From: Frondihabitans sp. 762G35
GTDB lineage: Bacteria > Actinomycetota > Actinomycetes > Actinomycetales > Microbacteriaceae
Direction: 5' to 3'
Assembly (NCBI RefSeq): GCF_002074055.1
Contig: NZ_CP014619.1
Location: 496,001 to 560,000 of the forward strand
DNA: 64,000 bases
Below the pieces are notes generated by a model. It was given only the letters and a program-made list of their open reading frames with translations, was not told the origin of the DNA and ran no database searches. How positions within the stretch are numbered: position 1 is the first letter of the stretch; each line of letters begins with the position of its first letter. Positions 1 through 64,000 of this stretch are shown here, piece by piece. Both the position numbers and the translations under genes were made by a program.

Positions 1-1
1 G

Positions 2-586
2 TTCCGCATCGACGTGCGCGACGGCGACGGCTCCCGGATCCTCGGCGATCCATCGGGAGATGTTCGCCTTCGCCTCGATGTCGGCGGCTCGCTCGGGCTG
101 CCCGGCGATGCGTCCCTGCCCGCGGTCGTCGACCGCCGCGGACTCGACCTCAGCCCCCTCGATCCGGCCTCGGACGACGACGCCCTTTGGCTCGAGACGC
201 TCCTCTGGCCGGGTCAGGACGACCGCGTCGATCTCCTGCGTCGGGCCGTCGCCATCGCGCGGCAGGAGCCGGCCACCGTCACCCGGGGCGACGCCGTCGA
301 CGGCCTGGACGCCCTCGTCCGCGCCGCACCCGCGGGAGCCGTCCCCGTGGTGATCACCTCCGGCACGCTGGTCTACCTCCCGGGGGCGCGGCGGCAGGCC
401 TTCGTCGACCGGGTGGGGGCGCTCGGCGTGCGGTGGATCTCGTACGAGAAGACGGGACTGCTGGAGGGGGTCCAGGCGACCCTCCCGGATCCTGCGATCG
501 CCGACGGCTGGTTCGCGACCCTCGCTCTCGACGGGCGCGCGATCGCCGTCGGCGACGCGCACGGGACGCGGCTCCGCGCCCTCTGA
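2..586 (+). CDS. DUF2332 family protein, C-terminal part
   Basis: This is the end of a protein that begins before the window; the open frame is readable from base 2. The visible part matches the C-terminal half of the DUF2332 family as I know it, including the typical stretches LPAVVDRRGLDLSPLD, LLWPGQDDR and VRWISYEK. DUF2332 proteins are cytoplasmic and of unknown function, widespread in Actinobacteria. The frame ends at a TGA at 584-586, about 100 bp before the next gene. I cannot judge its start or full length. No function is assigned. Confidence 0.8.
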   Translation, partial: FRIDVRDGDGSRILGDPSGDVRLRLDVGGSLGLPGDASLPAVVDRRGLDLSPLDPASDDDALWLETLLWPGQDDRVDLLRRAVAIARQEPATVTRGDAVDGLDALVRAAPAGAVPVVITSGTLVYLPGARRQAFVDRVGALGVRWISYEKTGLLEGVQATLPDPAIADGWFATLALDGRAIAVGDAHGTRLRAL

Positions 587-690
587 GCGGCCACCGACCC
601 CGACCGGGCGGCAAGTCGCGCGACGTGCGCCCGTCCTCCGTCGGCGAGCGGCCTCGCCGCCCTAGGATGTGCGGGACCGAAGGGCGATCG

Positions 691-963
691 ATGCGAGACG
701 AGCAGGCGGGTGGACTCACCGAGCGTGAGCGCCGCATCCTCGATTTCGAGCAGGATGCCCCGGCCCTTCCCGCCCGGAAGGCCGTCGCCATCCGGAGCGA
801 GCTGGGCCTCACGCCGCCTCGATACCAGCAACTCCTCGGTTCCCTCATAGAAAAACCCGATGCACTGGCGTACGCCCCGATGCTCGTCGGACGACTCCTC
901 CGTCTCCGCGAGACCCGGGCGGACGCCCGACGGGCCCGTACCTTCGGGCACTCGACCCGCTGA
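691..963 (+). CDS. DUF3263 family protein
   Basis: A 90-residue protein of unknown function. The DUF3263 core spans about residues 8-75 (LTERERRILDFE at its start, then RYQQLLGSLI and PMLVGRLLRLRE). The family is short, all-helical and found in actinobacteria and their phages; a DNA-binding role is often suspected but not shown. I chose the ATG at 691 because the open frame upstream is a GC-rich extension with no family similarity. The next gene starts 22 bp after the stop, so the two are probably cotranscribed. A second DUF3263 gene lies in the prophage at 17,829-18,065. Confidence 0.8.
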   Translation: MRDEQAGGLTERERRILDFEQDAPALPARKAVAIRSELGLTPPRYQQLLGSLIEKPDALAYAPMLVGRLLRLRETRADARRARTFGHSTR

Positions 964-984
964 CCCACGGAAGACCGCACACCC

Positions 985-1611
985 ATGGCCAAGTTCCCGC
1001 CCGATCGTTTCGACGGGGTCCCCGACTCCCTGCAGCGCGTCGGTGCGCACCGGTCCGGGAGGCGCTCGCACCACGGCCTCATCGTCTTCGCCTGGGCCGC
1101 TCTCGCCACGGGCCTGCTCGTGGGTGCGGGAGTGCTCGCCCTCAACGTGCTGAACAACGGCACGCAGTTCACCGCTGGCGGCGGCACCACGACCGGCGTC
1201 ACCTCGCCGAAGCCGTCGGCCTCGGCGTCCACGCCCTCGTCGTCCTCCCCCTCCGCGTCGTCGCCCGCCGCCTCCTCGGCGCCGACGCCCTCGGTCACCC
1301 CGCTGACCGACCCGACCCAGATCGACTCGACCGTGACGAAGATCACCGTCCTCAACGGCACGACGACCAGGGGCCTCGCCGCCAACGCCGCGACGACGCT
1401 GCGGAACGGCGGCTGGGTCGTCGCCAGCCAGGGCAACACCACCTCGACGGCTCCGTCGTCGGTCGTCTACTACTCGACCACGGCGCCCGCGAACCAGTCG
1501 ATCGCGCTCGGCATCGCGCAGAAGCTCGGGATCGCCAGCGTCCAGCCGAGCACGGCGTTCCCGAACGCGGCGGTCGCCGTCGTGCTGGGGCCCGACTACA
1601 CGCTGAAGTAA
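985..1611 (+). CDS. LytR C-terminal domain (LytR_C) membrane protein
   Basis: A 208-residue protein with a basic N-terminus, one membrane segment at about residues 34-54 (LIVFAWAALATGLLVGAGVLAL), a Ser/Thr/Pro-rich linker (about 70-112) and a C-terminal LytR_C domain (about 118-208, starting ITVLNGTTTRGLA). LytR_C domains occur at the end of LytR-CpsA-Psr ligases or alone behind a membrane anchor, as here; their role at the cell surface is unclear. It follows the DUF3263 gene closely and is followed by a strong terminator at 1,690-1,716. Confidence 0.8.
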   Translation: MAKFPPDRFDGVPDSLQRVGAHRSGRRSHHGLIVFAWAALATGLLVGAGVLALNVLNNGTQFTAGGGTTTGVTSPKPSASASTPSSSSPSASSPAASSAPTPSVTPLTDPTQIDSTVTKITVLNGTTTRGLAANAATTLRNGGWVVASQGNTTSTAPSSVVYYSTTAPANQSIALGIAQKLGIASVQPSTAFPNAAVAVVLGPDYTLK

Positions 1612-1689
1612 GAGGCTCAGCCGGCCGGGTGTCGGGCCGCACGTGACGGTCAGGGGCGCGCCAGGTTACGGCCGTGTTAAAACCTGGCC

Positions 1690-1716
1690 CCGGGCATCCT
1701 GCGGGCCCGGTTTTTT
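1690..1716 (+). terminator. Rho-independent terminator after the LytR_C gene
   Basis: A 6-bp GC stem (CCGGGC/GCCCGG) is followed directly by six T. The loop contains the word GCATCCTGC, which recurs through the host part of the window. Confidence 0.8.
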
Positions 1717-1818
1717 CGTGACGGGGTACAGTTTTCGCCCCTCCGTGTCATTACTATCTGGAACCAGTCGCCTCAGCACCAGGGCTGGCGCCGCACGGAA
1801 CACAGCAGGGAGTACGCA

Positions 1819-2022
1819 ATGGCCAACGGAACCGTGAAGTGGTTCAACGCTGAAAAAGGCTACGGTTTCATCACCGTCGAGGGGGGCGGGCAGGATGTCT
1901 TCGTCCACTACTCGGCGATCGACATGAGCGGGTACAAGGTCCTCGAGGAGGGTCAGGCCGTCGTGTTCGAGGTCGGGACCGGCAACAAGGGGCCGCAGGC
2001 GGAGGGCGTCCGTCTCGCTTAG
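1819..2022 (+). CDS. cspA: Cold-shock protein, CspA family
   Basis: A 67-residue single cold-shock domain, the usual length. RNP1 (KGYGFI, residues 14-19) and RNP2 (VFVHYSA, residues 28-34) are both intact. Proteins of this type bind single-stranded RNA and DNA and melt RNA structure during cold or rapid growth. An untranslated leader of about 55-60 nt is likely, because a TACTAT -10-like box lies near 1,750; long leaders are typical of cold-shock genes. The ATG is preceded by a purine-rich ribosome site (cagggagt). The gene sits alone between the terminator at 1,690 and the groEL control region. Confidence 0.93.
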
Positions 2023-2132
2023 CCGATCACGCTCGTGGGAACGCCGTCCGGCCGAGCCGGGCGGCGTTCCTTCATGCCCGGTGCGTGTTCGCTCCGCGTC
2101 CGGCGCGGGTGCCGCGAGTGCGCCCGTCGTCA

Positions 2133-2159
2133 CTTGCACTCGCCTCGGCAGAGTGCCAG
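2133..2159 (+). promoter_or_regulatory. CIRCE element 1 (imperfect) overlapping the groEL promoter
   Basis: Arms CTTGCACTC and GAGTGCCAG are separated by 9 bp, with one mismatch in the arms. CIRCE is the operator of the heat-shock repressor HrcA. A TTGCAC box (2,134-2,139), a 17-bp spacer and CAGAAT (2,157-2,162) form a probable sigma-A promoter lying across this element. Confidence 0.8.
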
Positions 2160-2165
2160 AATCAA

Positions 2166-3871
<1,706 letters not shown>

Positions 3872-3891
3872 GTCCGAGCTGATGCGTGAAG

Positions 3892-3921
3892 GCCGGTTCC
3901 CCCTCGGGGGAGCCGGCTTTT
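3892..3921 (+). terminator. Terminator after groEL
   Basis: An 11-12 bp GC-rich hairpin with one wobble pair is followed by TTTT, 20 bp after the groEL stop. Confidence 0.75.
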
Positions 3922-3995
3922 CGCGTGTGCGCTGGGGGTGCGTGCGGTGGGGCGGGCAGGGTGGCCGGCGCGGGCACGGGGTGCGCGCCGTAACT

Positions 3996-4890
3996 CAGGA
4001 AGTCGGGGCGGGGCATCCTGCGGTGCGTGCCGGTGGCGGAGGTTCTTCCTGCATCACGTGCTGCGCAGGAGCTATGTTCCTGAGTTGTGTTGCCGCGTCC
4101 TGCGGTGGGTGTGCGTGCGGGACGGGGGTGGCGATGTTGCTTCGGCAGGAAGTCTGGGCCGGGCATCCTGCGTTGCGTGCCCGCGAGAGCGGTCTTTCCT
4201 GCATGGAGCGTCTCGCAGGAGCCGCGCTCCTGCGTTGTGGCGCGGAGGTCCTGCTTTACGGGCGGGCGCGTCGGGCGGTGAGACCGCGTCGCCCGCATCG
4301 CACGGATGCGCGGCACGGGGGCGGGGCGGTGGCGGGAACGTCGCTTCGGCAGGAAGTCTGGGCCGGGCATCCTGCGGTGCGTGCCGGTGGGGGAGGTTCT
4401 TCCTTCGTTAGGTGCTGTGCAGGAGCTGTGTTCCTGCGTTGTGTCGCGGGGGCCCTGTCTTACGGGCGGGCGCGTTATCCGGCGGCACCGCGTCGTCGGC
4501 ATCGCGCGCGTGCGGCACGGGGGTGGCCCTGGCGTCCGGGATGTTGCTTCGGCAGGAAGTCGGGGCGGGGCATCCTGCAGTGCGTGCCGGTGGGGGAGGT
4601 TCTTCCTTCGTTAGGTGCTGTGCAGGAGCCGCGTTCCTGCGTTGTGGCGCGGAGGTCCTGCTTTACGGGCGGGCGCGTCGGGCGGTGAGACCGCGTCGCC
4701 CGCATCGCACGGATGCGCGGCGCGGGGGCGGGGCGGTGGCGGGAACGTCGCTTCGGCAGGAAGTCGGGGCGGTGCATCCTGCGGTGCATGCCCGCGGGCA
4801 GGAGTTCTCCTGCGTTAAGCGTCTCGCAGGAGCCGTGTTCCGGCGTTGTGGCGCGGCGGTCCTGCGTCACGGGCCGGCGCGACGGGCCGC
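3996..4890. repeat. Intergenic array of about 204-bp degenerate tandem repeats rich in CCTGC palindromes
   Basis: Five units begin with CAGGAAGTC at 3,996, 4,146, 4,350, 4,553 and 4,757, giving spacings of 150, 204, 203 and 204 bp; the first and last units are incomplete. Each unit carries GCATCCTGC near its start and a hairpin of the form CAGGAG-NNNNN-TTCCTG around its middle, plus further TCCTGC or GCAGGA words in alternating orientation. Units 2 and 4 are nearly identical over their last 120 bp, whereas units 3 and 4 match over their first 60 bp, so the copies have exchanged sequence. A 203-bp and a 150-bp step break any reading frame, and I see no ribosome sites, so open frames across it are not credible genes. 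It fills the whole gap between the convergent groEL and histidine-kinase genes. Function unknown. Confidence 0.85.
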
Positions 4891-4903
4891 GGCTCGGGAC
4901 GGG

Positions 4904-6610
4904 TCAGGACGACTGCACGGCGGGGCGCGGCGCGGACGCGACGCGGGGCGGGGAGCCGGGGGTGAGCTGCTCCGGCACGAGGGGGAAGCCGACGCGGAAC
5001 GTCGCCCCGCCGCCGGGGGTGTCGAAGACGTCGACCTCGCCGCGGTGCGCGGCCACGATGCCGGAGACGATCGCGAGGCCGAGGCCGCTGCCGCCGGTGT
5101 CGCGGGTGCGGGAGGTGTCCGCGCGCCAGAAGCGCTGGAAGATCTTCTCGCGGATCTGCGGCGGGATGCCCTCGCCGTGGTCGATGACGTCGATGGTCGC
5201 CATGCCGCGGCCCGGATCGGCCTGGACGGCGAGCTCGATGGGGGAGTCGGAGTCGGTGAACCGCATCGCGTTGCCCATGAGGTTGGTGACCACCTGCCGG
5301 ATCTTGTTCTCCTCGCCGAGCACGACGGGGCTCGAGGCGTGATCGCTCAGCGGGTTGTCGGCGAAGTCGTCCGCGGCTCCTGCGGTCTCGCCCGTGGCCC
5401 GGGCGCGGCGGCTGCGGAGCCGCGCCAGCGTCGCTCCGGCGAAGGCGATGGGGCCGGTGACGTTGGCGGCGTTCTGCGCGTCGGGAAGCAGCTCGGGCTC
5501 GATCGGGAGCTCGTCGCCGGGCTCCGCGACGGGCTCGCGCACGATGACGCGGATCTCACGGTCGGTGTTGGAGGCCATCGTGTCTAGGGCCGAGTCGCGG
5601 GCGATCGTGACGAGGTCGACGGGGCCGAGCTCGAGCGGCTTGGACTCGTCGAGGCGGGCCAGCTGCAGGAGGTCCTGCACGAGGCCGCCCATGCGGATGG
5701 CCTCCTTCTCGATGCGGTCCATGGCCTGGGCGACGTCTTCGGGCTTCGTCAGGGCGCCCATCCGGTAGAGCTCGGCGTAGCCCCGCAGCGAGACGAGCGG
5801 CGTGCGGAGCTCGTGGCTGGCGTCGCCGACGAACCGCCGCATCTGGTCGATCGTCTTCGCGCGGTCGTCGAACGCCGAGTCGATCCTGTTCAGCATCGTG
5901 TTGAGCGAGCGGTTGAGGCGGCCGACCTCGGTGTTCGGCGTCGTCGCGTCGAGCCGCTGGCTGAAGTCGCCGTCGGCGAAGCGCGCGGCCGTGTCTTCGA
6001 CGTCGCGCAGGGGCGCGAAGGTCGAGGTGACCAGGAGCCGCGTGAGCGCCGCCCCGAGGACGATCACCGAGAGTCCGAACCCGAGGAAGATGAAGGTGAA
6101 GCGCGCGATCGTGTTGTTCGTCTGCGCCAGGTTCGTGCCGGTGATGACGGTGTAGTACCCGGTCGCGTTCGTGGACTGGTTAGTCAGCGTCTCCTGGATC
6201 GCGAAGAGCCGCCACTCCTGGGAGTGGTCGGCGTTGAACGCGGTGGAGATGCCGACGAGGCTCTGGATGTCGGAGGCGCCCGAGATCGCGAGCTGAGGGG
6301 CGGACCCGGTCGGGAGGTCGCGCTCGTTGTCGCAGAGGCGCCGCCCCGTCGAGTCGAAGATCGCCAGGTAGCTGGTCGGCTTGTAGCCGAAGTTCGCTGT
6401 GCAGTACGAGTCGTCGAGGGTGAACGTGGTCGTGTTGCGCGCCGCGATCGGGAGGTTCTCGTTGACCTGCGTGTAGAGGTAGGTGCTCAGCACCGTCATG
6501 GTGCCGAGCCCCGCGACGAGGAGCCCGAGGGTCACCAGAGTCACCGTGATTCCGGTGATCTTGGTGCGGATGGAGATCTCGTTCCACCACTGGGACAGAC
6601 GCCTGTGCAT
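4904..6610 (-). CDS. Sensor histidine kinase (PhoR/TcrY-like) with an insertion in the ATPase domain
   Basis: A 568-residue membrane kinase paired with the response regulator upstream at 6,674. Transmembrane segments are at about residues 18-46 and 171-194, enclosing an extracytoplasmic sensor domain of about 125 residues. A HAMP domain (195-247), HisKA with phosphoacceptor H266 in SHELRTP, and HATPase_c follow, with N447 in the N box, DHGEGI at 477-482 and GGSGLGLAI at 506-514. The family norm is about 480-500 residues; the excess is mainly an Ala/Glu/Pro-rich insert at about 360-428, between the start of the ATPase fold and the N box. The stimulus cannot be read from the sequence. The ATG at 6,610 lies 63 bp after the regulator stop, so the pair forms an operon. 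Confidence 0.9.
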   Translation of the reverse strand: MHRRLSQWWNEISIRTKITGITVTLVTLGLLVAGLGTMTVLSTYLYTQVNENLPIAARNTTTFTLDDSYCTANFGYKPTSYLAIFDSTGRRLCDNERDLPTGSAPQLAISGASDIQSLVGISTAFNADHSQEWRLFAIQETLTNQSTNATGYYTVITGTNLAQTNNTIARFTFIFLGFGLSVIVLGAALTRLLVTSTFAPLRDVEDTAARFADGDFSQRLDATTPNTEVGRLNRSLNTMLNRIDSAFDDRAKTIDQMRRFVGDASHELRTPLVSLRGYAELYRMGALTKPEDVAQAMDRIEKEAIRMGGLVQDLLQLARLDESKPLELGPVDLVTIARDSALDTMASNTDREIRVIVREPVAEPGDELPIEPELLPDAQNAANVTGPIAFAGATLARLRSRRARATGETAGAADDFADNPLSDHASSPVVLGEENKIRQVVTNLMGNAMRFTDSDSPIELAVQADPGRGMATIDVIDHGEGIPPQIREKIFQRFWRADTSRTRDTGGSGLGLAIVSGIVAAHRGEVDVFDTPGGGATFRVGFPLVPEQLTPGSPPRVASAPRPAVQSS

Positions 6611-6673
6611 AGGCGGTCAGGATAGCCGTGCGGGCTGGGAGCCCGGGAACTGCGCCCCGGGGCTCCTGCCGTC

Positions 6674-7366
6674 TCAGGCCTTGGAGGCCTTGAGCATGTA
6701 GCCGAAGCCGCGCTTCGTCTGGATGATCGGCTCGGCCGAGAACTGGTCGAGCTTGCGGCGCAGGTAGGAGATGTAGCTCTCGACGATGCCGGCGTCGCCG
6801 TTGAAGTCGTACTCCCAGACGTGGTCGAGGATCTGGGCCTTCGACAGCACGCGGTTGGGGTTGAGCATCAGGTAGCGCAGGAGCTTGAACTCCGTCGGGC
6901 TGAGCTCGATCGCGGTGTCGCCGATGGTGACCTCGTGGGTGTCCTGGTCCATCGTGAGCTCGCCGGTGCGGATGATCGCGTCTTCGTCTTCGTTCATGGT
7001 GCGGCGGAGGATCGCCTTGATGCGCGCGACGATCTCGTCGAGGCTGAACGGCTTGGTGACGTAGTCGTCGCCGCCGACGGTGAGGCCGGTGATCTTGTCT
7101 TCCGTGTCGTCTTTCGCCGTGAGGAAGAGGATCGGTGACGTGTAACCCGACGAGCGGAGGCGCTTGGTGACGCCGAAGCCGTTCATGTCGGGGAGCATCA
7201 CGTCGAGGATGATCAGGTCGGGCTCCTCTTCGAGGACCGCGGAGATCGCCTGGGCACCGTTGCCGACGGCCCGCACGGCGAAGCCGGCGAAGCGGAGGCT
7301 CGTGGTGAGCAGATCGCGGATGTTGGGCTCGTCGTCGACGATCAGGATCTTGGGGCCATCACTCAT
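6674..7366 (-). CDS. OmpR-family response regulator (PhoP-like)
   Basis: A 230-residue regulator: receiver domain (residues 5-120) with acidic pocket D11/D12, phosphoacceptor D55 in DVMLPD, and K105 in TKPFS, then a winged-helix OmpR-type DNA-binding domain (about 135-228) including LSPTEFKLLRYLM. By recall it resembles mycobacterial PhoP throughout. It is the first gene of a two-gene operon with the histidine kinase and probably controls transcription in response to that sensor. Its target genes are not evident here. Confidence 0.92.
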   Translation of the reverse strand: MSDGPKILIVDDEPNIRDLLTTSLRFAGFAVRAVGNGAQAISAVLEEEPDLIILDVMLPDMNGFGVTKRLRSSGYTSPILFLTAKDDTEDKITGLTVGGDDYVTKPFSLDEIVARIKAILRRTMNEDEDAIIRTGELTMDQDTHEVTIGDTAIELSPTEFKLLRYLMLNPNRVLSKAQILDHVWEYDFNGDAGIVESYISYLRRKLDQFSAEPIIQTKRGFGYMLKASKA

Positions 7367-7483
7367 GCAGTGATTATCTGCGCGAAGCCTAAGCGTTGCC
7401 TGTGAGGAGTGCGAACGGCGGGTGGTAGCGCGCTGGCCGCCCGGCGCACGGTCGATGACGGATCGCGGCGGGGCGGAAGGGGT

Positions 7484-9118
7484 CTACGCGGCCAGGGCGG
7501 GCGAGTCGAGGATCGTGTAGCTGTAGCCCTGCTCGGCGAGGAACCGCTGCCGGTTCTGCGCGAAGTCCTGATCGACGGTGTCGCGCGAGACGAGCGTGTA
7601 GAACGACGCCGGCAGGCCGGATTTCTTGGGGCGCAGGAGCCGCCCGAGTCGCTGGGCCTCCTCCTGCCGCGAGCCGTACGACCCGGAGACCTGGATGGCC
7701 ACCGTCGCCTCGGGCAGGTCGACGGAGAAGTTGGCGACCTTCGAGACGACGAGCACCTTCACCTCGCCGTCGCGGAACGCCTGGTAGAGCCGCTGCCTCT
7801 CGTCGACCGAGGTCGACCCGGTCAGCTTCGGGGCGTCGAGCGCCTCGGCGAGCTCGTCGATCTGGTCGAGGTACTGGCCGATCACGAGGATCTGTTCGCC
7901 CCGGTGCTTCTCGACGAGCTGCTTCACGACGTCGAGCTTGATCGGCGCCGTGGCGGCCAGGCGGTAGCGCTCGTCGTCGGCGGACGCCGCGTACTCGAGC
8001 CGTGCCTCCTGCGGGAGGTCCACGCGGACCTCGTAGCAGCTCGCGGGGGAGATGAAGCCCTGGGCCTCGATCTCCTTCCAGGGGGCGTCGAAGCGCTTGG
8101 GGCCGATGAGGCTGAAGACGTCGCCCTCGCGGCCGTCCTCGCGGACGAGCGTGGCCGTCAGACCGAGGCGGCGTCGCGCCTGCAGCTCGGCCGTGAGCTT
8201 GAAGACGGGCGCCGGGAGCAGGTGCACCTCGTCGTAGACGACGAGACCCCAGTCGAGCGCGTCGAGGAGGGAGAGATGCGTGTACTTGCCCGCCCGACGG
8301 GCGGTCAGGATCTGGTAGGTCGCGATCGTGACCGGCTTGATCTCCTTCACGGCGCCGGAGTACTCGCCGATCTCGTCCTCCGTCAGCGACGTCCGCTTGA
8401 GGAGCTCGTCGCGCCACTGCCGCGCCGAGACCGTGTTGGTGACCAGGATGAGGGTGGTCGTCTTGGCCTCCGCCATCGCCCCGGCGCCCACGAGGGTCTT
8501 GCCGGCGCCGCAGGGCAGGACGACGACGCCCGAGCCGCCCGCGAAGAAGTTGTCGACCGCCTGCTGCTGGTAGCCGCGGAGGTGCCAGTCGGCCGTGTCG
8601 AGGTCGATCTGGTGCGGGGTCCCGGGGGTGTAACCGGCGTGGTCCTCGGCCGGCCAGCCGAGCTTGATCAGCTGCTGCTTGACCTCGCCCCGAGCCCAGT
8701 CGGCCAGCTCGTAGACGTCGTCGCTCCGCTTGCCGGTGAGCAGCTCGGCGATCTTCTTGTTGCGGGACACCTCGCGGAGCACGGCGGTGTCGGTGCCGCG
8801 CAGGAGGAGCTGGTCGCCGTCGCGCTCGATCACGATGCGGCCGTAGCGGGCTACCGTCTCGCCGATGTCGACCGTGACGCTCTGCGGCACCGGGAACTTG
8901 GAGTACTTCTCGAGCGTGCCGAGCATGTCGTCTGCGGTGTGGCCGGCGGCGCGCGCGTTCCACAGGCCGAGGCGCGTGATGCGGTACGTGTGCACGTGCT
9001 CGGGGGCGCGTTCGAGCTCGGCGAACACGCTGAGATCGTGTCGTGCGTCCTCCGCGTCGGGGTGGGCGACTTCGAGGAGCACGGTGCGATCGCTCTGGAC
9101 GATCAGGGGGCCTGTCAC
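7484..9118 (-). CDS. DNA repair helicase, XPB/ERCC3 type
   Basis: A 544-residue superfamily 2 helicase, about the length of mycobacterial XPB. Visible elements are an N-terminal damage-recognition-like domain, Walker A (PCGAGKT), DEVH box (VVYDEVH), motif III-like TAT (LGLTATLVRED) and C-terminal motifs ending in QEEAQRLGRLLRPK. Known family members unwind DNA 3' to 5' using ATP and are thought to act in repair. The much longer open frame is a shadow of the neighbour; the GTG at 9,118 gives the family N-terminus TGPLIVQSD. The partner gene at 9,163-11,037 ends 44 bp upstream, so the two are probably cotranscribed. Confidence 0.92.
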   Translation of the reverse strand: MTGPLIVQSDRTVLLEVAHPDAEDARHDLSVFAELERAPEHVHTYRITRLGLWNARAAGHTADDMLGTLEKYSKFPVPQSVTVDIGETVARYGRIVIERDGDQLLLRGTDTAVLREVSRNKKIAELLTGKRSDDVYELADWARGEVKQQLIKLGWPAEDHAGYTPGTPHQIDLDTADWHLRGYQQQAVDNFFAGGSGVVVLPCGAGKTLVGAGAMAEAKTTTLILVTNTVSARQWRDELLKRTSLTEDEIGEYSGAVKEIKPVTIATYQILTARRAGKYTHLSLLDALDWGLVVYDEVHLLPAPVFKLTAELQARRRLGLTATLVREDGREGDVFSLIGPKRFDAPWKEIEAQGFISPASCYEVRVDLPQEARLEYAASADDERYRLAATAPIKLDVVKQLVEKHRGEQILVIGQYLDQIDELAEALDAPKLTGSTSVDERQRLYQAFRDGEVKVLVVSKVANFSVDLPEATVAIQVSGSYGSRQEEAQRLGRLLRPKKSGLPASFYTLVSRDTVDQDFAQNRQRFLAEQGYSYTILDSPALAA

Positions 9119-9162
9119 AACGGCCCAGTCTATGCGCGGGGGCTGGGAGCGGCGGCGGCCGG

Positions 9163-11037
9163 TCACGCCTCCTGCGGTGTCGCCACCGCCACGATGCTCG
9201 ACAGCGGCAGGGTCCGCTCGATGTCGGACTTCCGGTCGCGGCCGCGCACGCGGCCGCCGCCGACACCGGTGGGCTCCATCTGGAGCTCGGAGGTCGTGCC
9301 GTCGGCCAGGGCGACCGTGACGACGACGGTCAGCCGGCCGCGGACGGCGGCGTCGAGCTGGCGCGCGATCCAGGCCCGGTCGGTGGCCTCCTCGGTCGCG
9401 TCTCCGGACGACTCGACGACGCGGGCGACCAGGTCGCCGATCGGGTCGGTGGGGGTCGCCAGGACGGATCGCTTCGGGCGGCGTCGGATCGGGGAGCGCA
9501 GCGGCTCCTGCCCGGCGTCTTCGAGCACGACCGGGTAGCGCTCGTCGCTGAGGGTCCAGTAGAGGCTCTCCGCCTCGAAGCGGCAGAGCATGCGGTGCGG
9601 GTCGATGCGCCGGAGGCCGAGCGGGCTCAGCGCCTGGTCGACGGCCACCGTGTCGAGGAGGGCCGGGTCGTCGCTCCGGAGCTGGCTGACGGCGCCGAAG
9701 ACGGTCGCCTCGCGGTCGAGCTGATCGGGCGTCAGGGTGGAGACGCGGTAGCGGCCGTGTCGCGCCGCCGTCTCGGTGAGCAGGTAGTCGACCGGCTGGG
9801 GGATGCCGGTCGACGAGAGCTCGGTGAGGAAAGCGCGCAGCGACTCCTCGGTCTCGCCGTCGCTGAGGGCTCGGCGGATGCCGGCCTCGGTGATCCGGTA
9901 GGTGGCGGCCAGACCGGCGCTCTCGACGACGGCGATGGAGCGCAGGCGCCCGTCGAGGGCGGGATCGAGGGGGCCGGGTGAGACGGCCGTGAGGTCGTGC
10001 TGGAGGTAGACCTTCTCGATCGGCGCGGGCAGGAGCGTCGTGACGATGGCGCTCGCGGCCTCGGCGCCGTCGTGCAGCAGCGCCACGGCCACGGAGGTCG
10101 GCCGACCGGACGCGGTGAGCCCGAAGAGCTCCGCGGACCGGGCGAACGCGTCGAGGCGCTCGGGGACCCAGGAGCCGCCCGCCGGGAAGAGCCACTCGCT
10201 GAAGGTCTCGAGGGGGTCGCCCCACGACGTCTCGGCCCGCTGGTCGAGGATCGAGCGGATCTCGCGCGGCAGCGCGTCGAGCCACGCCGACACGAGGGCG
10301 GCCCAGCGCTCCGACCAGGAGGCCAGGAGCCACGACTCGGCGGCGCTCGCCGGGATCCAGCCGTCGGGACCGAGCTCGACGAGCCCGGCGGCGCGGGCGG
10401 CGGCCAGGATGGGGACGACGTCGTCGACGTCCACCCGCGCGGCCTCCGCGAGGCGGCGGGTCTCGGGCAGCGCGAGGCCGCCCTTGGCGAGTTCGCGCGC
10501 CGGGGAGTCGGCGACCGCGCGGACGAGCTCGGCCACCTCGACGACGACGGCGAACAGGCGCTCGGCGCTCTGGGCATCCTGCGCCTGACGGTCGACCACG
10601 TCGACGGCCTCGAGGACGACGGGAGCCGGTGTGCCGGCGAGGGCGTCTCTCGCGAGGACGGGGTCGGCGTCGAGGACCTCCGCGACCGCGTCGAGGGTCG
10701 TCACCCGGTCGCCGTCGCGCAGCAGGAGGAAGAGGTCGGCGACCCGGTCGAGGGCGCGGGCCGCGTCGTCGTCGGAGACGTCGAAGGCCGGTTCGGCCCC
10801 GGCGAGAAGCGCCGCCGCGGGGCCCGGAGTGCGAGCGACCTGGAGAAGGAGGAGCGACGTGCGGTCGAGTCGGCTGAGCGCGTCGCGCACCGACGAGGCC
10901 TCGAGGAGCGCCTCGGCGAGGTCGAAGGCGTCGCGGACGACGGTGGGGCGGTGGACGCTCCGCTCGCGGAGTCGCGTGGTGAGCTCCTCGGCGGACAGAC
11001 CGCGCAGGACTCCGGCGAGGTCGAGGGCGCTAGCCAC
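9163..11037 (-). CDS. XPB/Ssl2-like helicase-associated domain protein
   Basis: A 624-residue protein lacking helicase motifs. Its C-terminal half (about residues 330-520) matches my memory of the helicase C-terminal-like domain found in actinobacterial proteins encoded next to XPB helicase. The N-terminal third is a set of Ala/Leu-rich helices resembling winged-helix repeats. It is placed immediately upstream of the XPB gene on the same strand. It is likely to work with XPB in DNA repair, inferred from the recurrent gene pair rather than from visible catalytic residues. Confidence 0.82.
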   Translation of the reverse strand: MASALDLAGVLRGLSAEELTTRLRERSVHRPTVVRDAFDLAEALLEASSVRDALSRLDRTSLLLLQVARTPGPAAALLAGAEPAFDVSDDDAARALDRVADLFLLLRDGDRVTTLDAVAEVLDADPVLARDALAGTPAPVVLEAVDVVDRQAQDAQSAERLFAVVVEVAELVRAVADSPARELAKGGLALPETRRLAEAARVDVDDVVPILAAARAAGLVELGPDGWIPASAAESWLLASWSERWAALVSAWLDALPREIRSILDQRAETSWGDPLETFSEWLFPAGGSWVPERLDAFARSAELFGLTASGRPTSVAVALLHDGAEAASAIVTTLLPAPIEKVYLQHDLTAVSPGPLDPALDGRLRSIAVVESAGLAATYRITEAGIRRALSDGETEESLRAFLTELSSTGIPQPVDYLLTETAARHGRYRVSTLTPDQLDREATVFGAVSQLRSDDPALLDTVAVDQALSPLGLRRIDPHRMLCRFEAESLYWTLSDERYPVVLEDAGQEPLRSPIRRRPKRSVLATPTDPIGDLVARVVESSGDATEEATDRAWIARQLDAAVRGRLTVVVTVALADGTTSELQMEPTGVGGGRVRGRDRKSDIERTLPLSSIVAVATPQEA

Positions 11038-11073
11038 GGGGCGCCTCTGCCCCGCGCCGACGGCGCTCGCAGG

Positions 11074-11352
11074 TCAGCGTCGGGTGCCCCGGGTCTCGAG
11101 CTGACGCCGACGGAAGCTCACGAAGACGAAGGCGAGGATCAGCAGGATAGCGATCGGGAACCCGATCACGGGCAGCAGTGCGATGGCCGGCCAGATGCCG
11201 GTGGCGGACACGCTGTGCGTCGCGCCGCCGATCAGGAAGATGGCGATGCACACGGCCGAGAGCACCGCGACGGTGATCGCCGCGTAGGCGAGGACGCGCT
11301 CGGCGCGCTGGATGCCCTGGGGAGCGCCGTCGGGTTGCTTGTTCGTGGCCAC
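11074..11352 (-). CDS. Small two-helix membrane protein
   Basis: A 92-residue protein with two predicted membrane helices at about residues 21-42 (VLAYAAITVAVLSAVCIAIFLI) and 53-80 (IWPAIALLPVIGFPIAILLILAFVFVSF) and a basic C-terminus. GTG start. It stands 36 bp upstream of the helicase-associated gene, probably in the same transcript. I recognise no named family. Confidence 0.7.
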   Translation of the reverse strand: MATNKQPDGAPQGIQRAERVLAYAAITVAVLSAVCIAIFLIGGATHSVSATGIWPAIALLPVIGFPIAILLILAFVFVSFRRRQLETRGTRR

Positions 11353-11427
11353 GGTCCTCAGCGTAGTCGGGAGCGGGGGCGCACAACCCCCGTATGCTTA
11401 GGACGCCCCAAAACCTAGGAGTCAGTC

Positions 11428-11805
11428 ATGCCCACCGGCAAGGTCAAGTTCTACGACGACGAGAAGGGCTTCGGCTTCATCTCCAGCGATGACGGCCAGG
11501 AAGTCTTCCTCCACGCGTCGGCCCTGCCCGCCGGCACCACCGGCGTGAAGGCAGGCACCCGCCTCGAGTTCGGCATCGCCGACGGCAAGAAGGGCGCGCA
11601 GGCGCTCTCGGTCCGCGTGCTCGAGGCCGCACCCAGCATGGTCGAGCGCTCGCGCCGTTCCGCGGAGGACATGGCGGTCATCGTCGAGGACCTCGTGAAG
11701 ATGCTCGACGGGGTCGGCAACCGTCTCCGCCGCGGTCGCTACCCCGAGAACGGCCCGCAGGTCGCAGCCGTGCTGCGCAAGATCGCCGACCAGCTCGATG
11801 GCTGA
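11428..11805 (+). CDS. Cold-shock domain protein with C-terminal extension
   Basis: A 125-residue protein. Residues 1-68 are a cold-shock domain with RNP1 (KGFGFI) and RNP2 (VFLHASA). The remaining 57 residues are a helical extension typical of a second class of actinobacterial cold-shock proteins of about 127 residues. A TATGCT -10-like box at about 11,393 and a TAGGAG ribosome site before the ATG define a short leader. The stop overlaps the start of the DUF3027 gene by 8 bp, so the two are translationally coupled. Confidence 0.9.
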   Translation: MPTGKVKFYDDEKGFGFISSDDGQEVFLHASALPAGTTGVKAGTRLEFGIADGKKGAQALSVRVLEAAPSMVERSRRSAEDMAVIVEDLVKMLDGVGNRLRRGRYPENGPQVAAVLRKIADQLDG

Positions 11806-12352
11806 CGACTCCCGGCGCGCGATCCTGGAGCCGCTGACCCGCGAAGCGCTCCTCGAGGTGACGCGCGACGACACCATCGGAGACCTGCTCGACATCGTCG
11901 ACGAGGGCGAGGGCGTCTCGACCGTCACCTACTCGAACACCCTGCCGGGCTACCCCGGCTGGGTCTGGACCGTCAGCGTCGCCACCGTCGAGGGGGCCGA
12001 GCCGACCGTCCTCGAGACGGAGCTGCTGCCCGGCGAGTCGTCCCTCCTCGCGCCCGACTGGGTGCCGTGGGTGGAGCGTCTCGCCGAGTACGAGGCCTCG
12101 CAGGAGGCGGCGGGCGCGCTCGCAGCCGAGGGCGAGTCCGACGACGACGAGTCGGATGACGACGACGACGAGTCGGATGACGACGACGATGCCGATGAGG
12201 ACGACGACTTCGAGGACGAAGACGACGACGAGTCGGACGACGAAGACGAAGACGACGAGCCCGACGACGACCTCGGCGACGACGAGTTCGACGGGGTCGA
12301 CGTCGAAGAGGCCGCCGAGGCCGGGGGCCTCGACGAGCCGGGCCGCCGCTAG
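11798..12352 (+). CDS. DUF3027 family protein with a long acidic tail
   Basis: A 184-residue protein. Residues 1-105 match the DUF3027 family by recall, including TYSNTLPGYPGWVWTVSVA and LLAPDWVPWVERL. The last 75 residues are almost purely Asp/Glu with Ser, encoded by GACGAC-type repeats that are prone to slippage. Function unknown. It is coupled to the cold-shock gene upstream, a pairing I recall from related genomes. Confidence 0.82.
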   Translation: MADDSRRAILEPLTREALLEVTRDDTIGDLLDIVDEGEGVSTVTYSNTLPGYPGWVWTVSVATVEGAEPTVLETELLPGESSLLAPDWVPWVERLAEYEASQEAAGALAAEGESDDDESDDDDDESDDDDDADEDDDFEDEDDDESDDEDEDDEPDDDLGDDEFDGVDVEEAAEAGGLDEPGRR

Positions 12353-12420
12353 CGCGCTCTCCCGCGCCCGCGCATCCTGCGCTCCAAGCCCCTGCCGCCA
12401 GTCGCTAGACCCTCGCACTC

Positions 12421-12456
12421 GGCTGCCGCGGTGGTCCTAGGACCACCGCGACAGCC
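12421..12456. terminator. 36-bp near-perfect palindrome between convergent DUF3027 and serC
   Basis: The central 24 bp (12,427-12,450) are a perfect palindrome, and a further 5 bp pair on each side across one mismatch. It lies between two convergent genes and is symmetric, so it could end transcription from both sides. There is no T tract, so Rho-independent action is not assured. Confidence 0.6.
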
Positions 12457-12468
12457 CCGCAACAGGGT

Positions 12469-13674
<1,206 letters not shown>

Positions 13675-13745
13675 CTAAGGTGCCAGCCGGTAGGATCTGG
13701 CCGGAGAGCGCGCCGTGTTCCAGGGCGCCGGACCGGGAGGCACCG

Positions 13746-14438
13746 TTGACCGATCTCGTCGACACCACAGAGATGTACCTTCGCACGATCCTCGACCTCG
13801 AGGAGGAGAACATCGTGCCTCTGCGGGCCCGCATCTCCGAGCGTCTCGGCCACTCCGGTCCGACCGTGTCGCAGACGGTCGCCCGCATGGAGCGCGACGG
13901 TCTCGTCGTCGTCTCCGGCGACCGCCACCTCGAGCTCACGACGCAGGGGCGCACGAAGGCCACGCACGTGATCCGCAAGCACCGTCTCGCCGAGCGCCTT
14001 CTGGCCGACGTGATCGGGCTCGACTGGGCCTACGTCCACGACGAGGCCTGCCGGTGGGAGCACGTCATGAGCGAGCAGGTGGAGCGCCGCCTCCTCGAGA
14101 TGCTCGACCACCCGACGGAGTCGCCCTACGGCAACCCGATCCCCGGTCTCGACGAGCTCGGAGACTCCCCGGCCGGCCGGTTCCTCGACGGCGTGGTGTC
14201 GATCGTCGACGTCGCGGCCAAGAATCCCAGCGGAAAGTCAGGAACGATCCGCCGGCTCGCGGAACCCGTCCAGTTCGAGCCGGAGTTCCTCCAGCAGCTC
14301 CACGACAACGGGGTACAGCCGGGCCGCACGGCCACGATCGCTGCGGCGGGCACCTACATCTCCATCCACGTGGAGGGGTACGACGAGGCTTTGGAGCTCT
14401 CGCCCGAGGTCGCGGCGCACATCTACCTCTCGGAGTGA
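13746..14438 (+). CDS. DtxR-family metal-dependent transcriptional regulator
   Basis: A 230-residue protein: an N-terminal winged helix (MYLRTILDLEEEN at the start, GHSGPTVSQTVARMERDGLV as recognition region), a dimerisation domain with metal-ligand-rich DEACRWEHVMSEQVE, and a C-terminal SH3-like FeoA domain. Family members use Fe2+ or Mn2+ as co-repressor to control iron or manganese uptake; which metal this one senses is not clear. I chose the TTG at 13,746 because GGGAGG lies 5 bp upstream and the family N-terminus TDLVDTTEMYLR begins there. An in-frame start at 13,680 would add an unrelated leader. Confidence 0.9.
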   Translation: MTDLVDTTEMYLRTILDLEEENIVPLRARISERLGHSGPTVSQTVARMERDGLVVVSGDRHLELTTQGRTKATHVIRKHRLAERLLADVIGLDWAYVHDEACRWEHVMSEQVERRLLEMLDHPTESPYGNPIPGLDELGDSPAGRFLDGVVSIVDVAAKNPSGKSGTIRRLAEPVQFEPEFLQQLHDNGVQPGRTATIAAAGTYISIHVEGYDEALELSPEVAAHIYLSE

Positions 14439-14682
14439 TCCAGCGACCTCAGGTTTACCGATTCGTTACAAATATCAGCCTCAAGGATGACATCGGAGCG
14501 GTACTCGGGTACGCTCGCCCACGTCCAAACAACCAGGAAGCCGGTTGCCGGGCCCAGGGCAAGACGTTTCATCCCCCCGTCTCTTGACCTGGTTCGTTGA
14601 AAAACGAAGGAGACGGGGCGGAGTCCGATTCGGCACCTAGCATCCGGTGTCGGCCTCCGGGAGACGCAGGAGAGACCCACTC
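14439..14682 (+). promoter_or_regulatory. Long structured leader of the NlpC/P60 gene
   Basis: This 244-bp gap holds no gene. GTTTACCGATTCGTTACA at 14,453-14,470 contains two direct GTTAC-like repeats; MtrA controls NlpC genes in other Actinobacteria through such repeats, so this may be an MtrA site (inference). Downstream, 14,575-14,618 can fold into a 9-bp outer stem (CCCCGTCTC/GAGACGGGG) enclosing an inner 6-bp stem (TTCGTT/AACGAA) capped by a GAAA tetraloop. A further hairpin (CGGCACC/GGTGTCG, about 14,630-14,657) ends 10 bp before the ribosome site. The sequence does not match the c-di-AMP riboswitch often found before such genes. It may be a regulatory RNA of unknown class. Confidence 0.5.
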
Positions 14683-15597
14683 TTGACCACTGGCAATCAG
14701 ACGTCCTCGAGCACGCCCACCCAGCAGCTCCGACGGACGACCCCCCGCACCGACCCGATCCGCACCGGCCCGATCGCGACCGTCCCGGCCCCGGCAGCTC
14801 CGCTCACGCGTCGAGCAGCCCGCGAGGCCGACAGCCGCGCACAGAAGGCCGGAGCCGTCGTCGGCAAGCGCCCGAGCGCCAAGAAGACCGTCGTCTCCGT
14901 GGCCGTCATGACCATCACGGCCGGCCTCTTCGGCACCATGGCCCTCCCCGCCTTCGCGCAGACCCCCACCAGCACCGACGGCACGTCGTCCGCCTCCGCC
15001 GGGTCGGCCCTCGTCCGCCAGTCGCAGAGCGTCTCCGTCTCGTCGACCGCGTCCGCCGCGACCGTCTCCCGCGACGACTACACGACGACCCTCCCCGTCG
15101 TGGTGAAGACCCCCACGACGACCACCGCCGCGTCGCTCAGCACCAAGGCCGCCGCGTCGGCCGAGGCGACCCGGGCATCGTTCGCCGCGAGCACCGCGTA
15201 CTCCGGCAAGACGGCGTCCGACTACCTGGCCGCGCCCGCGCATCCTGCGTTCAGCCTCGCCGCGGTCTACCAGACGGCACTGCAGTACGTCGGCACCCCC
15301 TACGTCTTCGGTGGCGCGACGCCCGCCGGCTTCGACTGCTCCGGCTTCGTCATGTACGTCTACGCGCAGTACGGCATCTCGCTCGCGCACTCCGTGCCGC
15401 TGCAGTCCGCCGCGGGCACCACGATCTCGCAGGCCGACGCGCAGCCCGGCGACATCGTCGTCTTCAACAACGGCTCGCACGACGGTTTCTACGCCGGCAA
15501 CGGCATGATCCTCGACGCCCCGAAGCCCGGCGGCTTCGTGAGCGTCCGTCCGCTCTGGTCGTCGGACGTGCACTTCGTGCGCTTCGGCATCAAGTAG
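14683..15597 (+). CDS. Secreted NlpC/P60 peptidoglycan endopeptidase (C40)
   Basis: A 304-residue exported cell-wall hydrolase. After a long basic N-terminus, a membrane/signal segment lies at about residues 69-93 (VVSVAVMTITAGLFGTMALPAFAQ), then a Ser/Thr-rich linker and an NlpC/P60 domain (about 192-304) with nucleophile C219 in GFDCSGF and H266 in SHDGFYAG. Such enzymes cut the D-Glu to diamino acid bond in stem peptides. I chose the TTG at 14,683 because GCAGGAGAG lies 8 bp upstream; the GTG at 14,647 has no ribosome site. A long structured leader precedes it. Confidence 0.88.
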   Translation: MTTGNQTSSSTPTQQLRRTTPRTDPIRTGPIATVPAPAAPLTRRAAREADSRAQKAGAVVGKRPSAKKTVVSVAVMTITAGLFGTMALPAFAQTPTSTDGTSSASAGSALVRQSQSVSVSSTASAATVSRDDYTTTLPVVVKTPTTTTAASLSTKAAASAEATRASFAASTAYSGKTASDYLAAPAHPAFSLAAVYQTALQYVGTPYVFGGATPAGFDCSGFVMYVYAQYGISLAHSVPLQSAAGTTISQADAQPGDIVVFNNGSHDGFYAGNGMILDAPKPGGFVSVRPLWSSDVHFVRFGIK

Positions 15598-15629
15598 CGG
15601 GGTTCGTCGCCCCGGGCATCCTGCGGTCG

Positions 15630-15661
15630 AGGCCCTCGTTCTTCATGGAGCGGGGGCCTTT
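15630..15661 (+). terminator. Terminator after the NlpC/P60 gene
   Basis: AGGCCC pairs with GGGCCT around a loop of about 18 nt, with further weak pairing, followed by TTT, 33 bp after the stop codon. Confidence 0.6.
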
Positions 15662-15802
15662 CCCGTCGCGGGGAGAGCAGGATGCACGAGGCCGAGGCCG
15701 CTCGTGAACGTCCTGTAAACCGTTACCCGCCTCTCTAGGCGAGCGCGGGGCGGTGACGTACTCTGAAGCTCTCGGAGTTCCACGAACCGCTGGGAGAGTC
15801 TG

Positions 15803-15916
15803 ATGTCACGCTCGGAAGCCGTCCGCACCATGGATGCGCGCCTGAGTTGTGCCATACGACAGGGCACCACCCGCAGCATCCACCATTCCGGTGTGCGCTG
15901 CGGAGCACACGACTGA
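15803..15916 (+). CDS. Candidate 37-residue peptide between promoter-like DNA and a strong terminator
   Basis: A short frame, MSRSEAVRTMDARLSCAIR and 18 more residues, starts at an ATG with GGGAGA 6 bp upstream and stops one base before a strong terminator. No family is recognised. The compact unit (GTAAACCGTTACC at about 15,716 upstream, ribosome site, 37 codons, terminator) could be a real small gene or a small RNA; I cannot tell which. It is not fused to the HNH gene downstream. Confidence 0.4.
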   Translation: MSRSEAVRTMDARLSCAIRQGTTRSIHHSGVRCGAHD

Positions 15917-15945
15917 GCACCGTCACCCCGTGACGGTGCTTTTTT
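15917..15945 (+). terminator. Strong Rho-independent terminator
   Basis: A perfect 10-bp stem (GCACCGTCAC/GTGACGGTGC) with a 3-nt loop is followed by six T. It closes the transcript holding the 37-codon frame. Confidence 0.9.
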
Positions 15946-16033
15946 CGTGAGCGGGAGCACCACCCGGTTGTCGTAGCGCGACGAGAGAGATCGAATGCCT
16001 GGAAGCCGTCCAGGCCGTTTCGAAAGGGAAGCG

Positions 16034-16528
16034 ATGCGCACTCTTGTCCTCAACGCCGGCTACGAACCCCTGGCCGTCGTCTCGTTCCGCAGAGCACTCG
16101 TGCTCGTCATGAGCCAGAAGGCCACCGTGCTGGCGGCCGATGCGGAGCACCCCGTCCTCGGAGCCACGTTCGCCTTCGACCGCCCGAGTGTCATCGTGCT
16201 GACGCGTTACGTGAGACTCCCGCACACGAGGCAGATCCCGGTGTCGCGCCGGGGCGTGCTGCGGCGGGACGCCCACACCTGCGCGTACTGCGGCCGCTCG
16301 GCGACGACGATCGACCACGTGCATCCGCGCTCGCGGGGAGGACGGGACTCGTGGGAGAACCTCGTGGCGTGCTGCCTCCGGTGCAACAACCTCAAGAGCG
16401 ACCGGACGCCGCTCGAGATGGGCTGGAGCCTCCGGTTCGTGCCCAAGGCGCCGCACGGCGTCGGCTGGGTCGTGCGCGGGGTGGAGCAGCCGCAGGCCGT
16501 GTGGGAGGACTACCTGACGGCTGCGTGA
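16034..16528 (+). CDS. HNH endonuclease family protein (chromosomal)
   Basis: A 164-residue protein. An N-terminal domain (LVLNAGYEPLAVVSFRRAL) precedes an HNH nuclease fold: zinc-type cysteines in CAYC and CCLRC, IDHVHPRSRGG with the catalytic His, and NLVACCLRCNNLKSD with the Asn. This architecture is one of the commonest stand-alone HNH proteins in Actinobacteria and Cyanobacteria; its biological role is unknown. The ATG at 16,034 has AAAGGGAAG upstream and gives the family start MRTLVLNAGYEPL. It lies outside the prophage. Confidence 0.88.
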   Translation: MRTLVLNAGYEPLAVVSFRRALVLVMSQKATVLAADAEHPVLGATFAFDRPSVIVLTRYVRLPHTRQIPVSRRGVLRRDAHTCAYCGRSATTIDHVHPRSRGGRDSWENLVACCLRCNNLKSDRTPLEMGWSLRFVPKAPHGVGWVVRGVEQPQAVWEDYLTAA

Positions 16529-16567
16529 CGCTGCTGGTCCTCGCTCGTTTGTCGCGCGTCGGTGTGC

Positions 16568-17602
16568 TCAGCGGCGGGGCGGTCGGGCCAGCAGGATGCG
16601 GCCCTCACCCGTGACCGTCAGCGCGCCGGCCGCGTGGGGGAGCACCGCCGTCGTGCCGCGCTCCACCCGGACGGGATGCGCGTCGGGGTCGCCCTGCGCG
16701 TGCAGCGTCAGCTCGCCGTCGAGGACGATGAGCACGGCGAAGCCGGCGTGGGTCGTGGTGGTGGCTGCGCCGGCGCCTGTGCCTGTGGCCGCGTCGCTCC
16801 CGCCCACGGTCAGCAGCTCGAAGCGGAAGTACGGTGCGGCAGCCCTCGCGAGGACGTCGCCCTCGGCGCCGCCCGACACGAGCGCGGCGATCTCGTCGGT
16901 GGTGCGGCCCCGCGTCTCGACGGCCCGGAGCGCGGTATCGAACCCGAGGCCGAGGTGTCCGTCGCGGGCGCCGTCGAGCTCGAAGTCGCGCCACTCCAGC
17001 AGGATCGACAGGTCTTCCGGCTCCTGCACCTCGGCCAGGAGGACGCCCGCCCCGATCGCGTGAAGGACGCCGGGCGGCACCATCACCGTGTCACCGGAGC
17101 GGACGGGGACGCGGTGGAGGAGGGCGAGGAGCGCCCGGGCATCCTGCGCGTCGACCAGCGCTGCGAGCTCGTCGGCATCGACGTCGCGCAGGAGCCCCAG
17201 ATGGACGTCGCCCGGTTCGAGAATGAACCACGCCTCGGCCTTGCCGTGTCCCGTGCCGAGGTGCGCCTTGGCGAAGGGCCCGTCGGGGTGGGCGTGCACG
17301 GGGAGGCGCTGGCCCGCATCGAGGAGTTTCACCAGCAGCATCGTGTCGACGCCGAACGCGTCGAGGTGCTCCCGGCCGAGCCACCGCTCGGGGTCTTCGG
17401 CAATGGCGTCACGCAGGATGCGGCCGTCGGGCAGCGTCGTCAGCCCGAGGCTCGCCTCGCCCCGGATGGTGGTCGTGGAGCCGATCCAGTCCTCCGGGAT
17501 GCGATCGCCTCGTGGTTCTTCACCGCGGAACGCCTGGATGCGCGGGCCGCCCCGGTAGAAGCGGTCGGCGGGCTGGTTGGCGGGTAGGACGACGATGTCC
17601 AC
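16568..17602 (-). CDS. manA: Mannose-6-phosphate isomerase, class I
   Basis: A 344-residue cupin enzyme interconverting fructose 6-phosphate and mannose 6-phosphate, which feeds GDP-mannose and glycoconjugate synthesis. Metal-site elements are visible: LPVHAHPDGPFAKAHLG, GKAEAWFIL and VPPGVLHAIGAGVLLAEVQEPED. The length is slightly below the usual 390. It is read toward the HNH gene and stands 58 bp from the tRNA that hosts the prophage. Confidence 0.88.
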   Translation of the reverse strand: MDIVVLPANQPADRFYRGGPRIQAFRGEEPRGDRIPEDWIGSTTTIRGEASLGLTTLPDGRILRDAIAEDPERWLGREHLDAFGVDTMLLVKLLDAGQRLPVHAHPDGPFAKAHLGTGHGKAEAWFILEPGDVHLGLLRDVDADELAALVDAQDARALLALLHRVPVRSGDTVMVPPGVLHAIGAGVLLAEVQEPEDLSILLEWRDFELDGARDGHLGLGFDTALRAVETRGRTTDEIAALVSGGAEGDVLARAAAPYFRFELLTVGGSDAATGTGAGAATTTTHAGFAVLIVLDGELTLHAQGDPDAHPVRVERGTTAVLPHAAGALTVTGEGRILLARPPRR

Positions 17603-17660
17603 GGGGATCCTCTCGGCAGGGAGTCTCCACGCTAGCCGGTTGGGTAGGCTTGTCTGGTCA

Positions 17661-17732
17661 GCCTCTGTAGCTCAATGGAAGAGCAGTTCCGTCCTAAGGA
17701 AATGGTTGGGGGTTCGAGTCCCTCCAGGGGCA
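17661..17732 (+). tRNA. tRNA-Arg(CCT), prophage attachment site
   Basis: A complete cloverleaf: acceptor GCCTCTG/CAGGGGC, D arm GCTC/GAGC, anticodon loop GTCCTAA with anticodon CCT, T arm GGGGG-TTCGAGT-CCCTC, discriminator A. The base pair 27-43 is G/A. CCA is not encoded. Prophage genes begin directly after the 3' end, so this is the integration site; the 3' half is presumably supplied by phage attP sequence. Confidence 0.93.
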
Positions 17733-17771
17733 CCGGATAAACGGTGCAGGTGCACACACCAGTACACACAA
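17710..17771. other. attL region: tRNA 3' end plus integrase arm-type repeats
   Basis: The T arm and acceptor end of the tRNA (17,710-17,732) are the usual att core for tyrosine integrases. Two repeats follow: GGTGCACACAC (17,749-17,759) and AGTACACACAA (17,761-17,771). Two copies of AGTGCACACAC occur beside the integrase gene at the opposite end. The core duplicate (attR) lies beyond the window, so the exact crossover cannot be set. Confidence 0.7.
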
Positions 17772-17828
17772 CGCGGGCGGCAGTGCCCCGCTGACAAGGC
17801 GAAGCCCCCGACTGTACGGCGGGGGCTG

Positions 17829-18065
17829 TCAGGCGAGGGTGCGTCGGGAGCGTCTCTCGGCGGCGGCATCTGCTCGGCGGAGGAGGCGCTTCACGAGCAT
17901 CGGGTGACGGGCGAGGGCTTCCTGGGTCGTGATCAGCCGGGACAGGATCTGCTGGTACCTCACGCGCCCCATGTGCAGCTCGTTCCAAAGCTCCGTCGTG
18001 GCGTGCGCTCCACCATTCGGGTGTGCGGCTTCGAAGTCGAGGACTCGCTCTTCCGTCTCTGTCAC
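17829..18065 (-). CDS. Prophage DUF3263 protein
   Basis: A 78-residue protein with the same core as the host gene at 691 (TETEERVLDFE, RYQQILSRLI, HPMLVKRLLRRAD). Function unknown; the family occurs in actinobacteria and their phages. I chose the GTG at 18,065, where the family domain begins. A CATACT hexamer ends 6 bp before it and GGAGG abuts it, so a leaderless transcript is possible; the ATG at 18,131 would lie inside the divergent operator. It is the first gene inside attL and is divergent from the HicA-like gene. Confidence 0.75.
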   Translation of the reverse strand: MTETEERVLDFEAAHPNGGAHATTELWNELHMGRVRYQQILSRLITTQEALARHPMLVKRLLRRADAAAERRSRRTLA

Positions 18066-18113
18066 TCCTCCAGTATGCGAAGTGGCACCGACGCCGGTGG
18101 CGTTCGAAGAATG

Positions 18114-18161
18114 TCTAGTGCGGGCTTGCATTACTTGTCTAGTCCGCACTAGAATGAGAGC
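18114..18161 (+). promoter_or_regulatory. Promoter and operator of the hicAB-like locus
   Basis: Inverted repeat TCTAGTGCGG (18,114-18,123) and CCGCACTAGA (18,144-18,153) overlaps a promoter TTGCAT (18,126) - 18 bp - TAGAAT (18,150-18,155). The -10 box ends 6 bp before the ATG, so the message should be leaderless. This is the layout expected for autorepression by the antitoxin, whose C-terminus has a helix-turn-helix. Confidence 0.6.
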
Positions 18162-18356
18162 ATGAAGAAAGTAGACCTCGAGAAGCGGATCGCAGAGCTG
18201 GCCGCCGAGAACAATGCGACCTGGGTCTACGCCGGAGGTACGAACCATGACAAGTTCAAACTCAACGGGACCGTGATCATGATCCCCCGACACAAAGAGA
18301 TCGGCGAGATCCTCGCAGCCAAGATCCTCAAGGACTGCAAGAAGGCCCTCGGTTAG
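18162..18356 (+). CDS. HicA-like toxin (YcfA family)
   Basis: A 64-residue protein with the HicA/YcfA-type double-stranded-RNA-binding fold pattern. WVYAGGTNHDKFKLNG carries the His expected at the active site of these mRNA interferases, followed by VIMIPRHKEIG and the closing helix AKILKDCKKAL. HicA toxins cleave mRNA during translation and are held by HicB. The HicB-like gene follows 130 bp downstream. The family assignment is by pattern; the N-terminal helix is longer than in E. coli HicA. Likely role: prophage maintenance or phage defence (inference). Confidence 0.68.
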   Translation: MKKVDLEKRIAELAAENNATWVYAGGTNHDKFKLNGTVIMIPRHKEIGEILAAKILKDCKKALG

Positions 18357-18486
18357 CCACCGGGGGCCCGGGCCCCGGCCCACACGTAAAACACCGACCA
18401 CACCTAGAACGCTGACCGTAACAAGCGCACTGACCACGCTTGACACAACTAACACACCTACCACGCCGCCCATGCAGGAGTTCATC

Positions 18487-19026
18487 ATGCCCACCCCCAC
18501 CTACCAGGTGACCGTCCGACGGGACGGCAAGTTCTGGTTCATCGAGATCCCCGAGATCGACGGCGCCACCCAGGCCCGACGCATCGACGAGATCGACGAA
18601 ATGGCCCGCGACTACATCGCGAGCTCGCTCGACATCGACCCCAAGAGCTTCGAGTTGTCCGTCAAGTTCGAGCTTCCGGAAGCCGCCGCCCTTCACGCCG
18701 AGGCCGCTGAACGCCTCCGCGACGCCGCCGCCGCAGCGCAGGCACTCGCCGCAGACGAGTCCCGCGCCGCTGCCTGGACGCTTAAGGGGCTCGGGCTCAC
18801 CTTCCGCGAGGTCGGAACTCTCCTCGGTGTCTCGCACCAGCGAGCACAGCAGCTCGTCGTGACCTACGACGGGACGATGGGAACGAAGTACGACGGCACG
18901 CTGCCTGGAGGGCTCACGACCCTCGACCTCGTTGATGCACGGTCAAATGCTGGTCGCATATTGACGGTGACAACCAAACCGGCCCGTTCGAGGGGTTTAA
19001 AAGCCGGGTCCTCTCGTTTAACCTGA
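18487..19026 (+). CDS. HicB-like antitoxin with C-terminal helix-turn-helix
   Basis: A 179-residue protein. Residues 5-60 are a HicB fold (YQVTVRRDGKFWFIEIPEIDG), then a long Ala/Glu-rich helix, then a helix-turn-helix (about 95-122, LTFREVGTLLGVSHQRAQQLV) that probably binds the operator upstream of the toxin. The tail beyond 125 is not recognised. I chose the ATG at 18,487 because AGGAG lies 6-7 bp upstream; the ATG at 18,472 would place that site inside the gene. The 130-bp gap after the toxin contains a GC palindrome and a TTGACA box, so it may also have its own promoter. Confidence 0.72.
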   Translation: MPTPTYQVTVRRDGKFWFIEIPEIDGATQARRIDEIDEMARDYIASSLDIDPKSFELSVKFELPEAAALHAEAAERLRDAAAAAQALAADESRAAAWTLKGLGLTFREVGTLLGVSHQRAQQLVVTYDGTMGTKYDGTLPGGLTTLDLVDARSNAGRILTVTTKPARSRGLKAGSSRLT

Positions 19027-19065
19027 CAGGGCACTGATCACGTCACTATCTGGGGGGAACCCGAA

Positions 19066-19512
19066 TTGAAGAAGCTCCATGTCTCCGCTGCCCTAATCCT
19101 GGCGGCCCTCGCCCTGACGGGCTGCTCGAGCACCACCACGACGGGTGCCGCTCCCGCCGACACGACGGCCGCGAAGACGCAGTCCTCCGCGCCGGCGAAG
19201 GCCGCCACGACCCGCAGTGTCACGTACGAGGTGACCGGCGATGGCACCAAGGCGATGAACGTCACCTACCTCACCTTCAACGGTGGCGGTTCCTCGCAGG
19301 CTCAGGCCACGAGCGCGCCCCTGCCGTTCAAGAAGGTCATCCCGATCAAGAGCGACCAGCTGTTCGAGTCGAGCATCTTCTCCCTCGTCGCACAGGCCGA
19401 CGACGGCACGAAGATCTCGTGCAAGATCACCGTCGACGGCAAGGTGATCCAGGAGCAGACCTCGACGGGTCAGTACTCCGTCGTCACGTGCTCGGGGTCG
19501 GCCAGCAAGTAG
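19066..19512 (+). CDS. Prophage lipoprotein, MmpS-like domain
   Basis: A 148-residue lipoprotein: signal peptide with lipobox LTGC (Cys20), Ala/Thr-rich linker, then a beta-rich domain (about 50-145, VTYEVTGDGTKAMNVTYLT to VVTCSG) resembling the MmpS family of exported accessory proteins. It should be anchored to the outer face of the membrane. The TTG start has GGGGGG upstream. Lipoproteins encoded beside phage immunity genes often block superinfection, which is a plausible role here (inference). A terminator follows. Confidence 0.78.
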   Translation: MKKLHVSAALILAALALTGCSSTTTTGAAPADTTAAKTQSSAPAKAATTRSVTYEVTGDGTKAMNVTYLTFNGGGSSQAQATSAPLPFKKVIPIKSDQLFESSIFSLVAQADDGTKISCKITVDGKVIQEQTSTGQYSVVTCSGSASK

Positions 19513-19525
19513 CCCCACGTGACAG

Positions 19526-19561
19526 AACGCCCCGCCATCTCCTCGGAGGTGGCGGGGCGTT
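19526..19561. terminator. Terminator hairpin A after the lipoprotein gene
   Basis: A long GC stem (AACGCCCCGCCA pairs with TGGCGGGGCGTT, with CTCC/GGAG inside) 13 bp after the stop. A near-copy lies at 19,909-19,940. Confidence 0.8.
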
Positions 19562-19626
19562 GTCATTGGGTGGGTGGCGCTGACGGGTTGCGCTGGGGTC
19601 CCGGGCGTAGCGCGTACGATCCACGG

Positions 19627-19893
19627 ATGGCTGTTCAACCGTTCAAGGGCTCCCGGATGGAGTGGTTCGCTGCGCACGGATGGCGGCACGAGATCGTCAC
19701 GGTCAAGGGCGGGTTCGAGCTGCGCATCCTCCCCGACCAGCGGCCGTTGACGTGGCACATCGTGAAGGTGGGCGAGGAGTACCAGGCCTCAGGCGTGATC
19801 CGGCAATCGTTCCAAGGGTGGATGCTCGACAGCGAGAGCCGGCCGTACCCCAGCGCCGATGCCGCTTTCGAGTCCTGGCTCGCCCAGCAGTAG
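19627..19893 (+). CDS. Prophage 88-residue protein of unknown function
   Basis: A single small domain, MAVQPFKGSRMEWFAAHGW at the start and SADAAFESWLAQQ at the end, with alternating strands and no membrane segment. Not recognised. The ATG at 19,627 has no ribosome site, but TACGAT ends 6 bp upstream, so the message may be leaderless. It has its own transcription unit between two near-identical terminator hairpins, which marks it as a lysogeny-expressed accessory gene. Confidence 0.6.
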   Translation: MAVQPFKGSRMEWFAAHGWRHEIVTVKGGFELRILPDQRPLTWHIVKVGEEYQASGVIRQSFQGWMLDSESRPYPSADAAFESWLAQQ

Positions 19894-19908
19894 GACCACA
19901 CGACGGAA

Positions 19909-19940
19909 CGCCCCGCCACCTCCGAGGAGATGGCGGGGCG
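19909..19940. terminator. Terminator hairpin B, bidirectional
   Basis: CGCCCCGCCA pairs with TGGCGGGGCG around a CTCC/GGAG inner stem. It closes the 88-residue gene and, being symmetric, also the long leftward tail operon that ends at 19,951. Confidence 0.75.
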
Positions 19941-19950
19941 ATGTCGTAGG

Positions 19951-20607
19951 TCAGGCCGACCGGCGAAGGTTCACCAGTGGAGCGTCGTTGCTGCCTGACA
20001 CTGACGTCGAGGCGTTGGCGAGCGCCATGGCGGTCGTGGGGAGCGCTGTCTGGCCGGACCAGGTGTAGGCGCGGATGCTCGTGTTGGAGCCGACCGTGGA
20101 CGGCACGGCGAGCTGGTAGGCGTTGTTCGTGATGCACTGGAATGCCGGCGATGTCGTCGGGGCGGCCGTCCCGGTGAGCAGCGTCGCCACCCAGTAGAGG
20201 CCGGGCTTGAGCGTGATGGGCGCGCTGAGCAGGACTGTCTTCGCGCCGGTCGTGAGCGAGGCCGACGACTGGGAGCTGCTCGCGAGCGGGCCGCCTTGGA
20301 ACTTCGGCTGACCGGTTCCGTCGTCGGCGTAGATCCCAGCGAGGAAGGCGATGTTGGTTCCGCCCGACACGGCTGTCGTGACGTTGTACAGGGCCGCGTC
20401 CGCGGTCCACGCGACAGGGCCGACGAGGAACGGAGTCAGCGTGAGCCGTTGGTAGACCGCAGTCCCCGCCGTCGCTCCGAGGATCCCACCGCCGTTGACG
20501 GAGAATCCCACGGGCGGAACGATGACGTGTGACGCCGGGATCGACAGCCCCTTGATGTCTGACGCGATCTTCGTCGCCAGCTCATCCATGAGGCCGCGGA
20601 GGCTCAT
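19951..20607 (-). CDS. Putative minor tail/fibre protein
   Basis: A 218-residue protein, last gene of the leftward late operon. It is rich in Ser, Thr, Gly and Ala with a beta-strand pattern (FLVGPVAWTADAALYNVT, PITLKPGLYWVATLLTG), as in phage receptor-binding appendages. No enzymatic motif. Its start overlaps the stop of the fibre-like gene upstream. Confidence 0.6.
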   Translation of the reverse strand: MSLRGLMDELATKIASDIKGLSIPASHVIVPPVGFSVNGGGILGATAGTAVYQRLTLTPFLVGPVAWTADAALYNVTTAVSGGTNIAFLAGIYADDGTGQPKFQGGPLASSSQSSASLTTGAKTVLLSAPITLKPGLYWVATLLTGTAAPTTSPAFQCITNNAYQLAVPSTVGSNTSIRAYTWSGQTALPTTAMALANASTSVSGSNDAPLVNLRRSA

Positions 20608-21134
20608 GCCGACTTCGCCGCGTTGTAGACGGCCACGAGGGACGACGTCGTGTCGCCGATGTCAGCCGCGGCCACGGCACCGAGGTTGCTGAGCCCCTGC
20701 GCCTTCTGCGCAGCCGAGAACGCCTGGACGTCGTCGACCCGCACCCGGTTCCCGAGCATCGTCATCATCGTGGTGGCGAAGTTCGGGTCGTTGTTCAGCG
20801 CCGTCGCGAACTCGGCAAGCGTGTCGAGCGTCGCCGGGGACGAGTTCACGACCGCGGCCACGGCTGCCTGGATCGAAGAGTTGGTCTTGGATGAGGACCA
20901 CGTCTTGCTCGTCGACGTCGATGCGTCGTCGATCGCCGCGCCGGCCGCGTTCTGCGCGTTCTGCGCGATGACGAGGACCGCGTTGATCGCCGCGGGGAGC
21001 GACGTCTTGTCGGTCGTGTTGAGGGCGTTGAGGTTCGACCCATCCTTCGCCCCGGTCGTCCACCTGGTCAGGTTGACGACGTCGGTCGCAGCGGAGGTGA
21101 TGAACCCTTCGATGAGGGATCGCAGGGAAGCCAT
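20604..21134 (-). CDS. Tail fibre-like protein
   Basis: A 176-residue protein containing the fibre-repeat type sequence SKTWSSSKTNSSIQAAVAA followed by SSPATLDTLAEFATALNNDPNF, common in phage tail fibres. Probably part of the host-recognition tip. It overlaps its neighbours on both sides at the start and stop codons. Confidence 0.65.
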   Translation of the reverse strand: MASLRSLIEGFITSAATDVVNLTRWTTGAKDGSNLNALNTTDKTSLPAAINAVLVIAQNAQNAAGAAIDDASTSTSKTWSSSKTNSSIQAAVAAVVNSSPATLDTLAEFATALNNDPNFATTMMTMLGNRVRVDDVQAFSAAQKAQGLSNLGAVAAADIGDTTSSLVAVYNAAKSA

Positions 21135-21658
21135 TAGAGGACGGCCTTTCGGTTGGCGTAGAAGAGGGCGAGGTCGGGGATGTCGTCGTAGGCCGGGTGA
21201 GGCTCGACGTCATCGACGTGGACTTGGAGGGCCGACTGCACCTCGGCCATGCTGACGCCAGCCGCAGCGCCCGGGCCCGGCGCGGTGCCAGGACTTGATG
21301 GGACGGGTGAGAGCGCCGTCAGATCGCGCGTCTCGCCGGCGTTGATGATGAAGTCGAACGGGTCGTAGTGGACGATCTTCCCGTTGGCGCGCAGTTGCGA
21401 GAACTCCACCCGCCAGGTCACCCCGCCGGGTACGCCCGCGTCCGACCCGAACAGGCGCACCCCACGGTGACCGTCCTGCACCAGATACCCGTCAGCGTCG
21501 AGCGCCCCGACGACTCGAGCAGGTACCCGCGTCGCCGGAGCGTTCTGATCGAGCATGGCGCTCGCCGGAGTGAACTTGACGTACCCGGTGAGGGGCGTGT
21601 TGTCGCTGGGCGCGAGGAGCCTGCCCGTCACGGTCGCGTAGTTCGTGGTGTCGGCCAT
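21134..21658 (-). CDS. Minor tail protein
   Basis: A 174-residue protein. Residues 5-110 form a beta-sandwich-like pattern (YATVTGRLLAPSDNTPLTGYVKFTPAS, GVTWRVEFSQL, FDFIINAGETRDL) seen in tail-tip proteins of actinophages. The ATG at 21,658 was chosen because the frame upstream is out of register with any known gene. It lies between the holin and fibre genes. Confidence 0.58.
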   Translation of the reverse strand: MADTTNYATVTGRLLAPSDNTPLTGYVKFTPASAMLDQNAPATRVPARVVGALDADGYLVQDGHRGVRLFGSDAGVPGGVTWRVEFSQLRANGKIVHYDPFDFIINAGETRDLTALSPVPSSPGTAPGPGAAAGVSMAEVQSALQVHVDDVEPHPAYDDIPDLALFYANRKAVL

Positions 21659-21684
21659 GCTGCCTCCGTCTCGCGGGTCGAGGG

Positions 21685-21993
21685 TCAGGAAGCGACGTGC
21701 TCGCCGCGGGCGACGGCGCGGGGGACGGAGCCGAGGCCGAACCTGGTCGCGAAGGCGTTCACGGCGGGGATCGCCATGATGCGTGTGAGAGCGGCCGCCG
21801 CGGCGGTGATGGCCGCGGATACGCCGACGAGCCACAGCCTCAGCTCGTTGTCGACGGGCAGGCCGAGGGCGTCGATGAGTTGGGGGAGCAGGAGCGCCCC
21901 CGAGAGGAAGGCGGGGATCCCGACCTGGACGATGGTGCGGAGGACTCGCTGGCTCTTGAACCAGATCTCTTGCACCTGGGGAGTGGTGGACAT
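21685..21993 (-). CDS. Putative holin
   Basis: A 102-residue membrane protein with two helices: about 20-42 (TIVQVGIPAFLSGALLLPQLI) and 53-74 (LRLWLVGVSAAITAAAAALTRI), and a C-terminal amphipathic part. Its size and position two genes after the M15 endolysin in the same operon support a holin that releases the endolysin. GCGAGA lies before the ATG. Confidence 0.7.
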   Translation of the reverse strand: MSTTPQVQEIWFKSQRVLRTIVQVGIPAFLSGALLLPQLIDALGLPVDNELRLWLVGVSAAITAAAAALTRIMAIPAVNAFATRFGLGSVPRAVARGEHVAS

Positions 21994-22005
21994 GGTGTCT
22001 CGCTT

Positions 22006-22512
22006 TCAGTGTCGAGGCCGTCGCCGGGGAGACGGCACATCGGTGGGTGTGGAGATGGCGCGCCGTTCGGCATCGACCTGCGCGCGGGTCATGGTGTCGT
22101 ACACGTCGGGGTCGTCCTCGAGCGGATCGTCGAGGAGTCGCTTCTGTGCGTCCGACAGCCGCGGCGGGTGGGTGGCGTGCCCCCACGCGGTGTTGACCTC
22201 GGAGACGAAGTCAATGAAGGCGTCTCGGAGATGCCGATAGGTGGCGCTGATCTTGCGGACCTGGTTGGTGCGGTTGACGAGCTTCTGTGACAGGTCGTCG
22301 ATGCGCCCTTCGAGGCGGGCGAACTCGCGCTCGGTGGCCTCGCGGAGCATCTCGAACTCGGTCTTGTTGACCTTCTCCTGCGGGGGCTTCCGTGTCCGCG
22401 CGACGCGCTTGCCAGCCTTCTGCAGCAGGTATGCGCCGAGCAGCGAGATCATCGCGACGACGACGGTCGCGACGCCGGGCGGGATGTCGAAGTCTGATGC
22501 GGCTACTGCCAT
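22006..22512 (-). CDS. DUF2746-like membrane-anchored coiled-coil protein
   Basis: A 168-residue protein with one N-terminal membrane helix (about 12-31, GVATVVVAMISLLGAYLLQK) and a long charged coiled coil (about 48-100). This matches the DUF2746 type found in lysis modules of mycobacteriophages by recall. It lies between two membrane-protein genes near the holin and endolysin and probably helps lysis, possibly as a spanin-like or holin partner (inference). Confidence 0.6.
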   Translation of the reverse strand: MAVAASDFDIPPGVATVVVAMISLLGAYLLQKAGKRVARTRKPPQEKVNKTEFEMLREATEREFARLEGRIDDLSQKLVNRTNQVRKISATYRHLRDAFIDFVSEVNTAWGHATHPPRLSDAQKRLLDDPLEDDPDVYDTMTRAQVDAERRAISTPTDVPSPRRRPRH

Positions 22513-22991
22513 CCGTGCACCTCGCGATCACGGGCGATGTCGAACACCCGCCAGAAGGGCAACAGGATGAGTCGAATCGACCCGATCGCGAGCGCAGCTC
22601 GGTCGCCGGCGTGCGGATCTCCGGGGGCGAAGAAGGCGAGGTAGATGAGGCAGACCGTGTAGGTCGAGAACAGCATCACGAGGAACGCGTTGGCGTAGAC
22701 GTCGACGCGCCACAGCTTCTGGGGGAAGTGGACTGCGACGAGGCAGGCGAGGGACGTCGCGAAGACGAGTTGCGACCAGATGGCGGCGTAGTCGGGCGCG
22801 ATCGCGTCGAAGATCGCTGGGACTCCGTACCAGATGCCGTACCAGCCGAAGGCGGCTGAGACGGCATAGGTGATCGGCAGGTAGACCCGGAGCAGGGTCG
22901 CGAGGCGGTCGTCTTCTTCCGAGACCGACCCGCGACCCCAGATCGAGGCATCTCTGAGTGCCCGAGCGTTCGCGCGCAAACGGGTGAGCAT
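22503..22991 (-). CDS. Phage multi-pass membrane protein of lysis module
   Basis: A 162-residue protein with about four hydrophobic segments (around 36-52, 70-88, 97-118 and 135-148). No family recognised. It follows the endolysin gene by 5 bp and overlaps the next gene by 10 bp, so it belongs to the lysis cassette and may be a second holin. Confidence 0.6.
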   Translation of the reverse strand: MLTRLRANARALRDASIWGRGSVSEEDDRLATLLRVYLPITYAVSAAFGWYGIWYGVPAIFDAIAPDYAAIWSQLVFATSLACLVAVHFPQKLWRVDVYANAFLVMLFSTYTVCLIYLAFFAPGDPHAGDRAALAIGSIRLILLPFWRVFDIARDREVHGWQ

Positions 22992-22996
22992 CGTGG

Positions 22997-23803
22997 TCAG
23001 AGCTGCGGGTTGCGGTTGAAGAGGTAGACCCGCTTGGGGAGCTCGTTCGCGAACGTGCGGAGGCTCTTGACCTGGCCGAGCACCTGGTCGAGGACGCCGT
23101 CTTTCTCGGCGAGCTTCGCGGCGATCTGGGCTGGCGTGAACCTGGGCGTGCGGCGCTCGGCGGCGTCAGCGAACTGGATCTGGACGTTGGTGTCGGTGAG
23201 GACCGCGTAGACGATCGCCTTGATCTCGGCCTTGCCTTCTTCGGTGAGTGCCATTTCTTCGTCTCCAATGAGAGTGGTGTTGCCGTTTCCCGCGGACGCG
23301 GTAACGGGGGCGACGTTGGTCGCGGTGCCCGGGATGAAGTGCCAGTGCCAGAGCTCGGAGGGGACGTCGTTCACCCATCCGTACCTGTGGGCGTTGGCGG
23401 CCATCCACTTGTACGCACGGCTGGTCGGGTCGCCGATCCCGGACCGCCAGTCGACGGTGACGCCGAGGCCGTGGGTGCTGGTCCCGGGGAGGGCGGCGAG
23501 GGCCTCGCCGGCCTTCTTTGACCAGTAGGAGCCGTCGTACCAGAGCCCGGTGTTCCTCGAGGTTCGGACGTAGCGCTCTCCGAAGATGAGCCGCTGGTTC
23601 GCCAGGGGGCGGTAGGCCTCGGCGAAGAACAGCGTGATGCCGAGGTCGCGTTTGAAGTCGGCCTGCATGAGGCGGGCTTGCCGGGCGGCCTCGGCGGTGA
23701 GACGGTCCGAGCCGACCACGCTGGCCGCGTGGCTGTCCTGGTAGGGGGCGAAGTTCTCGAGGACTTCGAGGGTGCTGATGTCGAGCGTGCCGTTGGCGGG
23801 CAT
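22997..23803 (-). CDS. Endolysin, M15 family D-Ala-D-Ala carboxypeptidase-like
   Basis: A 268-residue lysin. The zinc site of peptidase family M15 is complete: H111 and D118 in THGLGVTVDW, then H153/H155 in ELWHWHF. The C-terminal 90 residues are a helical region that may bind the wall or anchor the protein. The enzyme should cut the stem-peptide ends or cross-bridge at lysis. Start at the ATG 23,803, whose codon overlaps the stop of the gene upstream. Holin-like genes follow. Confidence 0.85.
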   Translation of the reverse strand: MPANGTLDISTLEVLENFAPYQDSHAASVVGSDRLTAEAARQARLMQADFKRDLGITLFFAEAYRPLANQRLIFGERYVRTSRNTGLWYDGSYWSKKAGEALAALPGTSTHGLGVTVDWRSGIGDPTSRAYKWMAANAHRYGWVNDVPSELWHWHFIPGTATNVAPVTASAGNGNTTLIGDEEMALTEEGKAEIKAIVYAVLTDTNVQIQFADAAERRTPRFTPAQIAAKLAEKDGVLDQVLGQVKSLRTFANELPKRVYLFNRNPQL

Positions 23804-24615
23804 CAAGGCTCCTGGATGGTCAGGCCGGCCAGGCGCTCGAGAGCGACGAGTCGGGTGTGGTGGGCTTCGCGGGTCGCGCGGGTCTCGGCGACGTGCTGCT
23901 GGATGAGGGCGAGGCAGACGACGCCGAGCAGCTCGTAGCGGACGCCGCGGAGCTTGTGGTTCTCGTCGTAGATGCCGAGCATCGGTTCGCGCTTCACGAC
24001 GAGCTCGGCGATGAGACCGAACTGTCGCTGCTTGGCCGGGTCGTCCTTGTAGGCGAAGACCTTCGGGATGAGGGTCACCCACTGGTCGATCTCGGGGGTG
24101 AAGTTGCCGAGGAGAGTCTTCGTCGAGAGCGTGGACGGGGCGTACCCGAAGACGCCGTTCTGGTCGACGTACATGGCGACGTATCCGGTGGTGACCTGGT
24201 TGTTCCGCACGCCTGTGGACGTGATGCCGGTGTTGGCGGTAAGGCGGCCGCCTGCGCTGAATGTGCCGCCGACGCTGCCCGTCCCGCTTGCCGAGACGGT
24301 GCTCGTCGTGGAGAGAGCCCCGTTCACAGCGAGCGCGCCACCTACGGTGAAGCCTGCCCCGGTCGTGCCGCCGGTCGTGATGTCGGACGCGGCGTGCTTG
24401 TGGCTTGTGCTCGACTTTCCAGCGAGGAGCGAGTCCGTCTGGGTCATCGTGTAGTAGGTGGTCTGGATCGTCGCGATGATCGTCGCCTGGAGGTTTTCGA
24501 CGACTGGTGCGAACGACTTCGGGATGGATGCGAGGAGTTCGCCGAGCTTCTGTTTCAGTTGGGCGATATCGCGGAGGGTGTCGTCCTCGCCTCCGAGGAC
24601 GCTGAGGCGGCTCAT
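23803..24615 (-). CDS. Tail protein with C-terminal S74 chaperone (endosialidase type)
   Basis: A 270-residue protein. The middle is a repetitive beta-structure (TTGGTTGAGFTVGGALAVNGAL, then SGTGSVGGTFSAGG). The end (about 195-265) resembles the peptidase S74 intramolecular chaperone: KVFAYKDDPAKQRQFGLIAE and VRYELLGVVCLALIQQHVAE. Such domains drive trimer folding of tail spikes and then cleave themselves off. Probably a receptor-binding spike or fibre. Confidence 0.72.
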   Translation of the reverse strand: MSRLSVLGGEDDTLRDIAQLKQKLGELLASIPKSFAPVVENLQATIIATIQTTYYTMTQTDSLLAGKSSTSHKHAASDITTGGTTGAGFTVGGALAVNGALSTTSTVSASGTGSVGGTFSAGGRLTANTGITSTGVRNNQVTTGYVAMYVDQNGVFGYAPSTLSTKTLLGNFTPEIDQWVTLIPKVFAYKDDPAKQRQFGLIAELVVKREPMLGIYDENHKLRGVRYELLGVVCLALIQQHVAETRATREAHHTRLVALERLAGLTIQEP

Positions 24616-25748
24616 CAGGTGTCTCCGTCCGTGGGTTCCTCGAAGACGGGGATGATCTTCTCGACGTCGTCGAACTTGATCTGCCAGCCGATGACGCGGC
24701 GGATGCCGTCTGCGCCCCGGGGGAACGCGGTCCGTTCGTTGGAGTCCGGGTTCTCGTAGTCGGGGGAGACGTAGTAGCCGATGTCGTCGCCGATGAACCA
24801 GTCGATTCCTAGTCGGGGTGCGTCTTCGGCGATGGCTTCGATGGCGACGGTCTTCGTGCTGCCGAAGATCCGCTGCGCGCGGGCGCGGGCGTGGTCGTTC
24901 AGCGTCGCATTGTCGGTGACATCGGTCGTCGGGGTGAATCGGTCCTCGAACGTGGGCCTGAGAGGGTCGACCGTGACGATGTGGTCGGACTGGGGCTGGT
25001 CCGAACCGACCGCCGTGCTCGTCGCGGTGACGTCGTTCGCGCCGTGCCCTTCGGTGTAGTCCTCGTCGAGCGACACGGATCCTGCCGAGCCGGGCACCTC
25101 GAACGTCGTAGCCGTGCCGAGGACCGGATCGGCGGCCGTTCCGACCCGCGTCCCGATGTACAGGACTGGGGTGATGCGCTCCGGGTTGTGCTGGCGCTCC
25201 CACCCGATGGTCCATTCCGGGCCGTCAGGGAGGTCGCTTAGCTCGGTGAGGCACGAGTAGACCGACTTCCCCAGGGCTTCTTCGTAGTCGCGATCGCGGA
25301 GGGGACCGTCGTCAGTTCCGACCTTCACGATGCGGAGGGGGATGCCACCGTTGGAGCCCTGCGTGATGTAGCGCTGCACGAGGTCAGCGACGATCTGGTT
25401 CTGGCCGACTTGCGTGTAGGACACATCTCGCACGAAGCGCCGGTTGAAGTAGCCCTCGAGCGTGACCATGCTCAGCGGGATCTTGTCGTCGTCGGTCGAC
25501 TTGTTCCGGTGTGTGATGAACGCTCCGTAGACCGGGGTGTCGTCGTTGTCGGAATCGATGAGGTTCAGGACCGTCGCGCCGGGCAGCGTCGCGCGCTCCC
25601 ACTCGTCCGGCGCCGATGCGATCGGCAGGTCGGCAGTCGCCGACTGGTACTCGCACAGCCCTACGGCGATGTCCTCGACAGCGAGGTCGGGAAGGTCCTC
25701 CAGGATCTGCCCGTTCGTCATGGCCGTGGCCACCCACGCGTAGCTCAT
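24615..25748 (-). CDS. Minor tail protein (tail tip/baseplate)
   Basis: A 377-residue protein of the tail-tip module, directly after another minor tail gene with overlapping stop and start codons. YGAFITHRNKSTDD and LSMVTLEGYFNRRFVRDVSYTQVGQNQI resemble siphovirus tail-associated hub proteins by recall. It probably forms part of the tip to which the spike attaches. Confidence 0.65.
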   Translation of the reverse strand: MSYAWVATAMTNGQILEDLPDLAVEDIAVGLCEYQSATADLPIASAPDEWERATLPGATVLNLIDSDNDDTPVYGAFITHRNKSTDDDKIPLSMVTLEGYFNRRFVRDVSYTQVGQNQIVADLVQRYITQGSNGGIPLRIVKVGTDDGPLRDRDYEEALGKSVYSCLTELSDLPDGPEWTIGWERQHNPERITPVLYIGTRVGTAADPVLGTATTFEVPGSAGSVSLDEDYTEGHGANDVTATSTAVGSDQPQSDHIVTVDPLRPTFEDRFTPTTDVTDNATLNDHARARAQRIFGSTKTVAIEAIAEDAPRLGIDWFIGDDIGYYVSPDYENPDSNERTAFPRGADGIRRVIGWQIKFDDVEKIIPVFEEPTDGDT

Positions 25749-26707
25749 CAGGACACCGGGTACGACAGACCCGTGATCTGGTACGCAGGGGTACCGGATC
25801 GAGCCGTCGGCGACTGGAACCCGACCGTGCCGTCAGCCGCGAGGATCTGCACGTCACCACCCCAGCCACTCACACCCACTGGCAGCAGAAGGTCGGCAGT
25901 CGGGCGAGCACCGACCGGGAGGGTGAACGCCGTCGCACGAGTCGTGAACGACGCGGGACGGCCGACACCTCCGCGGAGGTAGCAGATGCCGTTCAGCACC
26001 CTGTAGCCGACCACCGTCGAGATCGTGAACCCGTTCAGAAGGGCGGGCACGTTGACCCAGCCCGTGTCGGACCACGAAGTCCCGTTGAAGTACACCGGGC
26101 ACCCCATGGCGAGGTTGAAGACGCCCTGACCCGGGTACGGGTTCAAGGGGTAGCTGTTCGAATCCGCCGCGAACAACATCGCGCCGGCCGCCAGAAGCGG
26201 CGGAGCATCCCACGTGGTCGTCGGCGCACCGCCACCCGACGTCGGCATGTTGATCCGGAACAGCCGCATCGAACGAGCCGGCGTCGCCGGCACCGGAGCA
26301 CCCGACTGAGCAACGCCCGCCAGATACTTGATGTCGACCTGGGTGAGCCCCGACCCGTCCTCCTGCTGGTCCGACACCTGCGCGTAGACGATGTCCGTCC
26401 GCGGGCCCGACGAGCTCGCAGGCACCAGATCACCCGACACCAGCGCATCCGATGAGAAGAGGTAGCCACCAGCCTCGGCCGCCGTCTGCACGTCCAGACC
26501 GCCAGCCAACGGACCGCACGACCACTTCGTGGACGTCGCGCTCGCAGTGCTGGCGGGGGTGCCGGGCCGGACGCCGGAGGTGAAGCCGAGGGGCCTGGCT
26601 GCGGTCGCGCCGGCGAAGGGGATGCCGGCGACGGTCTGTCGGAGGCTGCGGCCGGAGTAGACGGGGTTCCCGTTGAGGGCGTTAACGGGGTAGACGGTGA
26701 TCGTCAT
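25748..26707 (-). CDS. Minor tail protein
   Basis: A 319-residue protein typical of siphovirus tail tips: N-terminal MTITVYPVNALNGNPVYSG, a middle rich in Gly and Ser, and a beta-rich C-terminus (VVGYRVLNGICYLRGGVG) that may bind a surface ligand. CTAGGAG lies before the ATG. No enzyme motif. Confidence 0.62.
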   Translation of the reverse strand: MTITVYPVNALNGNPVYSGRSLRQTVAGIPFAGATAARPLGFTSGVRPGTPASTASATSTKWSCGPLAGGLDVQTAAEAGGYLFSSDALVSGDLVPASSSGPRTDIVYAQVSDQQEDGSGLTQVDIKYLAGVAQSGAPVPATPARSMRLFRINMPTSGGGAPTTTWDAPPLLAAGAMLFAADSNSYPLNPYPGQGVFNLAMGCPVYFNGTSWSDTGWVNVPALLNGFTISTVVGYRVLNGICYLRGGVGRPASFTTRATAFTLPVGARPTADLLLPVGVSGWGGDVQILAADGTVGFQSPTARSGTPAYQITGLSYPVS

Positions 26708-26716
26708 GGTGATCTC

Positions 26717-27547
26717 CTAGAGCCAGGCGGGTCGCGCCGTGACGGTCAGTTTCGAGTTCGCGTTGAACGTGGCGGCCGTGAATGACCACGTGTTGTTCCC
26801 GGGGTCGAAGTTGGACCACCCGCGGGACAGGATGTAGAGCGACCGGGAGGACTGCCCGTTCGCTTTCGCGGTCTTCTTCTCCATGTCGACTTCGAGGTAC
26901 TCGCCCGGTCCCAGAACGAGCGAGGACGAGAAGATGAGCTGCGCCCCGGATGACACGTGCGTGATGACGGGGCCAGCGCACGGGCCATCGATGCGGAGCA
27001 TGACGGGGCCGCGCTCGTTGCCCGGGTTGGTGAGCTTCACCTGGCCGGTGACGGACGTGGCGTTGATGCTGAACGGGATGGTGTGGGGAAGGGTGAGCCC
27101 GCCCACCGTGGATGGCAGCTTCGTGCTGTCGGTGACTTCCGTTCCGAACTTCCGCCAGTCGTCGCTTCCGACCGCGAACGAGTAGTCGAACGCGCGGTCA
27201 TTGATCCAGTCGGGAACGACGTCGCCCGTCTTGAACACGTCGACCCAGCGGGGGCCCGTTCCTTCGTCGATCGTGAGACGGGTGAGGTTGAGGTCGACGG
27301 CCTGGTTGAGTCGGTCGATCGCGGCGGCCGCGAGGAAGTTGCTGGGTGCCTCGACGGAGCCGTGGACAGTCATCGCCCGCGCTTGAGCGAACTTCCGTCC
27401 GGAGTTGGAGCCAGACCGGCGGGCCCTGGCCGTCTGAGACACAGACGAGCCAGTGGCCCCCCAACCTTCGACGTCGGTCACGGTCCACGCGACTCCCTGA
27501 TCATCGAGGGTGTCGAGATTCAGAGATCCAAGTGTCCGGGTGGGCAT
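26717..27547 (-). CDS. Distal tail protein (Dit-like)
   Basis: A 276-residue protein encoded right after the tape measure, the usual place for the Dit hub. The N-terminal half carries a fold pattern like RARRSGSNSGRKFAQARAMTVHG, and the C-terminal half is a galectin-like beta-sandwich (LVLGPGEYLEVDMEKKT, LSRGWSNFDPGNNTWSF), both typical of Dit or phage tail-tip component families. Its start overlaps the tape-measure stop. Confidence 0.75.
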   Translation of the reverse strand: MPTRTLGSLNLDTLDDQGVAWTVTDVEGWGATGSSVSQTARARRSGSNSGRKFAQARAMTVHGSVEAPSNFLAAAAIDRLNQAVDLNLTRLTIDEGTGPRWVDVFKTGDVVPDWINDRAFDYSFAVGSDDWRKFGTEVTDSTKLPSTVGGLTLPHTIPFSINATSVTGQVKLTNPGNERGPVMLRIDGPCAGPVITHVSSGAQLIFSSSLVLGPGEYLEVDMEKKTAKANGQSSRSLYILSRGWSNFDPGNNTWSFTAATFNANSKLTVTARPAWL

Positions 27548-30500
27548 CAGATCCTCTTCCTCTTGAGACGGCGAGCAACTTCTTGTGCAGTCGCTCGGCC
27601 ATCGGTGGCCTCGTGCACGTCGATCTGGATCGGGACGTCAGCCCCGTTCCCGGTGCCATCCGTACTGCCCCCGCCCGTTGCCACGGACACGCGTGGCAGC
27701 GCCGTCGACGAGTAGCGGCCGCTGTAGTCGCCGATCCCTGCCGTGGACACCATCGACGGATCCACGAGGGACGCCATCCGCGACGCCAGCGCGGATGCCT
27801 GGTCGTTGATGCCGCTGATGATTCCGCCCACGACGTGAACGCCGACGAGCTTGTTCATCACCCGGGACGGCGAGTGGATGTCGAGCGCTTTCCGGATCGA
27901 GGTGACCATGGTCGAGGCGATGGTCTGCATCTGCTTCGAAATGGCCGCTTGCTGCGACTGCAGCCCGCGAACGATCCCTCGGGCGGCCTCGACCCCTGCG
28001 CCGTACAGGTCGTTCGATGCGGAGGTCGCGAGTGAGTCCGATGCGGCCGAGAGCTGTCCTTGGAGGGATGCCACGGCGCGCACGCTGGACGAGCCACCAG
28101 CGAGGAGTGCCTTCGCCTGAGGGAGCGAGTCCACTCCGGCCGCGACGAACTGCTGGTAAGTGGCGGAGTCGAGCCCAGCCTTGCGGAGGCTCGCCATGAC
28201 GGTCGCGAACTGCTTCGTGTTCGCGACGCGCCTCGTGAGCGCGCTGATGAGGGACGTCGGCGATGAATAGCCGGTGGCGTCGAACTTCGTGAGTCCGGAC
28301 TTGACGCTGTCCTTGTAGTCGGCTCGCTGCTTGACGAGCGCGTTGTAGCTTTTCGTGGCGGCGGCGAGCCTGGTCGTGATGGACTTCCGCGTGTTGGCGG
28401 CGGCCGAGAGCTGGCCGTTGCCGCGGTTGACGATCCCGATCAGGGCGTCTTTCGCTTTGGCGCTGATCGTCTTCGTGTTGAAGGCTTTCAGGATGGTGCT
28501 CGTCATCTTGACGGCAGCCTTTTGCACGCCCTTCGCGCCCTGGTTGATGCCGTTCGCGAGGCCCTGAGCGACGAAGCCACCGATCGCGAAGAAGACCGTG
28601 GAGGGGCTGTGGATGCCCAGCGCGTCGCGCACGACCTGGGGGATTTTGTTGATGAGCCCCTGGACGACTGAGGTCACCAGGCCCCACGAGTTTCGGATTC
28701 CGTTCACGAGGCCGTCGACCAGGTTGCGGCCGATTCCGAGCAGCCAGATTCCTGCTGACGCCAGAGCGCCGAGGATCTTGCCTTGGAGGCCGGCGAACGC
28801 TCGGGTCACGCCGCCGAGGGAGCCGAGGATGCCGGACACCATTCCGCCCGCGATTCCGAGGATCCGTGAGACCGCTCCGGAGACAATTCCGGGGATCGCG
28901 CCCCAGTTTCCGGTGAAGATGGCACGCACGATCGCGAGTCCGGCACCGATGACCGTCTTGACGATGTTGATGTAGCCGCCTACGACGGCGACGATTCCGG
29001 CGAACACGGATCGGCCGACCTGGAGCAGGAAGTTGAACCCGGCCGAGAAAATCGAGCCGATGAACGCGATCCCGGCCGAGAAGGTGACCTTGATGCCTTC
29101 CCAGGCTGCGGCGAGGAACGCCACGAATCCGGACCAAATTGCCTGGCCGACCTTCGTCTGGGTGAAGAACCAGATGAGTCCTGCAACGAGGGCAGCGACG
29201 GCCACGATGATGATGCCGATCGGGTTCGCGGTCAGTGCCGCGTTGAACAGCCACTGGGCTGCGGTGGCGACACCCGTAGCCGCGGCGCCGGCGAGCATGG
29301 CCGTTCTGCTCGCGACGTTCGCGATCCCCTGTGCTACCACGGCGGCCGTTGCGGGAAGACGAGCGATGAGGCCTTGCTTCTCTGCTCCGGCTGCGATCAG
29401 GGTTGCGTCGGCGAGGGCGTTGTTGGCGGCCGCCGAGGCAAACAGAGCTGCCGTCCGGGTCGCTTGGAGGGGTATCGAGGCCAGGGTCGCGACGTTCGCG
29501 GCGGCCTGCGCAAGCTTGTAGACCGCGAATCCCGCTGCGAGAGCGATGATCAGCGGCGTCAGGATCTCCGTGTGCTGACCGACGAAGCCGAGGATCTCGG
29601 CGAACGACTTGAGGATCGGCACGAGGAGGGGCAGACCCGACGCCACGACCTCGCCGGCAGCACCGGAGATGGAGCCGAGTCCCTGAGCGACCTTGAGGAA
29701 GAAGGGCAGCACGGGCTTGATCACGGTGCCCACCTGGCCCAGGGCCTGGGGTACCTTGCCGGGGTCGCCGGACTTGAGTGCCTGGAACAGGCCGATGACC
29801 GCTTTGCGGGTGTCGATGATGAACCCGACGAAGGAGTTGTCTTCCTGGATGTGGAAGGCCTTCGCGAGCTGCGAGGTGAAGTCGCCCTTGGCGACGAGGT
29901 CGTAGACGCCCTGGATGCCGCCGATGACTCGGCCGAAGTCGACTCGGTTGATCCAGGCGGTCAGGTTCGTGAGCGCCTTGACGACGTAGGTGTTGACCTT
30001 CTCCGCGAACGGCTGGAGTGCCACCCCTGCGCGGTCGATGGCGGCGCTGACGGCCTGGAAGAGCTTGGGGCCTGCGGCGACGGCTCCGCTCTGGAACATC
30101 GCTCCGACGCGGCCGAGGGCGGCCATGACGTTCGCCCAGGCACCACGGTTGGTGTCCGCGGCGGCGAGGGCGGCGCCGCCGATGTTCTTCTCGATCGCGG
30201 CGCGGAAGGTCGCGGAGTCGACCTGGCCCTTCTGGACCATCTCCTGGAGCTTGTCGGCGGAGACGCCGTACTGCTGCTGGAGCCAGGTGAAGATCGGGAC
30301 ACCGCGGTCGGCGAGCTGGTTGAGGGTGTCGGTGTAGACCTTGCCGGAGGACGACGTCTTGTTGAAGATCGCGCCCATGTCGCCGAGGGAGGTTCCCGCG
30401 ATGACGGCCGTGTCGGCGGTCAGCTTGAGGTACTTCGTCAGGTCCTGGCCGGGCTTGATGCCCGAGGCGACGGCTGACGCGGCGACGGTCGCGGCGTCAC

Positions 30501-30858
30501 CGAGGCCGAAGGCTGTGCCCTTCACGGAGGCGAGGGCGTTCTCCATGATCGTCTTGACGCTGGTGGCGTCGTGGCCGAGGCCCTTGAGCTTGGCCTGCGC
30601 GTCCTGGATGTCGAGGAGTCGGCCGAGGCCCTTCGTGGCAGCGACAGCGCCGATTCCGGCGACTGCCGCTGCCACGCCACCACCGAGCACCTTGGTGGTC
30701 GTCTTGGCGATGCCGCCGACCGTGCTGAGGAAGCTCTTCGACAGGCTCCTCGAGACGGTCGACCCGACGTTCTGGCCGTCGATGTCCGAGGCCAGCTTCG
30801 TCCCGAAGCCCTTGGCGGCCGGGACGACGCTGACGTATGCGACGGCAGATTCGGACAT
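27547..30858 (-). CDS. Tape measure protein
   Basis: A 1,103-residue protein, the largest phage gene. It has long helical, Ala/Gly-rich stretches, hydrophobic segments at about 480-680, and two copies of an IHSPS motif (DALGIHSPSTVF and ALDIHSPSRVM) common in actinophage tape measures. It sets tail length; at about 0.15 nm per residue a tail near 165 nm is expected (rule of thumb). I chose the ATG at 30,858; the frame upstream to 31,116 is the wrong register of the chaperone extension, which stops 1 bp before this ATG. Confidence 0.92.
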   Translation of the reverse strand: MSESAVAYVSVVPAAKGFGTKLASDIDGQNVGSTVSRSLSKSFLSTVGGIAKTTTKVLGGGVAAAVAGIGAVAATKGLGRLLDIQDAQAKLKGLGHDATSVKTIMENALASVKGTAFGLGDAATVAASAVASGIKPGQDLTKYLKLTADTAVIAGTSLGDMGAIFNKTSSSGKVYTDTLNQLADRGVPIFTWLQQQYGVSADKLQEMVQKGQVDSATFRAAIEKNIGGAALAAADTNRGAWANVMAALGRVGAMFQSGAVAAGPKLFQAVSAAIDRAGVALQPFAEKVNTYVVKALTNLTAWINRVDFGRVIGGIQGVYDLVAKGDFTSQLAKAFHIQEDNSFVGFIIDTRKAVIGLFQALKSGDPGKVPQALGQVGTVIKPVLPFFLKVAQGLGSISGAAGEVVASGLPLLVPILKSFAEILGFVGQHTEILTPLIIALAAGFAVYKLAQAAANVATLASIPLQATRTAALFASAAANNALADATLIAAGAEKQGLIARLPATAAVVAQGIANVASRTAMLAGAAATGVATAAQWLFNAALTANPIGIIIVAVAALVAGLIWFFTQTKVGQAIWSGFVAFLAAAWEGIKVTFSAGIAFIGSIFSAGFNFLLQVGRSVFAGIVAVVGGYINIVKTVIGAGLAIVRAIFTGNWGAIPGIVSGAVSRILGIAGGMVSGILGSLGGVTRAFAGLQGKILGALASAGIWLLGIGRNLVDGLVNGIRNSWGLVTSVVQGLINKIPQVVRDALGIHSPSTVFFAIGGFVAQGLANGINQGAKGVQKAAVKMTSTILKAFNTKTISAKAKDALIGIVNRGNGQLSAAANTRKSITTRLAAATKSYNALVKQRADYKDSVKSGLTKFDATGYSSPTSLISALTRRVANTKQFATVMASLRKAGLDSATYQQFVAAGVDSLPQAKALLAGGSSSVRAVASLQGQLSAASDSLATSASNDLYGAGVEAARGIVRGLQSQQAAISKQMQTIASTMVTSIRKALDIHSPSRVMNKLVGVHVVGGIISGINDQASALASRMASLVDPSMVSTAGIGDYSGRYSSTALPRVSVATGGGSTDGTGNGADVPIQIDVHEATDGRATAQEVARRLKRKRI

Positions 30859-30859
30859 A

Positions 30860-31647
30860 TCAGCCTCTGTTCTTTCGAAGCACCGCCTTCGCTTGCGCGG
30901 GGGTGAGGGTGGTGTGCCCGAAGTGGGTCTCGGAGGCGTCTTTCCATGGACGCGGGTACTTCTTGGCGGTTCGCTTGCTCTTGGACGCCACGAACTGGTC
31001 GTGGAGGTCAGCGATCGCGAGGTATTCGCGCGTGACGGGATAGCGCCAGTCGTTGAGGACGGCGAACAGCCACGACGTGGTCTCGCGTGCGTTGACCTTG
31101 ACCAGCCGGTCGACATGGATGTGGTCGACCGTGGTACCGATGTCCTCTGGTCGGTAACCGAGCTTGTGGAGCTCGTAGACGAACTCGTTGGGGTGTGCCC
31201 TCGCTATCTCTAGGAGGGCTTCGATTCCCCCAGGCCGACGTGCTCCGACCAGATCGTGAAGACCTGGTCGATGTCTTCGAGGTCGAGGACGTTCTTGAAG
31301 TCCTCGGGGATGACGAGGGTGAAGAACGCGCCGATGAGGGCGGCGCCGAGCTCACGGGTGTGGTTCTCGACGGCCTCCTTCGAGGCGTTCTTCGGGCGGC
31401 GGTAGCCCGACTGAATCGTCAGGATCTCCGGGGGGATGCGCCCGGTGAGGGTGAAGACGTCGCCGGAGCCGGCGGGGTACTCGAGGTTGATGGGCTGACG
31501 GACGGTCGCCTTGATCTGGACAGCGTTGCTCGGTGCGGGGGTGGACGGGCTGTCGTCACGGGGCGCGGACTGGCTCTCGCGCCACTGCGCGAACTGAGCG
31601 AGCTCCTCTTCGGTGAGGGCAGCCTGTGGGGTGGTGGTGTCGGACAA
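30860..31647 (-). CDS. Tail assembly chaperone, -1 frameshift product (gpGT type)
   Basis: The short chaperone (31,210-31,647) continues in the -1 frame if ribosomes slip at GGGGGAA (31,225-31,231). The -1 frame then reads about 123 codons to a TGA at 30,860-30,862 and includes IEALLEIARAHPNEFVYELH, TTSWLFAVLNDWRYPVTREY and KKYPRPWKDA, clearly protein-like. This extension has no start of its own. Lambda gpG/gpGT and nearly all long-tailed phages encode their tape-measure chaperones this way, directly before the tape-measure gene. The coordinates cover the whole fusion; the slip position is inferred. Confidence 0.85.
31210..31647 (-). CDS. Tail assembly chaperone, short form (gpG type)
   Basis: A 145-residue protein from a TTG at 31,647 with AAGGAGA 7-9 bp upstream; the ATG further upstream (31,719) lacks a ribosome site. 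It ends ...EHVGLGESKPS. Its place between the tail tube region and the tape measure, and the -1 frame extension, identify it. It coats the tape-measure protein during tail assembly and is not kept in the virion in lambda. Confidence 0.85.
   Translation of the reverse strand: MSDTTTPQAALTEEELAQFAQWRESQSAPRDDSPSTPAPSNAVQIKATVRQPINLEYPAGSGDVFTLTGRIPPEILTIQSGYRRPKNASKEAVENHTRELGAALIGAFFTLVIPEDFKNVLDLEDIDQVFTIWSEHVGLGESKPS
31225..31231 (-). other. Programmed -1 frameshift slippery site
   Basis: On the minus strand CTG GGG GAA allows the P-site tRNA on GGG to re-pair with GGG one base back. The zero frame ends 5 codons later, whereas the -1 frame is open for about 123 codons. Confidence 0.75.
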
Positions 31648-31727
31648 AGTGGTCTCCTTGGTCGGTAGAAGATGGTCGGGAGTGTGGGGAGGGTGGCCGG
31701 CCCCGACCAAGCCGGCCACCCCGTGTG

Positions 31728-32048
31728 CTACTCGGGGCTGGTTTCGCCCTGAGTGGTCTTGTCGTCAGCCGAGGCCTTCACGAAGCCGCGCCGAATCGCC
31801 TTGGAGGCGATCTCACCGGCCGCCGCGCCGGAAGCCTGTGTCTCGGTGGGCTTGGAGACGTTGCCTGCTTCGACGTCGTCCGTCTCGGGCTCGCTGGGGT
31901 CGTCCGTCTCGGGCTCGCTGGGGTCGTCCGTCTCGGCGGGCGGCGTGTAGTCGGTGACGTGGACCCACCAGTTGGGGTCGCGCGCCTCGAAGTCCTCGTC
32001 GGAGAACTCCTTGATCTCGCCGGTGACGACGTGTCGTGCGTGTGACAT
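31728..32048 (-). CDS. Small acidic tail-region protein with repeats
   Basis: A 106-residue protein. Residues 1-35 form a compact start (MSHARHVVTGEIKEFSDEDF); the middle repeats ETDDPSEP twice, encoded by a perfect 27-bp tandem DNA repeat near 31,877-31,937; the end is Lys/Ala-rich. It lies between the tail tube and chaperone genes. Function not known; such proteins in this position are common in actinophages. Confidence 0.6.
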   Translation of the reverse strand: MSHARHVVTGEIKEFSDEDFEARDPNWWVHVTDYTPPAETDDPSEPETDDPSEPETDDVEAGNVSKPTETQASGAAAGEIASKAIRRGFVKASADDKTTQGETSPE

Positions 32049-32059
32049 TCGGGTTCCTC

Positions 32060-32620
32060 CTAGGAAGCCAGGGACGAGTACCACTTGATGGCGGAGTAGG
32101 TCTCGCCGGCGACGGTGACGGCGTAGCCGGTGACGGTGACCTCGTAGCCGATGGGCTCACCGTTCGCGAAGACCTGATCGCCGACCTCGGTGATCTCGCC
32201 CGAGGGGACGTAGATCCGGATGAGCTGGTCGCCGTCGATGATGTCGATGACGTGCTTCTTACGGCCGCCGGTCTTGGAGGGGTCGATCTTGACCGAGCCG
32301 TCCGTGCCGACCGAGACGCCGTAGTAGAGCTCGAGGGTGCCCTTCGTCGTCTCGATGAGGGTGCCCTTGTAGGTGATCGAGGACTCGGTGACGGGCTCGC
32401 GGACGAGTGCGCCGTTCTGCCAGGCGCGGATCTGGTTCGTCGACCGGTCGCGGGTCTCGGTGATCCCGTCGTCGCCGACGTAGCCGAGGTCCGTGTAGCC
32501 GGGGCCGGGGGTGGGCGAGGGGAGTGCGGACGACGCGGTGGTGGGTGCGGGGGCGGTCAGGGGCCCGGAGTACCAGGCCCCCGTTACCGCCACCCGGACG
32601 TTGTCTGAGTTCAGGGCCAC
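32060..32620 (-). CDS. Major tail (tube) protein
   Basis: A 186-residue protein of the right size and place for the tube subunit: after the tail terminator and before the chaperones and tape measure. It is beta-rich (ITYKGTLIETTKGTLELYYGVSVGTDGSVKIDPSKT). I chose the GTG at 32,620, 5 bp after AAAGGAG, over the GTG at 32,635 that precedes this site. A CCCATGGCGGG motif lies 70 bp upstream. Confidence 0.75.
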   Translation of the reverse strand: MALNSDNVRVAVTGAWYSGPLTAPAPTTASSALPSPTPGPGYTDLGYVGDDGITETRDRSTNQIRAWQNGALVREPVTESSITYKGTLIETTKGTLELYYGVSVGTDGSVKIDPSKTGGRKKHVIDIIDGDQLIRIYVPSGEITEVGDQVFANGEPIGYEVTVTGYAVTVAGETYSAIKWYSSLAS

Positions 32621-32716
32621 GAGGGCTCCTTTCACGTTGTAGTTGGTGGGCGGATTGCCCTGGTTTTCCGGTCGGTGGAAAGACGGGTGCCCATGGCGGG
32701 CATGAGAAAGCCCCGC

Positions 32717-33142
32717 TCAGTTGGCGGGGCTGGGAAGGTTCGTGCCTCGGTGTCCGATGTCGAGTTCGGCGGTCTGCTTGAACTGGTCGTCGGAGGCGAA
32801 GTCGGCGTTGGGGCCACCGTTGATCGCGGCGTAGGTCAGCGGGGATCCGTTGACCATTCCGTCTGCGCCTCGTGAGGTGGCGAGGGCGAGGGCCAGGTTC
32901 ATCAGGTCGACGGAGTCGGTCTGGGAGTTGGCGTAGACATCGACCGTGACGAAGCTTCGTCGGATGGTGTTGGTCGTGGAGCCTCCCGGCCCGATGCTGA
33001 GGACGATGCTGCGGTCGGCCCCTGATGCCTTCTTGTCGGACACGGTCACGTCTTGTGCGAAGGTCTCGTCGCGGTCGCGGATGAGTGTCGTGAGCCGGGA
33101 GATGACCGCTGCGAGGATGTCGCTGTAGAGGATCGCGTCCAT
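32717..33142 (-). CDS. Tail terminator / head-tail joining protein
   Basis: A 141-residue protein (MDAILYSDILAAVISRLTTLI) directly after the gp10-like neck gene and before the tail tube, as in lambda gpU-type modules. The ATG at 33,142 has GGGAG 8 bp upstream. It caps the tail tube at its end, inferred from order and size. A hairpin AGCCCCGC/GCGGGGCT spans its stop codon. Confidence 0.65.
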   Translation of the reverse strand: MDAILYSDILAAVISRLTTLIRDRDETFAQDVTVSDKKASGADRSIVLSIGPGGSTTNTIRRSFVTVDVYANSQTDSVDLMNLALALATSRGADGMVNGSPLTYAAINGGPNADFASDDQFKQTAELDIGHRGTNLPSPAN

Positions 33143-33147
33143 CTGGT

Positions 33148-33420
33148 TCACTCCCTGGGTGTCGCCTGCCCGATGACGCTGCGCAGCGCGTTGATGAGGC
33201 GCTGCCGGGTCTGGTTCTCGTAGGTGTGCGGGGTCTCGACGCGGAGGCGCACTCGACTGCCGCCGCCGCGAGCGGTCGTGCGGACGGCGACGACGGTGGC
33301 GTTGGGCAGTTGGGAGGCGACACGCTCTGCCAGGGGCCTGAGCTGGGCTTCCATTGCGGCGGAGGACATCACCTGGCGGCCGAATTCGGCCTGGTTCATG
33401 ACGACTTTCGTCTTAGCCAT
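33148..33420 (-). CDS. HK97 gp10-like neck protein
   Basis: A 90-residue basic protein. Its size, the order of head-tail connector genes and a sequence such as RLRVETPHTYENQTRQRLINALRSV fit the small neck protein of HK97-like phages. The stop overlaps the next gene region. Confidence 0.6.
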   Translation of the reverse strand: MAKTKVVMNQAEFGRQVMSSAAMEAQLRPLAERVASQLPNATVVAVRTTARGGGSRVRLRVETPHTYENQTRQRLINALRSVIGQATPRE

Positions 33421-33748
33421 TGGTGTCTGCCTTGAGGACGATCTTGACCACGACGCCCGGGGTGAATCCCGTGTAGTACGAGACCCATTCGGCTGGGAGA
33501 CCCGCGACCTTGTAGCGAGTTCCCCGGACGGTGAACTCGTCGGACGTGTCGACGGCGGTGCCTGCGGGGAGGTAGAGCGTCTGCTCGCGGGTGAGGCTGT
33601 CACGGCTCAGAGAGAGCGTGTCGCTTCCGAGTTCGGGGGCGACACCGACCCCGTCGACCGAGCGGGTGGACTCAGCCCTGGTGGGCTTGCCGTACCGATC
33701 CGGCTCCCCTGGCTCGAAGGTGTGCTGGAGGACGGTTTCGCCTTTCAC
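33413..33748 (-). CDS. Head-tail stopper-like protein
   Basis: A 111-residue protein from a GTG at 33,748. DTLSLSRDSLTREQTLYLPAGT and TVRGTRYKVAGLPAEW form the beta-rich pattern of head-closure proteins. It overlaps the adaptor gene upstream and the neck gene downstream, so all connector genes are coupled. Confidence 0.65.
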   Translation of the reverse strand: MKGETVLQHTFEPGEPDRYGKPTRAESTRSVDGVGVAPELGSDTLSLSRDSLTREQTLYLPAGTAVDTSDEFTVRGTRYKVAGLPAEWVSYYTGFTPGVVVKIVLKADTNG

Positions 33749-34149
33749 AGCAGCCCCGATCGGACACGGAAGGAGCGGATCCGGTTCGACGTCCGGGGTA
33801 GCAGGCCGTCGAGGTCGTCGTCGGAGATGTAGATGAGGCCGGTGGAGAGCGCTGTGTCGATGGTGCCGGACTCGGTGAAGGGCCCGGTGGTGCTGGCCTT
33901 CTGCCGGTACCCCTCGGGGTTCATCAGCACGCGCTTGATCGCGTTCACGACGGCGTCTTTCGCAGTCAGTTTCGCGAGCTCGTCGGTCTCGACGAGGTGG
34001 TCGATGTCGACGTTCCGCTTCCGCGCCTTGACGCGCAGCTTCGTGGAAGCCTGCGCGATCCACGCGTCGACCTTTGCCTCCTCGGCGAGGGTGAGGTCAC
34101 CCCACACTTCGGCGACGTCGTCAGAGCTTGCGAACGGTGTCATCTCCAT
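33745..34149 (-). CDS. Head-tail adaptor (gp6/Gp19-like)
   Basis: A 134-residue, mostly helical protein. Its N-terminus (FASSDDVAEVWGDLTLAEEAKVDAWIAQAS) and the segment AVVNAIKRVLMNPEGYRQ match the pattern of phage Gp19/Gp15/Gp42-type adaptors that sit under the portal. Confidence 0.75.
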   Translation of the reverse strand: MEMTPFASSDDVAEVWGDLTLAEEAKVDAWIAQASTKLRVKARKRNVDIDHLVETDELAKLTAKDAVVNAIKRVLMNPEGYRQKASTTGPFTESGTIDTALSTGLIYISDDDLDGLLPRTSNRIRSFRVRSGLL

Positions 34150-34163
34150 GTGGGGTGCCCTTC

Positions 34164-34571
34164 CTACTCGACCGGGATGCCTTCGGCGGCGAGGCTCTCG
34201 CGGATCTCCGCGGCCTTGGCGTCCGCCTCGACCTCGAATCCGTTCGCGAGTGCGTACGCGGCCCAGGTTTTGGCGGTAGCGCCCTTCTTGGGCACCGTGA
34301 TGGTCTGCTCAGCGCCGGCGTCCGGATCGGGCGTCTCGTCTTCGCCGCCCTCAGCGGGTCCGGCCTGCGGATCCTTCCCAGCGGCAGCCGGGGCAGCCTT
34401 CGCTTTTGGCTTGGGCTTCGGCGGGGTCGGAGTGGTGTCGTCGTTCTCATCCCAGACGGCGGGGTTGGTGATGAGCGGCACGGCCCAGTCCGGCGCGACG
34501 CTTCCGGCCGGGAGGACGTGGGTGGCGAAGTGCTCGTCTCGGACGACGACGGTGTCTTTCAGCTTGGGCAT
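34164..34571 (-). CDS. Head-region protein with Pro/Lys-rich linker
   Basis: A 135-residue protein: folded start (MPKLKDTVVVRDEHFATHV), a Pro/Lys/Ala linker (about 45-85), then a small helical end (GATAKTWAAYALANGFEVEADAKAAEIRESL) that resembles a HeH/LEM-like DNA- or protein-binding helix pair. It lies between the major capsid and adaptor genes. Role unknown. Confidence 0.6.
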   Translation of the reverse strand: MPKLKDTVVVRDEHFATHVLPAGSVAPDWAVPLITNPAVWDENDDTTPTPPKPKPKAKAAPAAAGKDPQAGPAEGGEDETPDPDAGAEQTITVPKKGATAKTWAAYALANGFEVEADAKAAEIRESLAAEGIPVE

Positions 34572-34631
34572 GTGTGTCCTCCTTGGACGCCAGGGGAGGA
34601 GCCACCCGTGGGGATGGCTCCTCCCGATCGG

Positions 34632-35651
34632 TTAGAGAACCTTGGCCGCCAGGCTGAGGTTCGCGTTGGCGAGGACCGGCATGCCGATGGCGTCCGAGAT
34701 GACCTCGGCGATCATCGGCGGCTTCTCGTTGCGGTAGGTTCCCGCGACGATGCCGGGCTGCTCGACGTCCTCGATGCCGTAGCTGTCGTCCGTCGCCGTG
34801 AGGGTCTGGCCCCAGAAGGTCGCCCCGAGCTGGGTGCCCTCCCAGTCGTCGGTGGCGACCGGCGCGGGGAGGAGCATGAGCGTGTCGTTGGCGATGACCT
34901 GGCCGCCGCTGGTCTTCCGGTCGAACCGGAAGATCGGGGGGAGGCCGGCACCGGAGACGACGGCCTGCACGTCCGCGTCGGTCGCCGGGCGGGCAGCGCC
35001 GTTGAGGAGCTGCGTCTGGAACTGCGTTCCGGACGACAGTGCGCGGAAGACGCGGTTGGTGAGGAGGATCGAACCGGGCTCCTCGCCGTTCGTGTCTCGG
35101 TACACGTCCACGATCGACTCGAGGAAGCCGAGGCGGTCGGCGGCCGGGTCGGTCCAGAGCGTCGGTGCGGTGACCGAGTGCGACGCGGAACGACCGAAGT
35201 CGTCGCTCGAGTCGAAGTTGTTCTGGTTGATGGTCGCCTTGCCGGTGTTGAGGACGGTGCCGCGGAGGCGCTCCATGCGGTCGGCCACGGCTCGGACGAC
35301 CTGGGTCGTCGTGGCGAGGATCGAGGCGAGGATCGCGTCGTCGGAGGCGTTCCGAGTGCGGAGCTGCTGGTACTCCGAGACGGGGATGTTCTGTCCGATG
35401 GCCGGGAGCTCCAGCGTGACGCGGCGGCCACCCTGGGTCTTGCCGACCTCGGGCTCGGCGTCGAAGGCTCGGAAGTTCGCCTCCTGGACGAGACCGCTCT
35501 GGCCCATGACGAAGCGCACGACGGTGTCGGCGACGGTTCGGTTGGGCAGCCAGCGCGCGAGCGTGCCCTTGGCCGCCTCGTAGTCCGCGAGGGACGCGCG
35601 GGCGTACCCGGTGAGCGTGGCGGGGTCGATGATGTCGGTCCAGAGTGCCAT
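34632..35651 (-). CDS. Major capsid protein (lambda gpE-like family)
   Basis: A 339-residue protein. WTDIIDPATLTGYARASL at its start, the Glu/Asn-rich middle and YRNEKPPMIAEVISDAIGMPVLAN near the end fit the gpE-like major capsid family, and a D-like decoration gene lies directly upstream as in lambda. The ATG at 35,651 overlaps the stop of that gene. It forms the icosahedral shell. Confidence 0.88.
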   Translation of the reverse strand: MALWTDIIDPATLTGYARASLADYEAAKGTLARWLPNRTVADTVVRFVMGQSGLVQEANFRAFDAEPEVGKTQGGRRVTLELPAIGQNIPVSEYQQLRTRNASDDAILASILATTTQVVRAVADRMERLRGTVLNTGKATINQNNFDSSDDFGRSASHSVTAPTLWTDPAADRLGFLESIVDVYRDTNGEEPGSILLTNRVFRALSSGTQFQTQLLNGAARPATDADVQAVVSGAGLPPIFRFDRKTSGGQVIANDTLMLLPAPVATDDWEGTQLGATFWGQTLTATDDSYGIEDVEQPGIVAGTYRNEKPPMIAEVISDAIGMPVLANANLSLAAKVL

Positions 35652-36022
35652 CAGGCGGTCCCTCCTACGAAGACGAAGCCGGCCGCGCCTGCGGTGGGCA
35701 CCGTGAAGGCGACCGGCAGGTTCGGGGCGTTGATGATGCCGTGGCGGAGGATCGACACGGGGGCGACCTGACCGGCGACGACGGGGGCGTCGAAGAGCAG
35801 GAACCCGAGCTGCTCGCCGGCGGCGGCCGTCCAGGGCTTGATCACGTCCTCGTCTGCGGCGTTGACGGGGGTGCCGGAGCGGAGATAGCCGTCCGGGTAG
35901 TGCGTTGCAGCCGTGAAGGCCGTGAGCTGGAGGGTTCCGGTTCGCCCGTTGGCGATTCCGTGGGTGGACCCGAGCCACGACTGGTCACCGCTGCCGAAAG
36001 TCTCCGTGCGGAGCTTGGGCAT
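35651..36022 (-). CDS. Head decoration protein (lambda gpD-like)
   Basis: A 123-residue protein with the D-family pattern (DGYLRSGTPVNAADE, LGFLLFDAPVVAGQVAPVSILRHGIIN). It stabilises the expanded capsid. It is coupled to the capsid gene by overlapping stop and start codons; AAAGGA precedes the ATG. Confidence 0.8.
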   Translation of the reverse strand: MPKLRTETFGSGDQSWLGSTHGIANGRTGTLQLTAFTAATHYPDGYLRSGTPVNAADEDVIKPWTAAAGEQLGFLLFDAPVVAGQVAPVSILRHGIINAPNLPVAFTVPTAGAAGFVFVGGTA

Positions 36023-36034
36023 GGTGTGTCCTTT

Positions 36035-36745
36035 CTAGGAGTTGGAGGTCTTCTTCTTGCTGTCGAACAGCTCCTGGCCGGCGTTGACGCCCCGGGAGGG
36101 TGCGTTGTTGCCGCGGTTTCTGCCCTGACCCAGGTCGACGTTCTGCCGCTGCTGGGTTCCGGTCTGTTCGGTGGAGTGCTCATCGACCCACGCCTTGATG
36201 GCGTCGGTGTCGACGTCGGTGCCCTTGGCGAACTTCGACCGGTCAAGGTCGAGGAGCGCCCCGGCATCGGGCACACGACCGACGAGGGCCCGTTCGAGGG
36301 CGGTTCGGACTCGCTCGCCGACGAGGACGGTGCGGAGCTCGGCCCGACCTTCTTCGCGAGCCTGCTCGATCGCACGATCCGCGTCGGAGAGGCTTTTCTG
36401 CCGCTCCGCCGCGAGGTCCTGCTCGAGCTGCTTGATCTGGGCGGGGGTGCGTCCGTCGAAGCCCTTGAGCTGGTCTTCGAGTCGGCGCGCCTTGTTCTGG
36501 TGGTACGCGACCTGCTGTTCGGGCGTCATGTCCTTGACAGGAGTGTTCGCCGGGAATCCGGGATCGTTGCCACCGCCGTTGGCACCGTCGTCGTTGGTTC
36601 CGCCGTCCCCGTGGCCGCCCGCGCCGTCGTTGCCGCCGTTGCTGCCGCCACCGCCGAGGCCCATGTCGGGATCCGCGGGGAAGAAGTAGCGCAGGCGCGA
36701 GGGATTCGTGGCGCGGGTGTACGGGTGGAGGGTGGTGATGAGCAT
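36035..36745 (-). CDS. Capsid scaffold protein
   Basis: A 236-residue protein: Gly/Asn-rich N-terminal region (about 25-60), a long charged coiled coil (DMTPEQQVAYHQNKARRLEDQL, then AAERQKSLSDADRAIEQA, about 65-135) and a Gln/Asn-rich tail. This is typical of scaffolds that guide procapsid assembly. I chose the ATG at 36,745, which lies exactly 10 bp after a CCCGACATGGG motif; the ATG at 36,793 would place the motif in the coding region. Confidence 0.78.
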   Translation of the reverse strand: MLITTLHPYTRATNPSRLRYFFPADPDMGLGGGGSNGGNDGAGGHGDGGTNDDGANGGGNDPGFPANTPVKDMTPEQQVAYHQNKARRLEDQLKGFDGRTPAQIKQLEQDLAAERQKSLSDADRAIEQAREEGRAELRTVLVGERVRTALERALVGRVPDAGALLDLDRSKFAKGTDVDTDAIKAWVDEHSTEQTGTQQRQNVDLGQGRNRGNNAPSRGVNAGQELFDSKKKTSNS

Positions 36746-36755
36746 GTTGTTGTCT

Positions 36756-36789
36756 CCCATGTCGGGTTTTCGGATCTCCCCATGGCGGG
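36756..36789 (-). promoter_or_regulatory. Paired start-associated motif before the scaffold gene
   Basis: On the minus strand CCGCCATGGG (36,779-36,789) is followed 23 bp later by CCCGACATGGG (36,756-36,766), which ends 10 bp before the scaffold ATG. The same pair precedes the small terminase gene with the same 10-bp spacing. Confidence 0.6.
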
Positions 36790-36814
36790 GCACCCACCGG
36801 TGAAGGTGGGGAGA

Positions 36815-37633
36815 TTAGGGGGTGTCTTGGATTTGCGAGAGGCTCGTGAAGTGCTGGTCTCGCCAGGTGAGGACTGGGCCGATTTCGCCGTGCGTTCGGG
36901 TGGCGATGAGGTCGAGGTAGTCCGATCGGGGGTTGAGCCTGTCGATTTCGCGGGCTCCCGGGTCGGAGACGCCGGTGTGGTCGTCAACTGCCGCGTGGAT
37001 GGCGGCTAGGCGGTCCGGGTGGATCACCTGTTCGTCTTTGAGGCTCAGGATTGGCCTCACGCCGCAGTCGCACCCGGGGTGGATAGGCAGTAGCTGCCCG
37101 CTGTGATACCGCTGAGTCGACGCCACGACGCAGAGGGAGCAGTTCTCGCGGCCTGTGAGGAACCGTTCGAACCCAGGGACTCCGCTCCGCTCGAGGGCGT
37201 TGGTCGCGGAGTGCGTTTTGGCGAGCTGCTGGTTCGTGTAGACGATGCTCGTCAGGCGGTGCTTGGCCGCCTCGACGGCATCCGTCATGGTCCCCCCGTT
37301 GGCGAGCTCGGTGTACATCGCCGTGAACGGGCGACGCATCACGAGCTCGCCGGCCACGTGTCGCAGGGCCATGAAGCTGACATCGACGATCAGCCCTCGA
37401 ACGATCGATCCGCCGAGGAGGCCGGCAGCCGACCGCGCCATGTAGGCGTCGGTCAGCTGCGCGGCGCGTAGCTGGCCCGCTTCCATCCGGGGAACGACGG
37501 CAGTCGTGAACCGGGCGGCATCGGCGTCTCGGTAGGCATCGAGCGACAGGAACATGCCGAGGACGTAGGCGAGGACGTTCTCGTTGAGCGCGGTCATCCG
37601 CGCGTCATACGCCAGATCAAGCTTGGTTGCCAC
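36815..37633 (-). CDS. MuF-like minor capsid protein
   Basis: A 272-residue protein with the MuF C-terminal signature: NCSLCVVASTQRYHSGQLLPIHPGCDCGVRPI, whose Cys/His set suggests a metal site. Such proteins are packaged in small numbers near the portal and help assembly or DNA ejection. It overlaps the portal stop by 17 bp. Confidence 0.8.
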   Translation of the reverse strand: MATKLDLAYDARMTALNENVLAYVLGMFLSLDAYRDADAARFTTAVVPRMEAGQLRAAQLTDAYMARSAAGLLGGSIVRGLIVDVSFMALRHVAGELVMRRPFTAMYTELANGGTMTDAVEAAKHRLTSIVYTNQQLAKTHSATNALERSGVPGFERFLTGRENCSLCVVASTQRYHSGQLLPIHPGCDCGVRPILSLKDEQVIHPDRLAAIHAAVDDHTGVSDPGAREIDRLNPRSDYLDLIATRTHGEIGPVLTWRDQHFTSLSQIQDTP

Positions 37634-39026
37634 CGGCTGGTGTCACCTCCTGCATGAGCAGGAGCTCGTCCGCTGCTTCGGCTTCCGCCTGCTCGATCTC
37701 GGTCGGCGTGAACTGGTAGACCTCACGCATGGTGGTCCGCTTCGACAGAACAGAGACGGCCTGCGTTCCAGCCGACGCCTTGTCGGTGATCGAATACCGC
37801 TCGGCGGGTTTGAAACCGACGACGATGCTCGTCTTGTCGGCTCGGTCCTCGTCTCCCAGAGTCAGGAACGCCAGGTGGAACACGTCGACAAGACCCTGTC
37901 CCGCGCGCACCTGCTTGTCCTCCACCGCGAAGGTGAGCCCCTCACGCGTGAAGCTCGCTCCCTCAGCCGACTGATTGTCGGGAGCGAACAGCGACATGGG
38001 GCGACGTGTCACGGCAGCCAGGAGCTTGATGTCGTCGGCGGAGGCCGAAAGGATCCCCTGGAGGTCCGCCTGCGTCGACTCCCAAACCTTCGAGTTGAAG
38101 GGAAGCTGCAGCCACGATCCGGGATCGGACGTCAGGACGTCCTCGAGGTTGTCCAGTTCGTGGCCGTTTCCGTCCTCTGCTTCCGCCTCGTCGACCTGGA
38201 TCGCACGCTGCTTGAATGCCTGGTAGATGGCGATCACCATGCGGTTGTAGACGTCGTGATTGATGCGATCGAGAATGTCGATGTGCGGCTCAAACTCCCC
38301 GACGCCCCGTCGATTGCGGAATCTGACGACGGGCACGAGCGGGTGGGAGAGTTCCTCGCCCTCCGCTCCACCGAAGTCCTCATCCCAGGAGAAACCGGCC
38401 GCATGGAAGATGATCGCCGTCCGCTTGTTCCGGCGCTCGCGGGAGGCCACGTAGCGCCTGGCGTTCGAGGCGGCGCCGGTCACCTCGTCGATCTGCCCGC
38501 CGGGGAGATATAGGTAGACGTAGTCCTTGCTGACGTCGGGATCGTGGAAGACCTTGACGGCGGCCCGCACCTGCGACTGCCGGACGGGGTTGTGGATGGT
38601 CACGACCTGCCGAGGGTCTTCCCCCGTGATTGCAACCTGTCCGTCTTCGTCGAGTCCGACGATCATGTATCCGTCGCCGAGTGCCAGCATGTTCTCGAGC
38701 ACATCGGCGAACTCGATGTCCAGACCGTTCTCGAGCCAGATCTTCCAAGCCTTGTCATCGACCTGGTCACCGCTGGTAGCAGTCCGAATATCTCGGATGG
38801 CGACGCGCTCCCGTACCGATCCGACGATGAGTTCTGCGAGGTTGGTGCAGGACTGTTTCTGGATCTTCTTGAAGGCGTCGCCGGCAGCCTTGTTGCCTGT
38901 GGGCAGCGGCGGCTCGCCACGGTGGTAGGCGTCGAGCTTTTCCAGCCGTGGCAGCCGCGCTTCCCGCTTTCGGCAGGCCTTGAGCATCCACCATCCCGGG
39001 GAGTTAGTCACTGTGACGTCAATCAA
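37617..39026 (-). CDS. Portal protein (SPP1 gp6-like)
   Basis: A 469-residue portal. YHRGEPPLP near the start, VGSVRERVAI, VLENMLALGDGYMIVGLDEDG and LLAAVTRRPMSLFAPDNQSAEG are typical of SPP1 gp6-like portals in actinophages. Twelve copies form the DNA channel at one capsid vertex. It stands 9 bp after the large terminase. Confidence 0.88.
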   Translation of the reverse strand: MIDVTVTNSPGWWMLKACRKREARLPRLEKLDAYHRGEPPLPTGNKAAGDAFKKIQKQSCTNLAELIVGSVRERVAIRDIRTATSGDQVDDKAWKIWLENGLDIEFADVLENMLALGDGYMIVGLDEDGQVAITGEDPRQVVTIHNPVRQSQVRAAVKVFHDPDVSKDYVYLYLPGGQIDEVTGAASNARRYVASRERRNKRTAIIFHAAGFSWDEDFGGAEGEELSHPLVPVVRFRNRRGVGEFEPHIDILDRINHDVYNRMVIAIYQAFKQRAIQVDEAEAEDGNGHELDNLEDVLTSDPGSWLQLPFNSKVWESTQADLQGILSASADDIKLLAAVTRRPMSLFAPDNQSAEGASFTREGLTFAVEDKQVRAGQGLVDVFHLAFLTLGDEDRADKTSIVVGFKPAERYSITDKASAGTQAVSVLSKRTTMREVYQFTPTEIEQAEAEAADELLLMQEVTPAGGNQA

Positions 39027-39035
39027 GGCGACCTC

Positions 39036-40730
39036 CTATGCGAGTCGGCGGATCACCGACCTACGTCGGGTTCGTGGTTTGGCTCCGGTCTTGCGCGCGT
39101 CGAGGCAGGCTTTTCCGGCAAGGGTTGCGGCCATGGCTGCGTCGAACTTGAGCTCCATAGACTGCTTCTGCATGACCCAGAGAGGCTTGTCCTCGTCGTC
39201 GCGGATCCGGAGATCCTTTCGGCCTGCGTTGCCCATGTGGCGGGCGAACTCGGCCGCGTTGACGTGCTTCGGGTTCCAGCCGATCGAGCCGGTGTCCATC
39301 GCCTCGACGTACTCGCGGATCGTGTAGGCCATCCGCCCGTACTGCTGGGTGAAGAACTCCTCGATCTGGTCCGGCCACCGAAGCGCCCAGGAGCCGATGG
39401 TCTCCGTCCAGTGCGGCGGGTCGCAGTAGATCTTCCACACCGAGTAGGTCTTCATGACCCACTCGAGTGTCTGGGTGACTTCGTCCTCGGGGACTTCCCA
39501 GTCCTCGACGTCGTCCGGCCTCTCCCACAAGCCAACGAGTTCCTGAAGTCCTGTCGAGACTTCCGTAATGACGAGTGCGGTGGCATCACGAAAGCGAGCA
39601 CCGTCGAATCCTCCGGTGACGAATGCGCCGGCCGGGATCTTCTGTCCGGGACGTGCGAGGCCCGGGCGCTGCCCCTCAGGTGTCTGGTCGCCCTCGGGCA
39701 GGTACTCGGGCGCGAGGCGATTCCAGCGGACCATGTCGAACGCTTGCGAGTTCGACTTCCGCCACCTGTTGAGCCAGACGCGTTCGAGGTAGGCAGCATC
39801 AGCATCGGGGCGGTCCCACTGCTTCGCGATCGACTCGAACTGCCCGGGCCCGTACTCGCCGGCAGGGCCCGTTGCGTCGGAGATGGCCGCGATCCGCTGC
39901 TCGATGGTCTCGAGATCCTTGTGCTCGTCTCCGGCCCAGCGGGCGAAGAAGAACATCGCGGGGTCTTCGATTTCGCCGGCTTCGATCTTCTCGGCCTCGC
40001 GGCGGACGCCTTCTTGAATCGATCCTTGGCCTGGCTGACCGGCCGTCGAGGTGTAGAACGACCACGGATCATCGAGTGGACGCTTCGTGAGGTTCGCCGT
40101 CATCGTCTCGTGCGCCTCTTTGGCGCGCGGGAGGATGAGGCGGTGCGGCTCGTCGAAGTGCTGAAAGGTGGTCAGCGCGCCGTCACGGCCCCCCGGGGAG
40201 TTGGCGACCGGGACGACCTTGCCGTCTTCGATGCCTCGGGAGCTGAGCCGAATGATGCGCTCGAGGGAGCTGTCGAAGATGCCGTTGTCGGGGCCGTTCT
40301 CGACGATGTACTTGAGTACGCCGTAGGCGAGATCCGAGACCTGCTCTTGAGAGACGGCCATCATCGGGATGAAGGGGAAGCTCACGGGACGCCCAACTGG
40401 GTCGCCCTGCGAGTTGAAGCCGTCCGCGCGGACTGGTGCTTCGGGGTGGAGCTCCGCGAAGGTCACCCACGCCGCAAACTCAGTCTTGGCCATCCCCTTC
40501 CGCCACTCGAGCGCGCCACGTTGGAAGCGACGCCGCCCGGCGAGCCTGTGGCCCTTCGGGTAGACCTCGTACAGCCGGTAGAGCGCCGCACGCTTCTCGG
40601 CGTCGAGCTTGGCTGGCTCGCCGGCGATGGATCCAGGACCGAAGATGCAGCGGTCCTCGATGAAGTCGGCCAGCTCTGGGCCGAGCGTCGGGAACGAGAG
40701 GTCGAGCGGCGGCACGATCAGTACCGTCAT
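39036..40730 (-). CDS. Terminase large subunit
   Basis: A 564-residue packaging motor. A variant Walker A (RKGMAKTE, residues 77-84), Walker B-like FDE (192-194) and a C-terminal RNase H-type nuclease with acidic residues in FVTGGFDGARFRDATALV and VWKIYCDPPHW are visible. It cuts concatemers and pumps DNA through the portal. It follows the small subunit by 7 bp. Confidence 0.92.
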   Translation of the reverse strand: MTVLIVPPLDLSFPTLGPELADFIEDRCIFGPGSIAGEPAKLDAEKRAALYRLYEVYPKGHRLAGRRRFQRGALEWRKGMAKTEFAAWVTFAELHPEAPVRADGFNSQGDPVGRPVSFPFIPMMAVSQEQVSDLAYGVLKYIVENGPDNGIFDSSLERIIRLSSRGIEDGKVVPVANSPGGRDGALTTFQHFDEPHRLILPRAKEAHETMTANLTKRPLDDPWSFYTSTAGQPGQGSIQEGVRREAEKIEAGEIEDPAMFFFARWAGDEHKDLETIEQRIAAISDATGPAGEYGPGQFESIAKQWDRPDADAAYLERVWLNRWRKSNSQAFDMVRWNRLAPEYLPEGDQTPEGQRPGLARPGQKIPAGAFVTGGFDGARFRDATALVITEVSTGLQELVGLWERPDDVEDWEVPEDEVTQTLEWVMKTYSVWKIYCDPPHWTETIGSWALRWPDQIEEFFTQQYGRMAYTIREYVEAMDTGSIGWNPKHVNAAEFARHMGNAGRKDLRIRDDEDKPLWVMQKQSMELKFDAAMAATLAGKACLDARKTGAKPRTRRRSVIRRLA

Positions 40731-40737
40731 GACCTAC

Positions 40738-41214
40738 CTACTGGACGAGAGCCAGGCGGGGGTCGGTGCCGGCTGGAGGCTGGCGGTTCGCACGGGGTGC
40801 GGCACGGCGTGCCTGGCCACGTTCTTTTGCCTCGTCCGCGGTCTCGATGGTCCACTCGAGGCGGCGGCGGTCGTAGGGGGTGAGGCCGAATGCGACCCGC
40901 TGCAAGCGGATCTCGGAGGCGAGCTTGGTCGATGGCTCCCGCCAGAAGTCGTCGATGAGGACGGCGAGGAGGAACAGCGCGTGGCGGTCTGACGAGTGGT
41001 ACTCGGCGGCCATGGGGGAGGCCCAGAGGTCCGCCCACCAGTCGAGGGTCGCCTCGTGCCAGTCGCCAGCCTTCATCGCTCCGTCTTCGGTGAACACGAC
41101 AGGCCGCGGAGGGAGCGCGGGGATCTGGACCGTGTCCGCGGGGCGCAGAGTGGATGCGGTGGACGCCGTGTTGCGTCGTGCGCGAGTTGTGGGGTGCTTC
41201 TTGGCGGCTGGCAT
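40738..41214 (-). CDS. Terminase small subunit
   Basis: A 158-residue, mostly helical protein with a basic N-terminus (MPAAKKHPTTRARR) immediately before the large terminase. GDWHEATLDWWADLWASPMAAEY is typical of actinophage small subunits. The ATG at 41,214 has GGGAGG upstream; the in-frame ATG at 41,229 lies inside the CATGGG motif and lacks a ribosome site. Confidence 0.8.
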   Translation of the reverse strand: MPAAKKHPTTRARRNTASTASTLRPADTVQIPALPPRPVVFTEDGAMKAGDWHEATLDWWADLWASPMAAEYHSSDRHALFLLAVLIDDFWREPSTKLASEIRLQRVAFGLTPYDRRRLEWTIETADEAKERGQARRAAPRANRQPPAGTDPRLALVQ

Positions 41215-41224
41215 TTCGGTACCT

Positions 41225-41256
41225 CCCATGTCGGGAACTGATCAACCCATGGCGGG
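41225..41256 (-). promoter_or_regulatory. Paired start-associated motif before the small terminase gene
   Basis: On the minus strand CCGCCATGGG (41,246-41,256) is followed 21 bp later by CCCGACATGGG (41,225-41,235), ending 10 bp before the ATG at 41,214. It is the same arrangement as before the scaffold gene and resembles in concept the start-associated sequences described in cluster K mycobacteriophages. Confidence 0.6.
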
Positions 41257-41261
41257 CAGAA

Positions 41262-41277
41262 CCCCGTAGTTACGGGG
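41262..41277. promoter_or_regulatory. Palindrome in the divergent terminase/primase gap
   Basis: CCCCGTA-GT-TACGGGG, a perfect 7-bp inverted repeat midway between divergent genes, 10 bp before the TACACT box of the plus-strand gene. A plausible operator. Confidence 0.45.
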
Positions 41278-41299
41278 CTAAATCCGTTACACTTGGTGT

Positions 41300-41833
41300 G
41301 TGACGAGAACTTGTGGGTGGTGCGGCCGCTCGACGATCGCGCGGAATGCTCAGGCGCGATTCTGCTCGAGCAAGTGCCGCGTCTATGCGCACCGGGCAAA
41401 GCTGCCACGCGAGATGACCGAGCGAGAGCGCTGGATCCGTTACGAGTCGACCAAGCGCCCTGTGACCGTTGCCGGCGGCGCTGCCTCCTCGACGGATCCG
41501 GACACCTGGTCCAGCTACGGCCAGGCGAAAGCCTCCACAGCGGGCGTGGGTCTGGGCTTCGTTCTCGGAGACGGGATCGGATGCATCGACCTGGACCACT
41601 GCCTCATGGACGGGCTGCCCGATGCCGCCGCAGCGAGATTCCTGAAGGGTTTCGCTGGGCATTACATCGAAGTCAGCCCGTCAGGCGACGGACTGCACAT
41701 CTGGGGCACGTGCGACGAGAGGCCGGGAACCCGTCGACATGAAGGCGAACTCAGCGTGGAGCGCTACAGCACCGGCCGCTACATCACGGTCACAGGCCGT
41801 GTCTTTCAGAACGGTGCGTTGCTGCCTCTCTGA
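41300..41833 (+). CDS. Mini primase-polymerase (AEP-like) with N-terminal zinc finger
   Basis: A 177-residue plus-strand gene inside the leftward head module. The N-terminus has four cysteines (C5, C8, C22, C26) of a zinc finger. The rest fits a minimal archaeo-eukaryotic primase: catalytic DLD (D97, D99 in CIDLDH), a SxH-like element (SPSGDGLHIWG, H133) and E154 in SVERYSTGRYITVTG. Such proteins make RNA or DNA primers. GTG start at 41,300 with TACACT ending 7 bp upstream and no ribosome site, so the transcript is probably leaderless. Catalytic activity is inferred from motifs only. Confidence 0.7.
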   Translation: MTRTCGWCGRSTIARNAQARFCSSKCRVYAHRAKLPREMTERERWIRYESTKRPVTVAGGAASSTDPDTWSSYGQAKASTAGVGLGFVLGDGIGCIDLDHCLMDGLPDAAAARFLKGFAGHYIEVSPSGDGLHIWGTCDERPGTRRHEGELSVERYSTGRYITVTGRVFQNGALLPL

Positions 41834-41839
41834 GATTCT

Positions 41840-42262
41840 CTAGAGAAGGCGGTTCTCGTAGAGTTTCGCGATGACCGCAGAGGCGATGTCGCCGACCAAG
41901 TAAGCGAGAGGCTCATCGTCACCGAGTAAGACCGATCGCGCACGGCTGTCCCACCCTGGTACGCAGTCCATGAAGAAGAACGTGGTCGCGGCGTGAACGG
42001 CCTCGTGGGCGACGGTACTCGTTGTCAACTGTCCTACCCACAGCCGCATGACGACGATCGGGGTCACGTCCGGACGCGGCCAACGGTAGCCCTGCTGCAC
42101 GGCGAGTCCTCCGCCGATGTTCGCCGTTGGGTCGTACTTCATCTTCCGTGCCTCGGTGTGAGCCCGGGCCATCTCCTGCCGGTCGTCGTACACATGGACG
42201 AAGACTTGACGGCGGATGCCCGTCGCTCGCGATGCGACCCGGAAGCGGGCGACCATGGTCAC
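41840..42262 (-). CDS. Putative zinc metalloprotease (HEXXH)
   Basis: A 140-residue protein with an HEXXH motif at residues 86-90 (VAHEAVHAATTFFF) and an acidic segment DDEPLAYLVGD about 25 residues later that could supply the third ligand. The layout is that of a small gluzincin-type peptidase. Substrate unknown; capsid maturation or host-protein cleavage are possible. GTG start with GGAGG about 10 bp upstream. It is convergent with the primase-like gene, 6 bp away. Confidence 0.6.
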   Translation of the reverse strand: MTMVARFRVASRATGIRRQVFVHVYDDRQEMARAHTEARKMKYDPTANIGGGLAVQQGYRWPRPDVTPIVVMRLWVGQLTTSTVAHEAVHAATTFFFMDCVPGWDSRARSVLLGDDEPLAYLVGDIASAVIAKLYENRLL

Positions 42263-42292
42263 GGTCGCCCTCCTCCGAGAAGGGGGTTCCGA

Positions 42293-42628
42293 TCAGGCAC
42301 GGCTGGGCCACTGGAAGTGGCGCGGGCCCTCTCCCTCGCTGACCGAGGTCACCCAGAGGGTGTCGTTGCCGTCGAGGAGCGCCTGACCGTTCACGGAGGA
42401 CGAGGGGGTGCTGCCCCATGCCCGGACGATGATCATGGGGACGACCTGTCCCGCTTCGGCCTTGTTGCCGACGTGGTTCTGTCGGCCGTCATTCGCCGGG
42501 GTTTCCTTCGCCGGGTTGTGCACCGCGCTCGTGTAATCGTCGCGGCGACGGTTGACGTTCTTGGCGTCGTCATCGCTGAGCGTGTACAGGACGATGCGCC
42601 CGGGTGTGGGGATCTGGTTACTGGACAT
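42293..42628 (-). CDS. Conserved phage protein near terminase
   Basis: A 111-residue protein (MSSNQIPTPGRIVLYTLSDDD ... QALLDGNDTLWVTSVSEGEG) of a type I recall as very common in actinobacterial siphoviruses near packaging or regulatory genes. No function known. It is preceded by a gene-free stretch that may hold cos. Confidence 0.7.
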   Translation of the reverse strand: MSSNQIPTPGRIVLYTLSDDDAKNVNRRRDDYTSAVHNPAKETPANDGRQNHVGNKAEAGQVVPMIIVRAWGSTPSSSVNGQALLDGNDTLWVTSVSEGEGPRHFQWPSRA

Positions 42629-43059
42629 GAGTGCCTCCCGGAGGTTGATGCGTGGTGGTCGCCGGACCCGATGGGCGCGGTGGTGTAACGCTTTTGGCGG
42701 CTGCTGCCCGCCTGGGTTCTTGATCTGCCCGGACCATGTGCAATGCCGGCGCGAGGCCCGCCGCGCGGCTGGCGCGGCGGCTGAGCGCCGGGCGGGCCCG
42801 AATCGTGGGGAACCGTACGGAGGAAAATGAGCAGCACCTCCCCGGCAGCCAGCAGCGACCGGGGGTAGGGGGTGACCCCCTACCCCCCGACGCGGAGGAC
42901 TGTGCGGCGAGCCACCGTGTGACCGACGCGCGGTCGAGATGGCCGGAACGGGAAGGAGTGTCCGACTCGAGTGCTGGCTCGCTGGCGCGCCTCACAGAGG
43001 CGAAGCTGCAAGCGCCTGAACGAGACGATGTGCAGCACGTGCCGTGTGCACGTGCTGCT
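42629..43059. other. 431-bp gene-free gap, candidate cos region
   Basis: No convincing gene is seen. The gap lies between the HNH and terminase-side genes, where cos sites are found in HNH-bearing phages. It holds a perfect 27-bp inverted repeat at 42,861-42,887, a GC-rich run near 42,750-42,800, and a strong GGAGGAAA ribosome-like site on the plus strand followed by only 13 codons from 42,829. The cos assignment is inference. Confidence 0.35.
42861..42887. terminator. Perfect 13-bp-arm GC palindrome
   Basis: GGGGGTAGGGGGT and its exact complement are separated by a single G. It may act as a terminator for leftward transcripts from the HNH gene or be part of the packaging signal. No T tract. 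Confidence 0.5.
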
Positions 43060-43425
43060 TCACCTGTTCGCGTACTTCGCTCGTCGTGCCGTCGCTGCCT
43101 CGTGCTGCACCTTGACGAGGTGACATGGATGACAGAGGCCTTGATGGTTCTCGATGTCGTCTACTCCACCTGATGCGACGTTGACAATGTGGTCGTCGTC
43201 GGTCGACGGTCGAGCGCATCCGTTCATGGAGCAGCGACGGCAGCCGCTGCATCGACAGATGGGATCTCGAGCGAGGACGAGATCGCGCATGCGCCTCGTT
43301 GCGCGCGTGAATCCTGTCCGTGTTGAGGTAGCCCAGGCGGTGGGCTGGTGGTCGGGGCAGTAGGTCTTGCCCACCACCCGGGCTTCGCAGGAGGGGTGGG
43401 CACACTTCTTGGGGGCCCTGGGCAT
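43060..43425 (-). CDS. HNH endonuclease (packaging-associated)
   Basis: A 121-residue nuclease: zinc-type cysteines (CAHPSC, CRCSGCRRC), DDHIVNVASGGVDDIENHQGLCHPCHLVK with the HNH residues. In HK97-like phages an HNH protein encoded near terminase works with it in cos cleavage, a likely role here. The ATG at 43,425 has GAGGAGG 8 bp upstream. Confidence 0.85.
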   Translation of the reverse strand: MPRAPKKCAHPSCEARVVGKTYCPDHQPTAWATSTRTGFTRATRRMRDLVLARDPICRCSGCRRCSMNGCARPSTDDDHIVNVASGGVDDIENHQGLCHPCHLVKVQHEAATARRAKYANR

Positions 43426-43441
43426 TGTCTGCCCTCCTCGG

Positions 43442-43591
43442 TCACGGTGCAGGTACCACCTGGGAGACATGGACCATGGCCGAACGGGTGCAATCGAGGC
43501 TCAGCACCTCGATGTATGCGCCCCGCTCGCGGATGATCTGCCACGCTTCTTTCCGCCAGGTGACTGCACCTCCAACAGCAGTGCCGGTCAT
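43442..43591 (-). CDS. 49-residue phage protein
   Basis: A short frame starting MTGTAVGGAVTWRKEAWQII and ending HVSQVVPAP. Its ATG overlaps the TGA of the gene upstream (ATGA at 43,588-43,591) and its stop lies 17 bp before the HNH ATG, so it fills the gap exactly as a coupled gene would. No family recognised. Confidence 0.6.
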   Translation of the reverse strand: MTGTAVGGAVTWRKEAWQIIRERGAYIEVLSLDCTRSAMVHVSQVVPAP

Positions 43592-43809
43592 CCTGGTACT
43601 GCCTCGGCGAGCGTGGCCTCGATCTCGGCGGCGGCCTCGCGAAGAGCGACGACGAGCTGTGGTCGAAGGCTGTCGACGCCGATGTCGACGCCCGAGCGAT
43701 TGGATGTGATCGGCAGGGCGAGGGTGAAGTCGGCTGCGTTGTACAGGACATCACCAACGCCGAGGATCACGCTGCCTTGGATCTCGATCGTTCCGGGCAT
43801 TCTCGCCAT
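43588..43809 (-). CDS. 73-residue phage protein
   Basis: MARMPGTIEIQGSVILGVGD followed by a helix (LRPQLVVALREAAAEIEATLAEA). The pattern recurs in actinophages near terminase by recall, function unknown. The ATG at 43,809 has GAGGAG 7 bp upstream; the longer frame to 43,866 has no ribosome site. Confidence 0.6.
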   Translation of the reverse strand: MARMPGTIEIQGSVILGVGDVLYNAADFTLALPITSNRSGVDIGVDSLRPQLVVALREAAAEIEATLAEAVPG

Positions 43810-43922
43810 GGTCAGCTCCTCGCCCATCATGTCTCTACGTTCGGCCTCGGCCGCCGCTGGATCCACACCGTTGGGTGCGCACCACGGGCGCAGTCGTCAC
43901 CACTCGCGGCGGCCGAGGCTGG

Positions 43923-43996
43923 TTGCGGGAGTCGGATTCGAACCGACGACCTTCGGGATATGCGCCCGACGAGCTACCGAGATGCTCCATCCCACA
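43923..43996 (-). tRNA. Phage tRNA with CAT anticodon (Met-like), G at position 33
   Basis: A full cloverleaf: acceptor TGTGGGA/TCCCGCA (one wobble), D arm GAGC/GCTC, anticodon stem TCGGG/CCCGA, loop CGCATAT with anticodon CAT at 43,960-43,962, T arm GTCGG-TTCGAAT-CCGAC, discriminator A. Position 33 is G, whereas nearly all tRNAs have U there. It could be an elongator Met tRNA, or an Ile tRNA if C34 is modified to lysidine. It could also be a decayed copy. Confidence 0.8.
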
Positions 43997-44364
43997 TGGG
44001 TTCCGTATGCGTCTCCGGAACAACGAGCACTTATTCGGTTGAACCTGCCGGCCGCTGCATCGCCAATGGGGTAGTCCCGCTCGCCCGCCGGCCGACGTCA
44101 CTCGGGTTGGGCGGGGCGGTCATCGTTGTGTGTGTGCGATGGGGCCGGAAGTGGATGCTCGGATTAGCGTGGCGAGCCTGCACGGCGCGGGCAACGGGAG
44201 GCCAGCGACTACCCCGATCACAAGGGCGTTCAACGACAGAAGGCCCCGCCGAAGCGAGGGCCTTCCTGTCTGATCTGTGGGGGTGGGTCTCATGGACCCT
44301 TCCGGGTACACGTGTCCACCATCGATACATATCTTCTTGGCATTCTTGAATTAATGCAAGCGCA
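43997..44364. other. 368-bp gap without a confident gene
   Basis: Contains a terminator-like hairpin at 44,239-44,265 and an AT-rich patch at about 44,325-44,355 that could carry a leftward promoter for the tRNA and downstream genes. Short frames here lack ribosome sites and recognisable sequence. Confidence 0.4.
44239..44265 (-). terminator. Hairpin downstream of the HTH gene
   Basis: GAAGGCCC pairs perfectly with GGGCCTTC around an 11-nt loop. It lies 100 bp after the leftward HTH gene and before the tRNA, consistent with ending or attenuating that transcript. Confidence 0.5.
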
Positions 44365-44595
44365 TCACCAGCGGCGGCGTGTCACCGGATACCCGGTCGG
44401 ACGAGCGGTGCTCTTCGGCCGGCCCCGGACCACCGTCGATTCGGCCTTGATAACGTCAGGCCCGAAGACCTCCATGACGCCCCTCGCGTTCCGCCTCGAC
44501 TGGATGAGCTTCCTCTGTGCCCACAGGTAGATGGTCGGCTTTGAACGGTTCGCGACCTTCATCGCATCCTCGACCGAGATCCACTGGCCGCTCAT
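44365..44595 (-). CDS. Helix-turn-helix (MerR/excisionase-like) protein
   Basis: A 76-residue DNA-binding protein: WISVEDAMKVANRSKPTIYLWAQRKLIQSRRNARG is a MerR-type winged helix of the kind found in phage excisionases and small regulators, followed by a basic tail. Last gene of the early leftward run before the tRNA. Its start overlaps the gene upstream. Confidence 0.65.
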   Translation of the reverse strand: MSGQWISVEDAMKVANRSKPTIYLWAQRKLIQSRRNARGVMEVFGPDVIKAESTVVRGRPKSTARPTGYPVTRRRW

Positions 44596-45266
44596 GCCTG
44601 CGTGCTCGGGACGCGGTGGACCTCTTCGTGAGAGACCATCTCGAACGAGGTCTGATCGAGCTCGAACCCACAGACGGGGTCCATGCACTTGACGGACACC
44701 ATGTCGGACTTGAAGCGAGGCGGCTTCCAGATCAGCGTCAGGCCCTCGCAGCGCGGGCATCTGGTTCGCGTGATCTTCGTCTCACCTTCCGCAGCGGGGA
44801 ACGACCTCATCGCGCCCTTGACGGCCCTAGCGAAGTGGACGGCATCCGCAGCGCCGTGGTAGTCCGCCACCCAAGCGAGAGTGTCGCCGGGATGGGCTCT
44901 GCGGAATGACTGGAGCTCGTCGAGCGCGACCATCGTCGCGGGCAGCGGGATCCCTGCGGACATACCCGTGCGGATCCCACCGTTGTCCCGGCTCACTAGC
45001 TTGTCGTGCTCCTCGAGCAGGTTCACCAGCGGCCAATAGGCGTTCTCGGCATCGTCGACGTCGTGCCAGCACGGGCCGCAGAGGAAGCCATGGATGGCCT
45101 CTCTCGGCTGGCATCCGCGGCATGCCCGCCCCGTGCGTTCCCACGCCCCGTCCTCCCATGTGGACCCCGACCAGCGGTACTCCAGCCCATCACAGGAGAT
45201 AAGGTGCTCGCCTCGAATCGTGCAGGTTCGCACGTCGGGCATTTCGGTCGTGATGCAGAACGTCAA
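44592..45266 (-). CDS. Phage protein with two zinc-ribbon-like cysteine sets
   Basis: A 224-residue protein. Cysteines cluster at both ends (CRGCQ and CGPCWHD near 60-75; CPRCEG and VKCMDPVCGFE near 180-208), suggesting two zinc ribbons around a helical middle. Function unknown. I chose the TTG at 45,266, with AGGAGG 6 bp upstream, over the internal ATG at 45,242, which has none. Confidence 0.65.
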   Translation of the reverse strand: MTFCITTEMPDVRTCTIRGEHLISCDGLEYRWSGSTWEDGAWERTGRACRGCQPREAIHGFLCGPCWHDVDDAENAYWPLVNLLEEHDKLVSRDNGGIRTGMSAGIPLPATMVALDELQSFRRAHPGDTLAWVADYHGAADAVHFARAVKGAMRSFPAAEGETKITRTRCPRCEGLTLIWKPPRFKSDMVSVKCMDPVCGFELDQTSFEMVSHEEVHRVPSTQA

Positions 45267-45535
45267 ATCGTCCCTCCTGGTTTGTCGGCGCTCGCGAGAG
45301 CCTCCAACTTGATTGGTGCCGTCCCGTAGTACGAGCCGGGCTGTCCGGGGGCATTGCTGTGCGAGCAGGGGTTGGCGTGCCAGCTCGCGCGGGGGCAGCG
45401 CTTGTTGCCGCACGCGGGGCACACGATGAACGTGCGGTCCCAGAGTTCGATCTCGCCTCGGGCCCTCTGGTCGTTCTCGCAGGTGATGCAGTCCGCTGTG
45501 GCGGCCAGCGTCCCCTCGGCTGGGGCGTGGGTCAT
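45263..45535 (-). CDS. Small zinc-ribbon phage protein
   Basis: A 90-residue protein with CITCEND, CPACGNKRC and CSHS, arranged as a zinc ribbon. Role unknown. The ATG at 45,535 has AGGTGG 8 bp upstream and overlaps the stop of the gene before it. Confidence 0.6.
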   Translation of the reverse strand: MTHAPAEGTLAATADCITCENDQRARGEIELWDRTFIVCPACGNKRCPRASWHANPCSHSNAPGQPGSYYGTAPIKLEALASADKPGGTI

Positions 45536-45738
45536 CGACTGAACCACCTACGGATCCGCTGCCAGATGGTCGGCCTTCGGTAGGTGCATCCGCAGCCCCC
45601 GATGAAGTAGGGGAAGATCTCTTTGCCTCCGACCGAGCACATCCCGAAGTGCCACTGCCCGATGCTGTTGGGGCCGGACATGATCGTGTGTTTGCTCTTG
45701 GCGTGCCCGCAGCCTCCACACGCGCGTTCCCGCCCCAC
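45532..45738 (-). CDS. Small Cys-rich phage protein
   Basis: A 68-residue protein with CGGCGHAKSKH, CSVGG and CGCTYR, likely metal-binding, and a basic Trp/Arg-rich end. The GTG start at 45,738 overlaps the stop of the upstream gene (TAGTG). Three Cys-rich proteins in a row are notable here. Unknown function. Confidence 0.55.
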   Translation of the reverse strand: MGRERACGGCGHAKSKHTIMSGPNSIGQWHFGMCSVGGKEIFPYFIGGCGCTYRRPTIWQRIRRWFSR

Positions 45739-46103
45739 TACTCGTCACCGCCATCCGCGGGTTCGTAGGTCGCCTCGAAGATGTCGGGCTTGCAGGGGTA
45801 GAACTCGCCATGGACGCCTCGGATGATCCAGTCGCCGAGGGTGACCCAGTGGCCGCCCTCGAGCGTGGCGATGATCATGCGACCGTCCCGTGGGTCGATC
45901 GCGACGCCGGACTCGGGCCACGGCTCCACGCCGACCATGGCGTAACTGGGGTCAAAGGCCCCGAGGGTGTTCCTCTCGATCCAGCGGAAGATCGCGTGGG
46001 TGGGACTCGTGGAGTCTGGGGTGGGGCCGCCGTCGGGGCCGGCACCGCCTCCGAGGAACTGGCGTGCTTCGATCTCGACGGGCTTCTTGCGGAACTGGGG
46101 CAT
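45738..46103 (-). CDS. Conserved phage protein (PQFRKKPVEIEA type)
   Basis: A 121-residue protein beginning MPQFRKKPVEIEARQFLGGG and containing GRMIIATLEGGHWVTLGDWIIRGVHGEFYPCKPDIFEATYEP, a very common small phage protein of unknown function. Start coupled to the tiny gene upstream. Confidence 0.75.
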   Translation of the reverse strand: MPQFRKKPVEIEARQFLGGGAGPDGGPTPDSTSPTHAIFRWIERNTLGAFDPSYAMVGVEPWPESGVAIDPRDGRMIIATLEGGHWVTLGDWIIRGVHGEFYPCKPDIFEATYEPADGGDE

Positions 46104-46198
46104 CAGGTGTCCTTCGGCTTGGGGGCGGGCTTCGTGCGTGGGGTGGGTCGGGGCGGCAGGACGTCGACGAGATCTGCGAGGGCTTGAGCGAGGGTCAC
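46103..46198 (-). CDS. Possible 31-residue coupled peptide
   Basis: GTG at 46,198 overlaps the stop of the gene before it (GTGA) and its TGA overlaps the next ATG (TGATG). The peptide is MTLAQALADLVDVLPPRP followed by a Pro/Lys tail. Overlap on both sides favours translation; no family. Confidence 0.45.
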   Translation of the reverse strand: MTLAQALADLVDVLPPRPTPRTKPAPKPKDT

Positions 46199-46440
46199 TG
46201 CGCCGTCTCCGTCTCTCGCGACTTCTGCGCTCGCAAGCGCTCCGCCTCGTTGTCTGTCCAGGTGTCGCGGGCTTTCGCTGCGGCGCCGTCCCTGATCCCG
46301 CGGGCATAAGAGTCGGCGCACATCCGGCGGATGAGGAGTCGTCCGTCGTTTCCGAGGAACTCGAGTTCGCGATCGAGGAGCTTGAAGTTGACGTCCTCGT
46401 TGAGGTCCGGCGGCATGGTGTGGGGAATCTGTGCGGTCAT
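46195..46440 (-). CDS. 81-residue helical phage protein
   Basis: MTAQIPHTMPPDLNEDVNFKLLDRELE, then a charged helical region. No recognised family. Overlaps its neighbours by 4 bp at each end, in the operon between the helicase and the zinc-ribbon genes. Confidence 0.55.
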   Translation of the reverse strand: MTAQIPHTMPPDLNEDVNFKLLDRELEFLGNDGRLLIRRMCADSYARGIRDGAAAKARDTWTDNEAERLRAQKSRETETAQ

Positions 46441-46667
46441 GGGGTGCCTTTCGGGATGAGGAATTGGGTGCGGACGGAGGAGACGGCGGTGTCGGACCAG
46501 AGGACGATGGACCGGTCACCGTCCTGGGTGAGGACGATGCCGGTCCATTTGGGTGTGCCTGGCATGCGGGGTCGGAGTTGGACTTCGCGGTAGCGGGGTG
46601 GGCTTGGTGGGGTGAGGTGTTGGAGGTCGCCGTCTTCGTCGTTTCGGGTGTCGGAGGGATGGGTCAC
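46437..46667 (-). CDS. 76-residue phage protein
   Basis: A small beta-rich protein (TPKWTGIVLTQDGDRSIVLWSD) following the helicase by 26 bp. GTG start. Unknown function. Confidence 0.5.
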   Translation of the reverse strand: MTHPSDTRNDEDGDLQHLTPPSPPRYREVQLRPRMPGTPKWTGIVLTQDGDRSIVLWSDTAVSSVRTQFLIPKGTP

Positions 46668-46693
46668 GGTGTTGCGGTCCTTCCGGGGCGTGT

Positions 46694-48424
46694 TCAGCTC
46701 GCTGCGCGGCGCTCGCTGAGGGTGAGGATGTGGGCGGCGAGGGTGCGTGCGCGGGAGGCGTCCTGGGTGCTGTTGCTGAGGAGCTTCCCGTCCTGGGTGA
46801 GCAGGGGTTCCGCCTGGTTGCGTTTCACCTGGAGTGCTTCCATCAGGGCGGGGTCGGAGCCCTCGACGCTGTTGAGGAAGTACGCGACGGGTGGGGCGTC
46901 TCCCATACCGTCGCGTCGGAGGCGGCCGATGGCTTGCTCGTGGACCTGTGGGGACCAGTCGAGTTCTCCGAAGACGGCGACGTTCGATGCCTTCTGGAGG
47001 CCGTCGACGCCGGCTCCGGAGCGGAGGGACATGATCAGGATCCGGGAGTCACCGTTCACGAACGCTTCTTGCGCTGCGTTCTTCTGGTTCGCCGACTCTG
47101 TGCCGGTGTACATGACGGGCTTGTACTCGGCGAGCATCTCGTTCCACACGTCGTACACGGCCCGGTGCCATCCGAAGAGCACCAGCTTCTGCTCTGCCTC
47201 GAGGATGAGCCGACAGAACTCGGCGACGTAGGGTGCTTTCGCGATGCCGGTCGCCTCGCGCACTTTCCAGTCGAGCTCGCCGGCGGCCCGGAACTTCTCC
47301 TGCCGTGTGGCCGTGTCGGACAGGATCAGGCGCGCCATCGCTGCCGCGTCGCCAGCGACCGCCTCGAGCGCGGCAGGGTCGGCGTCGATGAACTGGGGCA
47401 CCTTGATCGTCTTGGGCAGTTCCCGGCCGACTTCCTTCCGGGTGCGGCCGAGCATCAGCCCCTGGCCGCGGAGGTAGCTGCCGAGCGCGGCGGGGTCGGT
47501 GACGGCTGCATGCCCGTTCCACGAGGTGCCCCACTCGCGCGAGAACTCGTCCTTGCTGCCGAGAGCGTTCGTGCCCATCGCGTTCAGGATCTCCCAGATC
47601 TCGCCGCCGTAGTTGTAGACCGGGGTGGCGGTCAGGCCGAGGACGTAGGCCGCCTCGCGGCTGATGTGCGCGGCGGCGCTGCCCTTCCCGGTACTCACCC
47701 CGTTCCGGAGGTCTTGGACCTCGTCGAAGATCACCGTTCGCGCCCACCCCGCAAGGGCGTTCGACCAGCCCGACAGTCGCGAGTACGGGACGACCATCAC
47801 ATCGGGGCGCTGCCCGGCGAGGAACGCATCGGACGGGTTGGTCTTCTTCGCGAGCTCGAACGTGAGGAACGGGAACGACTCCTGCATCTCGTCCATCCAC
47901 CGCTTCGGCAGGTGCGTCGGCGGGACCACGAGGGCCGGAAGGGCATCGCGCTGCGTGGCCGCGAGGAGCCCCGTGTACGTCTTCCCGAGACCCACCTCGT
48001 CGGTCAGGAGCAGCGTCCTCGACGCCCGGAGCATCTCGACCGCCGTTCGCTGGTATTCGCGAGGCGGGCGGGTCGGCTCCGTGTGGAAGTCGAGGCGGGT
48101 CTGCACGCCGGCGAGGACGTCCCCGATCCTCGCCTCACGGACGGTGTGAGCGTCAGCCTCCTGCCGCAGCGTCTCCTCGGACTCGTTGTCAGCCGGGACG
48201 AGGGGCCACCGGTCCATCAGCCACACGATGTCCCGTGCGACCTCGAGAGTGGCCCGCATCGCGACCCGTCCGCGGATGGTCGATCGAGCTCGGCCGAAGA
48301 CCCGCTTGGCACGGATGGCGACGGACGGTTCGAGCTCCAGGTGCCACTCCGGGTAGTCGAGAGGCTGGCCGTAGTTGTTCTCAGGGTTCGCGACGTACTG
48401 GTACTTGCCGTAGGTGTGGGTCAC
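46694..48424 (-). CDS. SNF2-type DEAD-box helicase
   Basis: A 576-residue superfamily 2 translocase. Walker A (TDEVGLGKTYTG), a DEVQ box (VIFDEVQDLRNG), motif III (LGLTATPVYNYGG) and C-terminal motifs V-VI (SLRSGAGVDGLQKASNVAVF, QAIGRLRRDG) are all present. Actinophages often encode such enzymes beside a PD-(D/E)XK nuclease, as here at 48,421; the two may act together in replication or recombination (inference). Confidence 0.85.
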   Translation of the reverse strand: MTHTYGKYQYVANPENNYGQPLDYPEWHLELEPSVAIRAKRVFGRARSTIRGRVAMRATLEVARDIVWLMDRWPLVPADNESEETLRQEADAHTVREARIGDVLAGVQTRLDFHTEPTRPPREYQRTAVEMLRASRTLLLTDEVGLGKTYTGLLAATQRDALPALVVPPTHLPKRWMDEMQESFPFLTFELAKKTNPSDAFLAGQRPDVMVVPYSRLSGWSNALAGWARTVIFDEVQDLRNGVSTGKGSAAAHISREAAYVLGLTATPVYNYGGEIWEILNAMGTNALGSKDEFSREWGTSWNGHAAVTDPAALGSYLRGQGLMLGRTRKEVGRELPKTIKVPQFIDADPAALEAVAGDAAAMARLILSDTATRQEKFRAAGELDWKVREATGIAKAPYVAEFCRLILEAEQKLVLFGWHRAVYDVWNEMLAEYKPVMYTGTESANQKNAAQEAFVNGDSRILIMSLRSGAGVDGLQKASNVAVFGELDWSPQVHEQAIGRLRRDGMGDAPPVAYFLNSVEGSDPALMEALQVKRNQAEPLLTQDGKLLSNSTQDASRARTLAAHILTLSERRAAS

Positions 48425-48777
48425 AGGGCTCCTCCAATCAGGGAAACGAGATGCACGGGCTTCCCTCCGAGCACGGCGGGAAGGTGGTGGTGGCGCGTCC
48501 GGGTTGTGACGAGCACGAGCTCGTCGATCTCAGCGCAGTTGGCGTAGCGGGTGAGCTGACGGATCACGTCAGCCCACCCGCCGTCCGTCTTGACCTCGAT
48601 GCCCACCCGCCCCGCCATGAGATCGATCCGCGACCGATCATCCGACAGGCGCACCTCCCGCCTCGCTTCCACGCCGGCCTCGGCGAGCGCCGTGAGGATC
48701 TCTGCTTGGAGATCGTCTTCGGTGACGTAGGTGAGTTGGGCGGTGTCGAGGGTGTGGACGATGGTGTCGGCGTTCAC
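48421..48777 (-). CDS. PD-(D/E)XK-type nuclease
   Basis: A 118-residue protein with the nuclease core D...ExK in SRIDLMAGRVGIEVK, preceded by an acidic helix (EDDLQAEILTALAEAG) and followed by QLTRYANCAEIDELVLVTTR. This fold is used in VRR-NUC and restriction-like enzymes. GTG start overlaps the previous stop. Directly upstream of the helicase and coupled to it. Confidence 0.7.
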   Translation of the reverse strand: MNADTIVHTLDTAQLTYVTEDDLQAEILTALAEAGVEARREVRLSDDRSRIDLMAGRVGIEVKTDGGWADVIRQLTRYANCAEIDELVLVTTRTRHHHLPAVLGGKPVHLVSLIGGAL

Positions 48778-49046
48778 GGGGTCTCGATGGTGAAGAGGGG
48801 TGGTGGGAGTTCGGTGGGGTCGTTGACGTCGGGTGTGGGTTGGAGGCCTTCGCGGTGGTGCTTGTCGCAGTACCAGTAAGTGGTGGCTCCGATGGGGATC
48901 TGCTGCCATTCGGCGTCGCCGGCCATGATGTGGAGCTCGGGGAGTGTGGTGCTGCCGTATTCGTCGGTGTGGTCGTCGACGAGGTCGGCATCGCAGCCGG
49001 GTTCGTCGCAGAGGGCGGTGTAGTACACGATCGGCTTGAGGCCCAT
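48774..49046 (-). CDS. Phage protein with Cys/His residues
   Basis: A 90-residue protein. CDEPGCDADLVDD and WYCDKHH could form a zinc site. Unknown function. Part of a chain of overlapping small genes (48.4-49.8 kb). Confidence 0.55.
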   Translation of the reverse strand: MGLKPIVYYTALCDEPGCDADLVDDHTDEYGSTTLPELHIMAGDAEWQQIPIGATTYWYCDKHHREGLQPTPDVNDPTELPPPLFTIETP

Positions 49047-49249
49047 CAGTCCTCCTCGGGTGCGGAAGAGTTGTCTCCGATGGCGTAGCTGTAGACGGGT
49101 AACTCTTGGACGGTCAGGGTTTCGCCTGAGTGGAATCGCTCGACTTCTCTGGCGTCCTGGGGTGTGCTGCAGAGGTCGAAGATGCGGCCGCCGTATCTGT
49201 CTGAGACGAGCCAGACGGTGCCGACCTTCGTGCCGTGTAGGACGGTCAT
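49046..49249 (-). CDS. 67-residue phage protein
   Basis: A compact protein, MTVLHGTKVGTVWLVSDRYGG at the start, with an acidic end. Not recognised. Overlaps both neighbours at start and stop codons. Confidence 0.5.
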   Translation of the reverse strand: MTVLHGTKVGTVWLVSDRYGGRIFDLCSTPQDAREVERFHSGETLTVQELPVYSYAIGDNSSAPEED

Positions 49250-49542
49250 CAGATGGCCTCCTCGATGGTTTCGATCTGGCCTGCTTCAACGCGGTGGTAG
49301 TGGCGGTCGTGGACGAGGCGGGAGACGGTGCGGCCGGGTGTGAGGCTGCCGGGCCCGTCCGTGAGCGTCTCGTTGGGGTGGAGGGCGACGGTGCGTGTCT
49401 CGAAGTACACGTCCGTCGTCGGGTCCAGGTTGCGGATGCGGATGTTCGCTTCCGCGGGGGAGGCGAAGGGGAGGACGACGTCGGCGAACGACTTGCCGTT
49501 CTTGAGGGTGAGTTTCGCGTGGGTCATCTTCGTGGCGCTCAC
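49249..49542 (-). CDS. 97-residue phage protein
   Basis: A beta-rich protein (AKLTLKNGKSFADVVLPF, TDVYFETRTVALHPNE). Not recognised. GTG start overlapping the previous stop. Confidence 0.5.
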   Translation of the reverse strand: MSATKMTHAKLTLKNGKSFADVVLPFASPAEANIRIRNLDPTTDVYFETRTVALHPNETLTDGPGSLTPGRTVSRLVHDRHYHRVEAGQIETIEEAI

Positions 49543-49709
49543 GGCTGGACTCCTTTCCGGATGGTGAGGACGTGGGTGCCCTCGGTGGTGGTGGAGGCGT
49601 CGGCGAGGTAGCGGTCACCGGCGCAGATGAGGAGGTAGTCGTTCCAGATCTCGGTGGTCTCTGTCGTCCCGGCTTCGAGGTCCTCGATCGTGACGCGGAT
49701 GCCAGACAT
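49539..49709 (-). CDS. 56-residue phage protein
   Basis: [21 protein letters not shown], with strands alternating with short loops; no family. ATG overlaps the stop of the zinc-finger peptide upstream. Confidence 0.5.
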   Translation of the reverse strand: MSGIRVTIEDLEAGTTETTEIWNDYLLICAGDRYLADASTTTEGTHVLTIRKGVQP

Positions 49710-49822
49710 CAGTCGAGGTAGGCGTCGAGGTCGAGGTCTGCGTGGTCTTCGAACGCGTGCTCTTCCATTGCCCTGAGGGACGGGAAGTGGACGGCGCAGA
49801 CGGGACAGCGCTCCCCGCTCAA
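49709..49822 (-). CDS. 37-residue C2H2 zinc-finger peptide coupled to ssb
   Basis: Starts at a TTG at 49,822 that overlaps the last codon and stop of ssb. The sequence [22 protein letters not shown] is a classical C-X2-C-X12-H-X4-H finger, followed by an Asp-rich tail. The longer frame upstream runs antisense-free but inside ssb and has no ribosome site. Probably DNA- or protein-binding. Confidence 0.5.
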
Positions 49823-50382
49823 AACGGCGTCTCGTCGTTGTAGCGCCCGGTCGAGGTCGTGTTCCACACGTCGCCCGCGGCGCCGCCAGACGGTTGCTCC
49901 CACGGCTCATCGGCAGGCTGCCCTCCGCCGGGCGGGGTCGTCGCCCACGAGTCGGCCTGGCCCTGCCCCGTGGGCTGCTGCTGGCCGCCGGTCTTCTGGC
50001 CCTGGCCGTCACGAGAGGACGACGCCCGGGTGACCTGCGCGGTCGCGTACCGGAGGGACGGGCCGATGTCGTCGATCTCGAGTTCCATCGAGGTGCGCTT
50101 CTCGCCGGAATCGGTCTCGTACCTGCGCTGTCGGAGCCTCCCCGACGCGATGACCCGGGAGCCCTTCGTCAAAGATGCGGCGACGTGCTCGGCGAACTCG
50201 CGCCACACGGACGCCCGGAGGAACAGGGCCTCGCCGTCCTTCCACTCGTTCGACGCTCGGTCGAAGGTGCGCGGGGTCGACGCGATCGTGAAGTTTGCGA
50301 CCGCGAGCCCGTTCTGCGTGTACCGCAGCTCGGGGTCGCTGGTGAGGTTTCCCGCGACGGTGATGATGGTTTCGCCGCTCAT
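49819..50382 (-). CDS. ssb: Single-stranded DNA-binding protein
   Basis: A 187-residue SSB: OB fold in residues 1-110 ([29 protein letters not shown]), a Gln/Gly/Pro-rich linker and the acidic tip NDETPF that recruits partner proteins. It protects single-stranded DNA during phage replication. Confidence 0.93.
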
Positions 50383-50939
50383 TCGGTGGCTCCGTTCTGG
50401 CTGGTGTTGGTGTCTTCGTCGGGGATCGGCTCGGTGCATTCCAGGCACTCGGACTCGGGTCCGTCGGCGCGATGGACGACGCGCCATCCTCTGGAGTCCG
50501 GGGCGTCGTAGTGGTCGTGATGGTCGGGCTCGGGCCCGCACGGGTAGGGCTTGATGACCTCGGGGTCGACGCCGTACTCGAGGGCTCGTTCGTAGAGGAA
50601 CTCGCTGGCTTCCTCGTTGGAGCGCATGTCGGCCCACTGCCAGGCCTCTTCGCCGACCATGTCGCTCAAAAGCGCGTCGGCGAGGAACGCGATGCGCGCT
50701 GCCTGCAGGAACTCGACGATGCGGTTGCCCGCAGTGCTCCTCGGCTCCACCTCCATCCACGACGTCCCGAAGATGTCGAGACCCAGCGCGCGGGCGTAGA
50801 GGTAGGGCACCTCCTCATCGAGGGGACGCGTCTCGCCCTCGTCCGCGTGGGGGAAGAGCTCGTGGGCGTAGCGGCGCTTGGTACGCCGCTTCGGCTGATC
50901 TTCGGCGAGCGCCGTGGTGGGTTCTGGAGTGTCGGTCAC
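50379..50939 (-). CDS. Hypothetical phage protein upstream of ssb
   Basis: A 186-residue, acidic, mostly helical protein ([40 protein letters not shown]). No recognised domain. Overlaps ssb by 4 bp. Confidence 0.55.
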
Positions 50940-51229
50940 TGGTCGGTGTCGCTTTCGTTCGGGTCGGTGGCGTCGACGGTGATGGGGTGCGCCTGGGTGA
51001 GTTCCTGGGGGATGACGATCACGGCCTCGGGGCGGAGAGGCAGGAAGGCTCCCTTGGGCACCTGGATGGTGAGCTTGACCTCGACGGTGCCGCCCCTGGG
51101 CTTCGCGGCCTTCTTCTGGGTCAGGCCGACGACTTTCGCTCCGATGAGGGATTGCGGGTTGTCGCGGGGCAGGTAGTTGTGGACCGGTTCGAGTTGCAGG
51201 TAGACGGTTGCTTGGACGGAGTCGCTCAT
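50936..51229 (-). CDS. 97-residue phage protein
   Basis: A beta-rich protein (ATVYLQLEPVHNYLPRDNPQSL, GTVEVKLTIQVPKGAFLPL). Unknown. Its start lies 30 bp from the divergent plus-strand membrane gene, so this is the first gene of the leftward ssb transcript or read through from further right. Confidence 0.55.
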   Translation of the reverse strand: MSDSVQATVYLQLEPVHNYLPRDNPQSLIGAKVVGLTQKKAAKPRGGTVEVKLTIQVPKGAFLPLRPEAVIVIPQELTQAHPITVDATDPNESDTDQ

Positions 51230-51259
51230 GGCGGGTCTCGCTTTCGTTAGGGTTCGGGG

Positions 51260-51859
51260 ATGACGTGTGATCTTGGGGAAGTTGCGTGCGCGATCGACCG
51301 CCTGAGGGAGTCCCTCGGGCAGGTGAGCGGGTTCGACTGGCTGACGCAGGTGTGGATTCCGATCGGGATCGCGTTCATCACGCTGCTGGTCGCCGGCGTT
51401 TCCGTCGTGATCGCGTTCCAGTCGAATCGGCTCGCACGCGAGGTGCGGCGGGACTCCCTGGAACGTGGCCTCTACACGGAGAGGGACGAGTTCACTGCCG
51501 ACTTGGAGGAGTGGCTGTCTCTCCGGAATCGGGAGTTCTTGGGTCGCGGTCAGAGCAAGCTGCACAGGGACACCTGGGCTAAGCAGGTCGAGTTGACTCT
51601 CCTCGCGTCCCAGATCAGCTCGCCAGGCGCGCACGACCTCCTGCTCGACGTCCGCACGATGTATGACGAAGCGCCCGTTTCTTCCATCAGCGATGAGAAC
51701 GCAGTGACGTCTGTCCTCCTCGAGCGGCTCGCCAGGTTCAAGCTGCGTCTCTGGCGGAAGAGCCCGCAGGAGTACGTGGACTGGTCGGCGAAGCAGATTC
51801 GCGAGAAGGCCGCGTCAGATCGCAGCACGGCGCAGTGGCAGGCAAGCGATAAGTCCTGA
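51260..51859 (+). CDS. Plus-strand membrane-anchored accessory protein
   Basis: A 199-residue protein with one membrane helix (about 32-53, VWIPIGIAFITLLVAGVSVVIAF) and a helical, charged cytoplasmic domain. It is read against the surrounding replication genes. TAGGGT ends 6 bp before its ATG and there is no ribosome site, so it is probably a separately expressed, leaderless accessory gene active in the lysogen. Role unknown; membrane-anchored prophage proteins often exclude other phages (inference). Confidence 0.65.
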   Translation: MTCDLGEVACAIDRLRESLGQVSGFDWLTQVWIPIGIAFITLLVAGVSVVIAFQSNRLAREVRRDSLERGLYTERDEFTADLEEWLSLRNREFLGRGQSKLHRDTWAKQVELTLLASQISSPGAHDLLLDVRTMYDEAPVSSISDENAVTSVLLERLARFKLRLWRKSPQEYVDWSAKQIREKAASDRSTAQWQASDKS

Positions 51860-51872
51860 GAGAGGCGGTGGC

Positions 51873-52175
51873 CTAAGCCGTTCGCCTGGAAGCCCGGAGC
51901 GCCCTGTACGCGACAGCCACCTCACGGCGCCGCCGGTCCACCTCCTGAGCCTCCCGGATCTGCGTCAGGCGTTTCGCCTCCAACGCGGTCACCTTCTGCG
52001 GTCCGTGCTTGCCCTCGTAGAAGGCTTCCCGGCGCTCGCCGTGTCTGGTCCGCATCCTGGTGTCCTCCAGCCCGCCCGGCCTTTCGAGCTCCGGGTCGAC
52101 GAGGTGGGGGAGACGTTCGGTCTCGAGCGCGGTCCGGCTGATGCCACGGATGAAGTTGTCCCAGTCAGCGGCCAT
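51873..52175 (-). CDS. 100-residue basic helical phage protein
   Basis: MAADWDNFIRGISRTALETERLP with a long charged C-terminal helix (about 60-100). Not recognised. It overlaps the ASCH gene upstream and converges on the plus-strand membrane gene. Confidence 0.5.
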   Translation of the reverse strand: MAADWDNFIRGISRTALETERLPHLVDPELERPGGLEDTRMRTRHGERREAFYEGKHGPQKVTALEAKRLTQIREAQEVDRRRREVAVAYRALRASRRTA

Positions 52176-52596
52176 CACTGGCCTCCCCGGTGACTACCTC
52201 GTGCTCGATGTCCGCGGGCACGACCCAGAACCCGAGAGCGCCCCTGGCGTGGGCGAGAGGCGGGCGTGCCTCCTGGGGATTGGTGACGACCCAGTGGAAG
52301 ACCGGCTCCCACGACGTCGCCACGAAACCGCCGAGCGCCGAACAGTCGACGCCGTCGACCGAGCAGCCGAGGGTCGCCTCGTGGCAGTCGACGATCTCGA
52401 CGGTGCCGACGATGACCGACCGGGGCATGTCCGCGACGCCGTCGACGTGCTCGGCCCGGTAGTGCTCGTGGAGCGCCTTGCCTGCGTGGATGGCGATGAC
52501 TCCGCGCCGCGACGTCGGCCGGGAGCGGTTCTCGATCCGCTTCTCGCCCTGGACGAGACGGGACGCGTATGGCTGTTTGACCGTCAACGCCCGCAT
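52165..52596 (-). CDS. ASCH-domain protein
   Basis: A 143-residue ASCH-fold protein: LTVKQPYASRLVQGEKRIENRSRPT at the start, IAIHAGKAL and GTVEIVDCHEA are the family hallmarks. ASCH proteins bind RNA or modified nucleosides. In phages the role is uncertain. Confidence 0.8.
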   Translation of the reverse strand: MRALTVKQPYASRLVQGEKRIENRSRPTSRRGVIAIHAGKALHEHYRAEHVDGVADMPRSVIVGTVEIVDCHEATLGCSVDGVDCSALGGFVATSWEPVFHWVVTNPQEARPPLAHARGALGFWVVPADIEHEVVTGEASDGR

Positions 52597-52973
52597 CACT
52601 CGTCCACCTCGTTCGCGATCTCGAGGAGCACATCGGCATGGCACGGGAGGTCGAGGGGGCACCAGCACGCGAGATCGCGCCCCGCGAGATCCGTTCGGAT
52701 CGTGGTGCGTACGTCGCGATCCCACACGCCCAGGCCGTCGTGGCGCAGCTTCGGTTCGACTGAGTCGCTTGAGACCTTCTCGACCAGATCGCGGAACATC
52801 TTCACTGCGCTGTCGGCGTCGATAGGTCCGGCGACTCGGTATGGGTTGCCCCACTTGCTCGGCCGGGAAACGACCACGGCGCCATCGGGCTTCTTCCACC
52901 CCTTCCTGCGGCTCAACTGGATCCGCTTGGGCTTCGACGACGCGGAATCTTCTGCTGACTGGGAAATGCTCAT
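52596..52973 (-). CDS. DUF4326 protein
   Basis: A 125-residue protein with the DUF4326 signature: PKRIQLSRRKGWKKPDGAVVV, SRPSKWGNPY and LACWCPLDLPCHADVLLEIA. Common in phages; function unknown. Coupled to the replication gene upstream. Confidence 0.8.
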   Translation of the reverse strand: MSISQSAEDSASSKPKRIQLSRRKGWKKPDGAVVVSRPSKWGNPYRVAGPIDADSAVKMFRDLVEKVSSDSVEPKLRHDGLGVWDRDVRTTIRTDLAGRDLACWCPLDLPCHADVLLEIANEVDE

Positions 52974-53632
52974 CTGGTGTCGCTCCTTCCGGGGCCCTGT
53001 GGATAACTTTCGATCTCAGCGGCTGCATCTGCTTTTGGAGATGGTGTCGGTGGTGTTGATGTTGCTGTTGCTGTTGTAGACAGCCCCGAAACCTCAACTT
53101 GCGTTTGGGGCAAATGGACCCCCAAATCCACCCCGAAAGGGAGTTCGAGGTCGGGGTCCATGTCGCGAGGATTGACCGCGTTCTGGCGGAGCACCGTCTT
53201 CACCTGCGGCTTCTCCCAAGCGGGCAGATCGGGGTTCTCTTTCCGGAGGCGAGCCAGCTCGTGGACGACCGCGGCGCGTAGCTTGTTGCTCCCGATGGCC
53301 CCGAACGCGTTCGCGATCGACACTGCGAGGCGGGGCTGCTTGAGGAGACCGTCGTGCCGGATGTAGGAGCGGACGAGCACCTCCTCGGTGTCCTGGTCGA
53401 AGACGAGGAACCACGAGTAGGACAGCTCCACGGCGGCCTTCATGACGTCGAGGGTGCTCCACTCCTTCGCCCGCTGAGCGATGCGCCCCGGGTGCCACGG
53501 TGCGACTCCTGCGTAGGACAGTGCCGGGTCGCTGAGCATCACGAGGTACAGGTGCTGCGCGGCGGCCGTCAGGGACCGCCAGTCGTCGTCGAACCACATC
53601 TCGGGCCGGATCTGTGCGTACTGCTTCGGCAT
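52970..53632 (-). CDS. Replication initiator-like winged-helix protein
   Basis: A 220-residue protein starting MPKQYAQIRPEMWFDDDWRS, a start seen in phage replisome organisers of Actinobacteria, with winged-helix-like segments (LTAAAQHLYLVMLSDP, VRSYIRHDGLLKQPRLAVSIANA) and a disordered Ser/Thr/Pro tail. Probably binds the phage origin or loads helicase; no origin repeats were found inside it. Confidence 0.65.
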   Translation of the reverse strand: MPKQYAQIRPEMWFDDDWRSLTAAAQHLYLVMLSDPALSYAGVAPWHPGRIAQRAKEWSTLDVMKAAVELSYSWFLVFDQDTEEVLVRSYIRHDGLLKQPRLAVSIANAFGAIGSNKLRAAVVHELARLRKENPDLPAWEKPQVKTVLRQNAVNPRDMDPDLELPFGVDLGVHLPQTQVEVSGLSTTATATSTPPTPSPKADAAAEIESYPQGPGRSDTR

Positions 53633-53862
53633 CAGGTCACGAGCCCTCTCTGGATCGCAATGACCTCCGCGCGGCGGCTGAGAGCCACCGTGCGGATGAA
53701 GGGCCAGTCGTCCTTCACGCGGGACGCCGAGCCCCACCTGTCGAGGGCGTACTCGAAGTCAGGGACGGAGACGCCGGCGGTGACGAGGAGCTCCACCTCG
53801 ACCTCGTGGACGGGTGACATCTCGATGCCGCACTCGACGAGGAGCTGCATAGCTTCGTCCAT
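53632..53862 (-). CDS. 76-residue phage protein
   Basis: A small acidic protein (MDEAMQLLVECGIEMSPVHEVE). Unknown. Coupled at both ends between RusA and the replication gene. Confidence 0.5.
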   Translation of the reverse strand: MDEAMQLLVECGIEMSPVHEVEVELLVTAGVSVPDFEYALDRWGSASRVKDDWPFIRTVALSRRAEVIAIQRGLVT

Positions 53863-54242
53863 CAGGTCTCACCTCTCTCTGCTTTCTCGATGAGCAGCTC
53901 CAGGTGCGGAGATGCTTCCTTGTCGTAGACGATCCGGGGCATGATCTTGTCCATGAACAGGGGGATATCGTCCTCGACGACCTTCGCGTCCACCAGCCCG
54001 TCGCACATGGCCTTGAGCGTCGGGACGATGTTGTCTTCGTCCCGGTGGTGACGCGTCGCGACAACCCACGTGAGAGTGACCCGGCAGTACCCGAGGGGCG
54101 GGATCTGATGCCGGTACTCCGCCTCGATTCGCGCCGAAGCCCGAACCTTCTTGACGATGCTCGCGCGCTGCCGCCATCCGTGGCGCTGGTTCTCCGTCAG
54201 CGGTGGCCGGGGGTAGTCGAACCGGATCGTCCACCTATCCAC
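53862..54242 (-). CDS. RusA-family Holliday junction resolvase
   Basis: A 126-residue RusA-like endonuclease. Catalytic acidic residues lie in HHRDEDNIVPTLKAMCDGLVDAKVVEDD (D68, D70, D81, D91/D92, with K77). It resolves junctions made during phage recombination and replication. Confidence 0.85.
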   Translation of the reverse strand: MDRWTIRFDYPRPPLTENQRHGWRQRASIVKKVRASARIEAEYRHQIPPLGYCRVTLTWVVATRHHRDEDNIVPTLKAMCDGLVDAKVVEDDIPLFMDKIMPRIVYDKEASPHLELLIEKAERGET

Positions 54243-54687
54243 GGCGCGACGCTCGGCTCTCGTGTACGAGCTCCATCGCGGCTCGCTCAGCTTCGGCGAG
54301 CGCCGTGGTGAGTCGGTCGATCTCAGCGAGGAGGGTGTCGATGTCTTCGCGGGAGTGGGCGATGAATTCGGCGGTGGGGTGGCGGTAGCCGATGATGTCG
54401 TGGCGGTAGACGCGGGGGTCGTCGGGTGTGGTGGCGGTGGGGGCGACTTCGTAGATGGCGAGGTCGCGGCCTCGGATCATGAAGACGTCATCGGTCTGCA
54501 TGAAGCGGGGTTCTGCTCCGTGCATGCCTGCGCGGGTGAAGTCCATGATGGAGCAGCGTCCCCAGCCGGGGATCCAGGTCGCGAGGTAGGTGTGGTGGTT
54601 CTTGGTGTTGCCTGCCCAGTGCCAGGGCCCTCGGGGGGCGGCTTCGGCTCGGGCGCGGATCTCGTCGATGGTGGGTGGTGTGCTCAT
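54235..54687 (-). CDS. Conserved phage protein
   Basis: A 150-residue protein: MSTPPTIDEIRARAEAAPRGPWHW, then a beta-rich body and a C-terminal coiled helix (IAHSREDIDTLLAEIDRLTTALAEAE). Very common in actinophages by recall; no known function. Confidence 0.65.
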   Translation of the reverse strand: MSTPPTIDEIRARAEAAPRGPWHWAGNTKNHHTYLATWIPGWGRCSIMDFTRAGMHGAEPRFMQTDDVFMIRGRDLAIYEVAPTATTPDDPRVYRHDIIGYRHPTAEFIAHSREDIDTLLAEIDRLTTALAEAERAAMELVHESRASRRG

Positions 54688-54710
54688 GGCGGTGTGGCTT
54701 CCGTTCGTGG

Positions 54711-55052
54711 TCAGGGCCGCTCGGCGGGTAGTGCTGGGGAGGCGGCTGGCTTGACGTCGAGGATGCGGTCGAATCGGTATGAGTCGGTCCATGAGTAGCC
54801 GCTGTCGACGGTCACGGACCTGGCGTTGATGCGGATGACCTTGTGCCAGCCGAGGTTGGTTCTGATGTGGGTGACACCGATGAGTTCCTCGCGCGTGAAG
54901 CGGTGCCGTGTCCGTTCCCGTTCGGCCACGAGTGCGCGAGCTTCGGCCCAGGCGCGGGCTGTATGCTCACGGATCTCGGCCGCCGCTGCGTCGACCGTCG
55001 CATCCGTGGCTTTCGCTCTGGCGCGGTAGGCGCTTCTGGTGTCGCGTTTCAC
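54711..55052 (-). CDS. 113-residue phage protein
   Basis: A basic helical start and a small beta domain (LIGVTHIRTNLGWHKVIRINARSVTVDSG). Unknown. GTG start overlaps the stop of the methyltransferase (GTGA). Confidence 0.5.
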   Translation of the reverse strand: MKRDTRSAYRARAKATDATVDAAAAEIREHTARAWAEARALVAERERTRHRFTREELIGVTHIRTNLGWHKVIRINARSVTVDSGYSWTDSYRFDRILDVKPAASPALPAERP

Positions 55053-56653
55053 GCGGCGACCGTGACGTCGGTGCAGAGAGATTCGACGACTGCGGCGATG
55101 AGGTCGCGGGCGGCGGGCGGTGTGACTGCGTTGCCGGCGAGGCGCACCTGCTCGCGCTTGTTCCCGAGGAGCAGGTAGTCGGCCGCGAACGCCATGCCCT
55201 GCTTGATCTCGTCGGGGGTGAGCATCCTGAACTCGACGTCGTCGACATCAAGCGAAACCGGGGCGGCCGGCGACATGAGGGACTGGTCGCCGCGAGTTGT
55301 CAGAGTGCGGAGCTCTTCGACGACCGGGGTCGTCATCTCTGCTCCGCCGCTCTGGTTCCGCATCACGAGGGCGTGGTGGTTGCCGTTCGCCGAGACCGTG
55401 TCGATGGTCTCCGTGGCGGGCTTCGCGACGCCGTGGTTCCGGAGGGGGACGACGATCGCTGTCTCATTGCGGGTGGACTGCGTCCGCAGCGGCTCGGCCC
55501 CTGAGGAGGCCGTCTTGCCGTCGCGGCCCTCGACGGGCACCATGAGCGGCTGGGCGGCGAGGAACTGGCTGCCTGACGCCGTGATGGCACCGATGGGGTG
55601 GGAGTCGGGCTTGGCTCCCGTGTCGTTGCCCTCACCTCTGACGACGAGGGCTTTCGACGCGGACGTGTGCAGAGTCTTGAGCGCCTCCGATGCCGGCCAC
55701 GCCCGGACGTACCCGTTGGGGTCGCCGTGCTGGCGGTGCTTCGGGTCGGTGGAGTCGTAGGCGTTCCCGGCAGCCTCGACGACGAGCGGGCCCCAGTAGC
55801 GTTCGATGCCGCGCTGGATCCGCTCGCGGGTCTTCGTCGCGAGGGGCTTGGCGCGGTCGCCGATGCGGACGCCGCGGAGGGACCAGTCGATGATCGATGA
55901 CGCGGGCAGCCAGCCGGGTTCGAGGATGCGTCCGCGGCACTCGACCCGGGGGCACCGGTAGACGTACTGGGCACGGTAGCGGCCCCAACGCTCGGCCTTC
56001 TTGAATGTCTGCTCGGCGTTGACGATTCCGTGCTCGGGGCAGAGCGCCCGGGGGCGGGTCCATTTCGCGAGGTCTGGACGTCGGTTGCCCTTCCGCCAGA
56101 AGACCACGTACATGCGGTCCCGGGACTGTGGTGCCGGAGCTCCGAGCGCCTGGGCGTGCATGGAATTCAGCCACACCTGTTCGTGCTCGTAGCCGAGCAG
56201 CTCCATCGCTAGGAGCCACGCCGGGAACTGGATCCACTTCGCGGCGTCGACGACGTTCTCGACGATGATCGCCTGGTAGCGGTGGTACTCCGTGAATCGG
56301 GGCACGTCCCACATCGTCGCCCGGGAGCGCTCGGCGGCCTCGGTCGGGAGAGGGCGGTCGTCGAAGAGGTCGAACTCGCCCTGCGTGGAGCCGCGCTTGA
56401 TGCCCTTAGCCTGCGAGTGGTTCGTGCACTCCGGTGACGCCCAGAGGATCTCGGTGCGCGGGTAGCGGCGAGGATCGACCTGGGAGAGGTCAGCGATGTC
56501 GTGGTCGGTCTCGGGGTGGTTCGTGTTGTGGGTCTCGATGGCGAGCTTCCAGTGGTTCGCGGCCATGCGGACGCGGACGCCCGGGACGGCGACGGCGCCG
56601 GAGCTCGAGCCGCCTGCTCCACAGAACAGGTCGGTGATGGTGATGTCGCTCAA
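55049..56653 (-). CDS. C5-cytosine DNA methyltransferase, phage type
   Basis: A 534-residue enzyme. Motif I FCGAGG (residues 10-15) binds S-adenosylmethionine; VENV (131-134) is motif VI; APAPQSRDRMYVVFWR is motif VIII; RLAGNAVTPPAARDL is motif X. The usual PCQ loop is replaced by SPECTNHS with C76 as candidate nucleophile. Target recognition is the long middle region (about 195-480). It may protect phage DNA from host restriction. TTG start at 56,653, only a weak ribosome site. Confidence 0.85.
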   Translation of the reverse strand: MSDITITDLFCGAGGSSSGAVAVPGVRVRMAANHWKLAIETHNTNHPETDHDIADLSQVDPRRYPRTEILWASPECTNHSQAKGIKRGSTQGEFDLFDDRPLPTEAAERSRATMWDVPRFTEYHRYQAIIVENVVDAAKWIQFPAWLLAMELLGYEHEQVWLNSMHAQALGAPAPQSRDRMYVVFWRKGNRRPDLAKWTRPRALCPEHGIVNAEQTFKKAERWGRYRAQYVYRCPRVECRGRILEPGWLPASSIIDWSLRGVRIGDRAKPLATKTRERIQRGIERYWGPLVVEAAGNAYDSTDPKHRQHGDPNGYVRAWPASEALKTLHTSASKALVVRGEGNDTGAKPDSHPIGAITASGSQFLAAQPLMVPVEGRDGKTASSGAEPLRTQSTRNETAIVVPLRNHGVAKPATETIDTVSANGNHHALVMRNQSGGAEMTTPVVEELRTLTTRGDQSLMSPAAPVSLDVDDVEFRMLTPDEIKQGMAFAADYLLLGNKREQVRLAGNAVTPPAARDLIAAVVESLCTDVTVAA

Positions 56654-57024
56654 GGTGCTTCTTTCGTCTTGCGGGGTCGGCCGCGCGGGATGCTGGGGAG
56701 GCCGAGGGCTCGGCGTCGTGATCCGATCGCGCCCGGGGTGAAACCGAGCACCTTCGCGATGTCGGCGTTGTTCTTGCCGGCGTGAGCCATCTCGGTGATG
56801 GTCTGCTCGTCGGCCGGGGTGATCGTTCGGTTGCGGCGGGCCTTCGCGGCGGCGGCGCGTTCGGCGTCGAGTGCGCGGCGGAACTGCCAGTCGCCTTGGT
56901 AGCGGCGCTGCGTCTCGGAGCACGTCATCCCGGTCGCTTCGCAGTGCGTGCCGCGGCAGCCGCGTGCGTAGCCCTCGAGGGTGCCGTGGGGAAAGTCGTC
57001 CGCTTCGAAGTCTCTGCCGCTCAT
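56650..57024 (-). CDS. Zinc-type / helix-turn-helix phage regulator
   Basis: A 124-residue protein. HGTLEGYARGCRGTHCEATGMTCSE is a Cys/His cluster frequent in actinophage proteins; the C-terminal half is a helix-turn-helix (TITEMAHAGKNNADIAKVLGFTPGAIGSRRRALG) with a basic tail. Probably a DNA-binding regulator. Overlaps the methyltransferase start by 4 bp. Confidence 0.65.
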   Translation of the reverse strand: MSGRDFEADDFPHGTLEGYARGCRGTHCEATGMTCSETQRRYQGDWQFRRALDAERAAAAKARRNRTITPADEQTITEMAHAGKNNADIAKVLGFTPGAIGSRRRALGLPSIPRGRPRKTKEAP

Positions 57025-57458
57025 GCGTGCTCGAAGACGACGGCGGGGACACCGTGCTCGGGGTCGACGTAGAAGCGGCGCGGGCGGCTGGGTGGGAGCG
57101 ACGGGTAGCTGGACAGCCACTGCAGCTCAGGAGCGTTCTCTTCTGGCACCTTGAAGGTGAGCGACGCAACCGACCGCGCGATCGCGACGTCGTGGGTTCG
57201 GAGGACGACCACCTGGTCTCCGTGAAGAACCGCAGCGGCGGGCTTGGACGCTCGGTACATCTTCCCGTTTGGCCGTGCGACCCGGGCGAGACGGATGCTG
57301 TCCATGCCGTCCGCGAGCGCGTAGACGAGGTCGGTGAGGCGGCCGACGATGTCTTCGGCGTTGAGGAAGTGGTGGGTCATTTCGCTGTGGTGGGCGGAGT
57401 GGTTGAACTCGGCTTTGAGGAGTGCCGCGGCTTCGCGGTACTGCTGGGTCACGGACAC
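57021..57458 (-). CDS. 145-residue phage protein
   Basis: A helical start (QQYREAAALLKAEFNHSAHHSEM) and a beta-rich end. Unknown function. First-overlap chain with the HTH gene downstream. Confidence 0.5.
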   Translation of the reverse strand: MSVTQQYREAAALLKAEFNHSAHHSEMTHHFLNAEDIVGRLTDLVYALADGMDSIRLARVARPNGKMYRASKPAAAVLHGDQVVVLRTHDVAIARSVASLTFKVPEENAPELQWLSSYPSLPPSRPRRFYVDPEHGVPAVVFEHA

Positions 57459-57467
57459 GGGTGCCTT

Positions 57468-57734
57468 TCAGGTGACGGGGCGGAAGGGGACGGGTGCAGG
57501 GTGGCGTTTGCAGTCGCATTCGCCGAGGGTGCGGCGGTGGCACTCGTAGGAGCCGCAGGAGGTCCGCTCGCCGGGGAGGGGATGGCAGGTGAGGTCGTTG
57601 TCGCTGATGCGGTGGAAGGTGGTGTCGGTGCCGCTCACGGGGAGGGTGAGGCGGTCGGGTGGGGTGACTCCGGTGGGGGCGTAGATGGTGACTTTCAGGC
57701 CTCGCCCGGTTGAGTACGTGTAGCCGGTGTCCAT
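57468..57734 (-). CDS. 88-residue Cys-rich phage protein
   Basis: Beta-rich start (YTYSTGRGLKVTIYAPTG) and a Cys-rich end (CHPLPGERTSCGSYECHRR, CDCKRH) that may bind zinc. Unknown. Confidence 0.5.
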   Translation of the reverse strand: MDTGYTYSTGRGLKVTIYAPTGVTPPDRLTLPVSGTDTTFHRISDNDLTCHPLPGERTSCGSYECHRRTLGECDCKRHPAPVPFRPVT

Positions 57735-57970
57735 CAGCGTTCTTCGCGGCGCTGGTCGATCTCGTGGACGATGCGGGCGAGGAGCCAGACGAACCAGAGG
57801 AGCACGAGCGATGCGAGAGTGCCGAGGATGACGGCGGCGGAGGTGGGGTGGTCGATGAGCCACGAGGTGGCTGCGGCGATGGCTGCGATCGCGGCGAGGA
57901 TCATGATCATGAAGGTGAGTTGGCGGGCGACCCACCGGGTCAGGTAGTACCGCCACGTGCGGGTCTTCAC
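57734..57970 (-). CDS. Small two-helix membrane protein
   Basis: A 78-residue protein with helices at about 19-38 and 47-68. GTG start overlaps the stop of the next membrane gene. Part of a run of three tiny membrane proteins in the early operon. Confidence 0.6.
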   Translation of the reverse strand: MKTRTWRYYLTRWVARQLTFMIMILAAIAAIAAATSWLIDHPTSAAVILGTLASLVLLWFVWLLARIVHEIDQRREER

Positions 57971-58173
57971 GGGAGCACCCACCGTTGGATGGCCGCGAGG
58001 ACGCCGGCGATGACGAGCAGCGACAGGGCGAGGGAGGCCATGTCGATCGTCTCGGAGACGGCGCGGCGCTTGCCGTGCTCCCACGAGACTTCGAGTCCCT
58101 TGAGGAACGTGGACGCAGCGATGATGAGGAAGAACGCGGCGAGCGCGAGGACCGCGATGATGGCGATGGTCAT
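57967..58173 (-). CDS. Small two-helix membrane protein
   Basis: A 68-residue protein with helices at about 2-22 (TIAIIAVLALAAFFLIIAAS) and 45-63. Overlaps both neighbours by 4 bp. Function unknown. Confidence 0.6.
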   Translation of the reverse strand: MTIAIIAVLALAAFFLIIAASTFLKGLEVSWEHGKRRAVSETIDMASLALSLLVIAGVLAAIQRWVLP

Positions 58174-58295
58174 ACGAGGACCGCCAGGAGTGTTCCGGCG
58201 ATGATCATCGTGGAGGCGGCGATGAGCGAGATGAGGATGATGATCCAGGGCCCCCGCGGGGTCTCGTCGGGGTCGTAGTCGGGGCGGTTGTCCAT
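58170..58295 (-). CDS. 41-residue single-helix membrane peptide
   Basis: MDNRPDYDPDETPRGP is followed by one strong membrane helix (WIIILISLIAASTMIIAGTL). The TGA overlaps the ATG of the next membrane gene, and AAGGA precedes its own ATG. First of three consecutive tiny membrane proteins. Confidence 0.6.
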   Translation of the reverse strand: MDNRPDYDPDETPRGPWIIILISLIAASTMIIAGTLLAVLV

Positions 58296-58329
58296 GTGTG
58301 GTCCTTGGTGGTCTGGGGTGGCCCTGGGG

Positions 58330-58488
58330 TCACTGGGTGATGTGGCGGAAGTAGAAGCTGGTGCGGCGGCCGGAGCGGAGGTAGAGGTCCACGCAGCGGG
58401 CTTCGGCGGCGGGCCGGGAGTGCGTGTACTCGATGAAGCGGCGGCTCTTGAATTCGTGGATGGCGTAGCTGTTGGCCGTTTTGGTCAC
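58330..58488 (-). CDS. 52-residue basic phage protein
   Basis: MTKTANSYAIHEFKSRRFIEY, ending SGRRTSFYFRHITQ. GTG start overlaps the stop upstream (GTGA). Unknown. Confidence 0.5.
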   Translation of the reverse strand: MTKTANSYAIHEFKSRRFIEYTHSRPAAEARCVDLYLRSGRRTSFYFRHITQ

Positions 58489-58715
58489 CGGTCGCGTCGC
58501 CTGGTTTCGAGGACGCGGTGGATGCCGTTGAGGGCGCTGGCGGCGGCGACGATGCCTTCGGCGATGGTCTGGAGCCAGATGCCGGTGGCTTGCTTGCCGA
58601 GTTCGTCGGTGCGCTGCGTATTGCCTTCGGCGTGGGCGGTCTTGAGGCCGGTGACGGCGAGCCGTCCGACTTCGAGGAGGCGTTCGGCTTCGGCGAGGTG
58701 CTGGGTGGTGGTCAC
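58485..58715 (-). CDS. 76-residue helical phage protein
   Basis: All-helical (TTQHLAEAERLLEVGRLAVTG, IAEGIVAAASALNGIHRVLE). GTG start overlaps the DUF1643 stop. Unknown. Confidence 0.5.
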   Translation of the reverse strand: MTTTQHLAEAERLLEVGRLAVTGLKTAHAEGNTQRTDELGKQATGIWLQTIAEGIVAAASALNGIHRVLETRRRDR

Positions 58716-59230
58716 GTTGGTTCTCCGGGGTAGGGGATGAGGGGTGCGTCTCCGCGGACGTAGAGAGGGTGTCTGGGCTGGCCTGCGTTGGTGAGGCCGA
58801 GGCAGAGCAGGGGATACCCCTGGAGGAGTTCCAGGACCCTTCCGATCCGTGCGGCGCCGCCTCCGCCGCGGGTGGCGGCTGCTCCGGCACCCCAGGCGGC
58901 GACGACCGGTTCGTCGAGGACGGCGTTCTCGGTGAAGATCCGCGCGAGGGTGTCGTCGTTCCGGGGGCCGACCGCGTCGATGGGGAACTCGAGGTAGTGG
59001 GGGTCGGTGGCCCGGTAGGCGTAGAGGTTGACGACGCGGATGCCGCCGAATCCCTCGCGCTCGGCGAAGCTCATGCAGCGTCGGATCGTGGGGTCGTCGA
59101 TCGCCGCGTCTGCGGTCGATGGGTTGAGCATGATGAACGTCATGACCTTCCCGTCCCGCTTCCACGTCCGGGACAGCAGGTACCGGTACACCTGGTCGGC
59201 GCTGATCTCGGCGGACTTCTCGACGAACAT
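58712..59230 (-). CDS. DUF1643 protein
   Basis: A 172-residue protein with the DUF1643 pattern: MLNPSTADAAIDDPTIRRCMSFA, VVNLYAYRATDP and LCLGLTNAGQPRHPLYV. Frequent in phages; thought by some to be DNA-related but not characterised. Confidence 0.82.
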   Translation of the reverse strand: MFVEKSAEISADQVYRYLLSRTWKRDGKVMTFIMLNPSTADAAIDDPTIRRCMSFAEREGFGGIRVVNLYAYRATDPHYLEFPIDAVGPRNDDTLARIFTENAVLDEPVVAAWGAGAAATRGGGGAARIGRVLELLQGYPLLCLGLTNAGQPRHPLYVRGDAPLIPYPGEPT

Positions 59231-59583
59231 CAGCCGGTCACCGACTTGAGGTAGTCGCGCCCGTACTGGGTGATCTCGTACTCCGCCTCACGCTTCCCGT
59301 TCGGCCCCTTCACCATCCGGGTCACCCGCAGGAACCCCATGGACGCAAGTTCACCCATCCGCTTCCGCGGGGTGTCCTCGGCGGCACGCGGCCACCCGTA
59401 GAGGGGCTGCCACTTCTTGTACCGCTGATTCCCGACGCTGCCGGCGATCTTCTTCAACGCCACCAGCTCGAGGACCGCGACCTTCAACGTGCTCAGCCGC
59501 ACACCGACCGCGGCCGCCGCATCCTGCGACTCCTGCGGATCAGTACCGCGGGCGAGGGTGTCTCCGACGCTCTGGATCATCAC
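59230..59583 (-). CDS. Winged-helix DNA-binding protein
   Basis: A 117-residue protein with a winged-helix pattern (LKVAVLELVALKKIAGSVG, TPRKRMGELASMGFLRVTRM, YEITQYGRDYL). AAGGAG precedes two adjacent ATG codons, either of which may be the start. Possible early regulator or replication protein. Confidence 0.6.
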   Translation of the reverse strand: MMIQSVGDTLARGTDPQESQDAAAAVGVRLSTLKVAVLELVALKKIAGSVGNQRYKKWQPLYGWPRAAEDTPRKRMGELASMGFLRVTRMVKGPNGKREAEYEITQYGRDYLKSVTG

Positions 59584-59592
59584 TGCTCCTTG

Positions 59593-60081
59593 CTACGAGC
59601 GGTGCCGCGCAGCAACGCGGCCCGCATGCTCATTGGTCGACGGGATCTGGTGCATCAGCCGCTGCACCTCGCGGAGACGGCGCTCCTTCGCCTCGATGAG
59701 GCGGACCGCCTCCCCGAGCTCGCGCTCGGAGAGGAGCCCACCGAGACCGTCCATCCGTGTCTCACGACGACGCACCAGCTCCTCGAGCTCCATCCGCGAG
59801 CGCACCTCCTCCTCACGGAGCCGGGACCGCTCGGCGGCGTGACGGTCCTTCACCGCGGTAGCGGACCGCTTCGACTTGTCCTTCTGACGCGCGTGCCCGA
59901 GGGTCTTCTGCAGATCCCGGATGACGTTCCGCGTGGCGCGCTCGCTGATTCCGAACGAGACGAGGACCGGGGAGAGGGTGGGGTGCTCGTACACCTCGAC
60001 GCTCTTGCTGTTGGTGCGGGAGTAGATGAAGTCGTTGTCGGTGAGGAACGTGACGAGGGTCTTGTAGTGCTTCGTCGACAC
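59593..60081 (-). CDS. Phage protein with HicA-like start and long coiled coil
   Basis: A 162-residue protein. Residues 1-62 (TFLTDNDFIYSRTNSKSVEVYE ... ERATRNVIRDLQKTLG) loosely follow a HicA/YcfA-like strand-helix order, though without a clear catalytic His. Residues 65-155 are a strongly charged coiled coil. GTG start. Function unknown. Confidence 0.5.
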   Translation of the reverse strand: MSTKHYKTLVTFLTDNDFIYSRTNSKSVEVYEHPTLSPVLVSFGISERATRNVIRDLQKTLGHARQKDKSKRSATAVKDRHAAERSRLREEEVRSRMELEELVRRRETRMDGLGGLLSERELGEAVRLIEAKERRLREVQRLMHQIPSTNEHAGRVAARHRS

Positions 60082-60089
60082 GGTGTGGC

Positions 60090-60317
60090 CTAGCGGGCTC
60101 GGAGGAGGCCGCTGGCCGCGGCGGCGATGCGCTCCATGAGGGGCTTGTGCTGGTCGGGCTGGGGGAGGCTCTGCGAGCCGGTGCCCCAGCGGCGCCGCCA
60201 GTTGGCGTAGTACATCTCGTCGGGCTGGGACCGTTCGCTGAGCGGGGTGCCGATCTTGGGGGTGCGGTCGAACTTGATGCCGGCGCGCTTGCGGGCCTTG
60301 CGGGCGGTGGTGGACAT
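60090..60317 (-). CDS. 75-residue basic phage protein
   Basis: MSTTARKARKRAGIKFDRTPKIG; basic, with a helical C-terminus. AAAGG precedes the ATG. Unknown. Confidence 0.5.
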   Translation of the reverse strand: MSTTARKARKRAGIKFDRTPKIGTPLSERSQPDEMYYANWRRRWGTGSQSLPQPDQHKPLMERIAAAASGLLRAR

Positions 60318-60353
60318 GCGGTGGTGCCTTTCGGTGTGGTGGGGTTGGGAGGG

Positions 60354-60791
60354 TCAGGCGCGCCGCTGGAGGCGGTGTTGGACGGATGCGGCGACCTCGG
60401 CTGGCGTCGGTCCCGCGCTGACGTTGATGCGATGCGGCCCGCCGTCGAGGAGAGATGCGTTGGGATTCCCGGGGGGAGCGGCGGTGAGGTTCTGGTGCTG
60501 CGTCTCCTGGAGGAGACGACCGACCGCGAGGTTGCCCCCGGACTTCGGCTTGGTCTCGTTGATGTCCGGCGACTTCTTGGCCGGCTGCTCGTCGCCGCTG
60601 AGGAAGGCGTAGAAGTCACGGGCGAGGGGGACGATGCTGTCCCTGCTCATGTCGCTGCCGGCGCGCTGGGCGACGAGCGCTCGTTCGGCGATGTTGAGGG
60701 CTTCGACGCGGAGCGAGTCTTCGCGCTGTTGGTCGATGCGGCTGTTGCGGACCGGGCCCGGCTTGGGGGCGGTCGGAGTGTCTTCGGTCAT
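60354..60791 (-). CDS. 145-residue phage protein
   Basis: Starts MTEDTPTAPKPGPVRNSRID; the middle is helical (EALNIAERALVAQRAGSDMSRDSIVPLARDFYAFL) and resembles a small early phage protein seen in related maps. Unknown function. It is the first sizeable gene of the leftward early operon after the switch region. Confidence 0.55.
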   Translation of the reverse strand: MTEDTPTAPKPGPVRNSRIDQQREDSLRVEALNIAERALVAQRAGSDMSRDSIVPLARDFYAFLSGDEQPAKKSPDINETKPKSGGNLAVGRLLQETQHQNLTAAPPGNPNASLLDGGPHRINVSAGPTPAEVAASVQHRLQRRA

Positions 60792-61198
60792 GGCCTTCTC
60801 CGTTCGTGGGTGGGGGAAGCGCCCAGCCGGGGGAGGTCTGGGCGCTCGTGGCAGCCGGGGACTCGAAACCCCGTGTGTGTGTGCGGTGACCAGAGCCGCA
60901 CCCTGTTCCCTGCCTGTGCAGACGCACCGCGCGTGTTCGCGGAGGGTCTGCTGTTCACATCGCGTTCTCACCCCTGGTCGGGCTGCCCTCCCTCGTGGTT
61001 GAGGGAGCGTTGAATCGCGTGTGGGTTCTTTGGTCGACTTCCCGCCCGCCGTTCCGCTCGGGGCGGAGGTACTCGGTGTGGGAGGGGGTAGCCCTGCTGT
61101 GGAGTTGGGGGCGGTTCATGCGCCTGCATTTGGGCGCGACGAATAGGCCCTAGGAAGGGCCGAGTCATCGAGAATGTGGGCCGCCTAGCGGCGCGCGT
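60792..61198. other. 407-bp gap in the early region
   Basis: No gene is certain. A 54-codon minus-strand frame at 60,955-61,119 (MNRPQLHSRATPSHTEYL at the start, ending GENAM) is possible but lacks a clear ribosome site. A tRNA-3'-end-like sequence near 60,850 does not fold into a full tRNA. Confidence 0.35.
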
Positions 61199-61396
61199 TC
61201 AGTGCTTCTCTGGCAGCGACTTGATGTAGTCGCGGATGTCGTCCAGTCGGAACTTCTGCCACTTGCCTCCGTCGTCGACGGGGACGATCTTGGACTGGCG
61301 GACGAGCTCACCCACGCCCCACTCGGAGGTGGAGAGCATGTAGGCGACGAGCTTCTTGGTGAGCAGCTCGGGCGGGAACGTGCAGACCTCGTTCAT
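61199..61396 (-). CDS. Small helix-turn-helix protein (excisionase-like)
   Basis: A 65-residue protein: LLTKKLVAYMLSTSEWGVGELVRQSKI and WQKFRLDDIRDYIKSL form the winged-helix pattern of phage Xis/AlpA-type proteins. It follows the Cro-like gene with a 4-bp overlap. Likely directs excision or represses lysogenic genes (inference). Confidence 0.65.
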   Translation of the reverse strand: MNEVCTFPPELLTKKLVAYMLSTSEWGVGELVRQSKIVPVDDGGKWQKFRLDDIRDYIKSLPEKH

Positions 61397-61644
61397 GCGG
61401 CATCTGCCACGGAGTTGCTGAGCGGGCTGTCCTGGACCACTTCGAACGCTTCGCCAAGTCCGAGTCCGAATGATTCACACAGGGCAGCCATGAACGCGCC
61501 GGAAGGTGTTGCCCCCCGGTCGATGCGACGCAACGTTGTGCGGTCGACACCCATCAGTCGGGCCTGGTGTTCTTCACTCGGGATGTCTCGGATCTGACGA
61601 AGTCGGGCGAGTAGACCTGGCTTAATCTGGAGCTTGCTTGCCAT
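61393..61644 (-). CDS. Cro-like XRE regulator
   Basis: An 83-residue helix-turn-helix protein (GLLARLRQIRDIPSEEHQARLMGVDRTTLRRIDRGATPSGAFMAAL). First gene of the lytic operon, divergent from the repressor; AGGAGG lies 4 bp before the ATG. It should bind the operators at 61,645-61,806. Confidence 0.75.
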   Translation of the reverse strand: MASKLQIKPGLLARLRQIRDIPSEEHQARLMGVDRTTLRRIDRGATPSGAFMAALCESFGLGLGEAFEVVQDSPLSNSVADAA

Positions 61645-61674
61645 GTCACCTCCTGTTGCGACTTCGCTTCGGTA

Positions 61675-61692
61675 TGTGGCAAGTCTGCCACA
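61675..61692 (-). promoter_or_regulatory. Operator in the leftward early promoter
   Basis: Perfect inverted repeat TGTGGCA-AGTC-TGCCACA. On the minus strand it lies inside the 17-bp spacer of a TTCACG...CATACC promoter-like pair that would drive the Cro-like gene. A further TGTGGC half-site lies near 61,748. Confidence 0.6.
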
Positions 61693-61771
61693 CCGTGAAG
61701 CGTTTTGGCCCAACTTTGAGGGTGATTTGCAAAACTTCCCCGCCGAGTGTGGCGTTTACGGGCTACTCACC

Positions 61772-61806
61772 TTGACAGGTGATGCAAAAACGCATCAGTA
61801 TCAAGT
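61772..61806 (+). promoter_or_regulatory. Repressor promoter with operator in its spacer
   Basis: TTGACA (61,772-61,777), an 18-bp spacer and CAGTAT (61,796-61,801), 5 bp before the repressor GTG, so the message is probably leaderless. The perfect inverted repeat TGATGC-AAAAAC-GCATCA (61,780-61,797) fills the spacer. Confidence 0.6.
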
Positions 61807-62253
61807 GTGAACATCGACGAATGGAAACGCCTCCTCCTCGGCAGGACTGGTCAGCACAGCGTGCGCAGCCTCGCCCTCGCCGTAGGCATGGAGCCGAGCA
61901 CTCTCGCGCGGCAGATGCGAACTGGCCTCCCGGCCGAGACCCTGATCGACATCTGCCGCCACTTCGGAATCGAGATCGTCCCGATGATGGTCGAGGGCGG
62001 CTACCTGACTCCGGAAGAGGCGCACAACGGCGACATCCGGAGAGCCCTCCGCGAAGCTACGGACCACCAGTTGATGCTCGAGACGCTCAGGCGTGTGCAG
62101 GCCGGGAGCGCCAGTTCCGAGATCACCGACCCGATCGATGTCGGTGGCTCTGATGAGGATTACGACGTGTCGCCCGAAGCGTTGAAGAAGTCGGATCTGG
62201 GACTTGCTTCGAAGCGCGGGACTCGGAAGGTTGACGCGCCGCACGCCGACTAA
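61807..62253 (+). CDS. Immunity repressor (XRE-type)
   Basis: A 148-residue protein: helix-turn-helix in residues 17-45 (HSVRSLALAVGMEPSTLARQMRTGLPAETLIDICRHFG region), a linker and an acidic/basic C-terminus without a LexA-like peptidase fold. GTG start at 61,807. It is divergent from the Cro-like gene and followed at once by an ImmA-like peptidase, the arrangement of ICEBs1/phi105-type switches in which the peptidase destroys the repressor on DNA damage. Confidence 0.8.
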   Translation: MNIDEWKRLLLGRTGQHSVRSLALAVGMEPSTLARQMRTGLPAETLIDICRHFGIEIVPMMVEGGYLTPEEAHNGDIRRALREATDHQLMLETLRRVQAGSASSEITDPIDVGGSDEDYDVSPEALKKSDLGLASKRGTRKVDAPHAD

Positions 62254-62267
62254 CCATTGGGGGGCAA

Positions 62268-62678
62268 ATGAAAGACTTGATCCACATAGCGGCGAGCTTG
62301 GGGCTTCGCATCCACGCATCCCACCTGCCCGCCGGCATCCTCGGTATGTTCAGCTCGGCCGAGGGGCGCATCTACTTCGACCTGCACCTCACGCCGCACG
62401 AGCGCCGTTCCGTCATCGCGCACGAGCTCGGGCACGCCTACTACGGTCACGACTGCGACCACGGCGAGAGCAGCGCCCAGGAGAGGCAGGCGGACGCCTA
62501 TGCGGCAGCATTGCTCGTCGACCCGTACGACTACGCCGAGCTCGAACGGATCAGCGCAGACGCGCACTACATCGCCGAGGAACTCGGGGTCACGGAAGAT
62601 GTCGTCTACGCGTTTCGGGCACACTGCCTCAAGCAGTACGGCCGACGCACGTACTCCGGTCGAGTCCGCATCAGTTGA
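62268..62678 (+). CDS. ImmA/IrrE-family metallopeptidase
   Basis: A 136-residue zinc peptidase with HELGH at residues 52-56 (IAHELGHAYYGH) and downstream acidic ligand region (QERQADAYAAALL). ImmA-type enzymes cleave their partner repressor to induce the prophage. GGGGGG precedes the ATG; 14 bp after the repressor stop. Converges on the integrase with an 8-bp overlap. Confidence 0.85.
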   Translation: MKDLIHIAASLGLRIHASHLPAGILGMFSSAEGRIYFDLHLTPHERRSVIAHELGHAYYGHDCDHGESSAQERQADAYAAALLVDPYDYAELERISADAHYIAEELGVTEDVVYAFRAHCLKQYGRRTYSGRVRIS

Positions 62679-63960
62679 CTTCGAGCGCGTCCGCGAAGTG
62701 TGCGCCGAGCTGACCGATCGCGTCGCGCGCAGCGGCGCTAGACACGTGCTGGTAGCGGCGGGTGACGGCCTCGGACTGGTGGCCGACGATCTCACCGATG
62801 ATCTTGGCGTCGACCCCCAGTTCCATCAGGACCGTCGCGGTCGTGTGACGAGCCCAGTGGGTCGTCGGGATCGGTCGAGCGCCGATGTCGCTTTCCGCGA
62901 TCACGCCGGCGGCCAGGAGCAGCGCTGTCCACGCCTGCTGATCCTCGCCAGGCAAGATCGGGGAGCCGTCCGGGTTATGCCAGATGAGACCGTGCGGGTT
63001 CGGCTCATCGGCGGTCCGCGCGAGGTGCTTTCGAAGCTCGACGACGACCTGGGGGAGTAGCGGCACGTCGCGGGTCTTCCCGGACTTGGGCCGGATCAAG
63101 CAGAGGCGACCGGCGAGCTGCTTGTACTCGAAGCCGTTGGGGATCTTGAGGCGTCGATGTGAGCATGCGGCACCCTGCTTCTTTCGGCAGGGCCAGACAC
63201 CCTCGACGCGCTCACCACAGCCATGCTCGGACGGGATCTCGTCGAGCTGCCACTCGACGGCCAAGATGCCCTTGTCGAGGTCGAGGGATTCGATGCGCGC
63301 CCCGGTGCGCTCGGACTGACGAAGCCCGCCGAGAAGCGCCACCCACCACCGGGTTCCGTCGTCCTGCTTCGCGGCCGTCTTCAAGACGTTGATGGCGTCC
63401 TCGGGGCTGAGCGAGCCTCGATCAGAGACTGCGGCCTTGGGAGGCTCGACGTCGTCCGCCACGTTCCGCTTGGCGATCCCGTCCAGGCGTGCCGCCTTGA
63501 GCATCCCGGAGAGGACGTTGTGTGTCGCGAGCGCGGTCGAGGATGAGCGGCCGGAGTCGATGATGTGCTTGTGCAGGAGTCGGACGTCGGATGGCTTCAA
63601 GCTCGCGACGCTGCGCTTGCCGAGCAGGGGGACGATCCACGTCCGGCTGAGGGATTCGTACTTGGCTAGGGCGTTGGGCTTGAGGTGTGGCTTGCAGACG
63701 GTCTCGAGCCAATGGGGTGCCCATTCAGCGAGTGTGGTCTTCGCGTCGATGGGTGCGCCGAACTCGTCGATCTCATCGAGCTTCGTCTTCATCTTGGCGC
63801 GGGCGATCTCTGCGGTCTTGCCCATGACGGAGAGTTGACGGCGCCGGCCGTCTGGCCAGTACCCGTTGTCGACGACCGCGCGCCAGAGCTGCCGTGACTC
63901 GATCCAGTAGAGACCGCCGTCGCCGTTGCCGCGTTTCCGCCCTGGCTTCTTCTTCGCCAC
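62671..63960 (-). CDS. int: Tyrosine integrase
   Basis: A 429-residue site-specific recombinase: N-terminal arm-binding domain (about 15-65), core-binding SAM-like domain (75-165) and catalytic domain with R214, a Lys in PKSGKTR, H368-x-x-R371, H394 and nucleophile Y403, all intact. An insert at about 241-290 carries four Cys and a His and may bind zinc. It should recombine attP with the tRNA-Arg(CCT) attB. GTG start at 63,960; arm-type repeats lie 15 bp upstream. Confidence 0.93.
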   Translation of the reverse strand: MAKKKPGRKRGNGDGGLYWIESRQLWRAVVDNGYWPDGRRRQLSVMGKTAEIARAKMKTKLDEIDEFGAPIDAKTTLAEWAPHWLETVCKPHLKPNALAKYESLSRTWIVPLLGKRSVASLKPSDVRLLHKHIIDSGRSSSTALATHNVLSGMLKAARLDGIAKRNVADDVEPPKAAVSDRGSLSPEDAINVLKTAAKQDDGTRWWVALLGGLRQSERTGARIESLDLDKGILAVEWQLDEIPSEHGCGERVEGVWPCRKKQGAACSHRRLKIPNGFEYKQLAGRLCLIRPKSGKTRDVPLLPQVVVELRKHLARTADEPNPHGLIWHNPDGSPILPGEDQQAWTALLLAAGVIAESDIGARPIPTTHWARHTTATVLMELGVDAKIIGEIVGHQSEAVTRRYQHVSSAAARDAIGQLGAHFADALEVN

Positions 63961-63974
63961 GATTGCTCCGATCT

Positions 63975-63996
63975 AGTGCACACACAGTGCACACAC
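63975..63996. repeat. Integrase arm-type repeats at the right end
   Basis: Two perfect tandem copies of AGTGCACACAC just upstream of the integrase start. They match the pair beside the tRNA at the left end, as expected for arm sites flanking attP; they may also let the integrase regulate its own gene. Confidence 0.7.
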
Positions 63997-64000
63997 GCAA

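Follow-up and report, generated by a model that had tools for sequence, protein, structure and literature searches.

Several families of described bacterial repeats offer points of comparison for the tandem array that separates groEL from a histidine kinase gene in Frondihabitans sp. 762G35. The ERIC (or IRU) sequences of enterobacteria are intergenic, measure 127 bp and are conserved across species both as sequence and as an imperfect palindrome, and the ends of Tn7- or Mu-type transposons present several transposase binding sites in a row. For BOX and the modular small repeats, we know of no instance in which a word is switched while its spacing is held fixed. According to the excerpted text of PMC3049150, BOX and other modular elements are small interspersed repeats, and the corresponding text of PMC3733652 places REP sequences often in unidirectional and convergent gaps. 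The closest system in terms of logic is that of the REPINs, portrayed in the excerpted text of PMC3116915 as dispersed extragenic elements that also form clusters, with conserved ends held at a fixed distance around a less conserved spacer and a diversity ascribed to co-evolution with a trans factor.

The array lies in a stretch of 64,000 nt (the window; NZ_CP014619.1, 496,001-560,000) of the 762G35 genome, here labelled G000, which we infer to belong, together with its relatives G001 to G006, to the genus Frondihabitans. Its meaningful repeat unit is an element of ~125 bp within each period of ~204 bp, composed of five sites with an AGGA core (A-21-B-31-C-31-D-20-E), of which A to D are direct and E is inverted. 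The spacing amounts to ~2, 3, 3 and 2 helical turns, which places them all roughly on one side of the double helix. Like the REPINs of the PMC3116915 excerpt, the element is dispersed, has sites at fixed distance with a freer spacer and invites the proposal of a co-evolving trans factor; it differs from them in having five sites (four of them direct) instead of two, in showing no consensus hairpin beyond word-to-word pairing and in being found at gene junctions shared across species. Membership of the REP/RAYT family is ruled out by the absence of the Y1/RAYT transposase (PF01797) from all seven Frondihabitans genomes, in a search whose control gave a signal in 5 of 14 genomes. Words A and E correspond to the terminal inverted repeats expected of a MITE. 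ERIC sequences are similar in length and also intergenic, but the Frondihabitans element keeps mainly its site cores and their spacing. As opposed to Tn7 or Mu ends, all of its sites fall within 125 bp, with no gene between them and a mere 20 bp from D to E, and the switching of words at fixed spacing sets it apart from BOX, which it resembles as a small interspersed repeat. No description of the element appeared among the papers listed in searches of open-access literature (repeats in the genus, the family and the phylum, and phased repeats), in agreement with a preliminary description of this DNA that knew of no element of such form.

Layout of the groEL/kinase array

Five tandem units occupy the groEL/kinase gap of G000 (3989-4890, no strand assigned), with starts at ~3989, 4139, 4343, 4546 and 4750 and successive steps of 150, 204, 203 and 204 bp, each step comprising one ~125-bp element and a GC-rich linker. 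The array is thus real and much as first reported, with a period of 203-204 bp and one unit shortened to 150 bp, and the flanking open reading frames bear out the convergent setting that had been proposed for it. On one side lies groEL (2186-3871, plus strand, open reading frame as listed); on the other lie a sensor histidine kinase gene (4904-6610, minus strand) and, upstream of it, a response regulator gene (6674-7366, minus strand), both named from reading of their translations. The putative intrinsic terminator of groEL, a GC-rich hairpin followed by TTTT that was read by eye (3892-3921, plus strand), precedes the array and lies outside it, and a comparable hairpin is present 3' of groEL in 22 gap sequences compared by eye, among which two junctions occur twice. 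The idea that the array supplies C-rich DNA for Rho-dependent termination of the kinase transcript had a skew of 0.22 behind it, other stretches of the window reaching 0.29, and was set aside.

All five copies of the element read on the minus strand. The copy nearest groEL (3985-4115) has A at ~4098, B at 4078, C at 4047, D at 4016 and the inverted E at 3996, spaced 20/31/31/20, and the second (4135-4266) has them at 4249, 4228, 4197, 4166 and 4146, spaced 21/31/31/20. Some sites are degenerate in the remaining copies: the third (4339-4470) combines altered A (CAGGG) and C (AAGGA) sites with B at 4432, D at 4370 and E at 4350; the fourth (4542-4673) has A at 4656, B at 4635, an altered C (AAGGA), D at 4573 and E at 4553; and the fifth, on the kinase side (4746-4877), has A at 4860, an altered B (CCGGA), C at 4808, D at 4777 and E at 4757. 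The sequence GCATCCTGC, which the preliminary description had attributed to every unit, is indeed present in all five, while the CAGGAG...TTCCTG hairpin also attributed to each is exact in three, unit 2 carrying CTCCTG and unit 5 TTCCGG. The picture of CCTGC palindromes in alternating orientation is better replaced by one in which each unit has four direct sites and a single inverted one. The corresponding words are strongly concentrated here, with 25 occurrences of GCAGGA/TCCTGC in the 900 bp of the array against 74 in the other 63.1 kb of the window, and the window total of 99 compares with a mean of 42.85 and a maximum of 59 in shuffled sequence.

The relationships among units also follow the first account in most respects. 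Units 2 and 4 are nearly identical in their second halves (103 of 104 positions) and match at 78 of 100 in their first halves; the first halves of units 3 and 4, reported as identical, are close (95/100) without being so, and their second halves agree at 75 of 102. Exchange between copies is upheld by these mosaic matches of unit 4 to units 3 and 2, and unit 4 looks recombinant, one part of it resembling unit 3 and the other unit 2. The array was also correctly judged non-coding, because steps of 203 and 204 bp cannot share one reading frame. The groEL array is best explained by one dispersed intergenic element of ~125 bp having been amplified five-fold at this locus.

Dispersal, spacing and words in the genus

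As a query for BLASTN, the whole array matched nothing but itself in G000 and gave two matches, both short and marginal, across the other six genus genomes; the other copies were missed because it is mainly the sites that are conserved. When the array units were turned into a profile, one extra copy of G000 came to light, the sixth, which is diverged and lies at 1.2017 Mb, likewise between convergent genes; weak matches of 17-19 bits in three other genomes of the 150 searched were treated as chance. A search with the derived word located a second G000 array, which comprises four units (the fourth has lost its E site) and has clpX on one side and, convergent to it, an M3-type peptidase gene on the other (names from translations). 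Outside the window, G000 carries at least 12 further copies at eight other loci. The pattern CAGGA-N15-17-CAGGA-N25-27-CAGG yields 12 matches in G000 versus 1 for the reversed control, and 0-4 in the six congeners, with 0-4 for the control. A loose hairpin, GCAGGA-N3-12-TCCTGC, was rejected as a description of the element, its 36 matches in the own genome being not far above the 25 of the control.

Full-length matches in the relatives were obtained with a 15-copy profile run over seven Frondihabitans genomes. A genus profile built from 36 units (including 5 of G001, 4 of G004 and 6 of G005) gave, at a cut-off of E <= 0.01, 20 matches in G000, 28 in each of G001 and G004, 40 in G005, 11 in each of G002 and G003, and 2 in G006. 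Those of G001, G004 and G005 far outnumber the training units drawn from them, and 17 of the 20 in G000 fall below 1e-10, at nine loci. Among the matches listed, 20 stretches of G005, 12 of G001 and 8 of G004 were retrieved. The two matches of G006 are weak and partial, and no unit scoring 18 occurs in the seven loci of that genome that were scanned. For the same profile, 19 of 32 genomes of other genera lack any match and 13 show one to three (best 6.4e-4), which are weak and chance-like. Hence, although the CAGGA array itself is seen in G000 alone, the element is clear in five other Frondihabitans genomes, at odds with the local accident that the preliminary description associated with absence from all relatives.

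The layout of the element is markedly rigid. Over 15 copies at seven loci of G000, A-B measures 20 or 21, B-C 31, C-D 30 or 31 and D-E 20. Among these copies the linkers and spacers vary, and it is the site set that recurs. A scan allowing up to 2 bp of jitter per step and demanding a score of at least 19 out of 20, with the last step taken from the AGGA start to the TCCT start, read exactly 21/31/31/19 in 31 of 31 G005 units at 21 loci; 14 of 15 units in G001 and all 7 in G004 deviate by at most 1 bp per step, and 2 of 3 in G002 read 21/31/33/19 with jitter free. The threshold bears on the counts: the 14 units of G000 omit loci L267 and L268 (score 18) and the fourth clpX unit, 6 of the 8 G004 loci taken held a unit scoring 19 or more (L345 and L347 score 18), and 2 of the 4 G003 loci taken reached 19 (L276 and L252 score 18). 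Run on own-genome samples plus other Microbacteriaceae loci (1.86 Mb when both strands are counted, with L004 and L006 of Frondihabitans excluded), the same scan found no unit. A tighter version over 80 loci (1.46 Mb, both strands) returned a single match, in the groEL/kinase gap of Frondihabitans PhB188 (L006, taken to be G005), a locus that had been picked by its kinase gene and not by an element profile, and four altered spacings returned none in the same 80 loci and 1.46 Mb. The strict pattern of five AGGA cores at 21/31/31/20 thus recovers elements almost free of background within the stretches covered by the scans. A word-agnostic layout script proved too strict, finding no match even in loci with a known copy. 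Conservation ends sharply on both sides of the element, and A and E, inverted relative to each other, are the words at its limits.

The invariance of AGGA is in part a matter of construction, since that core is built into the scan and the profiles; the base preceding it is not. This base, 5' of AGGA, depends on the genome: 67 of 70 G000 sites have C, 72 of 75 G001 sites and 34 of 35 G004 sites have G, and 114 of 155 G005 sites have A, so that the dominant words are GCAGGA in G000, GGGAGGA in G001 and G004 and CAAGGA in G005. Words resembling AAAGGAGGA prevail in G002, and TTCAGGA-like words, close to those of G000, in G003. With one unit taken per locus (47 units of G000, G001, G004 and G005), 204 of 235 sites carry the commonest base of their genome, a figure reached by none of 5000 label shuffles (maximum 150). 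There are exceptions, for G005 mixes A and G, unit L260 of G003 is G005-like and the sites of G002 vary. On the other hand, the spacers appear to be free. Between different loci within species, cores are 94.5% identical and spacers 38% (130 pairs); between species the values are 81% and 34% (487 pairs). Unrelated DNA at this GC content is estimated to agree at ~0.29, and the spacers are therefore close to random. The use of one word per genome over many loci calls for either a trans factor or genome-wide copying, and recent copying is disfavoured because the spacers have diverged. That the words of related species seem to have switched together while the spacing held suggests that a DNA-binding protein reads the sites. 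As a natural experiment, the six related genomes might thus offer a view of how the specificity of a DNA-binding protein could shift jointly with that of its dozens of sites.

Location at gene junctions

When gaps are classed with a crude codon-usage gene finder, the 55 that bear the element divide into 27 convergent, 20 codirectional, 7 divergent and 1 open, none being called genic, against a background of 10 convergent, 59 codirectional and 24 divergent among the 93 gaps that reach 120 bp in a 284-kb sample of G000. Seven of the nine G000 loci were checked, five of them convergent and two divergent.

Five gene junctions are occupied by the element in more than one species (two to four), and the words mostly differ between the species. 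They were identified by comparing neighbouring genes between species, with pairs below 50% identity dropped as paralogues; the pair L309/L340 was also dropped, because the element of L340 stands ~1.1 kb away from the shared gene. Four species, G000, G001, G003 and G005, carry the element at the 3' end of a gene for a biotin-dependent carboxylase (named from its translation), always with A adjoining the carboxylase gene, and with three words among the four, G000 and G003 mostly having C before AGGA (the G003 unit scores only 18). The groEL/kinase junction holds it in G000 and G005, with A on the kinase side in both; no unit was seen by eye in the corresponding gaps of G001, G002, G003, G004 and G006, or by script in those of G003 (Leaf304) and G006 (L141). 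At the junction of L339 (G001) and L323 (G005), A adjoins the shared gene in both species. Orientation hence agrees in three of the five junctions, is mixed in one (L314 of G005 and L328 of G001, the latter carrying units in both orientations) and opposite in one (L271 of G000 and L326 of G005). By rough reckoning, chance would be expected to produce well under one shared junction per species pair, and the copies at shared junctions may be related by common descent. Nonetheless, the flanks of these junctions do not align, usually with one neighbour gene matched, and common descent is for this reason indistinguishable from repeated insertion at favoured gaps; the opposite and mixed orientations at L271/L326 and L314/L328 fit re-insertion.

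A predicted composite binding site and its alternatives

The reading of the element as a target for a DNA-binding protein is favoured because the words change together over sites and loci and because no consensus RNA fold extends beyond word-to-word pairing; DNA binding is also what best fits an arrangement in which the sites share roughly one helical face while their spacers vary freely. We propose, with about an even chance of being right, that the element is a composite binding site on which a protein-filled, phased complex forms behind genes and insulates neighbouring transcription units. The site would consist of four direct copies and one inverted copy of a genome-specific word. A sequence-specific DNA-binding protein, presumably encoded elsewhere and diverged between species, would fill the five positions, and the filled sites would assemble into a single compact nucleoprotein complex, as a rule 3' of genes and most frequently in the gap of a convergent pair. 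Such a complex would most likely insulate transcription units by stopping or holding back read-through and head-on transcription, and arrays, that of groEL included, would multiply it. We infer the trans factor from the word pattern, and likewise its co-evolution with the word, while the insulating role is guessed from where the element sits. The preliminary description had raised a transcription barrier or a nucleoid focus, both of which are possible, and a structured RNA; its interpretation is partly supported overall, with a DNA-protein complex as the best reading.

A more general proposal, which we advance tentatively and stop short of calling probable, is that these elements represent a new class, a five-site phased protein-binding cassette kept at gene junctions genus-wide, all copies of which would change their words together as the reader protein evolves. 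PRDM9 is a fast-evolving recognition system, and the proposed cassette could be likened to it as a bacterial counterpart. If the complexes do act at gene ends, they would provide high-GC actinobacteria with a new way to separate convergent genes.

The main rival is a multi-site miniature transposon. The element would then be non-autonomous, with A and E as terminal inverted repeats, B to D as extra transposase-binding sites and a word that follows the transposase of each species; gene gaps would be tolerated landing sites, and arrays would stem from tandem insertions or local amplification. The 2 to 40 matches per genome, the sharp ends with terminal inverted words and the one copy that adjoins another tandem array and seems to sit within it agree with this scenario, as does the resemblance in logic to REPINs, in which conserved ends flank a freer spacer at a set distance (excerpted text of PMC3116915). 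The opposite or mixed orientation at two of the five shared junctions points the same way, but junctions shared with different words would require repeated hits on the same gaps. Moreover, spacers are near random even within a genome, unlike those of recent copies, no target duplication is apparent by eye in the listed flanks, and PF01797, the one transposase family searched for, is absent from all seven Frondihabitans genomes. Taken together, we consider transposition a possible but unlikely origin of the pattern.

The predicted complexes might instead serve chromosome organisation, through bridging or domain marking, rather than local transcription. A multi-site phased layout spread over the chromosome would suit such a role, and codirectional and divergent gaps are also used. 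The excess of convergent gaps (27/55) fits a local role better, however, and renders the organisational one rather improbable.

It is quite improbable that the element acts as RNA, be it as a structured or protein-binding transcript, such as a sponge with GGA sites for a CsrA-type protein, or as a hairpin terminator. CsrA sponge RNAs carry GGA motifs that CAGGA resembles, and the location at 3' ends would be in keeping with this role, but exact site spacing combined with free spacers is ill-suited to a sponge, and Rfam gave no match up to E 1 for positions 3800-5000 of the window. The whole array folds better than its shuffles (z of -4.68 on the plus strand and -2.94 on the minus strand, 20 shuffles each), and so do most of 18 single units, with a negative z in 15 on the A-to-E strand (mean ~-1.5, range -5.00 to +1.25) and in 17 on the other (mean ~-2.1, range -6.05 to +0.17). 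The folds of single units differ, however, and the sole stem in the consensus of 15 and of 36 units joins word B to the inverted E through 6 or 7 pairs (-4.8 and -6.4 kcal/mol); a stem closed by the two outermost words, A and E, is seen for several single units, but no A/E hairpin appears in the consensus. Two-sided changes occur in 3 of the 7 pairs of the 36-unit consensus, but they are not specific to RNA, because a shared switch of words would also give them. The structured RNA of the preliminary description hence retains a tendency of single units to fold somewhat better than shuffled sequence, and is weak at best. Finally, a neutral minisatellite or assembly accident with no element behind the array deserves next to no credence and is refuted as a full explanation, in that, although exchange between units is evident and this array was seen in one species only, the same layout recurs in five other species and, within a genome assembled as one contig, at nine loci.

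Other repeats occur in the same genomes. Positions 12133-12293 of the window contain short-period repeats of CGACGACGAC type. G000 also harbors a second, larger family of dispersed palindromes, GAGACTCCACRAC, present 144 times (52 + 92) against 0 for the reversed control and often in tandem, with steps of ~82-108 bp among the 100 places listed; clusters lie at L143:8261-8700, L144:2733-2875 and L149:18404-18625. No exact GAGACTCCA occurs in the window. At 2.44-2.46 Mb of G000, L204:1501-1790 and L208:1126-1590 contain two-site elements of ~80 bp, GGCAACTCAGG ... CCTGAGTTGCC, the word of which is close to that of the array and which are possibly a relative with only two inverted sites. By eye, the groEL/kinase gaps of several Frigoribacterium loci and of L139 show other palindromic or tandem repeats, for example GTGGACACGACACCACG in L010, runs of CCGCGCAGCACCCCGAAACC-like sequence in L015, and two copies each in L012 (~80 bp) and L139 (~65 bp). 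One five-site element seems to break up a run of tandem ggcacgggggacggcgcttcgcgcgtcg-type units in L234:1150-1640 (G000, ~1.4233-1.4238 Mb). From L192:2180-2345 onwards (G000, ~1.2024 Mb), a tRNA-like stretch, ctgtggcgcagcttggtagc, appears twice and is followed by a possible integrase gene, and the whole looks like an integrated element beside the 1.2017-Mb copy.
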